Positions 1 to 35,961 of a DNA stretch of 35,961 nt are shown here, piece by piece. The stretch is from Patescibacteria group bacterium. GTDB lineage: Bacteria > Patescibacteriota > Minisyncoccia > Phycocordibacterales > PALSA-1337. Location: the NCBI GenBank assembly GCA_018970245.1, contig JAGWWT010000012.1, positions 1 to 35,961 on the forward strand. Direction: 5' to 3'. Below the pieces are notes generated by a model. It made no database searches, had not been told where the DNA came from, and was given only the letters and a program-made list of their open reading frames with translations. The position numbers and the translations under genes are program-made. Every line of letters starts with the position of its first letter. Position 1 is the stretch's first letter.

Positions 1-109
1 CAGACCCAGTGGGGTAAGATGAAAAGGTAGGCAATCGAGCGAAAGGACGGAACAAATGTACCAAACCTGGCACGGCAGTTATTTGCTTGAAATCTGGTCA
101 GTAGACGGC
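1..109. repeat. Terminal direct repeat, left copy
   Basis: The first 109 bases are identical to the last 109 (35853-35961). The right copy reads straight into the early promoter and first gene, so the contig closes into a circle of about 35852 bp. P22-type phages package by headful and have permuted ends, so this is most simply an assembly overlap on a circular map and not a physical terminal repeat. A true short terminal repeat is not excluded. Confidence 0.9.
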
Positions 110-214
110 GACCCGATGAAGCGCGTGGGTTCCGGTCGCTACGTCAGCAAGCACAACGTAATCGAGGTTGCTGACCTCGGTTGCCGTGAGGAATGGTGCG
201 ATAATGACGCTTGA
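56..214 (+). CDS. Small early protein, 52 aa, unknown function
   Basis: First gene of the rightward early operon. ATG at 56 is preceded by a clear ribosome binding site (AAAGGA about 8 bases upstream) and by a promoter that spans the contig ends. The product is 52 residues, begins MYQTWHGSYLLEIW and ends CREEWCDNDA. It is soluble, aromatic-rich at the N-terminus, and has two cysteines near the C-terminus. I do not recognise the family. The stop (212-214) overlaps the next gene, whose ATG is at 204, which suggests translational coupling. A host-takeover or regulatory role would fit the position but is only inference. The start of this gene is duplicated at 35908-35961 because of the contig overlap. 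Confidence 0.72.
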   Translation: MYQTWHGSYLLEIWSVDGDPMKRVGSGRYVSKHNVIEVADLGCREEWCDNDA

Positions 215-656
215 GCGAGTGCTAAAAGCCGCCGTGAACGCGATGATTCGCGGACATCATTCCCCTTACTGCTACAGCGCTCACGTTCCCGGCAAGGGGT
301 ACGTCAACGACGGTTCGGCGGGATTTGACCGTGCCGACTACCTCAAGCAGCTAGAATGGTCTGCACGGTGCGAGGTAGATAACCTCGGATTCGCACCGGG
401 CTACGCGGAACCGGGCTACGCTAAGCCCAAGCGCGGCGTGTTGTTTGCCAATTGGAACGTGTTCCCGGACAAGCTGCAGGGTATCCTCGAGCGAATGGGC
501 TACGAATGCGAATGGTCTGACGAATGGGCACTTTGCGACGAATGCGAGAAAGCCGTCAGGACCGAACCGAGCGGGTATTTTTGGGAACCCGCGTTCAAGG
601 AAAAAGAAGGGTCCATCGTTTGCCGGGAATGCTATGGGGATGACGACGATGAGTAG
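204..656 (+). CDS. Early protein with CxxC pairs, 150 aa
   Basis: ATG at 204 lies inside the end of the previous gene. An in-frame upstream start at 168 would lengthen the overlap and lacks a better ribosome site, so 204 is preferred. The 150-residue product (MTLERVLKAAVNAM...) is acidic. Near its C-terminus it has two cysteine pairs, CDEC and, about 30 residues later, CREC, followed by a run of Asp and Glu. This is the usual shape of a treble-clef or zinc-ribbon metal site. The middle contains two near-identical five-residue steps (GYAEP, GYAKP). No enzyme motif is seen. Its stop TAG (654-656) overlaps the following ATG at 649. Function unknown; the zinc site is inferred from cysteine spacing. 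Confidence 0.75.
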   Translation: MTLERVLKAAVNAMIRGHHSPYCYSAHVPGKGYVNDGSAGFDRADYLKQLEWSARCEVDNLGFAPGYAEPGYAKPKRGVLFANWNVFPDKLQGILERMGYECEWSDEWALCDECEKAVRTEPSGYFWEPAFKEKEGSIVCRECYGDDDDE

Positions 657-939
657 GTTTTACTATTCGAAAGCCTACTCGATTTACGGTTCGAGTATGG
701 GTCGCAACGAACATCACGGCGGGAATCCCGTAACACGCTTTCGGCTGCAACGGGTTCCCGTCAATGAGGGTGGTTACGACCCAGGCGGTGCTTACTGGGG
801 AAAGGGAATGCCACTATGGCAGTATGAAGCCGACAACGACGAAGACGACGTAATCACCGGGTTTACCCGTGCGATGGACCGGGAAGATGCGAAGCTAGAC
901 GTGCTTCGCAGGTACCCTACAGCGAGGTTTTACCGATGA
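649..939 (+). CDS. Early protein, 96 aa, GGYDxGGAYWG-type
   Basis: ATG at 649 overlaps the previous stop; a second in-frame ATG at 640 is possible. The 96-residue product contains the stretch RVPVNEGGYDPGGAYWGKG followed by PLWQYEAD and, near the end, RAMDREDAK. From memory, small proteins with the pattern R-V-x-(8)-GGYD-x-GGAYWG-x-G-x-PL are common, uncharacterised orfans of phages and plasmids of proteobacteria. The conserved Gly/aromatic core suggests a compact fold, but no catalytic site is apparent. The stop TGA (937-939) forms an ATGA overlap with the next gene. Role unknown; expressed early with its neighbours. Confidence 0.78.
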   Translation: MSRFYYSKAYSIYGSSMGRNEHHGGNPVTRFRLQRVPVNEGGYDPGGAYWGKGMPLWQYEADNDEDDVITGFTRAMDREDAKLDVLRRYPTARFYR

Positions 940-1139
940 CATATACCGTCGCGGTTATCAACAATTGTCTGCGCCGTGGGCATTGTGTCGGCACCTTCGA
1001 AACAATCGAGGAAGCGCAAGCTTACATTGCCGAGGAAATTCCGCGTACACGTTCCTTCGTAGAATTCGAAATTCGCGAGGGTACGCCACGCGACAGCGGA
1101 CGGACCATTTCGGGCACGCGCCGAAAGGGGGAAGCATGA
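936..1139 (+). CDS. Small early protein, 67 aa, unknown function
   Basis: ATG at 936 shares ATGA with the preceding stop, so translation is probably coupled. The 67-residue product starts MTYTVAVINNC. It contains a helix-like segment FETIEEAQAYIAEEI of the sort seen in small proteins with a beta-alpha-beta layout, and ends in a basic tail (GTRRKGEA). No known motif is recognised. The gene ends at 1137-1139 in another ATGA overlap with the next small gene. Confidence in coding rests on tight packing and start/stop coupling more than on sequence identity. Confidence 0.68.
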   Translation: MTYTVAVINNCLRRGHCVGTFETIEEAQAYIAEEIPRTRSFVEFEIREGTPRDSGRTISGTRRKGEA

Positions 1140-1213
1140 ACGCGCCGAGTAAAGCGAAGTTGCTAGAGACGTTCCGCGATTTGACGCCAGCAGACAGGAA
1201 GGAAGGTCAATAA
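1136..1213 (+). CDS. Micro-protein, 25 aa
   Basis: ATG at 1136 overlaps the previous stop (ATGA) and is preceded at good distance by a purine-rich AAAGGGGG ribosome site. The 25-residue product begins MNAPSKAKLLETF and ends DRKEGQ: a charged, probably single amphipathic helix. Its stop TAA (1211-1213) overlaps the next possible ATG at 1213. The strong ribosome site and coupling are the only evidence that it is translated. Function unknown. Confidence 0.5.
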   Translation: MNAPSKAKLLETFRDLTPADRKEGQ

Positions 1214-1257
1214 TGGATATCCTATGTGCCAAATGCGCGGAACGCGGGCTCATATGA
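1213..1257 (+). CDS. Possible 14-aa peptide or leader with CxxC
   Basis: A 14-codon frame (MDILCAKCAERGLI) links the previous stop (TAATG) to the following ATG (ATATGA). It keeps ribosomes moving across this interval and carries a CxxC pair. It may be a true micro-protein or only a translational relay that lets the next gene be reached. Too short to assign by similarity; low confidence. Confidence 0.3.
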   Translation: MDILCAKCAERGLI

Positions 1258-1400
1258 CGATGTGCGCGGCGTGCGGCAGGGGGTTCCTGCCGCCTGTCAA
1301 TCTCGGCACGGGGCAACCTGTCTACCGATGGGTGAGCCCCAAGGGTGCGCCCGTCTGCGGTCAGGAATGCATCTTCTTGGCAGGTTTGCAAGGGAAGTAA
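1254..1400 (+). CDS. Small zinc-type protein, 48 aa
   Basis: ATG at 1254 overlaps the stop of the 14-codon frame (ATGA). The 48-residue product starts MTMCAACGRGF and continues to VCGQECIFLAG. The cysteines fall as CxxC, then about 27 residues, then CxxxC, with aromatic and Pro-Lys-Gly residues between, which is typical of a small zinc-knuckle or zinc-ribbon fold. No other domain fits in the length. It sits among other Cys-pair proteins of the same operon. Role unknown; binding of nucleic acid or a host protein is possible but not shown. Confidence 0.6.
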   Translation: MTMCAACGRGFLPPVNLGTGQPVYRWVSPKGAPVCGQECIFLAGLQGK

Positions 1401-1402
1401 CG

Positions 1403-1471
1403 ATGATTTACGCTGCCCTCGCGTTCATCGTCGTGTTGATCTTAGAACGTCTGTTCGGAGGCAAACGATGA
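1403..1471 (+). CDS. Single-helix membrane peptide, 22 aa
   Basis: ATG at 1403 has a good ribosome site (AAGGGAAG) ending about 4 bases upstream. The 22-residue product is one hydrophobic helix (IYAALAFIVVLIL) followed by a basic end (ERLFGGKR), so it should insert in the inner membrane with its C-terminus in the cytoplasm (positive-inside rule). The stop is in an ATGA overlap with the helix-turn-helix gene at 1468. Very small phage membrane peptides often tune host membrane enzymes or exclusion, but nothing here identifies a target. Confidence 0.55.
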   Translation: MIYAALAFIVVLILERLFGGKR

Positions 1472-1788
1472 AGCCTGAACAGGTGATTGCCGACATGACC
1501 GCGACAATAGTCAGGCTCAAGCTAGACGTGCCCGCAATGGCCGCTTATGTCGGCGTGCCCGTCTCTACCTTGGTCAAGTGGCTAAACGGTAGCCGAAAGC
1601 CTACCAGTAGCGCGGTGCGCTTGCTAGCCGTGTTAGGGCTTGTTGAAGCCCTGGCACCCGTCATCCACGCGCATCTTATCGAAAGAAAGGAAGGAAGTGA
1701 ATATGCCAGGAACGCCAAAGAATCGAACGCCGGCAATCTGCCCCTATTGTGGGGGCAACTGCCATCGGAAAGCCGTCCAAAAACTTAA
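1468..1788 (+). CDS. Helix-turn-helix DNA-binding protein, 106 aa
   Basis: ATG at 1468 is coupled to the previous gene by ATGA. Residues about 21-43 read PAMAAYVGVPVSTLVKWLNG: the pattern of a Cro/XRE-like helix-turn-helix, with a Val-Pro-Val-Ser-Thr turn and a recognition helix ending in W-L-N-G-S-R-K-P. A second hydrophobic helix follows (VRLLAVLGLVEAL). The last 28 or so residues are coded across the start of the next gene, an 86-base overlap in another frame, and look unlike a conserved domain. It is one of only two likely DNA-binding regulators in the genome and so a candidate ligand for the repeated sites in the control region. That link is inference. Confidence 0.7.
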   Translation: MKPEQVIADMTATIVRLKLDVPAMAAYVGVPVSTLVKWLNGSRKPTSSAVRLLAVLGLVEALAPVIHAHLIERKEGSEYARNAKESNAGNLPLLWGQLPSESRPKT

Positions 1789-2149
1789 AGGGGAACCCAA
1801 GCCCTACCGGCGCATGTACTGTGCTGACGGTTGCGGCCATTACCATTACCGCGACGTTGACACGGATGAAGTCGTCAACATCGGGAAAGGTCCGCGAATC
1901 GCGAAGCTGCCCCAGTCGCACGCAAACGGTTCATTCGACACGCTGGCCGGCGAATTGGGTATCAACGTGGGCGCTCTGCGGTTTACCGCCAAGAATGACA
2001 GCGGGCGCCCGCGTGCCCTAGTCAACTGTTTGTCAGATGCGGATATCGAGTCCCTACCGGAAAGCGACCAAACAACCGTCAAAGCCCTTCACCGACAACT
2101 GCTCACCGTTGCCGCGTGCATCGGGGAATTCCGCAAGCGCGCAAAGTAA
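1703..2149 (+). CDS. Zinc-finger-like early protein, 148 aa
   Basis: ATG at 1703 follows a very strong ribosome site (GGAAGGAAG); upstream in-frame starts lie inside the HTH gene. Residues about 11-50 contain CPYCGGNCHRK and then YCADGCGHYHY, giving a C-x2-C ... C-x3-C-x-H arrangement like a zinc ribbon of the kind used by DNA-binding or topoisomerase-type fingers. The rest (KAVQKLKGE..., TLAGELGINVGALRF) includes a short segment that may be a second helix-turn-helix and a helical C-terminus. It is the last gene of the early operon and ends just before a hairpin. Probably a nucleic-acid-binding regulator; the exact role is unknown. Confidence 0.78.
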   Translation: MPGTPKNRTPAICPYCGGNCHRKAVQKLKGEPKPYRRMYCADGCGHYHYRDVDTDEVVNIGKGPRIAKLPQSHANGSFDTLAGELGINVGALRFTAKNDSGRPRALVNCLSDADIESLPESDQTTVKALHRQLLTVAACIGEFRKRAK

Positions 2150-2165
2150 GCCATAGCCGCGTTGC

Positions 2166-2187
2166 CCGGTGAACGTCAGTTCACCGG
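2166..2187 (+). terminator. Hairpin between convergent genes
   Basis: A perfect 9-bp stem CCGGTGAAC / GTTCACCGG with the 4-base loop GTCA lies just after the early operon stop. It is followed by CCTTCTATTT, a weak U-tract on the plus strand. The stop codon of the opposing primase gene lies within the right arm. It probably ends early-operon transcription and may act in both directions. Confidence 0.65.
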
Positions 2188-4652
2188 CCTTCTATTTCGT
2201 GGTAGCCGTGTACCCGCGCTTTATTCGAACTGGGTCGTTCGGAACTAACGTATACGGCTTCCTTTATCGCTTGCCTGGCGCGGATGACCCGCTCACGATA
2301 TTCGCGGAACATCGTGATAAGAGACGGGTTGATCACCCATTCTGCCTTGCCAGCCGCCTCGCGCTTGCCGTCATCGGTGCGAACAACCCAGTTCGACTTT
2401 TCGAGCATTGCCATCCATCCGAGGATACTCTGATTTGCTTCCCAAGTGCTCATCTTTTCGAACTGACGCCGGCCCGATATCCGCAAGCGCGACAAGTCGA
2501 TTTCTTTTTCGTCAGCGTGTTGAATGATGTATTCCGTTAGCCATTGTTCGGTTGTATTCGTGGAACCGATTTCACCAAGGGCATAGCGGAACGCTGGCAC
2601 AATATACCCTCGCACAACGGAAATCACGCGCTTTACTAAGGCCGCGTCCACAACAGGGTTGAAAGGGCATTCGACCAAGTGAAACAATAGAATAAGCCTA
2701 CCCGTTAAACCTTCCAATTTTCCATAAGCTGTCATATAGGTGTCCCCGGCTTGAATCAAGCGCTCATTCAGCTTGGATGTTTCGTACCACGCTTGAAAAG
2801 ATCGGAATACCTCATAGGCCGCTTCCGAAAGTCGGTAAGTCATTACCGGGAACGAAAAGATCAACCTAAGGGTCTGTTCCCATTGAACCGCGTGCGTCAT
2901 GAAGTCGGGCACGGGATGACCTAAGCGCGTTTTCGATTGCGTAAGCACGGCGGGAATGAAACGCTGCAAGAGGCCATCCGTTGATAGCGCCAACAAGGAT
3001 TCCCGAAACACCTTGGGTTGAATGTTCCCGTAGATCGACACCGCGAGATTGTCACAATGGACGGACCCGGCTCCTACGCGGTCCATTTCGTAACGCTCAG
3101 ATTCATAGCTGACAACCCAAGCCGAACGGTCCTCTCCGCTGCGCTTGTCGGCCAGTTTATAACACCATGACGCCATTTCGTCTAGATGGCACAAGAGCCC
3201 ACGGGGACGATCAGCCGCCTGGCGCACCAATTTCTGACTGGTGATATCCCCGACCGTGATCTTCACGGCAACAGGTTCTTTGGGGCGTTCGGGCACGTCA
3301 GGAGCTTGTGCTCCCATGAGCGCATCTGGGGTACCCCAGAACTTCAAGAACGCTTCCTTGGCGACGCTATAGACCTTTTCGCGGGCTTCCCAATCGAGGA
3401 GTTCTTTCTGGTACCGCACGCGATCTTCGCTTTCGATTTCCTTCAAAGGCGCAAGCATCGGGCGGGAGCCAGGGGATTTCTTGTCGGCGGGGTCGCCTAT
3501 CGTCATGAGCCAAAGGACCGGGGGCACCCGGAAGCCGGGCATCAATTCAAGGCGTGTCCTCGCATCCGCGACGCCACACACGGCGGCAAGGCCAGCGAAC
3601 AAAGGCACAACCAGATCGCACCCAACACTCTCGCTGACCTCTTGAGCCCGAACCCGTAGAATTTCCGGCCACAAGGCGAGGTCGATTTGCGGCGGCAAGG
3701 GACGGAGCGACTGTGATATCTGGTCCGGTGAGGTCGCCGTTACATCTGCGAAATAAGCAGAAGCATCGACCGGGGGAGGCGCCCATCCGTTTTGCTTGGC
3801 AAGATGAAAGATCGAGGCGTCGGTAATCGGCGTGTCGCGATCAATCTTGAAACTCCGCCATTGCTGCAAGATAGCCGGTTCACCGGGGTACTTGTAACTG
3901 GCCGAACTCCATCGGTTCCAGATCATCAGCCCTTCCCGATCCCGGTTCGTACGCACGCTTACCCAGTGGAGGCCCATTCCAACTGCAATCCAATCGGCGC
4001 GGGGACAATCTGGGTTGATGAACTTCAAGGCCGCCTCGATATCTTCCCAAGAACCGGGAGCCGGATCGCCGGGAACCGGCGTTTCCTCTTTGAGTCGGTC
4101 AAGCCAAAGGTTGAGTAGCTCGTCGGGAACAACAGGCAAGCGTGACCAGTGACCGCTCCCCGCCCATTGATAGGGCTCCGCGTGCGGCCAGTCGGCATCG
4201 GCTGGGTGAACGCTAGGGGGCAGCACGTCTTGAACCGACAAGCCCGCGTGCGTCGCGCACCGCAGTTCGAAAATCGTAGCCGGCTTCCCGTTCCCCTGTT
4301 TCGCTGTGACCTTCAGGGACGGCAAGGTGAGCCCGAAGGGCATCTGATATAACAGTTTGCCGTGTCCTGGCTTTCCCGACCTGATGATTACAGCATCTTC
4401 GGCCGCATATAGGGCGTTCACGTTGACACCATAAGCATTTGTCAGGGAGATATCGTCGATATCGAACGCCATTGTGCCGCTATAGGCGTGCAAAAGCCCT
4501 ACGCCCCAGTCAGGGAGTAGAATCGATACATCGGCTAAGGCGGCGCCGCGCTCATTCCAATGTTTCTGCGTCGGGGATTTCTTCCCTGGCGCTATCGGGA
4601 TGAGCTTCCACCCGTGGGCCATGTATTCGGCTATGACTGCGTTTGCAGACAC
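2181..4652 (-). CDS. Primase-polymerase with DUF3987 helicase-like region
   Basis: Replication initiation protein. I choose GTG at 4652 (823 aa), preceded by GAAGG; an upstream TTG at 4724 has no ribosome site. Residue numbers use that start. The N-terminal archaeo-eukaryotic-type primase (prim-pol) domain shows the metal-binding FDIDD (D64, D66), the PGHGK turn (H97) and FELR (E129) followed by PPSVHP. A PriCT_2-like region covers about 200-290. A DUF3987-like region covers about 320-790, with a P-loop-like GDPADKKSP at about 386 and a Walker-B-like LCHLDE at about 491. The P-loop is not a canonical GxxGxGKS, so ATP use is uncertain. It is the only minus-strand gene outside the late operon and probably has its own promoter in the 4653-4745 gap. 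It should prime and perhaps open DNA for the phage polymerase. Confidence 0.88.
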   Translation of the reverse strand: MSANAVIAEYMAHGWKLIPIAPGKKSPTQKHWNERGAALADVSILLPDWGVGLLHAYSGTMAFDIDDISLTNAYGVNVNALYAAEDAVIIRSGKPGHGKLLYQMPFGLTLPSLKVTAKQGNGKPATIFELRCATHAGLSVQDVLPPSVHPADADWPHAEPYQWAGSGHWSRLPVVPDELLNLWLDRLKEETPVPGDPAPGSWEDIEAALKFINPDCPRADWIAVGMGLHWVSVRTNRDREGLMIWNRWSSASYKYPGEPAILQQWRSFKIDRDTPITDASIFHLAKQNGWAPPPVDASAYFADVTATSPDQISQSLRPLPPQIDLALWPEILRVRAQEVSESVGCDLVVPLFAGLAAVCGVADARTRLELMPGFRVPPVLWLMTIGDPADKKSPGSRPMLAPLKEIESEDRVRYQKELLDWEAREKVYSVAKEAFLKFWGTPDALMGAQAPDVPERPKEPVAVKITVGDITSQKLVRQAADRPRGLLCHLDEMASWCYKLADKRSGEDRSAWVVSYESERYEMDRVGAGSVHCDNLAVSIYGNIQPKVFRESLLALSTDGLLQRFIPAVLTQSKTRLGHPVPDFMTHAVQWEQTLRLIFSFPVMTYRLSEAAYEVFRSFQAWYETSKLNERLIQAGDTYMTAYGKLEGLTGRLILLFHLVECPFNPVVDAALVKRVISVVRGYIVPAFRYALGEIGSTNTTEQWLTEYIIQHADEKEIDLSRLRISGRRQFEKMSTWEANQSILGWMAMLEKSNWVVRTDDGKREAAGKAEWVINPSLITMFREYRERVIRARQAIKEAVYVSSERPSSNKARVHGYHEIEGR

Positions 4653-4689
4653 GGACGACCTTCGTTTGAAATTTTTCGCGGGACGTGGC

Positions 4690-4719
4690 TTGACAATGGT
4701 AATGCCAATACGATAGATT
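4690..4719 (+). promoter_or_regulatory. Predicted sigma70-type promoter of the replication operon
   Basis: TTGACA at 4690-4695 and TAGATT at 4714-4719 are separated by 18 bases. The element lies in the short gap between the divergent primase gene and the RHH gene, and points into the replication operon. The -35 matches consensus fully; the -10 matches four of six positions. No RACCCASTGGG-type site is present here. Confidence 0.55.
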
Positions 4720-4745
4720 TGCAAGAAGAAAAGGAGCTAGACCAA

Positions 4746-4952
4746 ATGCCGCGCCGAGAGACGATGGCAGTAAGCCTGACGATCCGAATTCCCCTTGTTT
4801 TGCGGGACGCTTTCAACGTCCGCGCAAGGGAGCATGGTATACCCGCTGAAATCCTGCGGGAACTGATCGAAGGTTACGTAACAGGTCAGTTCCGCGTCCC
4901 GTCTGAAGAAAACAAAGGAGAGGTCACTTATGTCGCTCGAAAACTCGATTGA
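4746..4952 (+). CDS. Ribbon-helix-helix regulator, 68 aa
   Basis: ATG at 4746 follows AAAAGGAG with good spacing. The 68-residue product has the CopG/Arc/MetJ plan: a short strand MAVSLTIRIP (residues 7-16), then helix A (LVLRDAFNVRAREHG) and helix B (PAEILRELIEGYV) joined by a Gly turn. Such proteins bind DNA as dimers through the paired strand, often at repeated sites. As first gene of the replication operon it may autoregulate the promoter at 4690 or bind the repeat array near 35400. Neither is shown by sequence. The end overlaps the next gene by 23 bases. Confidence 0.8.
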   Translation: MPRRETMAVSLTIRIPLVLRDAFNVRAREHGIPAEILRELIEGYVTGQFRVPSEENKGEVTYVARKLD

Positions 4953-5331
4953 CGCCCTACGGGCAGCCGTGGAAGCGCTCACAGCACGCATCGGCGCGAT
5001 TGGCGTTCAGCCTATCGTGTCTGGTTCCATCTCGGTTCCCGCCGCGCCGCCAGCAGCCCCACCGATGGCCGCCGCGCCGCCAGCAGCCCCACCGATGCCC
5101 GCCGCGCCGGCCTTCCTCGCGCCGCCAGTTCCCGTGCCAGTCGCGATCCCGTTCGCAGACACCACCGGGCTGACCCAGTACCTTACCGATGCGTATCGCT
5201 CAATGGGCAGCGCCAAGGGCGCGGCCATTCAGCAGGTGCTCACCCAGCACGGCTACGGTGCCGTCAATGAAGTCCAGCCCCACCACTACGCCAGCATTCA
5301 CGCGGCGGTCGAGTCTCTGCGGGCATCCTAA
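4930..5331 (+). CDS. Pro/Ala-rich linker protein, 133 aa
   Basis: ATG at 4930 has a strong AAAGGAGAGG ribosome site inside the RHH gene. The product has three parts. Residues 1-25 are an amphipathic helix (LENSIDALRAAVEALTARI). Residues about 36-73 are a flexible Pro/Ala-rich linker built from a tandem 10-residue unit. The last 60 residues form a compact helical domain (TTGLTQYLTDAYRSMG...HHYASIHAAVESL). Similar small proteins with that C-terminal domain accompany phage replication genes, from memory, but no activity is known to me. It probably binds another replication protein via the helix and something else via the C-terminal domain (inference). Confidence 0.78.
   Translation: MSLENSIDALRAAVEALTARIGAIGVQPIVSGSISVPAAPPAAPPMAAAPPAAPPMPAAPAFLAPPVPVPVAIPFADTTGLTQYLTDAYRSMGSAKGAAIQQVLTQHGYGAVNEVQPHHYASIHAAVESLRAS
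5041..5100 (+). repeat. Two 30-bp tandem repeats in coding sequence
   Basis: Two adjacent 30-base units (5041-5070 and 5071-5100) differ at one base and are followed by a partial third. Both encode a ten-residue Pro/Ala step in the linker of the 133-aa protein. The repeat is in frame, so gain or loss of units would only change linker length. Confidence 0.9.
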
Positions 5332-5332
5332 G

Positions 5333-6664
5333 ATGAATGCCGCGCTCGATGGGACAATCACTCACGCGCTCCTTGAACACTGCATCAAGGGGAACCTAGT
5401 CGACCCGATGACCCTGATCGGGCAGACCTTCACCTACGAACACGAACACGACCCCCACGCAACGCTTTCCCCTAGCAAGCGTCACCGCTGGGCTGTTTGC
5501 GTGGGTTCGATTCGTGAGGAACGACGCATCCCGGAAGCCGTGGAAACAAAGACCAAGGTCGATTACACGGTAGACCAGGACCGCGCCGAACGGGTGAAGG
5601 TCGCTATCGACTACATTCGCACCCAAATTCACGGCTACGGAAAAGCCTTCAACGTGATAGCCGAACAGAGGGTGGACCCCGCGCCACTGGTCGGGCGCGA
5701 TGACCTGTACGGCACCGTGGACTGCCAACTCTGGTACGGTGATACGTATGAGATCATCGACTACAAGGACGGTATGTCCGAGGTCAAGGTGGAAGGAAAT
5801 CATCAACTCGAACAATACGCGGTCGGGGTACTCGCAAAGGGGGATATCCTCCCTGCGTTCGACAAGGTACGGTTGACCATTATCCAGCCCAAGATGGCCT
5901 TGAAGGGTCAGCCGCCTATCGCGTCGGTCACGGTGCCCCGTGCTGAGGTCGAGACGTGGGCTGCAAAGCTGGCAGCGGAAGCAGCGGCAACGGACGATCT
6001 CAATGCGCCACTGACGCCGGGCGAAAGCCAATGCGGCTACTGCCGCGCCAAGGGTACGTGTCCCGCGCTTGCCGGCAAGGTCATGGAGGAGTTAGGCGTC
6101 ATGTTTCAGCCCGTCAACGCGATCGTGCCCGCGCCGGAAATCGCCCATCAACTCGGCAACCGCGAACCGACTCTCTTGACGCCCGACCAAATGCGTCAGG
6201 TGCTCGAAGCGGCTCCCTTGGTCCGCGATTTCCTTGCCGGCGTCGAAGCGGAAGCGCAAAGGCGCATGGAAGCCGGGCAAACCGTGCCCGGCTTCAAGCT
6301 GGTGCGCGGGCGTGGGTCAAATTCGTGGGCGCTTCCAGAAGCCGAAATCGCGGAAAAGCTACGCGGGATGAAGGTACCTGAAGGCTCGATCTTTTCGGCC
6401 AGTCTGGTATCACCCGCGCAAGCGAAGAAACTGCAATGGACCAATCGCAAGGGAGAGGTCCAGAAACTCACCGATCGCCAGGTCAAGACCCTCGAAACGG
6501 AGTACATAACTCATGCATCGGGTAAACTGACCGTAGTCCCCGAGTCGGACAACCGCGAAGCCGTGATCTTCGACGCGGCAGACCTGTTCGCAACCGTCGC
6601 GCCATCGTTGCCGGTATTCGCGGCGCCCGCGTCGGACCTGGCAATTCCCGCCTGGCTTTCGTAA
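5333..6664 (+). CDS. DUF2800 RecB/Cas4-like nuclease with exchanged N-terminal blocks, 443 aa
   Basis: ATG at 5333 begins one base after the previous stop. The product has the features of phage DUF2800 nucleases of the PD-(D/E)xK superfamily. Catalytic-type residues are D130 (GTVDCQ) and D143-Y-K145 (IIDYKDG), with QLEQY at 158-162. Cysteines C56, C234, C237 and C243 fit a Cas4/AddB-type 4Fe-4S cluster. Oddly, the GTITHALLEHC block with its likely metal-binding H11 comes first and the LSPSKRHRWAVCVGS block with C56 second. In the family as I know it the Cys block precedes the His block. Residues after about 250 form a second, helical region with a Pro/Ala-rich end. Probably processes or recombines replicating DNA together with the ssDNA-binding protein downstream. 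Confidence 0.85.
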   Translation: MNAALDGTITHALLEHCIKGNLVDPMTLIGQTFTYEHEHDPHATLSPSKRHRWAVCVGSIREERRIPEAVETKTKVDYTVDQDRAERVKVAIDYIRTQIHGYGKAFNVIAEQRVDPAPLVGRDDLYGTVDCQLWYGDTYEIIDYKDGMSEVKVEGNHQLEQYAVGVLAKGDILPAFDKVRLTIIQPKMALKGQPPIASVTVPRAEVETWAAKLAAEAAATDDLNAPLTPGESQCGYCRAKGTCPALAGKVMEELGVMFQPVNAIVPAPEIAHQLGNREPTLLTPDQMRQVLEAAPLVRDFLAGVEAEAQRRMEAGQTVPGFKLVRGRGSNSWALPEAEIAEKLRGMKVPEGSIFSASLVSPAQAKKLQWTNRKGEVQKLTDRQVKTLETEYITHASGKLTVVPESDNREAVIFDAADLFATVAPSLPVFAAPASDLAIPAWLS

Positions 6665-6684
6665 TCCCGTAATCCCGTAATCCC
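6661..6684 (+). repeat. Triple 8-bp tandem repeat GTAATCCC
   Basis: Three perfect copies of GTAATCCC overlap the nuclease stop codon and run up to the ribosome site of the next gene. Probably a small slippage product that spaces the two genes. No regulatory role is evident. Confidence 0.8.
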
Positions 6685-6699
6685 TGAAAGGAGATCATC

Positions 6700-7407
6700 A
6701 TGACCGAGGAAAAGAAGAAGGAAAGCAACGTCGTCTACCTGACGAATGTCCGTCTTTCCTTCCCCCACCTGATCCAGCCTTACGCGCAGGAAGGGCAAGG
6801 TGAACCGAAATATTCCGCCGACTTTATCTTGCCGGCGACGCATGCCGGCTGGGCAAAGTTCTTCGAAGTCGTCAACAAGATGGCGCTCGAAAAGTGGAAG
6901 GAACATGCCAGCTCCGTGCTGCAACAGGTGAACGGCGATCCGAAGCGGCGGTGCTACGGAGACGGTTCGCAGAAGGTGGATCAGAAGACTTTCAAGCCGT
7001 ACGACGGTTACGCCGGAATGGTCTTCATCGCGGCCAACCGCAAACAAGGAATCCCGCCGCAGATCATCCAAGGCGACGGGGTAGCCATCGACCCCCAGAA
7101 CACGATGGCGTACGCCGTGCTCACCCGCGAAATGTACGGGGGCTGCCGCGTCAATGCGGCAATCAAGCCCTGGTTGCAAGAAAACCAATTCGGCCGCGCC
7201 GTGCGATGTGAACTCTTGGCGATCCAGAAGTGCGGCGACGATACGCCATTCGGTGACGCAATCACCGACGCTTCCGGCTATTTCGGTCAGGTCGCCGCGC
7301 CAGCCCCCGGACCCTCGCCGGCCGGCGCACCTTTCGCACCCCCGACCGCGCCGATGCCTGCTGCCCCCTTCGGAACGCCGTCAGCCTTGCCGTCGTTCCT
7401 CACGTAA
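6700..7407 (+). CDS. DUF2815 single-stranded DNA-binding protein, 235 aa
   Basis: ATG at 6700 follows AAAGGAG. The first 190 residues match the pattern of the phage DUF2815 family of ssDNA-binding proteins: a charged start, then VVYLTNVRLSFPHLIQP, KYSADFILP, YAGMVFIAAN, and CRVNAAIKPW before RAVRCELLAIQ. The rest is a Pro/Ala-rich flexible tail ending PSALPSFLT, which may recruit partners as the tails of other SSBs do (inference). It lies between the DUF2800 nuclease and the polymerase, a pairing common in phage replication modules. It should coat single strands during replication and recombination. Confidence 0.87.
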   Translation: MTEEKKKESNVVYLTNVRLSFPHLIQPYAQEGQGEPKYSADFILPATHAGWAKFFEVVNKMALEKWKEHASSVLQQVNGDPKRRCYGDGSQKVDQKTFKPYDGYAGMVFIAANRKQGIPPQIIQGDGVAIDPQNTMAYAVLTREMYGGCRVNAAIKPWLQENQFGRAVRCELLAIQKCGDDTPFGDAITDASGYFGQVAAPAPGPSPAGAPFAPPTAPMPAAPFGTPSALPSFLT

Positions 7408-7419
7408 AAGGAGATTTCG

Positions 7420-7989
7420 ATGGCCAAACTGACCACCAAGGAACGGAAGGAAATGCCGAAGTCGAAATTCGGGGAGCCCGGCAAGCGGGCGTACCCGATG
7501 CCCGACAAGAGCCACGCGGCGAACGCCAAGGCCCGCGCTTCGCAAGCCGTGAACGCCGGCCGGATGAGCAAGAGCACCGAATCCAAGATCGACGCCAAGG
7601 CGAACAAGGTGCTCGGGAAGAAGCCCGACCCCAAGCCCCGCGCACCGAAGGCGCCGAAGGCGGTTCCGGTCCCCGACTACAACCGGCCGCACCACTTGAT
7701 GCGAATCGAAGGGCCAATGGCCAAAGCCTTGATGGGCAAGGGCCACAAACCCGGCGATACCGTCTCGCTTCACGTCCGCGCCAAGGTCGCCCGTGCCGAA
7801 GTCCCCACGGGGGAGCCCTACGCGGCTGAACACCATGCGATGCACTTCGAAGTGAAGTCGGTCAAGAGCAAGATGAGCCGCGCCAAGGATGACGCTTACG
7901 ACCGGCGGAACGGAATCAAGGAAGGCAGCAAGGAAGATGCCAAGATCGACCGCGCCAACGGGCTCAAGCCGCTACCCGCGAAGAAGTAA
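7420..7989 (+). CDS. Basic DUF6582-like protein, 189 aa
   Basis: ATG at 7420 follows AAAGGAG. The N-terminal 60 residues contain LTTKERKEMPKSKFGEPGKR and AYPMPDKSHAANAKARASQA, a signature I recall from small phage and bacterial proteins listed as DUF6582-like. A Lys/Pro-rich linker follows, then a second domain (HHLMRIEGPMAKALMGKG...PGDTVSLHVRAKVA...HHAMHFEVKSV) and a basic, lysine-rich end. The overall charge is strongly positive, which fits nucleic-acid or capsid-lumen binding, but no function is known. It is the last gene before a strong hairpin, so it may mark the end of a transcript or an attenuation point before the polymerase gene. Confidence 0.78.
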   Translation: MAKLTTKERKEMPKSKFGEPGKRAYPMPDKSHAANAKARASQAVNAGRMSKSTESKIDAKANKVLGKKPDPKPRAPKAPKAVPVPDYNRPHHLMRIEGPMAKALMGKGHKPGDTVSLHVRAKVARAEVPTGEPYAAEHHAMHFEVKSVKSKMSRAKDDAYDRRNGIKEGSKEDAKIDRANGLKPLPAKK

Positions 7990-8012
7990 CCGACCCGTCC
8001 ACTACTGCCCGG

Positions 8013-8043
8013 AAGAGGCGCGGCCTGACTAACCGCGCCTCTT
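8013..8043 (+). terminator. Strong hairpin before the polymerase gene
   Basis: A perfect 11-bp stem AAGAGGCGCGG / CCGCGCCTCTT with a 9-base loop lies between the basic protein and the polymerase gene. It is followed by AATCTTCCC and not by a long T-run, so it may be a partial terminator lowering expression of the downstream genes, or an mRNA processing or stability element. Confidence 0.6.
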
Positions 8044-8062
8044 AATCTTCCCGGAGGTCATC

Positions 8063-9940
8063 GTGTCCCGCGATTACGTCTACGATTTGGAGACGTACCC
8101 CAACGTCTTCCTTGCCAGCTTCGAACACGCCGAATCCCCGCTTCGATGGGTGTTCGAGATCAGCGAATGGCGAAACGATTCCAAGCCGCTCCTCGATTTC
8201 CTCACCTGGTTGAAATTGCAGAACGCCCGAATGGTAGGGTTCAATAACCTCGGATTCGACTACCCCGTTCTTCACCAGTTCATCCGCGCCGGCTACGGGG
8301 AGCCGGGGATGCTGTATGCCAAGGCAAAGGCGATCATCGACTCACAGCGATTCGATGATAGCGAGGAACGCTGGGCTCACCAGGTCAAGCCGTCTGACCG
8401 TTTCATTGAACAACTCGATCTTTACAAGATTCATCATTTCGACAACAAAGCCAAGGCGACCAGCTTGAAGGTGCTTGAGTTCAATATGCGGGCGGAAACG
8501 GTGGTGGATTTGCCCTTCCCCGTGGGAACGGTCCTCACGCGAGAGCAGACCGAGATTTTGAAGCGGTATAACGCGCACGACGTAGCGCAAACGAAACAGT
8601 TCTACCACCACTCGGCAGAAATGATTCGTTTCCGCGAGGAGTTAACCCGGAAATATCAGCGCGATTTCATGAACCACAACGATACGAAAATAGGCAAAGA
8701 TTATTTCGTAATGAAACTCGAGGAGGCGCACGTTGCTTGCTACGACTTTTCCCCGACGAAAGGCCGGTCGCCGCGCCAGACCAAACGCCCCATCATCGCG
8801 CTCAACGATGCAATTCTGCCGTGGGTCCGGTTCGATCACCCTGACCTGAACCGCGTGCTCGACTGGTTCAAACAACAAACGATCACGGAGACAAAAGGGG
8901 TGTTCAAAGACCTCACGGCGACCGTGGACGGGTTCACTTTCGTCTTTGGGCTGGGGGGCATCCACGGGTCCGTCGATTCGAAGATCGTTGAGTCCGACGC
9001 GGAGCACGTCATCATCGACCTTGACGTGACCAGCTACTACCCAAATCTTGCGATCGTCAACGGCTTCTACCCCGCCCATCTAGGCGTCGAGTTCGTGAAC
9101 GTCTACCGTCACCTGTTCGAACTGCGGAAGAAGTACCCGAAGAAATCCGCCGAATCGGAAATGCTGAAACTTGCCTTGAACGGCGTCTACGGAGATAGCA
9201 ACAACCCTTTCAGCGTGTTCTACGACCCCTTATTTACAATGTCGATCACCTTGAACGGGCAATTGCTACTCTGTATGCTGGCTGAACGTTTGATGAAGAT
9301 CACCGGGCTCCAGTTAATTCAGATCAACACGGACGGACTGACCGTCAGGGTGCCGCGCCAGCATCGGGAACTGGTCGATGGGGTGAGCCGGCATTGGATG
9401 GAAGAGACGCGCCTGACGCTCGAAGAGACGACCTACAACGTCTTGATGATTCGAGACGTGAACAACTACCTCGGAGTCAAGAAAGACGGCACCCGCAAGC
9501 GCAAGGGGGCATACGCGCACGACCGTGCGGAAGACTGGCGCGGATGGTGGTGCTTGAACGAAAGTGCCATGGTTATCCCCAAAGTAGCGGAAAAGGTGTT
9601 GATTGACGGTGCCCCGATTCGGAAGACCGTCGAAAGCTGGCCGGATCGAATGGATTTCATGCTGCGGACCAAGGTTCCCCGGACCAGTCAACTATGGGTC
9701 CACTATCCCGACCAGGAACCCGAGCAGATTCAGAACGTCAGCCGGTACTACGTCGCGCAAGGCGGCGGCCATCTGTACAAGATGATGCCCCCGCTGAAGG
9801 GCAAGACCGACCGGCGCAAGATCGCCGTGGAATCGGGATGGGGGGTCCAAATCTGCAACGACATTCGCGACGTATCCCTGCCCCTTGACTTCGATTACTA
9901 CGTCAAGGAAGTCGAGAAATTGTGTTTGGGGCTGGCATGA
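8063..9940 (+). CDS. Family B DNA polymerase with 3'-5' exonuclease, 625 aa
   Basis: GTG at 8063 follows GGAGG. The exonuclease domain is complete: Exo I YDLETYP (D8, E10), Exo II GFNNLGFDYP (N62, D66) and Exo III YNAHD (Y169, D173). Polymerase motif A is DLDVTSYYPNLAI (D319/D321), motif B KLALNGVYGDSNN (K369, Y376) and motif C QINTDGL (N422, D424). In most family B enzymes motif C is DTD; here the first Asp is Asn while the second is kept. At 625 residues it is short, near the size of protein-primed or phage-type B enzymes, but no terminal-protein gene is seen and a separate primase-polymerase is present. It should be the replicative polymerase. A family A assignment, common in similar gene cassettes, is not supported by the motifs. 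Confidence 0.88.
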   Translation: MSRDYVYDLETYPNVFLASFEHAESPLRWVFEISEWRNDSKPLLDFLTWLKLQNARMVGFNNLGFDYPVLHQFIRAGYGEPGMLYAKAKAIIDSQRFDDSEERWAHQVKPSDRFIEQLDLYKIHHFDNKAKATSLKVLEFNMRAETVVDLPFPVGTVLTREQTEILKRYNAHDVAQTKQFYHHSAEMIRFREELTRKYQRDFMNHNDTKIGKDYFVMKLEEAHVACYDFSPTKGRSPRQTKRPIIALNDAILPWVRFDHPDLNRVLDWFKQQTITETKGVFKDLTATVDGFTFVFGLGGIHGSVDSKIVESDAEHVIIDLDVTSYYPNLAIVNGFYPAHLGVEFVNVYRHLFELRKKYPKKSAESEMLKLALNGVYGDSNNPFSVFYDPLFTMSITLNGQLLLCMLAERLMKITGLQLIQINTDGLTVRVPRQHRELVDGVSRHWMEETRLTLEETTYNVLMIRDVNNYLGVKKDGTRKRKGAYAHDRAEDWRGWWCLNESAMVIPKVAEKVLIDGAPIRKTVESWPDRMDFMLRTKVPRTSQLWVHYPDQEPEQIQNVSRYYVAQGGGHLYKMMPPLKGKTDRRKIAVESGWGVQICNDIRDVSLPLDFDYYVKEVEKLCLGLA

Positions 9941-10215
9941 TGCTCGAAAAGGACATTGAGCGAAAGGTTTGTGAATACGCAAAGGCCAAGGGCTTTCTGG
10001 TCTACAAGTTTACGTCGCCTAATCGAATGTCGGTTCCTGACCGTCTTTTCATCGCACCGAATGGTTGCGTATTCCTCATCGAGTTCAAGCGCACTGGGGA
10101 AAAGCCGACTGCCGCGCAAAGCCGCGAACATACCCGCTTGCGAGAAAATAACGCGATTGTGTATGTCGTGGATAACGTTCACGTCGGAAAATTCATAACG
10201 GATATGCACGGATGA
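9937..10215 (+). CDS. VRR-NUC domain nuclease, 92 aa
   Basis: The start is one of two adjacent ATGs at 9937 and 9940, overlapping the polymerase stop. The 92-residue protein is a single VRR-NUC (PD-(D/E)xK) domain: LEKDIERKVCEYAKAKGF at the N-terminus, then VPDRLFI (D35), LIEFKRTGEKPTAAQ (E49, K51, Q61) and VYVVDN. Stand-alone VRR-NUC proteins are typical of phage replication modules next to SNF2 helicases and are thought to cut branched DNA. The ATGA-type overlap at 10212 couples it to the helicase. Confidence 0.88.
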   Translation: MMLEKDIERKVCEYAKAKGFLVYKFTSPNRMSVPDRLFIAPNGCVFLIEFKRTGEKPTAAQSREHTRLRENNAIVYVVDNVHVGKFITDMHG

Positions 10216-11642
10216 TTACTCTCGAAAATCCCAAACTCTTGACCCCGGACCTTCTACACGGCTACCAAAAGAAAGCCGTCAATTTCCAATGCAGCCATCC
10301 CGAGTCGATGCTTTGGCTCGATATGGGCCTTGGGAAGACGGTTATCACGCTAAGTAGCATCGCGCATCTTCTGGCGGCTAAATGGCTAACCGGCGTCCTT
10401 ATCATCGCACCTATCCGCGTCATTCGGCTTGTCTGGCGCCAGGAAGCCGAAAAGTGGAGTCATACGAAACACCTTCGTTTCAGCGTAGTTGCCGGAACGA
10501 AAGACCAGCGAACCCGCGCCCTTCTGCGCGAAGCTGATATCTATTTGATGAACTATGAAAACCTACGATGGCTTTCGGAAAACCTGAACACGTATTTCGT
10601 CAAGAAACATCGACCGTTGCCCTTCAACGGAATTGTTTGGGACGAAATCAGTAAGATGAAGAATTCTTCTACGGAGCGGGTCAAGGCGTTTCGTAAGATT
10701 ATGACTTCCTTCGTTTGGAAAACCGGCTTGACCGGAACGCCAGCCAGCAACGGCTATAAAGACCTTCACGGCCAATACCTGGTCGTGGATGAAGGTCAAC
10801 GGCTTGGTACCAGCAAGACGGCGTTCAAAACGCGCTTCTACTTCAAGGTCGGACCCTATCTCGAAAAGCCCTACCCGGATACCGAAGACCGCATCAAAGA
10901 CCTGATCGGGGATATCACGCTCGAAATGTCGGCGGCTGATTACAACCCGCTTCCCGATTTGATCGTCAACAACGTCGAAGTCGAAATGCCGCCTGAACTA
11001 CGGGCACGCTACGAACAAATGGAACGGGAATTCTTCCTGGCGCTCGATAGCGGAAAAACAGTCGAACTGTTCAATCAAGCGTCTCTCACAAACAAATGCC
11101 TTCAATTCGCAAACGGAGCCGTCTACCCGATCGCCGGGTTGCCGATTTGGGAACCTATCCACGATATCAAACTCGATGCTTTGGAAGATATCTTGGATGA
11201 GGCCCAAGGGAACCCGGTTCTGTGTTCCTACGCTTACCGCTCGGATGCTGAACGCATCCTGAAACGCTTTGCTAGTCTCTCGCCTATCAACCTGACCGAT
11301 TGCCATTCTGAAAGCAGCTTGCGCGAGGCCATGAAACGCTGGCAAGCGAAGGATTGCCCCTTGATGATCGGTCATCCGGCATCAATGGGCCACGGAATCG
11401 ACGGGCTTCAGCAGGGAGGCCATACGGCTGTCTGGTACGGGCTCAATTGGAGCCTTGACCTGTACGACCAGTTCAATGCTCGCTTGCGGCGCCAAGGGCA
11501 GGGAAAGCCTACCGTCTGTCATCGTATCTTGATGGGCAAGACGCTCGACCAGGCACAAGCACAAGCCCTTGACGACAAGGCGACCACCCAGACCGGGCTC
11601 CGAAACGCCATCAAGCAGTATCGCTTGAGCAAAGGGGGTTAA
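10212..11642 (+). CDS. SNF2-family DNA helicase/ATPase, 476 aa
   Basis: ATG at 10212 overlaps the nuclease stop. This is a superfamily 2, SNF2-like ATPase: Q-motif region LLHGYQKKAV, Walker A DMGLGKT (37-43), motif Ia IIAPIRV, Walker B as WDEIS (144-147), motif III LTGTPASN (from 173), and motif VI QFNARLRRQGQ in the second RecA-like lobe. It is short for SNF2 proteins and lacks accessory domains, like other phage members. These translocate on double-stranded DNA and are thought to remodel forks or branches together with the VRR-NUC nuclease. It is the last large gene of the replication operon. Confidence 0.9.
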   Translation: MITLENPKLLTPDLLHGYQKKAVNFQCSHPESMLWLDMGLGKTVITLSSIAHLLAAKWLTGVLIIAPIRVIRLVWRQEAEKWSHTKHLRFSVVAGTKDQRTRALLREADIYLMNYENLRWLSENLNTYFVKKHRPLPFNGIVWDEISKMKNSSTERVKAFRKIMTSFVWKTGLTGTPASNGYKDLHGQYLVVDEGQRLGTSKTAFKTRFYFKVGPYLEKPYPDTEDRIKDLIGDITLEMSAADYNPLPDLIVNNVEVEMPPELRARYEQMEREFFLALDSGKTVELFNQASLTNKCLQFANGAVYPIAGLPIWEPIHDIKLDALEDILDEAQGNPVLCSYAYRSDAERILKRFASLSPINLTDCHSESSLREAMKRWQAKDCPLMIGHPASMGHGIDGLQQGGHTAVWYGLNWSLDLYDQFNARLRRQGQGKPTVCHRILMGKTLDQAQAQALDDKATTQTGLRNAIKQYRLSKGG

Positions 11643-11643
11643 G

Positions 11644-11814
11644 ATGGATGAATTACCACTTCCCTGCGTCTTCCGTGCCGAATCGGGAGACTGCAAGGCA
11701 CCCAAAGACTTCGAGATTGACCGGCCATTACCGGCAGTCTGCGTTATCCATTTGGTCGTACACCGCTGCAACGTCGATATCGCGGCCGAATGCTACGTTA
11801 GGAGGGAATCGTGA
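11644..11814 (+). CDS. Small Cys-rich protein, 56 aa
   Basis: ATG at 11644 follows AAAGGGGG, a strong ribosome site, one base after the helicase stop. The 56 residues include five cysteines (8, 17, 33, 42, 50) spread through LPLPCVFR, SGDCKAP, AVCVIHLVVHRC and AAECYV. No CxxC pair is present, so it is not a standard zinc ribbon; a cluster or disulfide fold is possible. The stop forms a GTGA overlap with the next gene at 11811. I do not recognise it. Confidence 0.62.
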   Translation: MDELPLPCVFRAESGDCKAPKDFEIDRPLPAVCVIHLVVHRCNVDIAAECYVRRES

Positions 11815-12023
11815 AGGACACGAAGCCAAAATTGACAACATTAAAGGGTGCAAAGACCACCACAATGCGTCACGGTGACTTTACCGTGACAATTACACGG
11901 AAAGGTGACGATTTTCAATGGGATACGCCAGATAAGATAGACCCTTCCCTTATTATGGGTGCATTGGAGTGGTGCAAACACAAAATCATGCACGAATACT
12001 TCAGCCCGAAGATAGAACCGTGA
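11811..12023 (+). CDS. Small protein, 70 aa, unknown function
   Basis: GTG at 11811 sits in a GTGA overlap with the previous stop and has AGGAGGG upstream. The 70-residue product begins with a basic stretch (KDTKPKLTTLKGAKTTTM). It then has a strand-like pair (GDFTVTITRKGDDFQW) and a helical end (LIMGALEWCKHKIMHEYF). Base composition is visibly more AT-rich than the neighbours, suggesting separate origin. No motif is recognised. It is coupled by another GTGA to the following gene. Confidence 0.65.
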   Translation: MKDTKPKLTTLKGAKTTTMRHGDFTVTITRKGDDFQWDTPDKIDPSLIMGALEWCKHKIMHEYFSPKIEP

Positions 12024-12244
12024 GCCGCGCCGCCATCCGGGTCCGTTGTCCCGACTGCCGTAACGGTCGCGGAAATTACTTTACCTGGCGACCGATAACC
12101 CGTCATCGATTCAGCCGACCGCCGGAACGGTGCCCGAAACATATCACGGTCCACCAAGTAAAAGCCCGCGCTATGGCGTCCAGGATGACCAGGAAGCCGG
12201 GTGAAATTGACTCACGCCTGCCGGACTACCCGCCTAACGTTTAA
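12020..12244 (+). CDS. Small zinc-finger-like protein, 74 aa
   Basis: GTG at 12020 overlaps the preceding stop (GTGA). The 74 residues are basic and include VRCPDCRNG and, about 30 residues later, RCPKH, a CxxC...CxxH set that could bind zinc. The tail is Arg/Pro-rich (MASRMTRKPGE, LPDYPPNV). It closes the replication operon; the stop (12242-12244) is followed directly by a strong hairpin. Likely nucleic-acid binding by charge and Cys spacing; role unknown. Confidence 0.65.
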   Translation: MSRAAIRVRCPDCRNGRGNYFTWRPITRHRFSRPPERCPKHITVHQVKARAMASRMTRKPGEIDSRLPDYPPNV

Positions 12245-12245
12245 T

Positions 12246-12273
12246 GCCCCTTCTAGGGCTTTCTAGAAGGGGC
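12246..12273. terminator. Bidirectional hairpin between replication and late operons
   Basis: A perfect 11-bp stem GCCCCTTCTAG / CTAGAAGGGGC with loop GGCTTT lies between the convergent ends of the replication operon (12244) and the late operon (12299). Neither side has a long T-run, but position and stem strength support termination in both directions. Confidence 0.65.
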
Positions 12274-12298
12274 GATCAGACCCAGATAGGAACGCTTC

Positions 12299-12697
12299 CT
12301 ATGGGGAAGGTGGGGTAGGGTTTGCCGGCGCGGACTTCGCGATGAGCACTTCGGCCAACCCTGCTAGGGCCTGCGCGGCGGCCACGACTTCCGGCAACGC
12401 CAGATCGTTCGCGAGATCGCTGGGTGCGCCGAAGGCGACCAGGATGGATGGCGCCGCCTCGCAAACGCTGGCGACTTCTTCCTGAACCCGCTCGGTCTGC
12501 GGCTTGCTTTCGTCCTGTTCCGTGGCCAGGGTCGCCGCGAGTTCCGCGATCTTGACTACGCCGGTCGCATAACGGGCGAACTGTGAAGGAGTCATCTTCG
12601 GTCCTTTCAAGCGTGCCAGGTAGCCCGGAATGTGGGCTGCAATGGCAGTAAGGGATGCGGCCATTGCTGGCCACCAAGAGGGAATCTGAACGGTCAT
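12299..12697 (-). CDS. Late protein with N-terminal hydrophobic segment, 132 aa
   Basis: Last gene of the late operon, ATG at 12697 coupled by ATGA to the endolysin stop. The 132-residue product begins with a weakly hydrophobic stretch (IPSWWPAMAASLTAIAAHIPG). Alanine-rich helical segments (FARYATGVVKIAELAATLA, LPEVVAAAQALAGLAEVLIA) and a Pro-rich end (ANPTPPSP) follow. No cysteine lipobox or long periplasmic coil is seen, so it is not an obvious spanin. Its place beside the endolysin makes a lysis-related role possible, but a minor virion role is just as open. Confidence 0.7.
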   Translation of the reverse strand: MTVQIPSWWPAMAASLTAIAAHIPGYLARLKGPKMTPSQFARYATGVVKIAELAATLATEQDESKPQTERVQEEVASVCEAAPSILVAFGAPSDLANDLALPEVVAAAQALAGLAEVLIAKSAPANPTPPSP

Positions 12698-13221
12698 CGG
12701 TGCAACTCAAACCCTTGCAGGACGCATTCCCGGATGAGGTACACTAGGTCATCCCCGTACAGTGGGTTCGTCGCGTACACCGAGGCGATTTTTCGAGTAT
12801 ACGCCTCGCGCAAGGGCATGATGCGTCCGAGGTAATCGACATTTTCCGCCGGGTCACGCCCGACAATCATCGCAAGAGCCGGCGCGTACACGGGAAGGCG
12901 AATCAGAAGGTGCGCGTAGTCCTTGGCGCAATCCTCGATCGAGGGGTACTTGCGGAACACGGCTTTCAGTTGAACCTCGCGTCCGTGGATATATTCGTGG
13001 GTGGTGAACGTCTCCGTTTCCCCGTGCCAGTTCGGGGTCGCCTTGATCCCGAGGGCATTGTCGCCGGGTTCGTTGCGCCCGTCGTTGCTTTCATCGATCA
13101 TCTGGGCCAGCAACGTACTCACCAGAATTCGACCATGAACGGACTCGGCCGCGTGCTGGGCAGCAAGAGCCGCCTTTTCAAGCCAGCCGGGATTCCGGGC
13201 TTCCAGTTCGGCGCGATTCAC
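12694..13221 (-). CDS. Endolysin, GH73 glucosaminidase-like, 175 aa
   Basis: I choose GTG at 13221, placed 6 bases after GGGAGG; the longer frame from TTG at 13248 would place that ribosome site inside the gene. The 175-residue protein is a single glycoside hydrolase 73-type (FlgJ/LytG-like) domain. It has helix VSTLLAQMIDES with the probable catalytic Glu (E44), the family hallmark DNALGIKA (54-61), then ETFTTHEYIHG and FRKYPSIEDCAKDYAHLL. There is no signal peptide or transmembrane segment, so it should need a holin. It follows the DUF1003 gene and precedes the last late gene. It should cleave the glycan strands of peptidoglycan. Confidence 0.85.
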   Translation of the reverse strand: MNRAELEARNPGWLEKAALAAQHAAESVHGRILVSTLLAQMIDESNDGRNEPGDNALGIKATPNWHGETETFTTHEYIHGREVQLKAVFRKYPSIEDCAKDYAHLLIRLPVYAPALAMIVGRDPAENVDYLGRIMPLREAYTRKIASVYATNPLYGDDLVYLIRECVLQGFELHR

Positions 13222-13263
13222 CACAATCCTCCCGTGAAGTAATGCCAAACCCAGCGGGCCAGC

Positions 13264-13617
13264 TTAAAGATCCAATCCATCCGCCCGCACTTTCGCGATT
13301 TCGATCGCAATCCCCCGAACTTCCCGCTCGATGAGTTCCTGTAGTTCACCGCGATGTTCGGCGGCCTTCCGGTCACGCGCTTCTACCCGGTTGCTGGCTT
13401 GCAAAAGCAGTGGACCCGCATAGGCCGCTTGCAGGGACAAGGCGAGGTTCAGCAGAATGAAGGGATAGGGGTCCGGGTGTTCGTGGCCCGGAAAGGCATT
13501 CCACGTCATCCAGACACCGATAGCGACTGTCTGAATGCCGAGGAACCACCACGATCCGAGTACCGCCGCTACCTTTTCGGCAACGGCTCCTCCGCAATCC
13601 TTCAATGGGTCTTCCAA
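13264..13617 (-). CDS. DUF1003-type membrane protein, 117 aa
   Basis: The C-terminal 100 residues match the DUF1003 family: AEKVAAVLGSWWFLG, a first membrane helix (FLGIQTVAIGVWMTWNAF), the invariant DPYPFILLNLALSLQAAYAGP forming a second helix, then SNRVEARDRKAAEHR and a helical cytoplasmic tail. No good ATG exists. The frame stays open to ATG at 13761, but that extension merely shadows the 67-aa gene and reads unlike protein. A TTG at 13617 or at 13605 (overlapping the previous stop) is more likely; I give 13617. DUF1003 proteins are bacterial two-helix membrane proteins of unknown function. Its place between a holin candidate and endolysin suggests a part in lysis. Confidence 0.75.
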   Translation of the reverse strand: MEDPLKDCGGAVAEKVAAVLGSWWFLGIQTVAIGVWMTWNAFPGHEHPDPYPFILLNLALSLQAAYAGPLLLQASNRVEARDRKAAEHRGELQELIEREVRGIAIEIAKVRADGLDL

Positions 13618-13805
13618 AGGTGATTTCCCACCTGAAAAATGACAGCGGGGATGATCGCCAGAATGGCGACCCCCAGTATTCGCAGGTACGTTTCGACTAC
13701 CGCAAGGCGAACCTGTACCTTCTGATGGATGGCACTGACCTCTTCCCGGAGGTCTGCCCATTCTTCATAAGACAGATGCCAGTTCAAACGGTCAGTAGGT
13801 GACAC
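13602..13805 (-). CDS. Holin candidate, coiled coil plus one membrane helix, 67 aa
   Basis: GTG at 13805 has GAGG placed 6 bases upstream, next to the stop of the previous gene. Residues 1-42 are charged and helical (SYEEWADLREEVSAIHQKVQVRLAVVETYL). Residues about 43-62 form one membrane helix (ILGVAILAIIPAVIFQVGNHL) and the end is basic (WKTH). This layout resembles XhlA-type haemolysin/holin proteins, in which a short coiled coil precedes a single helix. It heads the lysis group (67-aa protein, DUF1003, endolysin), which supports a holin role; proof is lacking. Its 3' end overlaps the DUF1003 start. Confidence 0.68.
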   Translation of the reverse strand: MSPTDRLNWHLSYEEWADLREEVSAIHQKVQVRLAVVETYLRILGVAILAIIPAVIFQVGNHLWKTH

Positions 13806-13807
13806 GG

Positions 13808-15745
13808 CTACCTCAAGAGAGCGTTCGATGTTTGGGGGTCCGCCAGAACGTTGTAGACGGCCGGCGCACGGGTCACGACGGCTCCGGCCGCTTGAGCACC
13901 GTGCCCGATAGCTTGTCCGACTGCTTGCCGCCCGAGTGCTCGCTGAAGGACATTGGCGGCGAGTTCGGGATTGAGCATTTCCGTGGCAATCTGAATCGAC
14001 ATGGCCCGGTTCAAACGTCCCGCGCCAATCTGAAAAACGCGATTCGCGACGGTCGCAATCGGGTTCAGCAGGTTGATCTTTAGGCCGCCGATGGTGTCAC
14101 TTCCCACCCGCGCCGGATTCGGACCCGAGCCGCTGGCAGCCATGACCTGTTGTTCGGTCGTCTTGGCACGGGAGAGGTCGTCTCGAACCGAATTCAATTG
14201 GTCGAGTTGCACCGGGGTAAGGATCTGGTCGAGAGTTTGAAAGCGCGGTGCGCCGTTTGTCGCCCGCCGAATGGTCGTCGGGGCATTGTCCAGGGCTCCA
14301 ACATAGCGCGTCGCCCGTTGCGTGGCTGTCCCTTCCCCGAGAGCCGGTGTCAACTGCCCTTCGAGGTACTGTCCGACTTCCATCTGATTGATCGGTTGGC
14401 TCATGATGGCGTGAGCGTTCCGGGCTGTCCGATATGCCGGATTACGGTCTTCCAACCAGTTGAGATAATCACCACGGGCGGATTCAATGGCGGCATTCGC
14501 GTTTCGTGCGTTTGTGGTTGTCGCGTTTGGCGTCACCGCGTCGTCAAGAGCCGTCTTGATCAAATGAGCACCGCGCCCGGTCAAGGCGCCCGTTGTCGCG
14601 TCCCAAAGGCTTTCGTTACGATTCGCCGCAATGGTCTGCGCTTCCCGAATCGCGGACGCGATAGCGGGCCGTTGAGCGAGAGCTTGAAAATCTGCATCGA
14701 GTGGGATGACGGCGGTATCAGCTACCCCGTAATTGAAATTGCTGGCGAGTTGGCGCAAATTCCGCGCATTCTGCAAATCAGCCGGTGTCCGACCTACCTG
14801 TTGAACCTGCGCGATACGTGCCGCGTTCTGGTCTTGAAGCCGCTGGTAGTATTCATCGGGCAACGTTTGCGCCGCCTGGTCGCCCATCGCGGAAAAGCGC
14901 GTCGCGGCCGCCGGGGAAGCCGCTTCCGCTGCGGTCGGTAGACTCCCCGGTACGATCTGATGAGCCCCTACGTTCTGAAGGGCTGTCAGAACTGCCGGTC
15001 CCCGCTCATCCACGGCACGCAGGTAGGTCATCCCCTTTGGTCCGATTGCCGCCATATTGTACCCATACCCGAGTCCGTGTCCGATCACGCTTGCGGGCAA
15101 GCTAAGGGCGTTCATCGGATTCGACACGTTCCCGGCCACCCGAAGTCCCGTCGAAAGGGCATTCGTGGCACCCGCAGTCCGGGCCATCCCGGCAACGTCC
15201 GCTACCCGCGCCGCGCCGCCCGCAACGGCTTCTCCCCCCGTCAACAAGGTTGAGGCGTCGGCAAGGAAGCCCATCGGGTCGTTCGCAATCGTGTTCATGA
15301 CTCGCTGGGGATTCCCGTAGCGCTGTGCGTACATTCCCCCGATGGCGTTCGCACTCGAAATGGCGTGTGCGATGGCACCCGGATTTCGTACGAACTCACC
15401 AATGGCCTGTTGCGCTTGGGGTGTAAGACCTTTGAGCACCGCGCCCGCCGCCGCGCTTCCGAGCCCTTCCACCGTTTTGATCGGATGTTGAAGGGCAGTC
15501 AGCATCCCCGTTCCGAGTTTCACCGCGCTTGGGATGACATGTTGAACCGCTTGACCGGGAACCTGCGAAAGTGGAACGTCGGTTGACGCAGGTTGTGGAG
15601 CCGGAGTTGGAGTCGTCGGGGGTATCTGATAGCGCGTCCACGGTTCTTGAACTGCGGGAGCCGGTGCGGGTTCGACCGAGGCGCTACTGTCCGGGTCCGT
15701 CGCCGCCTGGTACTTCCTCCACGGTCCTTCTGCCGGTGCGGTCAT
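13808..15745 (-). CDS. Large ejection-type virion protein, 645 aa
   Basis: ATG at 15745 overlaps the previous stop (ATGA). The protein is Ala-rich and largely helical. It begins with a Pro-rich region containing two related short motifs (GPWRKYQ, EPWTRYQ), then hydrophobic Ala/Gly helices (about 75-260) and a long helical body with many Gln/Asn. It is the third of three large helical genes between the fibre and lysis genes, where P22-like phages carry the ejection proteins gp7, gp20 and gp16. No lytic transglycosylase site is visible. By place and composition it should leave the capsid with the DNA and help build the channel through the envelope. Direct similarity to gp16 cannot be judged by eye. 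Confidence 0.75.
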   Translation of the reverse strand: MTAPAEGPWRKYQAATDPDSSASVEPAPAPAVQEPWTRYQIPPTTPTPAPQPASTDVPLSQVPGQAVQHVIPSAVKLGTGMLTALQHPIKTVEGLGSAAAGAVLKGLTPQAQQAIGEFVRNPGAIAHAISSANAIGGMYAQRYGNPQRVMNTIANDPMGFLADASTLLTGGEAVAGGAARVADVAGMARTAGATNALSTGLRVAGNVSNPMNALSLPASVIGHGLGYGYNMAAIGPKGMTYLRAVDERGPAVLTALQNVGAHQIVPGSLPTAAEAASPAAATRFSAMGDQAAQTLPDEYYQRLQDQNAARIAQVQQVGRTPADLQNARNLRQLASNFNYGVADTAVIPLDADFQALAQRPAIASAIREAQTIAANRNESLWDATTGALTGRGAHLIKTALDDAVTPNATTTNARNANAAIESARGDYLNWLEDRNPAYRTARNAHAIMSQPINQMEVGQYLEGQLTPALGEGTATQRATRYVGALDNAPTTIRRATNGAPRFQTLDQILTPVQLDQLNSVRDDLSRAKTTEQQVMAASGSGPNPARVGSDTIGGLKINLLNPIATVANRVFQIGAGRLNRAMSIQIATEMLNPELAANVLQRALGRQAVGQAIGHGAQAAGAVVTRAPAVYNVLADPQTSNALLR

Positions 15746-17259
15746 TTCGTTACCTTCGACCAGCTTGACGGATTGCCAGGGTCGCCGCCATTGAAGATGT
15801 AACCGTCTTCCACGGTTCCGGGAGCTAGCCCAAGACCGTTAAGCGACTGATCTTCGGATGGCATCTCAAGCGGTTTGAAATCGAGATTACCTTGCGTAAT
15901 CGGCGACATTTGACCAAGGGTGTCGTTATAGACGCTCACGTTGTACTGGGCCATACGCTTGTACAGGTTCAACATTCGCGTAAGGGCGCCCGCATCGAAC
16001 GATACCTTGCTCAAGGTCGCCTGATTGAGCAAACTCAATTCCGGCCCGGCAAGGTATCGGAACGAAGATCGAGACATTCCACCCGCCGCCACTGTGGACA
16101 TGATGTTTGTTGCCAGTTCTTTCGCGAGGATTTGGGTGTTCGCAATTTTTCCGGTTGCCGCGTCCGACACGCCAAGGGCCTTGAGCACTCGCGCACCCTG
16201 CAAACTCAATTCGGCGCCCGCTCCCGTGAAGACCTGACCGCTGTTCAATAGTCCGAGGGCTTCGTTAATGTTCCCGATCGTGATGTTCGCGGTCTTCGCT
16301 GCCCCGTACAACGGTTCGAGGATCTTGTTGCCAGCGACCGCTTGCAAACGACTCATTGCCCCTTGCTGTTCCATTCTGGTCGCCTGAACCTTGGCACCCG
16401 CTCCGATTCGAGCGCTTTGTATTTCGGCATTCGCGGATATCCGTCTGCCTTGAATCCCCGCCGCCGCAAGGATCTTTGCGGATTCGATGCGTGCCAAGTT
16501 GGAAGTTAAGGCTTCTGGGCTCAAAGACACCTTGAATGGCGTCGATTGTTGCGTTTGACCGCCGACATAGGCGGGTAGTGCGGTAACGACTTCTTGGTTG
16601 CCTTGATTGACGACGTTCGGCCGAGCGCTCTTGAGCATGTTTTCGGCGCCTAACATCGTCGAACGCATGTACTGGTTCAGCGCATCCGGGCCTTGTGCGA
16701 TGGCAGCATTCAGTTTTTCGTCATCGAGTTCCGTTTGTGCTTGAACCTGGTCGCTTCCCATCCCCATCGCACCGTAAAGGTGCGAAAGAAGGGGAGCGCT
16801 CACGCTCTTATGCCAGTTCAGAACGGCGTCAGCGGTATTCTGAAATTGCGTTTGGTCGTACTGGCCTTTGTCGTCGGGCTGCATCATCGGGATTTGAGCA
16901 AGCTGATTCTTTGCCGTCTCAATGCCCGGCAAGAGAGATTCTACCTGCGTTTTGGCGATATCCGCCCGTGTCTTCTGAATTTCGAGGTTCGCCTGGTAAA
17001 CCTGCGGAATCGCAGACCCGGCTCCCGCTTGTGCAAGCTGCCCACCAATCATGTTCAAATTGATCGTGCCATCCGGGTTGATAACACCTGGTGTCTTGTA
17101 CGCCTGGTTCAAGGAGTTCGCGATGTTCAACTGGTTCTGTGCCATTGCGTTCTGCGTCATCGCGCCTTGTGCGCTCAAGAACTCCCCGTACTTCTGAAGC
17201 GGGTCCGCAATCTGCGGTGGCTGAACCTGCGTCAGAATGTCAGTGTTGAGAGTATTCAT
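15742..17259 (-). CDS. Ejection-type virion protein, 505 aa
   Basis: ATG at 17259 lies three bases after the stop of the upstream gene. The 505 residues are rich in Gln, Asn and Ala and are mainly helical: an N-terminal region with LQKYGEFLSAQGAMTQNAMAQ, a long middle (KTRADIAKTQVESLLPGIETAKNQL) and a final domain (LELLNQ-like turns, LNLYKRMAQYNVSVYNDTLG). The C-terminus includes PGTVEDGYIFNGGDPGNPSSW, a motif I associate with phage virion proteins of this class. It occupies the middle position of the ejection trio. No enzymatic motif is seen. Probably travels into the cell envelope with the DNA. Confidence 0.75.
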   Translation of the reverse strand: MNTLNTDILTQVQPPQIADPLQKYGEFLSAQGAMTQNAMAQNQLNIANSLNQAYKTPGVINPDGTINLNMIGGQLAQAGAGSAIPQVYQANLEIQKTRADIAKTQVESLLPGIETAKNQLAQIPMMQPDDKGQYDQTQFQNTADAVLNWHKSVSAPLLSHLYGAMGMGSDQVQAQTELDDEKLNAAIAQGPDALNQYMRSTMLGAENMLKSARPNVVNQGNQEVVTALPAYVGGQTQQSTPFKVSLSPEALTSNLARIESAKILAAAGIQGRRISANAEIQSARIGAGAKVQATRMEQQGAMSRLQAVAGNKILEPLYGAAKTANITIGNINEALGLLNSGQVFTGAGAELSLQGARVLKALGVSDAATGKIANTQILAKELATNIMSTVAAGGMSRSSFRYLAGPELSLLNQATLSKVSFDAGALTRMLNLYKRMAQYNVSVYNDTLGQMSPITQGNLDFKPLEMPSEDQSLNGLGLAPGTVEDGYIFNGGDPGNPSSWSKVTK

Positions 17260-17262
17260 CGT

Positions 17263-18387
17263 CTAACTGCCCGTCAGGTAGTAATCGTTCAACCACGGTT
17301 GCGCCTGCGGGACAGGAGGCGCAACCGGAGATTGATCGTATACAGGTGGGGGAGACACCACCGGACCACCGATCGGGGTTGTCGGATATCCCATCTGACC
17401 AAGCGGAATGTAAGTCGATTGATTCGAAGGGGCTTGCTGCGGTTGAGGGTTCGTCGGATTCTGCGAAAGCAGTTTGTTCAGCAAATTCGCACTGACGTAA
17501 GAGTTGATCCCATTGCTAACACCGCTGTTCAGTGCGTTCGCAGACCCGATTAGACCGCCGGCTTGAGCGTTTGCGACCCCGATTTGGCCAGAAGCAGTCG
17601 ATTGACCTACGCCGGTCAGAACGTTCCCGACGTTCTGACCGTACGAACCGTACACGTTTGCAAGGTTCTGGCCGAGATCCCTGTACAGACTGCCTAGCCC
17701 ACTGCCGTACGCGCTAAGTGCGGTTCCGAGTTGCCCGGCCGCCTGCGCGCCGTACCCGGCTTGCGCTTCCAAGGGTTGCAGGTTCGCTTGATAGCGTGAG
17801 AAGGCTCGGTTGAACCAGTCAGAGTAGTCTTGGGCAGCCAATCCTTGCGCGTATCGTCCCATTGCCTGCATCGTAGATGACGACATGAGGCCACCTTGCG
17901 CCGCACCGTTTGCCTGAATGCCCTTGAGCCCTTGCTGTAGGCTCCACTGGTAGCCCGGACTTTCGAAGAAGTTGCCCGGATTGAACTGCATTCCGCTCAA
18001 GCTATTCAGGGCATTGTTGCCGGCCGTCAGATAGGGTTGTTCGATCCCCACCTGACGGTTCAAAGCGCCCGTAAAAGCATTGATCGCGTTCGTGTTCGCG
18101 GTGCCCAGTGCATTGACCGAATTCGTATTCGCGGTGCTTAGCGCGTTGATTGCCGCTTTGCCCGCGCCCGCCTGGGTTTGGGCAGCTTGGGTAGCGGCGT
18201 TTGCTTCCGTCTGTGCGGCGTTTTGAGACGCGATTCCCTGTAAACCACCCATTGTCATTCCCGCGCCAGCCACAATCAACGGGATACTGCCGCCAGCCGT
18301 AAATGGTGTACCCAGAATGCCAGCAGCGGCCAAACCAAGACCACCGGCCGTTTCAAGACCGGGAATGATGAAGTCGGTCCAACCCAT
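17263..18387 (-). CDS. Ejection/DNA-transfer-type protein, 374 aa
   Basis: ATG at 18387. The N-terminus carries a Gly/Ala-rich hydrophobic hairpin (GLGLAAAGILG, IPLIVAGAGMTMGGLQG), as in small ejection proteins that insert in membranes. A region of short repeats follows (ALSTANTNSVNALGTANTNAINAF). The middle has the stretch SPGYQWSLQQGLKGIQANGA and SSSTMQAMGRYAQGLA, which I recall from phage proteins annotated as DNA transfer or internal virion proteins. The end is Pro-rich and low in complexity. Position fits the first ejection protein (gp7-like). Function by synteny and composition. Confidence 0.75.
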   Translation of the reverse strand: MGWTDFIIPGLETAGGLGLAAAGILGTPFTAGGSIPLIVAGAGMTMGGLQGIASQNAAQTEANAATQAAQTQAGAGKAAINALSTANTNSVNALGTANTNAINAFTGALNRQVGIEQPYLTAGNNALNSLSGMQFNPGNFFESPGYQWSLQQGLKGIQANGAAQGGLMSSSTMQAMGRYAQGLAAQDYSDWFNRAFSRYQANLQPLEAQAGYGAQAAGQLGTALSAYGSGLGSLYRDLGQNLANVYGSYGQNVGNVLTGVGQSTASGQIGVANAQAGGLIGSANALNSGVSNGINSYVSANLLNKLLSQNPTNPQPQQAPSNQSTYIPLGQMGYPTTPIGGPVVSPPPVYDQSPVAPPVPQAQPWLNDYYLTGS

Positions 18388-18423
18388 TGAGTTTCCTCTA
18401 GGGACGCGGGATGCCCGAGTATA

Positions 18424-18582
18424 CTACGGTTGGTCGCCGTCGTTCAAGGGGGTCGCCGCCTTGGTGGCTTCCGCCTGCATTTCTTCGTATGCCGCGAGAC
18501 GCCCGGCCACGAAATTGATCTGGGCAAGGAGATTTTCCTTGACGGTCTTCGCTTCCGCGATGAGTTTTTCGATCTTTTCCAT
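18424..18582 (-). CDS. Small coiled-coil protein, 52 aa
   Basis: I choose ATG at 18582, after a clear AAAGAAAGGAAA ribosome site; the frame remains open upstream to 18648 but that part overlaps the fibre gene. The 52-residue product (MEKIEKLIAEAKTVKENLLAQ...) is a charged amphipathic helix with a short disordered end (ATPLNDGDQP). It lies between the tail fibre and the first ejection protein. It may be a fibre chaperone, a minor virion part or a small regulator; nothing in the sequence decides. Confidence 0.65.
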   Translation of the reverse strand: MEKIEKLIAEAKTVKENLLAQINFVAGRLAAYEEMQAEATKAATPLNDGDQP

Positions 18583-18598
18583 TTTGAATTTCCTTTCT

Positions 18599-21500
18599 TT
18601 AAGACGGTTCGAAAATGATCCAGTTAAATGTACTGGTATCACTGGCATTACTGCTTTCTACCACGAAACTAACACCACCGGTAATAGTCTTAACGGTAAG
18701 AACTCCTAAATTTGCGACACCCGCTTGGGTATCTGTAAGGAAAATTATTGAATTTGCTGTAACAGCAGTCGTTGAAATAGTCGCGGAACCAGCAGTAAGC
18801 GTTCCAGTACCCATCTTACAATTAACTCCTGTTTTAATCGACAAACCAGAACCACTAGTTTTGAGAATCAATTGTCCTGCTGAATTCAATCGCATTGTTT
18901 CTACAATAGCTTGGCCGCTAGTCTTAGTATAGAATTCCAAACGGCCAGAGTCGGAACCCCCTGAATCAGTAACCCCACCAAACCTCGAATTATTCGAATA
19001 CGATCCGCCACTGCGCTGATAAAACCCGAAATATGTTCCATCTCCGTTCGGTGCCGAATCGGCGCCTGCCGCCCTATCTTGTTCGAATTTTATCGACAAT
19101 GCCCCGAAAAGGGTTCCATGAAAATAACTACCTCCGTCTGTCATTCCGTCAATTGATAAATTTCCGTTGGAAGAAAAGTTAGTAACACCTGAAAGTGCGC
19201 CCACCATAGCAACATCACCATTTAAGTATGAACTCCCCGTAACCTGTAATTGCTCGGAAGAATGGTCAACCGTGGACCCAAGAAGCAATTTCCCTGCATG
19301 ATAACTCGCGCCGCCCGCCGAATAAATCGCCCAATTCGTTGCGCCGGTTGTCTGATTTTCAAGATAAAGACCGTAATTGGTCGTGATTGTGCCACCACCT
19401 GTAGGGTTATGCACGTAAATCCCGGATGATGCCGTTATCGTTCCCGCTGTCGCTTGAACAATCGCATCTACAGCGTGAGCATTCGTTGTAGTTCCCGCGC
19501 CAGATTGCAAAGCGTGCGAGATAACACCGTAAAGATTGGTCAAAGTGGCCGATGAAGACGCATTTTCACCTAATGCGAAAATCCCCGAAAGACTAGTTAC
19601 GTTCTGATTCGAATTCCCGTAGCCATATCCCTCAAGCGCGTAAAACGTTCCGGTTGAACCCGCACCCGGACTTGCCCGAAGAACCGAGTTCAGACCGATA
19701 ATTGTTCCGCTTGTCGCTGTTGACGTGGCCACGTTCCACGCATTAGCGGGCGTAGAAGCCCCCGGAGCCGGGAAAATGGTGCCGTATGCGTTTGTCGTGG
19801 CCGGTGGGAATCCCGCTGTCGTCGCCGTGCCCGTGTCCGAGGTCGTAATCGACGTTCCCGCCGTCGCGGTGCCCGTCAACGTTTTAACCAGGGTTGCCGT
19901 CCCGTAGACCCCGGAAGAGGTCGTACGATAGACCGTGTATTGCGTCGCTCCTGACACCGGATTCCACGATAGGTTCACCGTCTGGGTCGTGGCCGAAACA
20001 TTCACGCTGAATTCGACGCTGCCGACCGTTTCCCCGGTCCCGTCGCCCGCCGTGACCTTGTAGTAGTAGTTCCCGGTCGCACCCCATCCGCCGCCGCCAG
20101 CCGATGTCGAAGCTGCCCCATTCGTCGGAGCCGGTAGCGCGATACCGAAAGATCGATCCGGCGTGACTTCCGGTAAGGGTCGAAGATCGGTAACACTGGT
20201 AACACTTGATGACCCCGAATTGATCAGAATTGTATCGTTGTACGTGTTCGGACCCGGACCCGTATTTTCAGTCGTGAACGTGATAGTGCCCGCGCCCGCG
20301 CCGCCATTGATCGTGATCTGGGTAGAAGTCGGCCACCCATTATAAGGCGACCCAGCCGATGCAACTCCGTTCCAGGATATGGTTCCAGCATTCGGGAAGC
20401 CAGCAACTTGCAGAGTGTAACTATTGCCGGCCGTTCCGCCCGAAATCGAGTATTGCGGATTTCCACCTTCCGTATGTGTCGTATCTCCTGATTGATTCGT
20501 GCCCGTCTGACTTCCCGCCGCACCTGACACCACCTTGAACAGTCGAATCGAGTTTGCCGCAACGACAGGTGCATTCGCGTTGTTCGCAACCGATGTATAG
20601 GTGTAATTTCCATCTGTCGTTACCGCGCCGGTCGTGACCGTCTTAGACGCCGACACCGAAAAGGGAACCGCGTCTGAAATATCGACGTAAACATCCTGCG
20701 AAGCGGGATACGTGACCGCTGTAGACGTGGCAACAACTCGCGCACCTTTGACAACCGCATACCCGCTAGGAGTCGTCATTGTGGCACTAGCGGGAGACGG
20801 AGTTGTAGGCAGAAGGCCGGAAATAACCGAATCTATCCACTGGTCTACCTGTTGAACATTCGGTCCTTGATTCCCGGTTGCCGTTTGCGGTTGTAGCCAG
20901 TTTCCCGCGTGGTAACTTTGACCACCCGCCGAATAAATGGAATAGTTTGTCGTCGCTCCAGTTATGGCCTCAAGATAGAGTCCATAAGCGTTTGTGATGG
21001 TCCCTGTAATGATAGGTGTATGTCCGTAGAAAATGGCAGCATTCGTAATCGTGCCACCCGTGTCAGCTTCCACATAACCATCAAACGTATGAGCGTTTGT
21101 TATCGTTCCGCCGTTTCCAGTTTGCTTTGATATTGCAGAACTTGCATACGCGTTGCCAAATGTGCCACTAGTCGCAACGTTTTCCGCAATTCCGTATATT
21201 CCAATCGCATACCCTGTGATTGACTGTGCTGAACTATTCTGTGTCCATCCTTCAATAGCGGTGTATGTACTACTTGACGCACCAGAAGGGTTAATAGCGT
21301 TTTTACCTTTCGCCATAATAAACCCAGTAGTAGTAGTAGGTGCTGCTTCTATATCAAGTGTAAAACCCGGGGTCGCAGTTCCAATTCCGAGTCGATGATT
21401 CGTGTCATCCCAGAAAAGTTGAGCGTTATCTTGTGCGAGCGCCCCTGACGCGCCCGCGAAGATGATCGAACCCTGCGTCGGAACCCACCACGACGGGGCA

Positions 21501-22297
21501 GCATTCGCGCCAGACACTAAAGCAAGGTTCGCCGTGGCCGTTGCTGCCAATCGCGTTTCTACGCCCGCAACCCCGCCATAGATCATATCGCCGGGTCCGG
21601 TCATCGGATTGGCAGCCGTGTTCACCCACGACAAGACGCCGTTCCCATCGGTCTGCAAGATTTGATTCGCGTTGCCGGCCGAGGTGGGTAGGGTAGCCGT
21701 CCAGGTGCCCGCCGCGTCGGCTACCGTGACCGTGACGGTCCCCGAGGTCTTACCGGCCAGCTTGAGAGCACCGTCAGCCGCCGGGCCGGTCCCCCCAATC
21801 GTTAGGTTCATCCCAACTACCGGCGTCGCGGTCACGGACGGCGCCCCGCCGGAATCGGTGTTCAGAAGCCCGTAGTTCGCCGTCGCGACTTCCCCTATCA
21901 CATTGTCAGCCGTGCTTGCGAGAAGCCGCTTGTTGGTCGTGGTAGCCGGGTAGGTCGCCGTCGTGTAAACGTTGTTGGTTCCGTCGCTACGGATAATCTG
22001 ACCCGCATTCCCGGAAGCCGAGGGATAGGTAGGGGTAGACCAGGACGGGGCACCTGTCGCACCCGAAAGCAATGCTTTCCCGGCTGTCGCCGTTCCGGCC
22101 AGAATGGCACCCGCTGTCGCGGTCGAATAGAAGATACCGCCGTTGTTGGCCGTGAGTGCCGCCGCCGTTCCACCTTCAGCAAGCGGGATAACTGGACCTA
22201 CCCAATTGCCGTTCTTATCAACAACAGAAGTTCCGTTGACTTCATAACCGGCGGAAATGGCCCCTTGCGAGTTCAGTGGACCAAGAAATTGATTCAT
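18599..22297 (-). CDS. Tail fibre or adhesin, 1232 aa
   Basis: ATG at 22297 overlaps the stop of the needle-like gene by one base. The protein is rich in Thr, Ser, Gly and Ala with many short beta repeats, as in trimeric fibres. Residues 1-320 form repeats of the type LPLAEGGT...SAGNANQILQTDGNGVLSW. A module at about 347-467 recurs at about 887-1003, ending in both cases IYSAGGxSYHAG. Ig/fibronectin-like segments occupy about 600-700 and 733-830 (NLSWNPVSGATQYTVYRT). The last 75 residues (KMGTGTLTAGSATIS...TSTFNWIIFEPS) are a widespread C-terminal fibre domain. No chaperone triad is evident. Base composition shifts between GC-rich and AT-rich blocks, consistent with mosaic exchange. It should bind the host surface. 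Confidence 0.85.
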   Translation of the reverse strand: MNQFLGPLNSQGAISAGYEVNGTSVVDKNGNWVGPVIPLAEGGTAAALTANNGGIFYSTATAGAILAGTATAGKALLSGATGAPSWSTPTYPSASGNAGQIIRSDGTNNVYTTATYPATTTNKRLLASTADNVIGEVATANYGLLNTDSGGAPSVTATPVVGMNLTIGGTGPAADGALKLAGKTSGTVTVTVADAAGTWTATLPTSAGNANQILQTDGNGVLSWVNTAANPMTGPGDMIYGGVAGVETRLAATATANLALVSGANAAPSWWVPTQGSIIFAGASGALAQDNAQLFWDDTNHRLGIGTATPGFTLDIEAAPTTTTGFIMAKGKNAINPSGASSSTYTAIEGWTQNSSAQSITGYAIGIYGIAENVATSGTFGNAYASSAISKQTGNGGTITNAHTFDGYVEADTGGTITNAAIFYGHTPIITGTITNAYGLYLEAITGATTNYSIYSAGGQSYHAGNWLQPQTATGNQGPNVQQVDQWIDSVISGLLPTTPSPASATMTTPSGYAVVKGARVVATSTAVTYPASQDVYVDISDAVPFSVSASKTVTTGAVTTDGNYTYTSVANNANAPVVAANSIRLFKVVSGAAGSQTGTNQSGDTTHTEGGNPQYSISGGTAGNSYTLQVAGFPNAGTISWNGVASAGSPYNGWPTSTQITINGGAGAGTITFTTENTGPGPNTYNDTILINSGSSSVTSVTDLRPLPEVTPDRSFGIALPAPTNGAASTSAGGGGWGATGNYYYKVTAGDGTGETVGSVEFSVNVSATTQTVNLSWNPVSGATQYTVYRTTSSGVYGTATLVKTLTGTATAGTSITTSDTGTATTAGFPPATTNAYGTIFPAPGASTPANAWNVATSTATSGTIIGLNSVLRASPGAGSTGTFYALEGYGYGNSNQNVTSLSGIFALGENASSSATLTNLYGVISHALQSGAGTTTNAHAVDAIVQATAGTITASSGIYVHNPTGGGTITTNYGLYLENQTTGATNWAIYSAGGASYHAGKLLLGSTVDHSSEQLQVTGSSYLNGDVAMVGALSGVTNFSSNGNLSIDGMTDGGSYFHGTLFGALSIKFEQDRAAGADSAPNGDGTYFGFYQRSGGSYSNNSRFGGVTDSGGSDSGRLEFYTKTSGQAIVETMRLNSAGQLILKTSGSGLSIKTGVNCKMGTGTLTAGSATISTTAVTANSIIFLTDTQAGVANLGVLTVKTITGGVSFVVESSNASDTSTFNWIIFEPS

Positions 22298-22800
22298 TAG
22301 TTGGCCACCGTCGCAATCACAATCGCACCCGTGAAAGAATCACCGCCGGTATCGAAAGTGACGTTGAACGACGAATCCATCGTCCATCCGATTCCCACTT
22401 TCGTATAAGTTCCCGCAACAAGAGAGAGGCAGTCTATCGAAGTCGGGTAATTGCTAAGTGAAATTGAAAACGGGCTCGATTTTCCATTGAACTTGTAAAC
22501 GGTTCCTTTGGTAGCCGCTAGTTTGGAGTTGATGGTCGTGATTTCCGAATTGATAGTCGTGATTTCCGAATTGATGGTGGCAATGTTCGAGTTTGCCGTG
22601 GCAATGTTCGAGTTTGCCGTGGCAATGTTCGAATCAATGGTGTTGATATCCGTTTGAAGTGTGCTCAAAGAAGAAACGGATGCACCGCCGCCTAAAAGCT
22701 GGCTCATCGCATTCAAGAATCGGAACCATTCCCGATTCACTTTCCCGGTTGTCAGATCGACGAACGGTGCGTGAGGCGTAATCAGGGCAGCGTTAGGCAT
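22297..22800 (-). CDS. Coiled-coil tail needle-like protein, 167 aa
   Basis: ATG at 22800, overlapping the gp10-like gene by 8 bases. Residues 1-40 (PHAPFVDLTTGKVNREWFRFL) resemble attachment segments of phage tail proteins. Residues 51-96 are near-perfect heptads (NIATANS twice, NIATINS, EITTINS twice), which should form a parallel trimeric coiled coil. The final 70 residues (YKFNGKSSPFSIS...FTGAIVIATVAN) look like a small beta knob. The gene follows the gp4-like and gp10-like genes in the same order as P22 genes 4, 10 and 26, and gp26 is the trimeric needle that plugs the tail. Sequence similarity to gp26 itself is not visible, so the assignment is by order and architecture; a short fibre is the alternative. 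Confidence 0.65.
   Translation of the reverse strand: MPNAALITPHAPFVDLTTGKVNREWFRFLNAMSQLLGGGASVSSLSTLQTDINTIDSNIATANSNIATANSNIATINSEITTINSEITTINSKLAATKGTVYKFNGKSSPFSISLSNYPTSIDCLSLVAGTYTKVGIGWTMDSSFNVTFDTGGDSFTGAIVIATVAN
22513..22650 (-). repeat. 21-bp in-frame repeats coding heptads
   Basis: About six consecutive 21-base units, some identical over 20 or more bases, encode the seven-residue repeats of the needle-like protein. Because the period equals one heptad, unit gain or loss keeps both frame and coiled-coil register. Confidence 0.85.
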
Positions 22801-24271
22801 CGGTGCCGCTCAACTGCAATTCGGCGCCGATAATCGCGATTTTCACCGCGTCCGTACCCGACACTTCGTAAACTCGATCACGAATCTTCCGAGTCATCCC
22901 GAGGCGTCGCCAGATCACGCGCTGACCGTAGTTCCCGACCGCACCCATCGAAGCCCAATGTTCTTGCGACCAGGTATGCCCCCCATCGTCCGACCACCGC
23001 AACATTACTTGCGGGGAAGTGCCATCCGAAAGCCCGACACCACTCTCACAATCAAGCTGCAAACTATGGTGAGCCGTCCGCTTGAAATCGACACCAGGAA
23101 TTCCGAGGTTTTTCCTGAAAGCCCGCGAAAGGTCATCTTGGTCAGTCGGAAGTGCGCGCCAAGACCGAAGCCATTTCTGAATAGCACCGTTGTCCTGATA
23201 AACAGTCGAATCCAGAACGTATAGATTACCATTTTGGTAATCCCCGACGTAGTTCAGTCCGTTGAAGAAAGCGTGACAATTCCCCAAATGACGCCCGAAA
23301 ACACCGGCTGAAAAATTGCCCCGTTCGTGCCACATTCCGGTCGAAACGTCGTAAACCCACGTCGCATTCCCACTTGGGAAGGTCAACACGTAGAAGGTAT
23401 GGCCGTCTTGTTGATAGCCATACCCAATCGCGTCGGAAATCGTCGAATACGATTGAATATGCCATTCAACCGCGTGCGTTGATACCCGTTCGCCCGCATA
23501 TCCGTTCGCCCGATAAACGATACCCTGACCATTGATATCCCGTCCAAGCCAGAAAAGAGTATTGTCGAGTTTTGTAACCGAAAATGCTGCCGCACAACCA
23601 ATTTCATTCGTGCTTCCCTGAATAACAGAAAACGGAAAGCCGGTTCCTCCCTGATTGTACCAAACCTGCGTACTTCTTTCCTTGAACACCCAGATTTCAT
23701 CGTGGTCTGCCTTCACGGCTACCACGTTATCCGAAGTCGCCAAGGCAGCCCCCACCATTGCCGCATCATATCCTGTTGCCGGGAAATAATCCGTACTATA
23801 CACGTCTACGGTTCCAGCGACGTTGTAAACGAAATACCCATCCATAAACGTAACAGTCGAAGCACCCGGAAATCCACTAGTCGTAATCTGACTCAAAACG
23901 GACGTAACCGTGTTATAAACCCATGCGGTACTGCCGCAAGCAATGAAAAGACTTTGACCATTGTCTGCGATACTCACCGGACCCAGATTATCAACAGTCA
24001 AAACACCAATTTGTGAACCCGAATTGTTCTTGTCAACCTTGTATAAAGTTCCGTGAGCGACCACGTAAAGCCAATTTCCAAGCGCGTGCAATGCCTGAAT
24101 CGGTCCTCCCGCGCCAAACGTCACCTTCAAAGTAAGACCGGGCGCTCGCATCAAGAAAGCCGGTTCTTTTCCCCCATCGGGGACAAACTCCGGGAAAAGG
24201 TTGACCATTCGCGAGGCCGCCGCGTTTACGCTTCGCGCCACATACGTTTGCCCGAGGATCGGGGTCTTCAT
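22793..24271 (-). CDS. P22 gp10-like head-completion/tail hub protein, 492 aa
   Basis: ATG at 24271 overlaps the stop of the gp4-like gene. The N-terminus KTPILGQTYVARSVNAAASRMVNLFPE is the hallmark of the P22 gp10 (packaged DNA stabilisation) family. The rest follows the family's beta-propeller-like pattern with repeated aromatic strands (LHALGNWLYVVAHGTLYKVD, MDGYFVYNVAGTVDVYSTD, DEIWVFKERSTQVWYNQGG). It ends with a conserved MLRWSDDGGHTWS and RKIRDRVYEV. At 492 residues it is close to gp10 length. It should form a hexameric hub below the gp4-like ring, closing the portal after packaging and holding the tail parts. Confidence 0.9.
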   Translation of the reverse strand: MKTPILGQTYVARSVNAAASRMVNLFPEFVPDGGKEPAFLMRAPGLTLKVTFGAGGPIQALHALGNWLYVVAHGTLYKVDKNNSGSQIGVLTVDNLGPVSIADNGQSLFIACGSTAWVYNTVTSVLSQITTSGFPGASTVTFMDGYFVYNVAGTVDVYSTDYFPATGYDAAMVGAALATSDNVVAVKADHDEIWVFKERSTQVWYNQGGTGFPFSVIQGSTNEIGCAAAFSVTKLDNTLFWLGRDINGQGIVYRANGYAGERVSTHAVEWHIQSYSTISDAIGYGYQQDGHTFYVLTFPSGNATWVYDVSTGMWHERGNFSAGVFGRHLGNCHAFFNGLNYVGDYQNGNLYVLDSTVYQDNGAIQKWLRSWRALPTDQDDLSRAFRKNLGIPGVDFKRTAHHSLQLDCESGVGLSDGTSPQVMLRWSDDGGHTWSQEHWASMGAVGNYGQRVIWRRLGMTRKIRDRVYEVSGTDAVKIAIIGAELQLSGTDA

Positions 24272-24990
24272 CAGAAGTTCCCGGAATAAATGTTATATCG
24301 TTTGTGAGTCGCGATCAACTGATAGGGCATCGCCATTACGTCTTCCGGGTCGTTGATCCGCTTGATATCCCGCTTGCTGGCAATCGCGATCGATTTGATC
24401 GTAGGAGACGGTTCGACCCCAAACTCCGGTGCAATTTCAAGCGCGAGGTTGTACGCGAAGGCCCGCAGATAGCCGTCAGGAAGCATTAAAGCCGTCGTCA
24501 GGAGGGCCGGTTGCGTCAATTCAAGGACGCTGATGAAATGGAACTGAATCGCCCCTGTCGGCACGGGGAACAAGGTCACGGTGCCATTGGGATAGGTCGG
24601 GTTGTAGAACAGAACTTCGGGATAGGTAGACGTGATCGTTTTCACCGCAACCCCGTCGTACTGTTCCTGATTGATCAACCGAATCCCGAAGCTGACGCCG
24701 GTCCCCGTGTCCATGAAATACGTAGCATCGTCGAGCTTCACCGGTCGTATCAGGTTGTTTCCAAGCGTTCCGCTCGGTCCCAATGTCCCGCTCGCCGTGC
24801 TCGCCGGCCACGTCACCGCCTGGTCCTGCGTACAGAAGACCGACAAGCGCTCCGTGTTCCACGAATCGAGCATCTGATTCAAGGCCAGCAAGGCATCTTG
24901 CGAGGTCGCATTGGAAGGCGTCTCGCCTTCTGCCAAAACACCAAGCAGTCTTAGTGCTCGATTGATCTGGTCGCTTGCTGTCGTGGACAC
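24271..24990 (-). CDS. P22 gp4-like tail accessory factor, 239 aa
   Basis: GTG at 24990, directly after the previous stop. The N-terminal helices TASDQINRALRLLGVLAEG and QDALLALNQMLDSWNTERL match the P22 gp4 (tail accessory factor) family, which binds the portal as a twelve-part ring and lets gp10 attach. At 239 residues it is longer than P22 gp4 and has an added beta-rich middle (VLFYNPTYPNGTVTLFPVP) before the conserved helical end (PDGYLRAFAYNLALEIAPEFG). In P22 itself gp4 also has muramidase activity; no such site can be asserted here. Gene order (coat, then gp4, gp10, needle) supports the call. Confidence 0.88.
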   Translation of the reverse strand: MSTTASDQINRALRLLGVLAEGETPSNATSQDALLALNQMLDSWNTERLSVFCTQDQAVTWPASTASGTLGPSGTLGNNLIRPVKLDDATYFMDTGTGVSFGIRLINQEQYDGVAVKTITSTYPEVLFYNPTYPNGTVTLFPVPTGAIQFHFISVLELTQPALLTTALMLPDGYLRAFAYNLALEIAPEFGVEPSPTIKSIAIASKRDIKRINDPEDVMAMPYQLIATHKRYNIYSGNF

Positions 24991-25176
24991 CTATTCCGTC
25001 CGCTTCGATCGGCCACCCTTCCGCCTTGGCGACAAGAACGCCGGTACGTCATCCTCTTCGCGATCATCATCCAGCATGTAGCGCTCCCATCCGTTTGATT
25101 CGTCGGAAAGCGCTTCCTCTTCCGCGATGGCTACCTTGGTGCCATGCACTTCATGCCGCAAGTAGATCGTAGCCAT
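24991..25176 (-). CDS. Small conserved head-region protein, 61 aa
   Basis: ATG at 25176, just downstream of the repeat-rich head protein and ending immediately before the gp4-like gene. The 61 residues start MATIYLRHEVHGTKVAI followed by EEEALSDESNGWERY, a pattern I recall from small proteins next to head-completion genes in many podophages and siphophages. The second half is acidic then strongly basic (RRKGGRSKR). No domain of known function. Probably a minor structural or assembly protein. Confidence 0.72.
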   Translation of the reverse strand: MATIYLRHEVHGTKVAIAEEEALSDESNGWERYMLDDDREEDDVPAFLSPRRKGGRSKRTE

Positions 25177-25179
25177 GAC

Positions 25180-26277
25180 CTAGATGTTGATGTACTCGAT
25201 GTAGAGGTTGGCCACCTGACCTCCCGATGCGCCAGTTGCCGTCGAAGCCGTGACCCACGCGCCAGCCGCAAGACGGATGACCGCCGGCGGGTTGTAGTTG
25301 AACACTCCGGTCGCTGAATGCGTGTCCTGACCGTTCAGCAAATTGTTTGCCAAGGTCGTACCAGAAACGGCCGTGGTACCTACAGAGACGGTGCAAACCC
25401 CGGTCGCGACGGTCGTCACGTCGAGCCAGCACCGCATGATCATGATCGCGCCGGCTTCCGGGTTCACCCACGACGTGATACCGCCGCCGGTGTCCGTGCC
25501 GCCGTTCGCTGTCAGCTTCGCGATCTTCGGAACACGGTCGCTCTTGCCGGCACCGAGCACGCCGAACACGTCCACCGCGTTCAACTTGAACGCGGTCTTC
25601 GTGTCGCGCACGTCAAGCTGCTTGCTGGCATCGAGTACGGTCGCACTCGATGCTGCCGCCGTTCCCGCCGTCACCCCGTGCAAGACGTTGATTTCCGGTG
25701 CCGTCGCCGTGACTGCTGTTCCCGCGCCCGCTCCAAGGGAGAGCGTCCCAAGGACCAGTGCGTCCGTTCGCTTGTTCGCGTCCACGACAACCGCGCCAGA
25801 CGCTAGCGTGGTGCCAGCCGTCACCCCGTGCAAGACGTTGATTTCCGGTGCCGTCGCCGTCACCGCCGTTCCGCCAGCCGCGCCGAGGTTGAGCGTGCCC
25901 AACACCAAGGTATCGAGCCGCTTGTTCGCGTCTACGACCAGGGCCGAGGAAACGGCCACGGTGCCAGCCACCACGCTATGCAGGACATTCAATTCGGCTG
26001 CCGTCGCCGTCACCGCCGTTCCCGCACCCGCTCCGAGGGAGAGCGTGCCGATAACCAGGGCATCCGCACGCTTGTTCGCGTCCACCACGACCGCCTTGGA
26101 AGCAGCCACGGTACCCGCCGTCACCCCGTGGAGCACGTCGATTTCGGCCGTTGTCGCGGTCATCCCATGAACCGTGTTGAGTTCGGCCGCTGTTGCCGTC
26201 ACTGGCGTTCCGGCGAGGGAAAGGGAGTCGAAGTCGGGATCAGCGAATGCGACCCCGGTTGGCTTGCTGTTCGCCAT
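25180..26277 (-). CDS. Repeat-containing head fibre/decoration protein, 365 aa
   Basis: ATG at 26277. Residues about 26-220 consist of four copies of a 50-residue unit (VTATAxEINVLHGVTAGTxxAS, then VVVDANKRxDxLVLGTLSLGAGAGTA), the first and last incomplete. The C-terminal 130 residues form a separate beta-rich domain (PKIAKLTANGGTDTGGG...VTASTATGASGGQVANLYIEYINI). Units of this type are typical of elongated beta-stranded, trimeric phage fibres. Its place directly after the coat and decoration genes, far from the tail fibre, suggests it decorates the capsid; a tail role cannot be excluded. Confidence 0.75.
   Translation of the reverse strand: MANSKPTGVAFADPDFDSLSLAGTPVTATAAELNTVHGMTATTAEIDVLHGVTAGTVAASKAVVVDANKRADALVIGTLSLGAGAGTAVTATAAELNVLHSVVAGTVAVSSALVVDANKRLDTLVLGTLNLGAAGGTAVTATAPEINVLHGVTAGTTLASGAVVVDANKRTDALVLGTLSLGAGAGTAVTATAPEINVLHGVTAGTAAASSATVLDASKQLDVRDTKTAFKLNAVDVFGVLGAGKSDRVPKIAKLTANGGTDTGGGITSWVNPEAGAIMIMRCWLDVTTVATGVCTVSVGTTAVSGTTLANNLLNGQDTHSATGVFNYNPPAVIRLAAGAWVTASTATGASGGQVANLYIEYINI
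25640..26190 (-). repeat. 150-bp in-frame tandem repeats
   Basis: Units of about 150 bases recur within the 365-aa head protein. For example, the plus-strand text GTCACCCCGTGCAAGACG appears near 25671 and again exactly 150 bases on. Copies differ by scattered, mostly synonymous changes, so the array is old but still recognisable; boundaries are approximate. Confidence 0.8.
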
Positions 26278-26290
26278 GTCAGTTCCCTTT

Positions 26291-26692
26291 CTAGCCAGCG
26301 ATCCGGTAGAGGGTGTACGCTGCTGTGCCCGTCCGTCGCACGCGGTAGTGCGTCGCCGTGTTCTGCGCGGTCGTCAGGGCGCCCGTCGTCGTCCAACCTG
26401 TGTTCGTGACGACCGTCGCGGTGCCCGCGCCAAGACCGATGACGAAGAAATCGAACGCGATGTTGGCGTTCTGGGCATTGGTCAAGGCCGCATCGAGGTC
26501 CGTCGCCAGCGGCAAGGTAAGGTTCTTGCCGGCGCCATTGTTGAACGTGATGATGCCGGCCATCAGGTCAGCCGCCTTGAGGGTCGCTACGTCCGTGTAT
26601 GCCGTTTCCGCGCCTTGTGCGAAAAGTAGAGGTTCGCCGGAATTCGCGGCGCGAGTCTGAAGGCCACCGCCGGAGACTGCGGGAAAAGTCAT
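26291..26692 (-). CDS. Small head decoration-type protein, 133 aa
   Basis: ATG at 26692, between coat and the repeat protein. The 133-residue product is beta-rich with Thr, Ala and Gly: ITFNNGAGKNLTLPLATDLDAAL, AFDFFVIGLGAGTATVV, THYRVRRTGTAAYTLYRI. This kind of single beta domain is common in phage minor head or cement proteins located just after the coat gene. There is no membrane segment or catalytic motif. Assigned by position and fold type only. Confidence 0.68.
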   Translation of the reverse strand: MTFPAVSGGGLQTRAANSGEPLLFAQGAETAYTDVATLKAADLMAGIITFNNGAGKNLTLPLATDLDAALTNAQNANIAFDFFVIGLGAGTATVVTNTGWTTTGALTTAQNTATHYRVRRTGTAAYTLYRIAG

Positions 26693-26721
26693 GGAAGTTC
26701 ACCGATCCTTTCGTCGTGCGG

Positions 26722-27921
26722 TTAGCCCCAAAGCCGGCAAGCCAGTTCGGGCCGGATGACCCCGTACCCGTAGAGCACATCCACGCGGCACGGCATACGG
26801 TCGTTGTTGATATCGTACTGCCGCACGATGCGAAGACTGATCCCGTTGTGGTTCGCCCGCGCCGCCATATCGACTCCCTGCGGCATTTCGAGGTCTGCCG
26901 TGGCAAGCGCGATAGCGTTCTTGTGATAGATGAGGTTCTGCGGGTAGGTCGTTGACGCCGCTCCGAGCCAGGTCACGGCCGAGGTTGCCGCCGGAAGCGT
27001 GTCCACGGTCGCCAAAGCCGAAGTGTTGTCGTAGATCGCGGCCACCTTGACGGTTGCGGCACTCCCGGAAGCCGTGGCATCCGCCGTCGCGACGAACTGA
27101 AACAGGGAGCCGGTCGATTGGCGCGTCTGTGGGTTGACCTTGTTCGTTCCGGCGATCGTGAACACGTCGCCTTTCTTGATCGTGTCGGTCGCACCGTTCG
27201 TCGTGATCGCGATCGACGTGTCGCCGTTCTTGGAGGTCGTCGTGACCGTCGCGCCGGCCGTGCGGGAGCCCGTGGTGAACTGCTGAATGGATTGCGACAT
27301 GCTGAACTCTTCGAACCCCAGCACGCGCTCGCCCATCAGCCCTTCCTTGAACTGCTTGGAGAGCGTGTCGGTCGGGTTGAACAGGCCCTTAAGCCCGTCC
27401 ACCAACGAGGCGTTCGCGGCCGGATTGACTGTGCCATACCGTTCCTGACGCGGGCCGGCGGCTTCATCGATCTTTTGGTGCGCTTGAAGGAGCACCAAGG
27501 CCGAGGCGGGCGTCGTGCCCGGCGTGCCGACTGACTGACCAATGGCGCTGAAAGCGTTGGCCACGTCGTTGTCGATGCTGGCGGCAAGCTGGCTAATCGC
27601 GGGTTCGAGGAAGCGCTCCGAGAAGTCGTCCATCGAGAGAGCCAGTTCGGCGGTCGTAAAGTTGATACCGATGTGCTTCTGACTCGACACGGAAAGCGTG
27701 GTGTCCTGTTCGTTTTCGTCTTGAACGACCAGGGCAGGCCCGTTGCTGACCAGGTAGCGGTTCGGGAGCCGGATGCGAAGGGTCGAGCCGATCTTGGCGC
27801 CCTTTTCCGCGAAACTCTTGTCGTACTGCCGATTGCAGTTCCGAGCGATGACCAGCCGGTTTTCCAAGATTTGCAAGGATTTCCGGGTGATCATGTCGAT
27901 TGTGAGGATGGAATTCGACAC
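26722..27921 (-). CDS. Major capsid protein, P22 gp5-like, 399 aa
   Basis: GTG at 27921 with AAAGGATT upstream. The protein matches the P22 coat (gp5) family: MITRKSLQILENRLVIARN at the N-terminus, then GAKIGSTLRIRLPNRY, QKHIGINFTTAELALSMDDF, EPAISQLAASIDNDVA, and a telokin-like insertion zone (about 220-300, TSKNGDTSIAITTNG, KGDVFTIAGTNKVNPQTRQ). It ends in SLRIVRQYDINNDRMPCRVDVLYGYGVIRPEL. At 399 residues it is a little shorter than P22 coat. It builds the icosahedral shell with the scaffold encoded just upstream. No protease gene is seen, matching P22, which does not cleave its coat. Confidence 0.92.
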   Translation of the reverse strand: MSNSILTIDMITRKSLQILENRLVIARNCNRQYDKSFAEKGAKIGSTLRIRLPNRYLVSNGPALVVQDENEQDTTLSVSSQKHIGINFTTAELALSMDDFSERFLEPAISQLAASIDNDVANAFSAIGQSVGTPGTTPASALVLLQAHQKIDEAAGPRQERYGTVNPAANASLVDGLKGLFNPTDTLSKQFKEGLMGERVLGFEEFSMSQSIQQFTTGSRTAGATVTTTSKNGDTSIAITTNGATDTIKKGDVFTIAGTNKVNPQTRQSTGSLFQFVATADATASGSAATVKVAAIYDNTSALATVDTLPAATSAVTWLGAASTTYPQNLIYHKNAIALATADLEMPQGVDMAARANHNGISLRIVRQYDINNDRMPCRVDVLYGYGVIRPELACRLWG

Positions 27922-27950
27922 GGACCAATCCTTTCAGCGGATTCAGACTT

Positions 27951-28796
27951 TCAGCGGGACAATCGTTTGGCCACCCGAGCTTGTTCCTGGGCAATCCATT
28001 CCGACGTAGACAGGGTTCCGATGGAACGGGGGTCCGTCGTGTCGTAGGATTCCGAAGTCGGCGTGCGGTTGGTCGTGACCGGGGTAATGGGAGCCGGAGC
28101 AGACGTGGATTTCTTGACGGGCGGTTCGCTTGCCAATTTGGCCTCGATCTTCCCTATCTCTCGCGCTTGTTGCAGCGGATGAAGGGCGGCAATGCGGGAT
28201 GCCTCCTTGGGGTTCGAACCGAGCCAGTAGGCGATATCGGGGCCTTTGTCCGAAGTCTTGATGGCGAGGGCCATTTCGTTCGTGACCGGATGATTTCCCC
28301 GTGCGATTTGATCGTAATCATCGTATCGCTCGCGGGCGTCTTCTTCGCGGTCAGCGAAAATGCTATCGACTTCGGCTTGTTGCCGGCCAGCTTCGCGCCG
28401 ATTGACCTCTTCCTGAATTTGGCGTTCGTATGCGCTTGCGTAATCCGCCGGATTCTGAAATTGGTCAGGGGTCAAGGGGATTGGCGTGTTCGGTTGCGCT
28501 TGCGCGCCGCCTTGATCGCGTTCCCACTTGCGGCGTTCCTTGGCTAGTCGTTTCCCGACAATGCCATCCAGTTCCTCTTGCGTGAAGGTCTTGGGAACCT
28601 CGGTAGCAGGAGTTGTCTGTCCGGCCGGCGTTTCGGTCGTTGCAGCATCGGAACTCGCCGGGATATCCGATGTTGGCGCGGGATTGTCCGCTGTCGTCTG
28701 ATCCCCGCTGCTTTGACCTCCGCTTTCACCCTCGAAACCAATCCAGATTTGTCGGGTGCCAGGACGAAAGATCAAATGCGTGCGGGAACGGTCCAT
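27951..28796 (-). CDS. Scaffolding protein, 281 aa
   Basis: ATG at 28796 with GAGG upstream. The product is acidic and low in complexity at the N-terminus (Ser/Thr/Pro-rich to about residue 75). It is then helical and charged (FTQEELDGIVGKRLAKERRKWERD; YERQIQEEVNRREAGRQQAEVDSIF), with a short basic helix at the very end (WIAQEQARVAKRLSR). P22-type scaffolds bind coat through a small basic C-terminal helix-turn-helix, and the pattern here fits. It lies immediately before the coat gene, as expected. Assigned by architecture and position. Confidence 0.85.
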   Translation of the reverse strand: MDRSRTHLIFRPGTRQIWIGFEGESGGQSSGDQTTADNPAPTSDIPASSDAATTETPAGQTTPATEVPKTFTQEELDGIVGKRLAKERRKWERDQGGAQAQPNTPIPLTPDQFQNPADYASAYERQIQEEVNRREAGRQQAEVDSIFADREEDARERYDDYDQIARGNHPVTNEMALAIKTSDKGPDIAYWLGSNPKEASRIAALHPLQQAREIGKIEAKLASEPPVKKSTSAPAPITPVTTNRTPTSESYDTTDPRSIGTLSTSEWIAQEQARVAKRLSR

Positions 28797-28887
28797 TGTT
28801 TCCTCATCAGAAACGCCCGGTTACTTCGAGCCGGTACGATTTGACGCCATCCTACAGGAAAGCACGAAAACTGTCAAGCAATCCGAC

Positions 28888-29907
28888 CTAGTACCCGAAT
28901 GCGGCAATCGTAACACGTACGGTCGTACTGATCTTGTTCGTTGTTACACTCACGGAAGCCGTCGTGATCGAACCGAATCCAACCGTCACGGTAAGACCCG
29001 CAACATTGTTATCCCCCGGAACTGCCAAAACTCCTAAACATTTCGTCGAGAAATTCACCGGAAAGTTAATTTGAGCGTTTCCGTTAACATCTGTCGTTAC
29101 GGAAGCCGTCTGAAAAAGAATTTGCACCCCGTTGAGAGTCAGTCGGGAGTAAGTGCTGTCATCAGTCGCCGCAAGATTCGCTGTCTGGGCAAAAGAAGCC
29201 GCCGCAGTCCCACCTAATTTCGCGCTGTCTACCGCTTGCGATGCAACCCCGAGGTATTTGGTCGAAATCGCGGCTCCCGCTTCCGAAAGACTCGAACCGG
29301 CATTGATTGCCCCGGAAGTCGATGCGGAAGCAGCCGTTACCGCACCCGTGACCGCCGCTGACGCGCCCGTGACCGCACCTGACACAGACACCGACGCTCC
29401 CGTGATACCGTTCGTAATGGCCGCCGACGCACCCGTGACGGCACCCGACACGGATATTGACGATCCCGTGATCGCTCCCGTAATCGCCGCCGAACCAGCA
29501 GCCACCGCGCCGACCGCATTGATCCCGCCCGCCGTCGAAATGCTGTTCGTCGTGGCATTCGTCGTCGAAACCTGACCTGCACCGCTAGTCCCGTACAGGT
29601 TATCCCCGAGCCCATAGATGTTATCTGCCGTCCAAAGCGTCAACCATGCACCATTGACCAGAACTTGCAGAACAAACTTGAAATTTTGACCTTCCGGGAA
29701 CCAGATTTCATTTGGAACCCGTCCCGCTGAATCCAGAAGGATCGGGTTCGCGTTTGCCACGTTGCCGGCAGAAGTCGTGTACGTCGTCTGAAGCGTGGTC
29801 GTACCAGCAGCATACGTGTAAAGTTCACCGCCGGCCGCGACAGCCCCATTGTTATCGAAAAACTGCGCTCCTGCACCGGCAACCGGAGACAGATAGTAAT
29901 TTGCCAT
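28888..29907 (-). CDS. Fibre-like protein in the head gene block, 339 aa
   Basis: ATG at 29907. Residues 1-100 form a recognisable phage fibre/spike N-terminal domain: YYLSPVAGAGAQFFDNNG, GELYTYAAGTTTLQTTYT, NPILLDSAGRVPNEIWFPEG. Residues about 120-215 are Ala/Ser/Thr/Gly repeats with a period near 10 (AVTGASAAV, ISVSGAVTGA). A C-terminal beta domain follows (TANGVQ-like strands to VTVGFGSITTASVSVTTNK). Unusually it lies between portal and scaffold and not among tail genes, so it may be a head or portal-proximal fibre. A second receptor-binding protein is the alternative. Low-complexity repeats make alignment unreliable. Confidence 0.72.
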   Translation of the reverse strand: MANYYLSPVAGAGAQFFDNNGAVAAGGELYTYAAGTTTLQTTYTTSAGNVANANPILLDSAGRVPNEIWFPEGQNFKFVLQVLVNGAWLTLWTADNIYGLGDNLYGTSGAGQVSTTNATTNSISTAGGINAVGAVAAGSAAITGAITGSSISVSGAVTGASAAITNGITGASVSVSGAVTGASAAVTGAVTAASASTSGAINAGSSLSEAGAAISTKYLGVASQAVDSAKLGGTAAASFAQTANLAATDDSTYSRLTLNGVQILFQTASVTTDVNGNAQINFPVNFSTKCLGVLAVPGDNNVAGLTVTVGFGSITTASVSVTTNKISTTVRVTIAAFGY

Positions 29908-29910
29908 CGT

Positions 29911-30222
29911 TTACCCCTGATTGATCGGCTTCGCGTATACGGTGCCGTTGGCCGCGATTTGTATCGCACTCACGCTCCAGGTGTCCGTGACACCCGGCGG
30001 CACCTTGAACAGAACGATCGTGTTCGCCGGAATCGGCGTACTGGCCGAGGTTGCGGTCGGGCTATCCCCTACCTCGATGTAGGCGTTCGTGGTCGCCCAT
30101 ACCAGAACCGCATCCGGTCCTTTGTTCCACGTTCCCGCACTGGCGGCAACGTTCGTGTAAGCGGCGTTTGCCGCCGCGAATTCCGCTTTGCCGCACGGAT
30201 TGACGATATGAGTGTTGTTCAC
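29911..30222 (-). CDS. Small beta-rich virion-type protein, 103 aa
   Basis: ATG at 30222 overlaps the portal stop by four bases (ATGA). The 103 residues are rich in Ala, Thr and Asn with strand-like segments: DAVLVWATTNAYIEVGD, ANTIVLFKVPPGVTDTW, IQIAANGTVYAKPI. It looks like one small beta-sandwich domain of the sort found in decoration or fibre-anchoring proteins, and it directly precedes the fibre-like gene. It could be the partner that anchors that fibre (inference). No known motif. Confidence 0.68.
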   Translation of the reverse strand: MNNTHIVNPCGKAEFAAANAAYTNVAASAGTWNKGPDAVLVWATTNAYIEVGDSPTATSASTPIPANTIVLFKVPPGVTDTWSVSAIQIAANGTVYAKPINQG

Positions 30223-32330
30223 TGGTTAACCTCCTGCGTGGGAAGCATCGACGGGGCACCTTGTACACCCCCGGTTCGCAAGGCCGCTTGAAGCGTCTGA
30301 AGCACGATGCTTTGCACTTCATCCGGGGTCATTCCGGCCGCGATGGCAGCAATCCGGCGCGTTTCGGCGTCGTACGCCTTGATTTGCGCGCCGAACTCCT
30401 TGATCTGCGTTTCCTTCGCTTCCATCGTATTCTGTACGTTCTGCAACATCCCGTGCATCTGCTGAAGCTGCTGACCCAATTGCTGAATCTGTTGTTGCGC
30501 CGCCTGAAGGGCAGGGTCTTTCGAGGGGTCGCCCAACAAGTTCGGTGGAATCGCCTTCTGAAGCCGGCTGGCAAGCTCTTGTGCGCCCGGCCAGTCCATA
30601 TTCTTGACCAACAAATCGCCCGCAACCGCCCAAAGCTGCGGATTCGCCTTGAGGATATTTTCCATCTGGTCGAGCGCCTGTTGGCGTTTCGTCGCGTAAC
30701 CAGGCCCGGTCACCACGCAAACGTCGTAGGTGCCGACGCCAGGGTTGTAAATCTTTTCGATCACATTCCCGTTGACACCCTGAACCTCGCTGACCGCTTG
30801 TTCCTGCATCGGGTTGATCTTGACTTCCCGATGTTCACCACCCTCCCGGATGATCCGTGCGATGCGGAAGGTGTCATAGACCTTCGGAATGAGGTCGATG
30901 ATCTGCCGAGTCGCAAAGCGAATCGCCCGACTGTGGTTGTCCACGAAATGGAAGGTGCCCACGTCCCCCTCGCGCTGACGGGCCATAATCGCGGTCCCCG
31001 AACGCTCATTCGAGGTCATCCCGAGCGAAGCGTTGTACTGACCAGTCGTGGACTTGATATCGTCAGCGGCGCCTTGCTTCGCTTGCACGATGGCGACTTG
31101 CGGCATAGGCGGCGGCGAACGCTGTGGAAGCGGGAGTACCTGACCCGACACGTCATCGACCACGGCATTCGCTTCAAGGTAGGGCCAGTTCTTGATATTC
31201 GCGGTCTTCCACCGGGCTTCGAAGTTTTCAAACTGGCCCGCGTACCCGACGAACGGAGCCTTGGGTGCCAAGGCCAGGAATTCGACCTCGCTTGACGCCA
31301 TGTAGTTGTACATCCGCTGGGCATCCTTGGCAGCCCGCACGATGCCCGACACGTACAACTGCCCTTCGATTTCCCATTCGCTGCCCACGACACGGATGAC
31401 GGGAATCCATTGGCCTAACCAATCCGTCTCTTCAAGGATATCAAAGCCGTTGGTCTTGAGCCACTTCACCACTCGCTTTTCTGACTGGCGTGTTTTTGTC
31501 GGTTTACCGAACTCCCTGCGGAATTTCTGGTCCTTCGGTGTCCCGTCAAAGGCGGTTTGGTTGCCCGGATAGAGGTTAAGCGTCGCGGAACGGTGTTCGA
31601 CGTAGAAATACTCGGCAATTCGGACGGTCTTTTCCTTTACCCATTGAGTCAGATTTTCGTCGCCAATTCCGAGGTTTTCAAGCGAACTGACAGGCTTCGC
31701 GTCAGGAAACTTCCGCTCATACTCATCCTTGGAGATCTCTTCCGTGATAAAACACCAATCGGCGTCTGCTCCGCACGGATGCTGAATCAAGGGGTCCATA
31801 TAGACGCTGAAACTGTTGCGAATTCGACCGACCTTGATAACTTGATCGAAGGAGTCGGGGCTTTCGAACTCGGTCAAGAGCCGGAAGAACCCTTCCCCAT
31901 GCGTCACCTGGTTTTCGCAAGCCGTGTCGTACGCGATATCGGCTTCGGACGTGTACTGAATGTGCCGAACCATCCCTTCCAGGATTTCGGCAACCTCGAT
32001 ATCCGCACCCTCCCCCACCGGGATGACCTCGCCAGCCGGGTTGTTTTCCCGTTGATCGTTCGTCACCTGACGAATGTGCTGGGGGAGTTTGTTGACGGTC
32101 AGACACGGACGCGCATTGATCGTTTCACCCTGAAGCACCGTGCGGTTCTGAAGCACGTCGGGCGGCCATTGGTAGTGGTTGTCCGGGTCTGCTGCCGCGA
32201 ACTTCAGGTCATCAAGCTGGCGCGGGCGCGAGGTCGCATAGGCCGCGATCGCATTCGCCAACCGCTTGCGTGCGTCGGCCAGGATCTTTTCCGTGCGTTC
32301 GTCGGCCACTGGGTTCAAGCACCCATCCAT
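30219..32330 (-). CDS. Portal protein, P22 gp1-like, 703 aa
   Basis: ATG at 32330, overlapping the large terminase end by 16 bases. The sequence follows the P22 portal family: LDDLKFAAADPDNHYQWP near the start, RPCLTVNKLPQHIRQVTNDQRENNP, FSVYMDPLIQHPCGADADW, IPVIRVVGSEWEIEGQ, and GQYNASLGMTSNERSG. A long Gln-rich helical C-terminus (ALQAAQQQIQQLGQQLQQMHG onwards) fits the barrel or helical crown of P22-type portals. At 703 residues it is close to gp1 length. It forms the twelve-part ring through which DNA is packed by the terminase and which binds the gp4-like ring. Confidence 0.92.
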   Translation of the reverse strand: MDGCLNPVADERTEKILADARKRLANAIAAYATSRPRQLDDLKFAAADPDNHYQWPPDVLQNRTVLQGETINARPCLTVNKLPQHIRQVTNDQRENNPAGEVIPVGEGADIEVAEILEGMVRHIQYTSEADIAYDTACENQVTHGEGFFRLLTEFESPDSFDQVIKVGRIRNSFSVYMDPLIQHPCGADADWCFITEEISKDEYERKFPDAKPVSSLENLGIGDENLTQWVKEKTVRIAEYFYVEHRSATLNLYPGNQTAFDGTPKDQKFRREFGKPTKTRQSEKRVVKWLKTNGFDILEETDWLGQWIPVIRVVGSEWEIEGQLYVSGIVRAAKDAQRMYNYMASSEVEFLALAPKAPFVGYAGQFENFEARWKTANIKNWPYLEANAVVDDVSGQVLPLPQRSPPPMPQVAIVQAKQGAADDIKSTTGQYNASLGMTSNERSGTAIMARQREGDVGTFHFVDNHSRAIRFATRQIIDLIPKVYDTFRIARIIREGGEHREVKINPMQEQAVSEVQGVNGNVIEKIYNPGVGTYDVCVVTGPGYATKRQQALDQMENILKANPQLWAVAGDLLVKNMDWPGAQELASRLQKAIPPNLLGDPSKDPALQAAQQQIQQLGQQLQQMHGMLQNVQNTMEAKETQIKEFGAQIKAYDAETRRIAAIAAGMTPDEVQSIVLQTLQAALRTGGVQGAPSMLPTQEVNQ

Positions 32331-33853
32331 CCGGTATGCGTCGCGGGGGTATCGGCGTCGATGGACGACCGCTTGCCATTATACACGCGATGGGCCACCG
32401 GGAAAGCAAAAGTTACCGCCAAAGCATCCGCCGTGTCCGGGGATGCTAGTCCCCGCGCCTTCATCTCTTTCTTCGATTCGAGGAACATCTTGCCCGACGA
32501 ATCCGGCTTCTTCTTCGGTCCCTTCAGGTCATCTATCAGCCGCTTGTCGTTCGGGATCGTTGCTGTCCGTAGCCAGACCTTCACAGCACCCCATATTTCG
32601 GCACGCTTGTTGCCGAAACGTACGGAGTCGTGGGCCGCCCAACTGAAATTCACGCCGCGAATCCGGTACCGTTGCTCCTTCACACGGTCCATGATCGGAC
32701 CCCCAAGCCCCGTTTCGTCGATGACGGTCAATGCTGGCTGGAATTCACAAATCGCGTCGATGATATGTCCGACCCCTTCCATCGTGCCCGCTTCCGAGTC
32801 CGGGTCGATCTTGAAGCGTCGAATTTCAAGTATCCGTCTCCCCTGGCGAATCAGGATGACAAACCAATCCGACCCCGTACGCGCCGGGTCCACCCCGATG
32901 ACGACGGGCGCGGTCGGGTCCACTGCCGCCGGCCGCTCGACCGCTCGCTTGACCAGTCCGTACGAAATGAATGTCTCATCCTCGCTGACCGGGAATTCAC
33001 CATAGACCTCCACCCGCGCTTCATCTGAATCCTCGCCGTATTCGTCGATGATCTCCTGATAGACCGCCTTATCGACCCCTTCCACCGTTCGAGCGTCGAT
33101 CTGTTCCGTTTCCCAAAAGTCCCGCTTCGCATTGAAGCACTCGAAGAAATACCCTTGATTCCGGCGGCCCTGACTGAACGCAAACCAGAAGCGCAACGGC
33201 GTCGGCTCGGTGAAATACCCGTTCGCAACCGCCCAAATCGCGTCAGGAATGCCGCTCCCTTCGTCGAAAGTCACCATCATCCCATCCGGGTTGTGCGGGC
33301 CGGCGTAAGCGTCCGGGTTGTCCTCGCTCCAGAGTTTCCCGAACGTCCCCCAGTAGCCCGTGCCCTTCTTCAAGTCCCGCTCGACCAGTTCCTTGAGCCA
33401 CTTGGCCGGCGTCATCGTGAGCCCGGAAATCTCAAACCAGTGTGAATTGATCGCCATCGCTTGCCACTTCATCAGTTCCGCGAAGGTGATATTCCGCAAC
33501 TGCGTCTCGGTATTCGCGGAAATGATATGTGTCGAGCCGATATGGCAAGAGTTGAACCACAACGACAACCAGGCAACTAGCGCGGACTTCCCCGGTCCAC
33601 GCCCCGAGGCGATTGCCCGCCGCAGTAGCCGGTACGCCCGCGTCAGCCGGCCGTTGAACAGGTGCTCGGCCATCCGACGCAGGAAACGCCGTTGCCACCG
33701 TCGCGGGCCTTCTACGTGCTCCAGCGGCGTCCCCGGCTGCCCCCACGGGAACGCGAACATCACGAACGCCTCCGGGTTGTCGGCAATCTCCGGCGACCAT
33801 AAGGCCGCCATCAACTCCTGTTCCTGGTCAGGGGTGTACTGCGGCTTCTGCAT
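32315..33853 (-). CDS. Terminase large subunit, 512 aa
   Basis: ATG at 33853, inside the end of the 62-aa gene. The ATPase domain has Walker A SGRGPGKS (83-90) and Walker B MVTFDEGSGI (D197, E198). The RNase H-like nuclease domain has VIGVDPARTG (D322), TVIDETGLGG (D379) and SPDTADALAV (D473, D476). All catalytic positions are intact. The protein packages DNA into the procapsid through the portal and cuts it at the end of each headful. It is followed directly by the portal gene. Confidence 0.93.
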   Translation of the reverse strand: MQKPQYTPDQEQELMAALWSPEIADNPEAFVMFAFPWGQPGTPLEHVEGPRRWQRRFLRRMAEHLFNGRLTRAYRLLRRAIASGRGPGKSALVAWLSLWFNSCHIGSTHIISANTETQLRNITFAELMKWQAMAINSHWFEISGLTMTPAKWLKELVERDLKKGTGYWGTFGKLWSEDNPDAYAGPHNPDGMMVTFDEGSGIPDAIWAVANGYFTEPTPLRFWFAFSQGRRNQGYFFECFNAKRDFWETEQIDARTVEGVDKAVYQEIIDEYGEDSDEARVEVYGEFPVSEDETFISYGLVKRAVERPAAVDPTAPVVIGVDPARTGSDWFVILIRQGRRILEIRRFKIDPDSEAGTMEGVGHIIDAICEFQPALTVIDETGLGGPIMDRVKEQRYRIRGVNFSWAAHDSVRFGNKRAEIWGAVKVWLRTATIPNDKRLIDDLKGPKKKPDSSGKMFLESKKEMKARGLASPDTADALAVTFAFPVAHRVYNGKRSSIDADTPATHTGWMGA

Positions 33854-34016
33854 CGATCAAGGACGACAGCGACTCGACCAACTCCCGCGCCGCCGTCGCC
33901 CGCTCCTCCCAACCCGCCGCGTCGGCCCATTGTTTGTCTGCTTTCGCAGCTTCCCACTCGATCAGACACTTCACCCGGTAGTCGTCGATAACGTTCAGGA
34001 TTCCTTGCGCGGTCAT
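33828..34016 (-). CDS. Small helical protein between terminase genes, 62 aa
   Basis: I choose ATG at 34016, in an ATGA overlap with the preceding 36-aa gene; a longer frame to 34136 would shadow that gene. The 62 residues (TAQGILNVIDDYRVKCLIEWE, ADAAGWEERATAARELVESLSSL) are all helical with many charged and Trp/Ala residues, a likely small coiled-coil protein. It overlaps the terminase start by 26 bases. It may help terminase assembly or be a small accessory gene; nothing identifies it. Confidence 0.65.
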   Translation of the reverse strand: MTAQGILNVIDDYRVKCLIEWEAAKADKQWADAAGWEERATAARELVESLSSLIDAEAAVHP

Positions 34017-34123
34017 CGCGGCATCTCGTCCATTCCGACCAGGATACCAGCCACGAAGACCACCACGATCTCGAAGGCGAACCACCCGGCCGCCAGCAGT
34101 ACACCGGCAATCACGATACTCAT
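34013..34123 (-). CDS. Small membrane protein, 36 aa
   Basis: A 36-codon frame is joined by ATGA overlaps on both sides: its ATG (34123) to the small terminase stop, and its stop to the 62-aa gene start. AGAGGA precedes the ATG. The product MSIVIAGVLLAAGWFAFEI continues as VVVFVAGILVG and ends MDEMPR. That is nearly one long hydrophobic segment able to span the membrane once, interrupted by a single Glu. The coupling strongly suggests translation. A membrane peptide among packaging genes is unexpected: it could belong to lysis control or superinfection exclusion. Confidence 0.62.
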   Translation of the reverse strand: MSIVIAGVLLAAGWFAFEIVVVFVAGILVGMDEMPR

Positions 34124-34665
34124 TCCTCTTCCCCATCCGTCAAGAGATTCACCACTTCCGCGTCGATTATCTCATCGACGGGTGCCAGCGAGGCCATCCG
34201 GGAACGTCCCTGTTCGAGTGCCGCCGTGATAGAAATGCTACTGGTCACGTCGATCTGCTTGACCGACCCATAACCCTTCCGATTGTCGCACTCCATCAAC
34301 CAGCGATAGCTGTCAACGATGAGCCGTGACCGCGACACGTCTTCCGTGCTGTCCTCGGCTATCGCGTGCTCGATGACGCGCCCGGCCCAAACCTCGGTGC
34401 GAATCTCCTTCGCTTCCTTGTACAGCCGTTCCCGTTCAACGTCCTTCTTGATCCAGCGGTAGAATGCCCCCTCATCCACCTTGATAGGAAGCTCCCGCAC
34501 CGCCCTTGAGAGTGTGAACCCTTCTGCGATGCACTCGAGCACGCGAGGAAACACCATCTCGAACTCGGCTGCGCTTCGAGCTTTACTCGGCTTCGGAAAC
34601 GGCGCGTCACCCGCAGTCAACCAATTCGGAAGACCGTTTGGGTCACGCGCTTCATTCGATTGCAT
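34120..34665 (-). CDS. Terminase small subunit, 181 aa
   Basis: First gene of the late operon; ATG at 34665 with a weak ribosome site. The 181-residue protein has a helix-turn-helix-like region, CIAEGFTLSRAVRELPIKVDEGAFYRWIKKD (about residues 45-75), where recognition would involve the DEGAFYRW helix. A charged coiled segment (ERERLYKEAKEIRTEVWAGRVIEHA) and a domain with SRLIVDSYRWLMECDNRKGYG follow, which is usual in small terminases. It should bind the packaging start site and regulate the large subunit. Identity is supported by the next genes (large terminase, portal). Confidence 0.82.
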   Translation of the reverse strand: MQSNEARDPNGLPNWLTAGDAPFPKPSKARSAAEFEMVFPRVLECIAEGFTLSRAVRELPIKVDEGAFYRWIKKDVERERLYKEAKEIRTEVWAGRVIEHAIAEDSTEDVSRSRLIVDSYRWLMECDNRKGYGSVKQIDVTSSISITAALEQGRSRMASLAPVDEIIDAEVVNLLTDGEEE

Positions 34666-34771
34666 TCGAGTTTCTATCGGATTTCAATTCGCGAGCCTTG
34701 AGTGAGGTCATTCGAAGTGAGACGAATCACCTTGCGACCCGCGAATGAGAGGTCGTGTATGTCTCGAACTC

Positions 34772-34800
34772 AATCTACCACGAAATGATACGGGCTTAAA
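34772..34800 (-). promoter_or_regulatory. Possible late promoter
   Basis: On the minus strand TTTAAG (34800-34795) and TAGATT (34777-34772) are 17 bases apart, upstream of the small terminase gene. The -35 match is weak, and late genes may need an activator. Any leader would be about 100 bases long. Low confidence. Confidence 0.35.
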
Positions 34801-34807
34801 CGTCGTA

Positions 34808-34835
34808 AACCCCCGCCGATGCCCTGGCGGGGGTT
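34808..34835. terminator. GC-rich hairpin upstream of the late operon
   Basis: A perfect 10-bp stem AACCCCCGCC / GGCGGGGGTT with loop GATGCCCT. It lies between the repeat-rich control region and the putative late promoter, so it may insulate late genes from leftward transcripts arising in the repeats. No T-run follows on either strand. Confidence 0.55.
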
Positions 34836-34925
34836 CGTAGCAAGGGGGCTTGCTGTGGTAAGGGAAGGACCCGATTCAGGAGACAGTCGCGTTGTGGGTG
34901 GACCCAGTGGGGAAATTTCAAGGCG

Positions 34926-35114
34926 GTGGGACTAAGGAACCGCGTGCGGACCACCAAGCACAAGTTCACCGAGGTTCAGTTCGGGACGCGGGTAATCAGG
35001 ATCGCCGCGCCTGCCCTATGGGTACCTGACGGGTTTGACAGGGTTCACGGTATCAAAGCGACCAAGGGGTTGTCAAGGAGATTTATTGATCGTTCTTCGC
35101 GGCGGTCAGGTTGA
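34926..35114 (+). CDS. Doubtful small frame, 62 aa
   Basis: GTG at 34926 has a weak AAGGCG upstream. The first half reads plausibly (TEVQFGTRVIRIAAPALWVP) and its codon third positions are GC-rich; the second half loses that bias. No coupling to other genes and no promoter is evident, and it lies in the repeat-rich control region. More likely chance than gene. Confidence 0.18.
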   Translation: MGLRNRVRTTKHKFTEVQFGTRVIRIAAPALWVPDGFDRVHGIKATKGLSRRFIDRSSRRSG

Positions 35115-35120
35115 CCGGAG

Positions 35121-35270
35121 TACGAAAATTTCGCGGAAAATCGGAAGGTGGGTTTCCGCGAAATTTTCGGAGTCCTTTATTTCGCGGAAAATCGGAAGGT
35201 GGGTTTTCGCGGAAAATCGGAGTCCTTTATTTCGCGGAAAAATCGGAGTCCTTTATTTCGCGGAAAATAA
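35121..35270. repeat. Tandem repeats of a TTTCGCGGAAAATCGG core
   Basis: The core TTCGCGGAAAA recurs five times on the plus strand and once inverted (TTTCCGCGAAATTTTCGG, at 35153-35170). It is organised as two 50-base units (35121-35170, 35171-35220), one 26-base unit (35221-35246) and a partial one (from 35247). AGTCCTTTAT joins the later units. AT-rich tracts alternate with the CGCGG core, as in iteron-type origins. Confidence 0.88.
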
Positions 35271-35420
35271 AAAGTGATTTATGGGGACCGACCTTGGCCA
35301 TACGGGACCGGCGCGGACCTGCCCACCCCACCACCCCACCATCCGGGATTTCCTCGCCGGCCGATGAACCCAGTGGGTCGCAATCGATGAACCCAGTGGG
35401 TTCACAATCGAGGTACCAGG

Positions 35421-35557
35421 AACCCACTGGGTTTAGTGGGTTTTACCGACGGTTTGCCAATACTGACAGCTTTGACAGCTTGAACCCACTGGGTTTAGTG
35501 GGTTTTACCGACGGCTTGCCAATATTGACAGCCTTGACAGCTTTAACCCACTGGGTT
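35421..35557. repeat. Two 62-bp direct repeats plus a partial third
   Basis: Units 35421-35482 and 35483-35544 differ at only a few bases. Each begins with the 13-bp site AACCCACTGGGTT, then TAGTGGGTTTTACCGACGG, then TTGCCAATA and two TGACAGC steps. A third unit starts at 35545 but keeps only the 13-bp site. Each TTGACA near the unit end stands 5 bases before the next 13-bp site. Confidence 0.9.
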
Positions 35558-35637
35558 CAACTCACAGACCCACTGGGTTCGATTTACAGACCCAGCGGGT
35601 TTTTACCACCTGTTTTTAGACCCACTGGGTTCAGAAA

Positions 35638-35660
35638 CGTACATACAAAGTGTATGTACG
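35638..35660. promoter_or_regulatory. 10-bp perfect palindrome, operator-like
   Basis: CGTACATACA and TGTATGTACG are exact inverted copies around the spacer AAG. AT-rich with a short spacer, it looks more like a dimer-binding operator than a terminator. It lies between the ninth and tenth copies of the 13-bp site. Confidence 0.65.
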
Positions 35661-35761
35661 GACAATATTGCCGAACGAGGAACCCCAAAAAGACTATGTA
35701 ACTAATTGTAAAGACCCACTGGGTTTCAGCCCTTCCCTATCCCCAAATCCCGTCAACTTCG

Positions 35762-35856
35762 TCTGTACTGACAGTTTGACAATACCCCGGAAAAAACCCA
35801 TCTATCCTATTCCATATACACCGAGGTTTTTTCGCAGGAAGTATTGTCAGTACAGA
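35762..35856. repeat. 12-bp inverted repeat flanking the pre-promoter segment
   Basis: TCTGTACTGACA (35762-35773) is repeated in inverse as TGTCAGTACAGA (35845-35856). A second overlapping pair, TGACAATAC (35777-35785) and GTATTGTCA (35841-35849), shares the same axis. The right arm overlaps the early -35 element and runs into the last 13-bp site, so a protein bridging the arms could control that promoter. Confidence 0.7.
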
Positions 35857-35872
35857 CCCAGTGGGGTAAGAT
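35844..35872 (+). promoter_or_regulatory. Predicted early promoter with operator in the spacer
   Basis: TTGTCA (35844-35849) and TAAGAT (35867-35872) are exactly 17 bases apart, a good sigma70-type match. The -10 is also present at 15-20 because of the terminal overlap. The 13-bp site GACCCAGTGGGGT fills 35855-35867, between the two hexamers, so a bound protein would block or reshape polymerase binding. Drives the early operon starting at 56. Confidence 0.68.
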
Positions 35873-35961
35873 GAAAAGGTAGGCAATCGAGCGAAAGGAC
35901 GGAACAAATGTACCAAACCTGGCACGGCAGTTATTTGCTTGAAATCTGGTCAGTAGACGGC
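35853..35961. repeat. Terminal direct repeat, right copy
   Basis: Exact copy of bases 1-109. It contains the last RACCCASTGGG-type site, the -10 element of the early promoter, the ribosome binding site and the first 18 codons of the first early gene. Count it once when the genome is circularised. Confidence 0.9.
35908..35961 (+). CDS. Duplicate 5' part of the first early gene (contig overlap)
   Basis: ATG at 35908 and the following 17 codons repeat bases 56-109. The frame runs off the end of the window. It is the same gene as the one at 56 and not a second copy, given circular closure. Confidence 0.85.
   Translation, partial: MYQTWHGSYLLEIWSVDG

Follow-up and report, generated by a model that had tools for sequence, protein, structure and literature searches.

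The window, i.e. the whole stretch of 35,961 nucleotides analyzed here, is bounded by a perfect 109-nt direct terminal repeat (1–109 and 35853–35961); since this overlap closes the contig as a circle, it is a complete circular-mapping phage genome of 35.85 kb unique sequence. The contig was binned in a 1.42-Mb genome of 101 contigs, whereas the relatives of this bin comprise 0.4–1.1 Mb; bin membership is weak evidence for the phage host. The gene under study encodes a DUF2800-type PD-(D/E)XK nuclease of 443 amino acids with a permuted N-terminus (5333–6664, forward strand) and is embedded in a conserved gene module: it is preceded by a module partner that occupies the same position in L003–L005 (4930–5331; PHROG 22695) and followed by a Gp2.5-like ssDNA-binding/annealing protein of the DUF2815 type (6700–7407; PHROG 112, E 3e-32) and a phage DNA polymerase (8063–9940; PHROG 1252, E 3.4e-187), all on the forward strand. 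Upstream, the opposite strand encodes a primase/helicase, a DNA helicase (PHROG 62) lies downstream, and the neighbors of the nuclease gene are syntenic with those of its relatives. The succession of exonuclease, Gp2.5-like SSB/annealing protein and DNA polymerase has been described in phages as the duf2800-gp2.5-polA module (PMC8093625); the window shows the same arrangement, its polymerase matching PHROG 1252 and not being assigned to family A or B.

Several further features were recorded in the phage genome. A 30-nt tandem repeat (5038–5109) in the gene that directly precedes the nuclease encodes a Pro/Ala-rich linker, three copies of CGTAATCC lie directly at the stop codon of the nuclease and shortly after it (6660–6684), and a 189-aa reading frame (7420–7989) matches PHROG 16160 (69 aa, unknown function) with its first 67 residues, the other approximately 120 residues representing an extension. 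The intergenic region at 35117–35601 is dense in repeats: units of 25/51 nt that carry TTTCGCGGAAA, units of 23 nt, and a tandem repeat of 62 nt containing AACCCACTGGGTT palindromes. It may serve as an iteron-like origin of replication or in regulation. On the reverse strand, a 365-aa protein (25180–26277) with repeats of about 50 residues (GTAVTATAPEINVLHGVTAGT..VVVDANKRxDxLVLGTLSLGAG; 150-nt units at the DNA level) probably belongs to the virion surface or the tail; two large reading frames of 645 and 505 aa (13808–17259, reverse strand, the structural-gene strand) had no PHROG match at E 0.001.

The 443-aa protein matched PF10926 (DUF2800) with 195.2 bits (E 2.5e-57), above the curated cut-off of 21 bits, and the exonuclease family PHROG 69 (E 1.5e-65); PDDEXK_1 was the weaker second Pfam match, and no Cas4 profile was reported in the Pfam and NCBIfam scans. 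Its catalytic motifs, D130 (GTVD) and D143-x-K145 (IDYKDG), are encoded at 5720–5767 and are invariant in an alignment of 29 sequences; the C-terminal cluster cysteines C234, C237 and C243 (CxxC-x5-C, 6032–6061) are likewise invariant in the alignments (both features on the forward strand). All six residues were checked in the translation and fall on invariant DUF2800 columns. Both the cluster-Cys block and the GT..H block are present, and the protein has the Q motif in common with the DUF2800 phage exonucleases; the near-invariant proline that follows the first cluster cysteine in the family (CPGS) is substituted by valine (CVGS).

The two N-terminal blocks, however, appear in an order opposite to that of the family. 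The translation contains GTITHALLEHC at residues 7–17 and LSPSKRHRWAVCVGS at residues 45–59, followed by DRAERVKVAIDYI, GTVD, IDYKDG and CxxC-x5-C. Thus, the His block (block B, residues 1–41, 5333–5455, forward strand), which consists of the His helix AALDGTITHALLEHC with H11 and the first strand of a hairpin and usually takes second place, comes first, and the Cys block (block A, HATLSPSKRHRWAVC, residues 42–71, 5456–5545, forward strand), which contains HATLSPSKRHRWAVCVGSIREERRIPE with the first cluster cysteine C56 and is usually N-terminal, lies inside the hairpin. When the blocks were compared with those of the canonical relative L049, block B (AALDGTITHALLEHCIKGNLVDP versus AAIDGTHTHTVLEHCIKGNLADP) reached a score of 120, approximately 20 s.d. 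above shuffled sequences, and block A a score of 101, approximately 19 s.d. above them, in contrast to scores of 12–15 for the crossed A/B comparisons; judged from this sequence similarity, the homology of both blocks to those of the family is beyond doubt. In the Pfam analysis of fragments, block A matched positions 1–28 of the PF10926 profile and the part downstream of it positions 69–368, which marks block A as out of place; block B alone gave no match because the fragment is too short. No second or vestigial copy of either block was found above chance in the window. The reversed order claimed in the earlier note is therefore confirmed by the translation, the block scores and the placement of the Pfam fragments, and the key residues, all kept according to this note, are indeed in place (C56, H11, D130, D143, K145, C234/C237/C243). 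The accompanying statement that swapping the blocks back gives a normal family member is correct only roughly, as the linkers differ from those of the family and the stretch is approximately 5–6 residues longer.

The nearest four relatives (from phage DSL-LC05 and three IMG/VR contigs; approximately 50% identical) all have block A before block B. A profile search added 80 further relatives, and the A–B order was present in all 84 with a motif spacing of 32–33 residues; a copy on an Anabaena-MAG contig with the same order raised the close relatives, which come from IMG/VR, phage DSL-LC05 and this contig, to 85 of 85. The order was also found, with the blocks about 31–34 residues apart, in 17 of 17 divergent phage DUF2800 proteins (BPP-1, BcepC6B, AchV4, two Vibrio phages, APSE, Aeromonas, Pasteurella, Enterococcus, Streptococcus, Paenibacillus, two Phocaeicola phages, Bacteroides, Roseobacter, a bat-faeces phage and Rhodoferax). 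In consequence, the family norm assumed by the earlier note holds in 102 of 102 relatives as well as in the Pfam profile, and no homologue sharing the order of the window, which is a singleton, was present among these relatives or in the IMG/VR motif scans. DUF2800 exonucleases such as those of phage DSL-LC05 (WJZ48137.1), BPP-1 (Bbp38) and APSE (P51) share with the window protein the two blocks, the D/DxK residues, the Q motif and the four cysteines, as well as a module that also encodes a Gp2.5-like SSB and a DNA polymerase; they differ, like all DUF2800 members examined, in having A before B, whereas B precedes A and A lies within the hairpin in the window. The A–B order is universal in the members examined and not a criterion of Pfam.

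Further searches for siblings with the permuted order were negative: none was found in the close-relative scan of viral contigs, by exact back-translated motif searches or with patterns for the permuted B-to-A spacing that used three leucine codons, the IMG/VR motif scans gave no second permuted gene, and the genome collections yielded a single homologue, which is canonical; among the whole genomes of 100 relatives of the bin, the permuted order occurred in the window alone. As a positive control, patterns covering the window's own codons did match the window. A scan for the permuted A-to-DRA spacing returned four matches, none of them DUF2800, and matches in Phocaeicola phages, at first sight extending across B and A, turned out to be canonical, the match including the end of the gene upstream. 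Rhodoferax phage P26218 (L107, NC_029061.1, about 3420–4172), which looked unusual, was rejected as well: the annotated exonuclease start at 3486 lies downstream of the Cys block, the frame itself is canonical, and the true start is probably located upstream, near 3424.

The spacing of the blocks relative to the RAxRV motif specifies the change. The distance from B to RAxRV is 38–40 residues in 41 dereplicated relatives versus 77 in the window, so that the arrangement can be explained by a single hairpin insertion of approximately 38 residues; the distance from A to RAxRV is correspondingly 70–73 in these relatives and 39 in the window. Among the near-invariant positions of block A, 16 of 20 are unchanged, W53 and C56 included. 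The identity between the window protein and its relatives amounts to 73% for block A, 52% for block B and 55% for the rest (93, 62 and 78%, respectively, among the relatives).

For structure prediction by AlphaFold2, alignment depth for each block was secured by supplying the relatives in two unmodified pieces, block A by itself and block B together with the remainder; the split alignment was checked by eye, and canonical L049 was modeled for comparison. The L049 model revealed a His helix (residues 38–48), a short hairpin with adjoining strands (61–64 and 67–70) and a subsequent long helix. In the window model, the His helix (3–19, pLDDT 80–97) is followed by a strand at 32–39 (TFTYEHEH, 5426–5449), block A with a helix at 57–65, a second strand at 72–79 (TKTKVDYT, 5546–5569) and the long helix (strands assigned by DSSP; both encoded on the forward strand). 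As these two strands, which correspond to 61–64 and 67–70 of L049, flank block A, the rearrangement is, according to the model, best described as a transfer of the Cys segment from the N-terminus to the tip of the hairpin behind the His helix. Both strands look longer in the modeled window protein than in the family: the TKTKV residues lack a counterpart in the relatives and are predicted to extend the hairpin, and, from the register, E36 and E38 would pair with K75 and K73, respectively. The hairpin site appears to tolerate insertions, since BcepC6B and RDJL2 possess longer loops there. The placement of block A in the hairpin has low pLDDT values (about 41–55). Low values were also obtained for residues 1–40 of the canonical L049 model (33–48), and the CxxC-x5-C region is of low confidence in both models.

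Compared with solved structures, the window model was most similar to AdnA (Z 11.0; 187 residues, 4.0 Å), followed by RecB (9.0), AddA (8.9), AddB (7.7) and Cas4 SSO0001 (7.0), and has a RecB-like PD-(D/E)XK fold; the E-values of Foldseek were weak (best 1.4e-3), and a sequence search of solved structures gave no credible match. Residue 1 of the window protein aligned with the start of the His helix in AdnA (823), AddB (821) and Cas4 SSO0001 (52), whereas canonical L049 also covered the preceding segment (AdnA from 800, Cas4 SSO0001 from 19). Cas4, AddB and AdnA, Fe-S nucleases of the RecB type, have in common with the window nuclease the predicted fold, but in contrast to it their first cysteine precedes the His helix, at an identity of only 11–19%. 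In other protein folds, circular permutations and segment relocations change the order of the chain while the fold is kept; in contrast to an end-to-end circular permutation, the window protein would represent an internal relocation of approximately 35 residues into the tip of a hairpin. The literature searched, which did not include the main review of the nuclease superfamily, contained nothing on point concerning circular permutation in this superfamily.

A metagenome-type contig from a bin of 101 contigs and an order encountered only once would suit a local assembly or chimera error, in which the blocks of a canonical A–B phage gene were swapped in the contig. Such an error is nevertheless unlikely. 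The three seams are all in frame, the ATG stands exactly before block B, 1 nt past the stop codon of the upstream gene, and no ATG, GTG or TTG is located at the B|A seam; the words shared by the seams are only 5–6 nt long, as are those shared by random pairs, and the seam region contains no direct repeat of at least 11 nt, so that a graph assembler would have no basis for a mis-join. Nor do the linkers restore the family pattern when the blocks are swapped back, the surplus residues including the TKTKV of a predicted strand, and the contig closes on itself with neighboring genes in synteny. A real rearrangement in a damaged gene, whose protein no longer folds or cuts, is very improbable: the low model confidence of block A and the change of CPGS to CVGS would be in accordance with it, as would the finding for Cas4 that replacement of any of the four cysteines renders the protein insoluble (PMC3466216). 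In Cas4 and AddB, a single N-terminal cluster cysteine is joined by three C-terminal ones (PMC3466216). Given the need for each of them in Cas4, the retention of all four in the window protein rather suggests that the relocated segment still works. Indeed, the frame is open over its full 443 codons with every catalytic and cluster residue kept, the surrounding module is intact, and conservation is still highest in block A, as it is in the canonical relatives, which (the Pro-to-Val change notwithstanding) argues against release from constraint; a neutral reading frame approximately 45% diverged from its relatives would not be expected to retain both motifs and frame, except after a very recent event.

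The locus is thus likely to encode a working DUF2800 nuclease, RecB/Cas4-like and with four cysteines, that belongs to a phage module for replication and recombination and in which block A was moved downstream into the hairpin tip and the protein starts with block B. It is somewhat less firmly, but still probably, a natural move of the cluster-ligand segment of an Fe-S nuclease, with cluster and active site preserved, and would then be the first variant in chain order known for the DUF2800/Cas4-like fold. As none of the 102 relatives shares the B–A order, it would be a rare natural rearrangement if confirmed by sequencing reads. The natural block permutation, one of the two explanations offered by the earlier note, is supported by the sequence evidence and refined to a hairpin-tip relocation.

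According to the models, block A would ride on a hairpin with strands longer than those of the relatives; from there, C56 could still complete the four-cysteine cluster with C234, C237 and C243 (both cysteine regions being of low pLDDT), and H11 could still reach the site of D130, D143 and K145, so that the family fold would be kept with a changed connectivity of the chain. The simplest route to this arrangement would be a tandem duplication of the start-proximal A–B segment with subsequent loss of the first A and the second B, resulting in ATG–B–A–rest with the original start codon region retained; alternatively, a single transposition may have occurred. With regard to function, the gene module suggests that the nuclease likely acts in end resection during phage recombination and replication, providing ssDNA for the neighboring Gp2.5-like annealing protein; reports of nuclease activity for any DUF2800 protein were not found in the literature searched.

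If true, the first cluster cysteine need not be N-terminal in the DUF2800/Cas4-like fold, and a natural move of the first ligand to another loop would show the tolerance of the nuclease fold for reordering of its chain. As collinear profile searches split permuted proteins into pieces, others may have been overlooked. The permuted nuclease would offer a ready test for the contacts that are truly required by the cluster, and the case would illustrate the rearrangement of segments within a single protein by phages.
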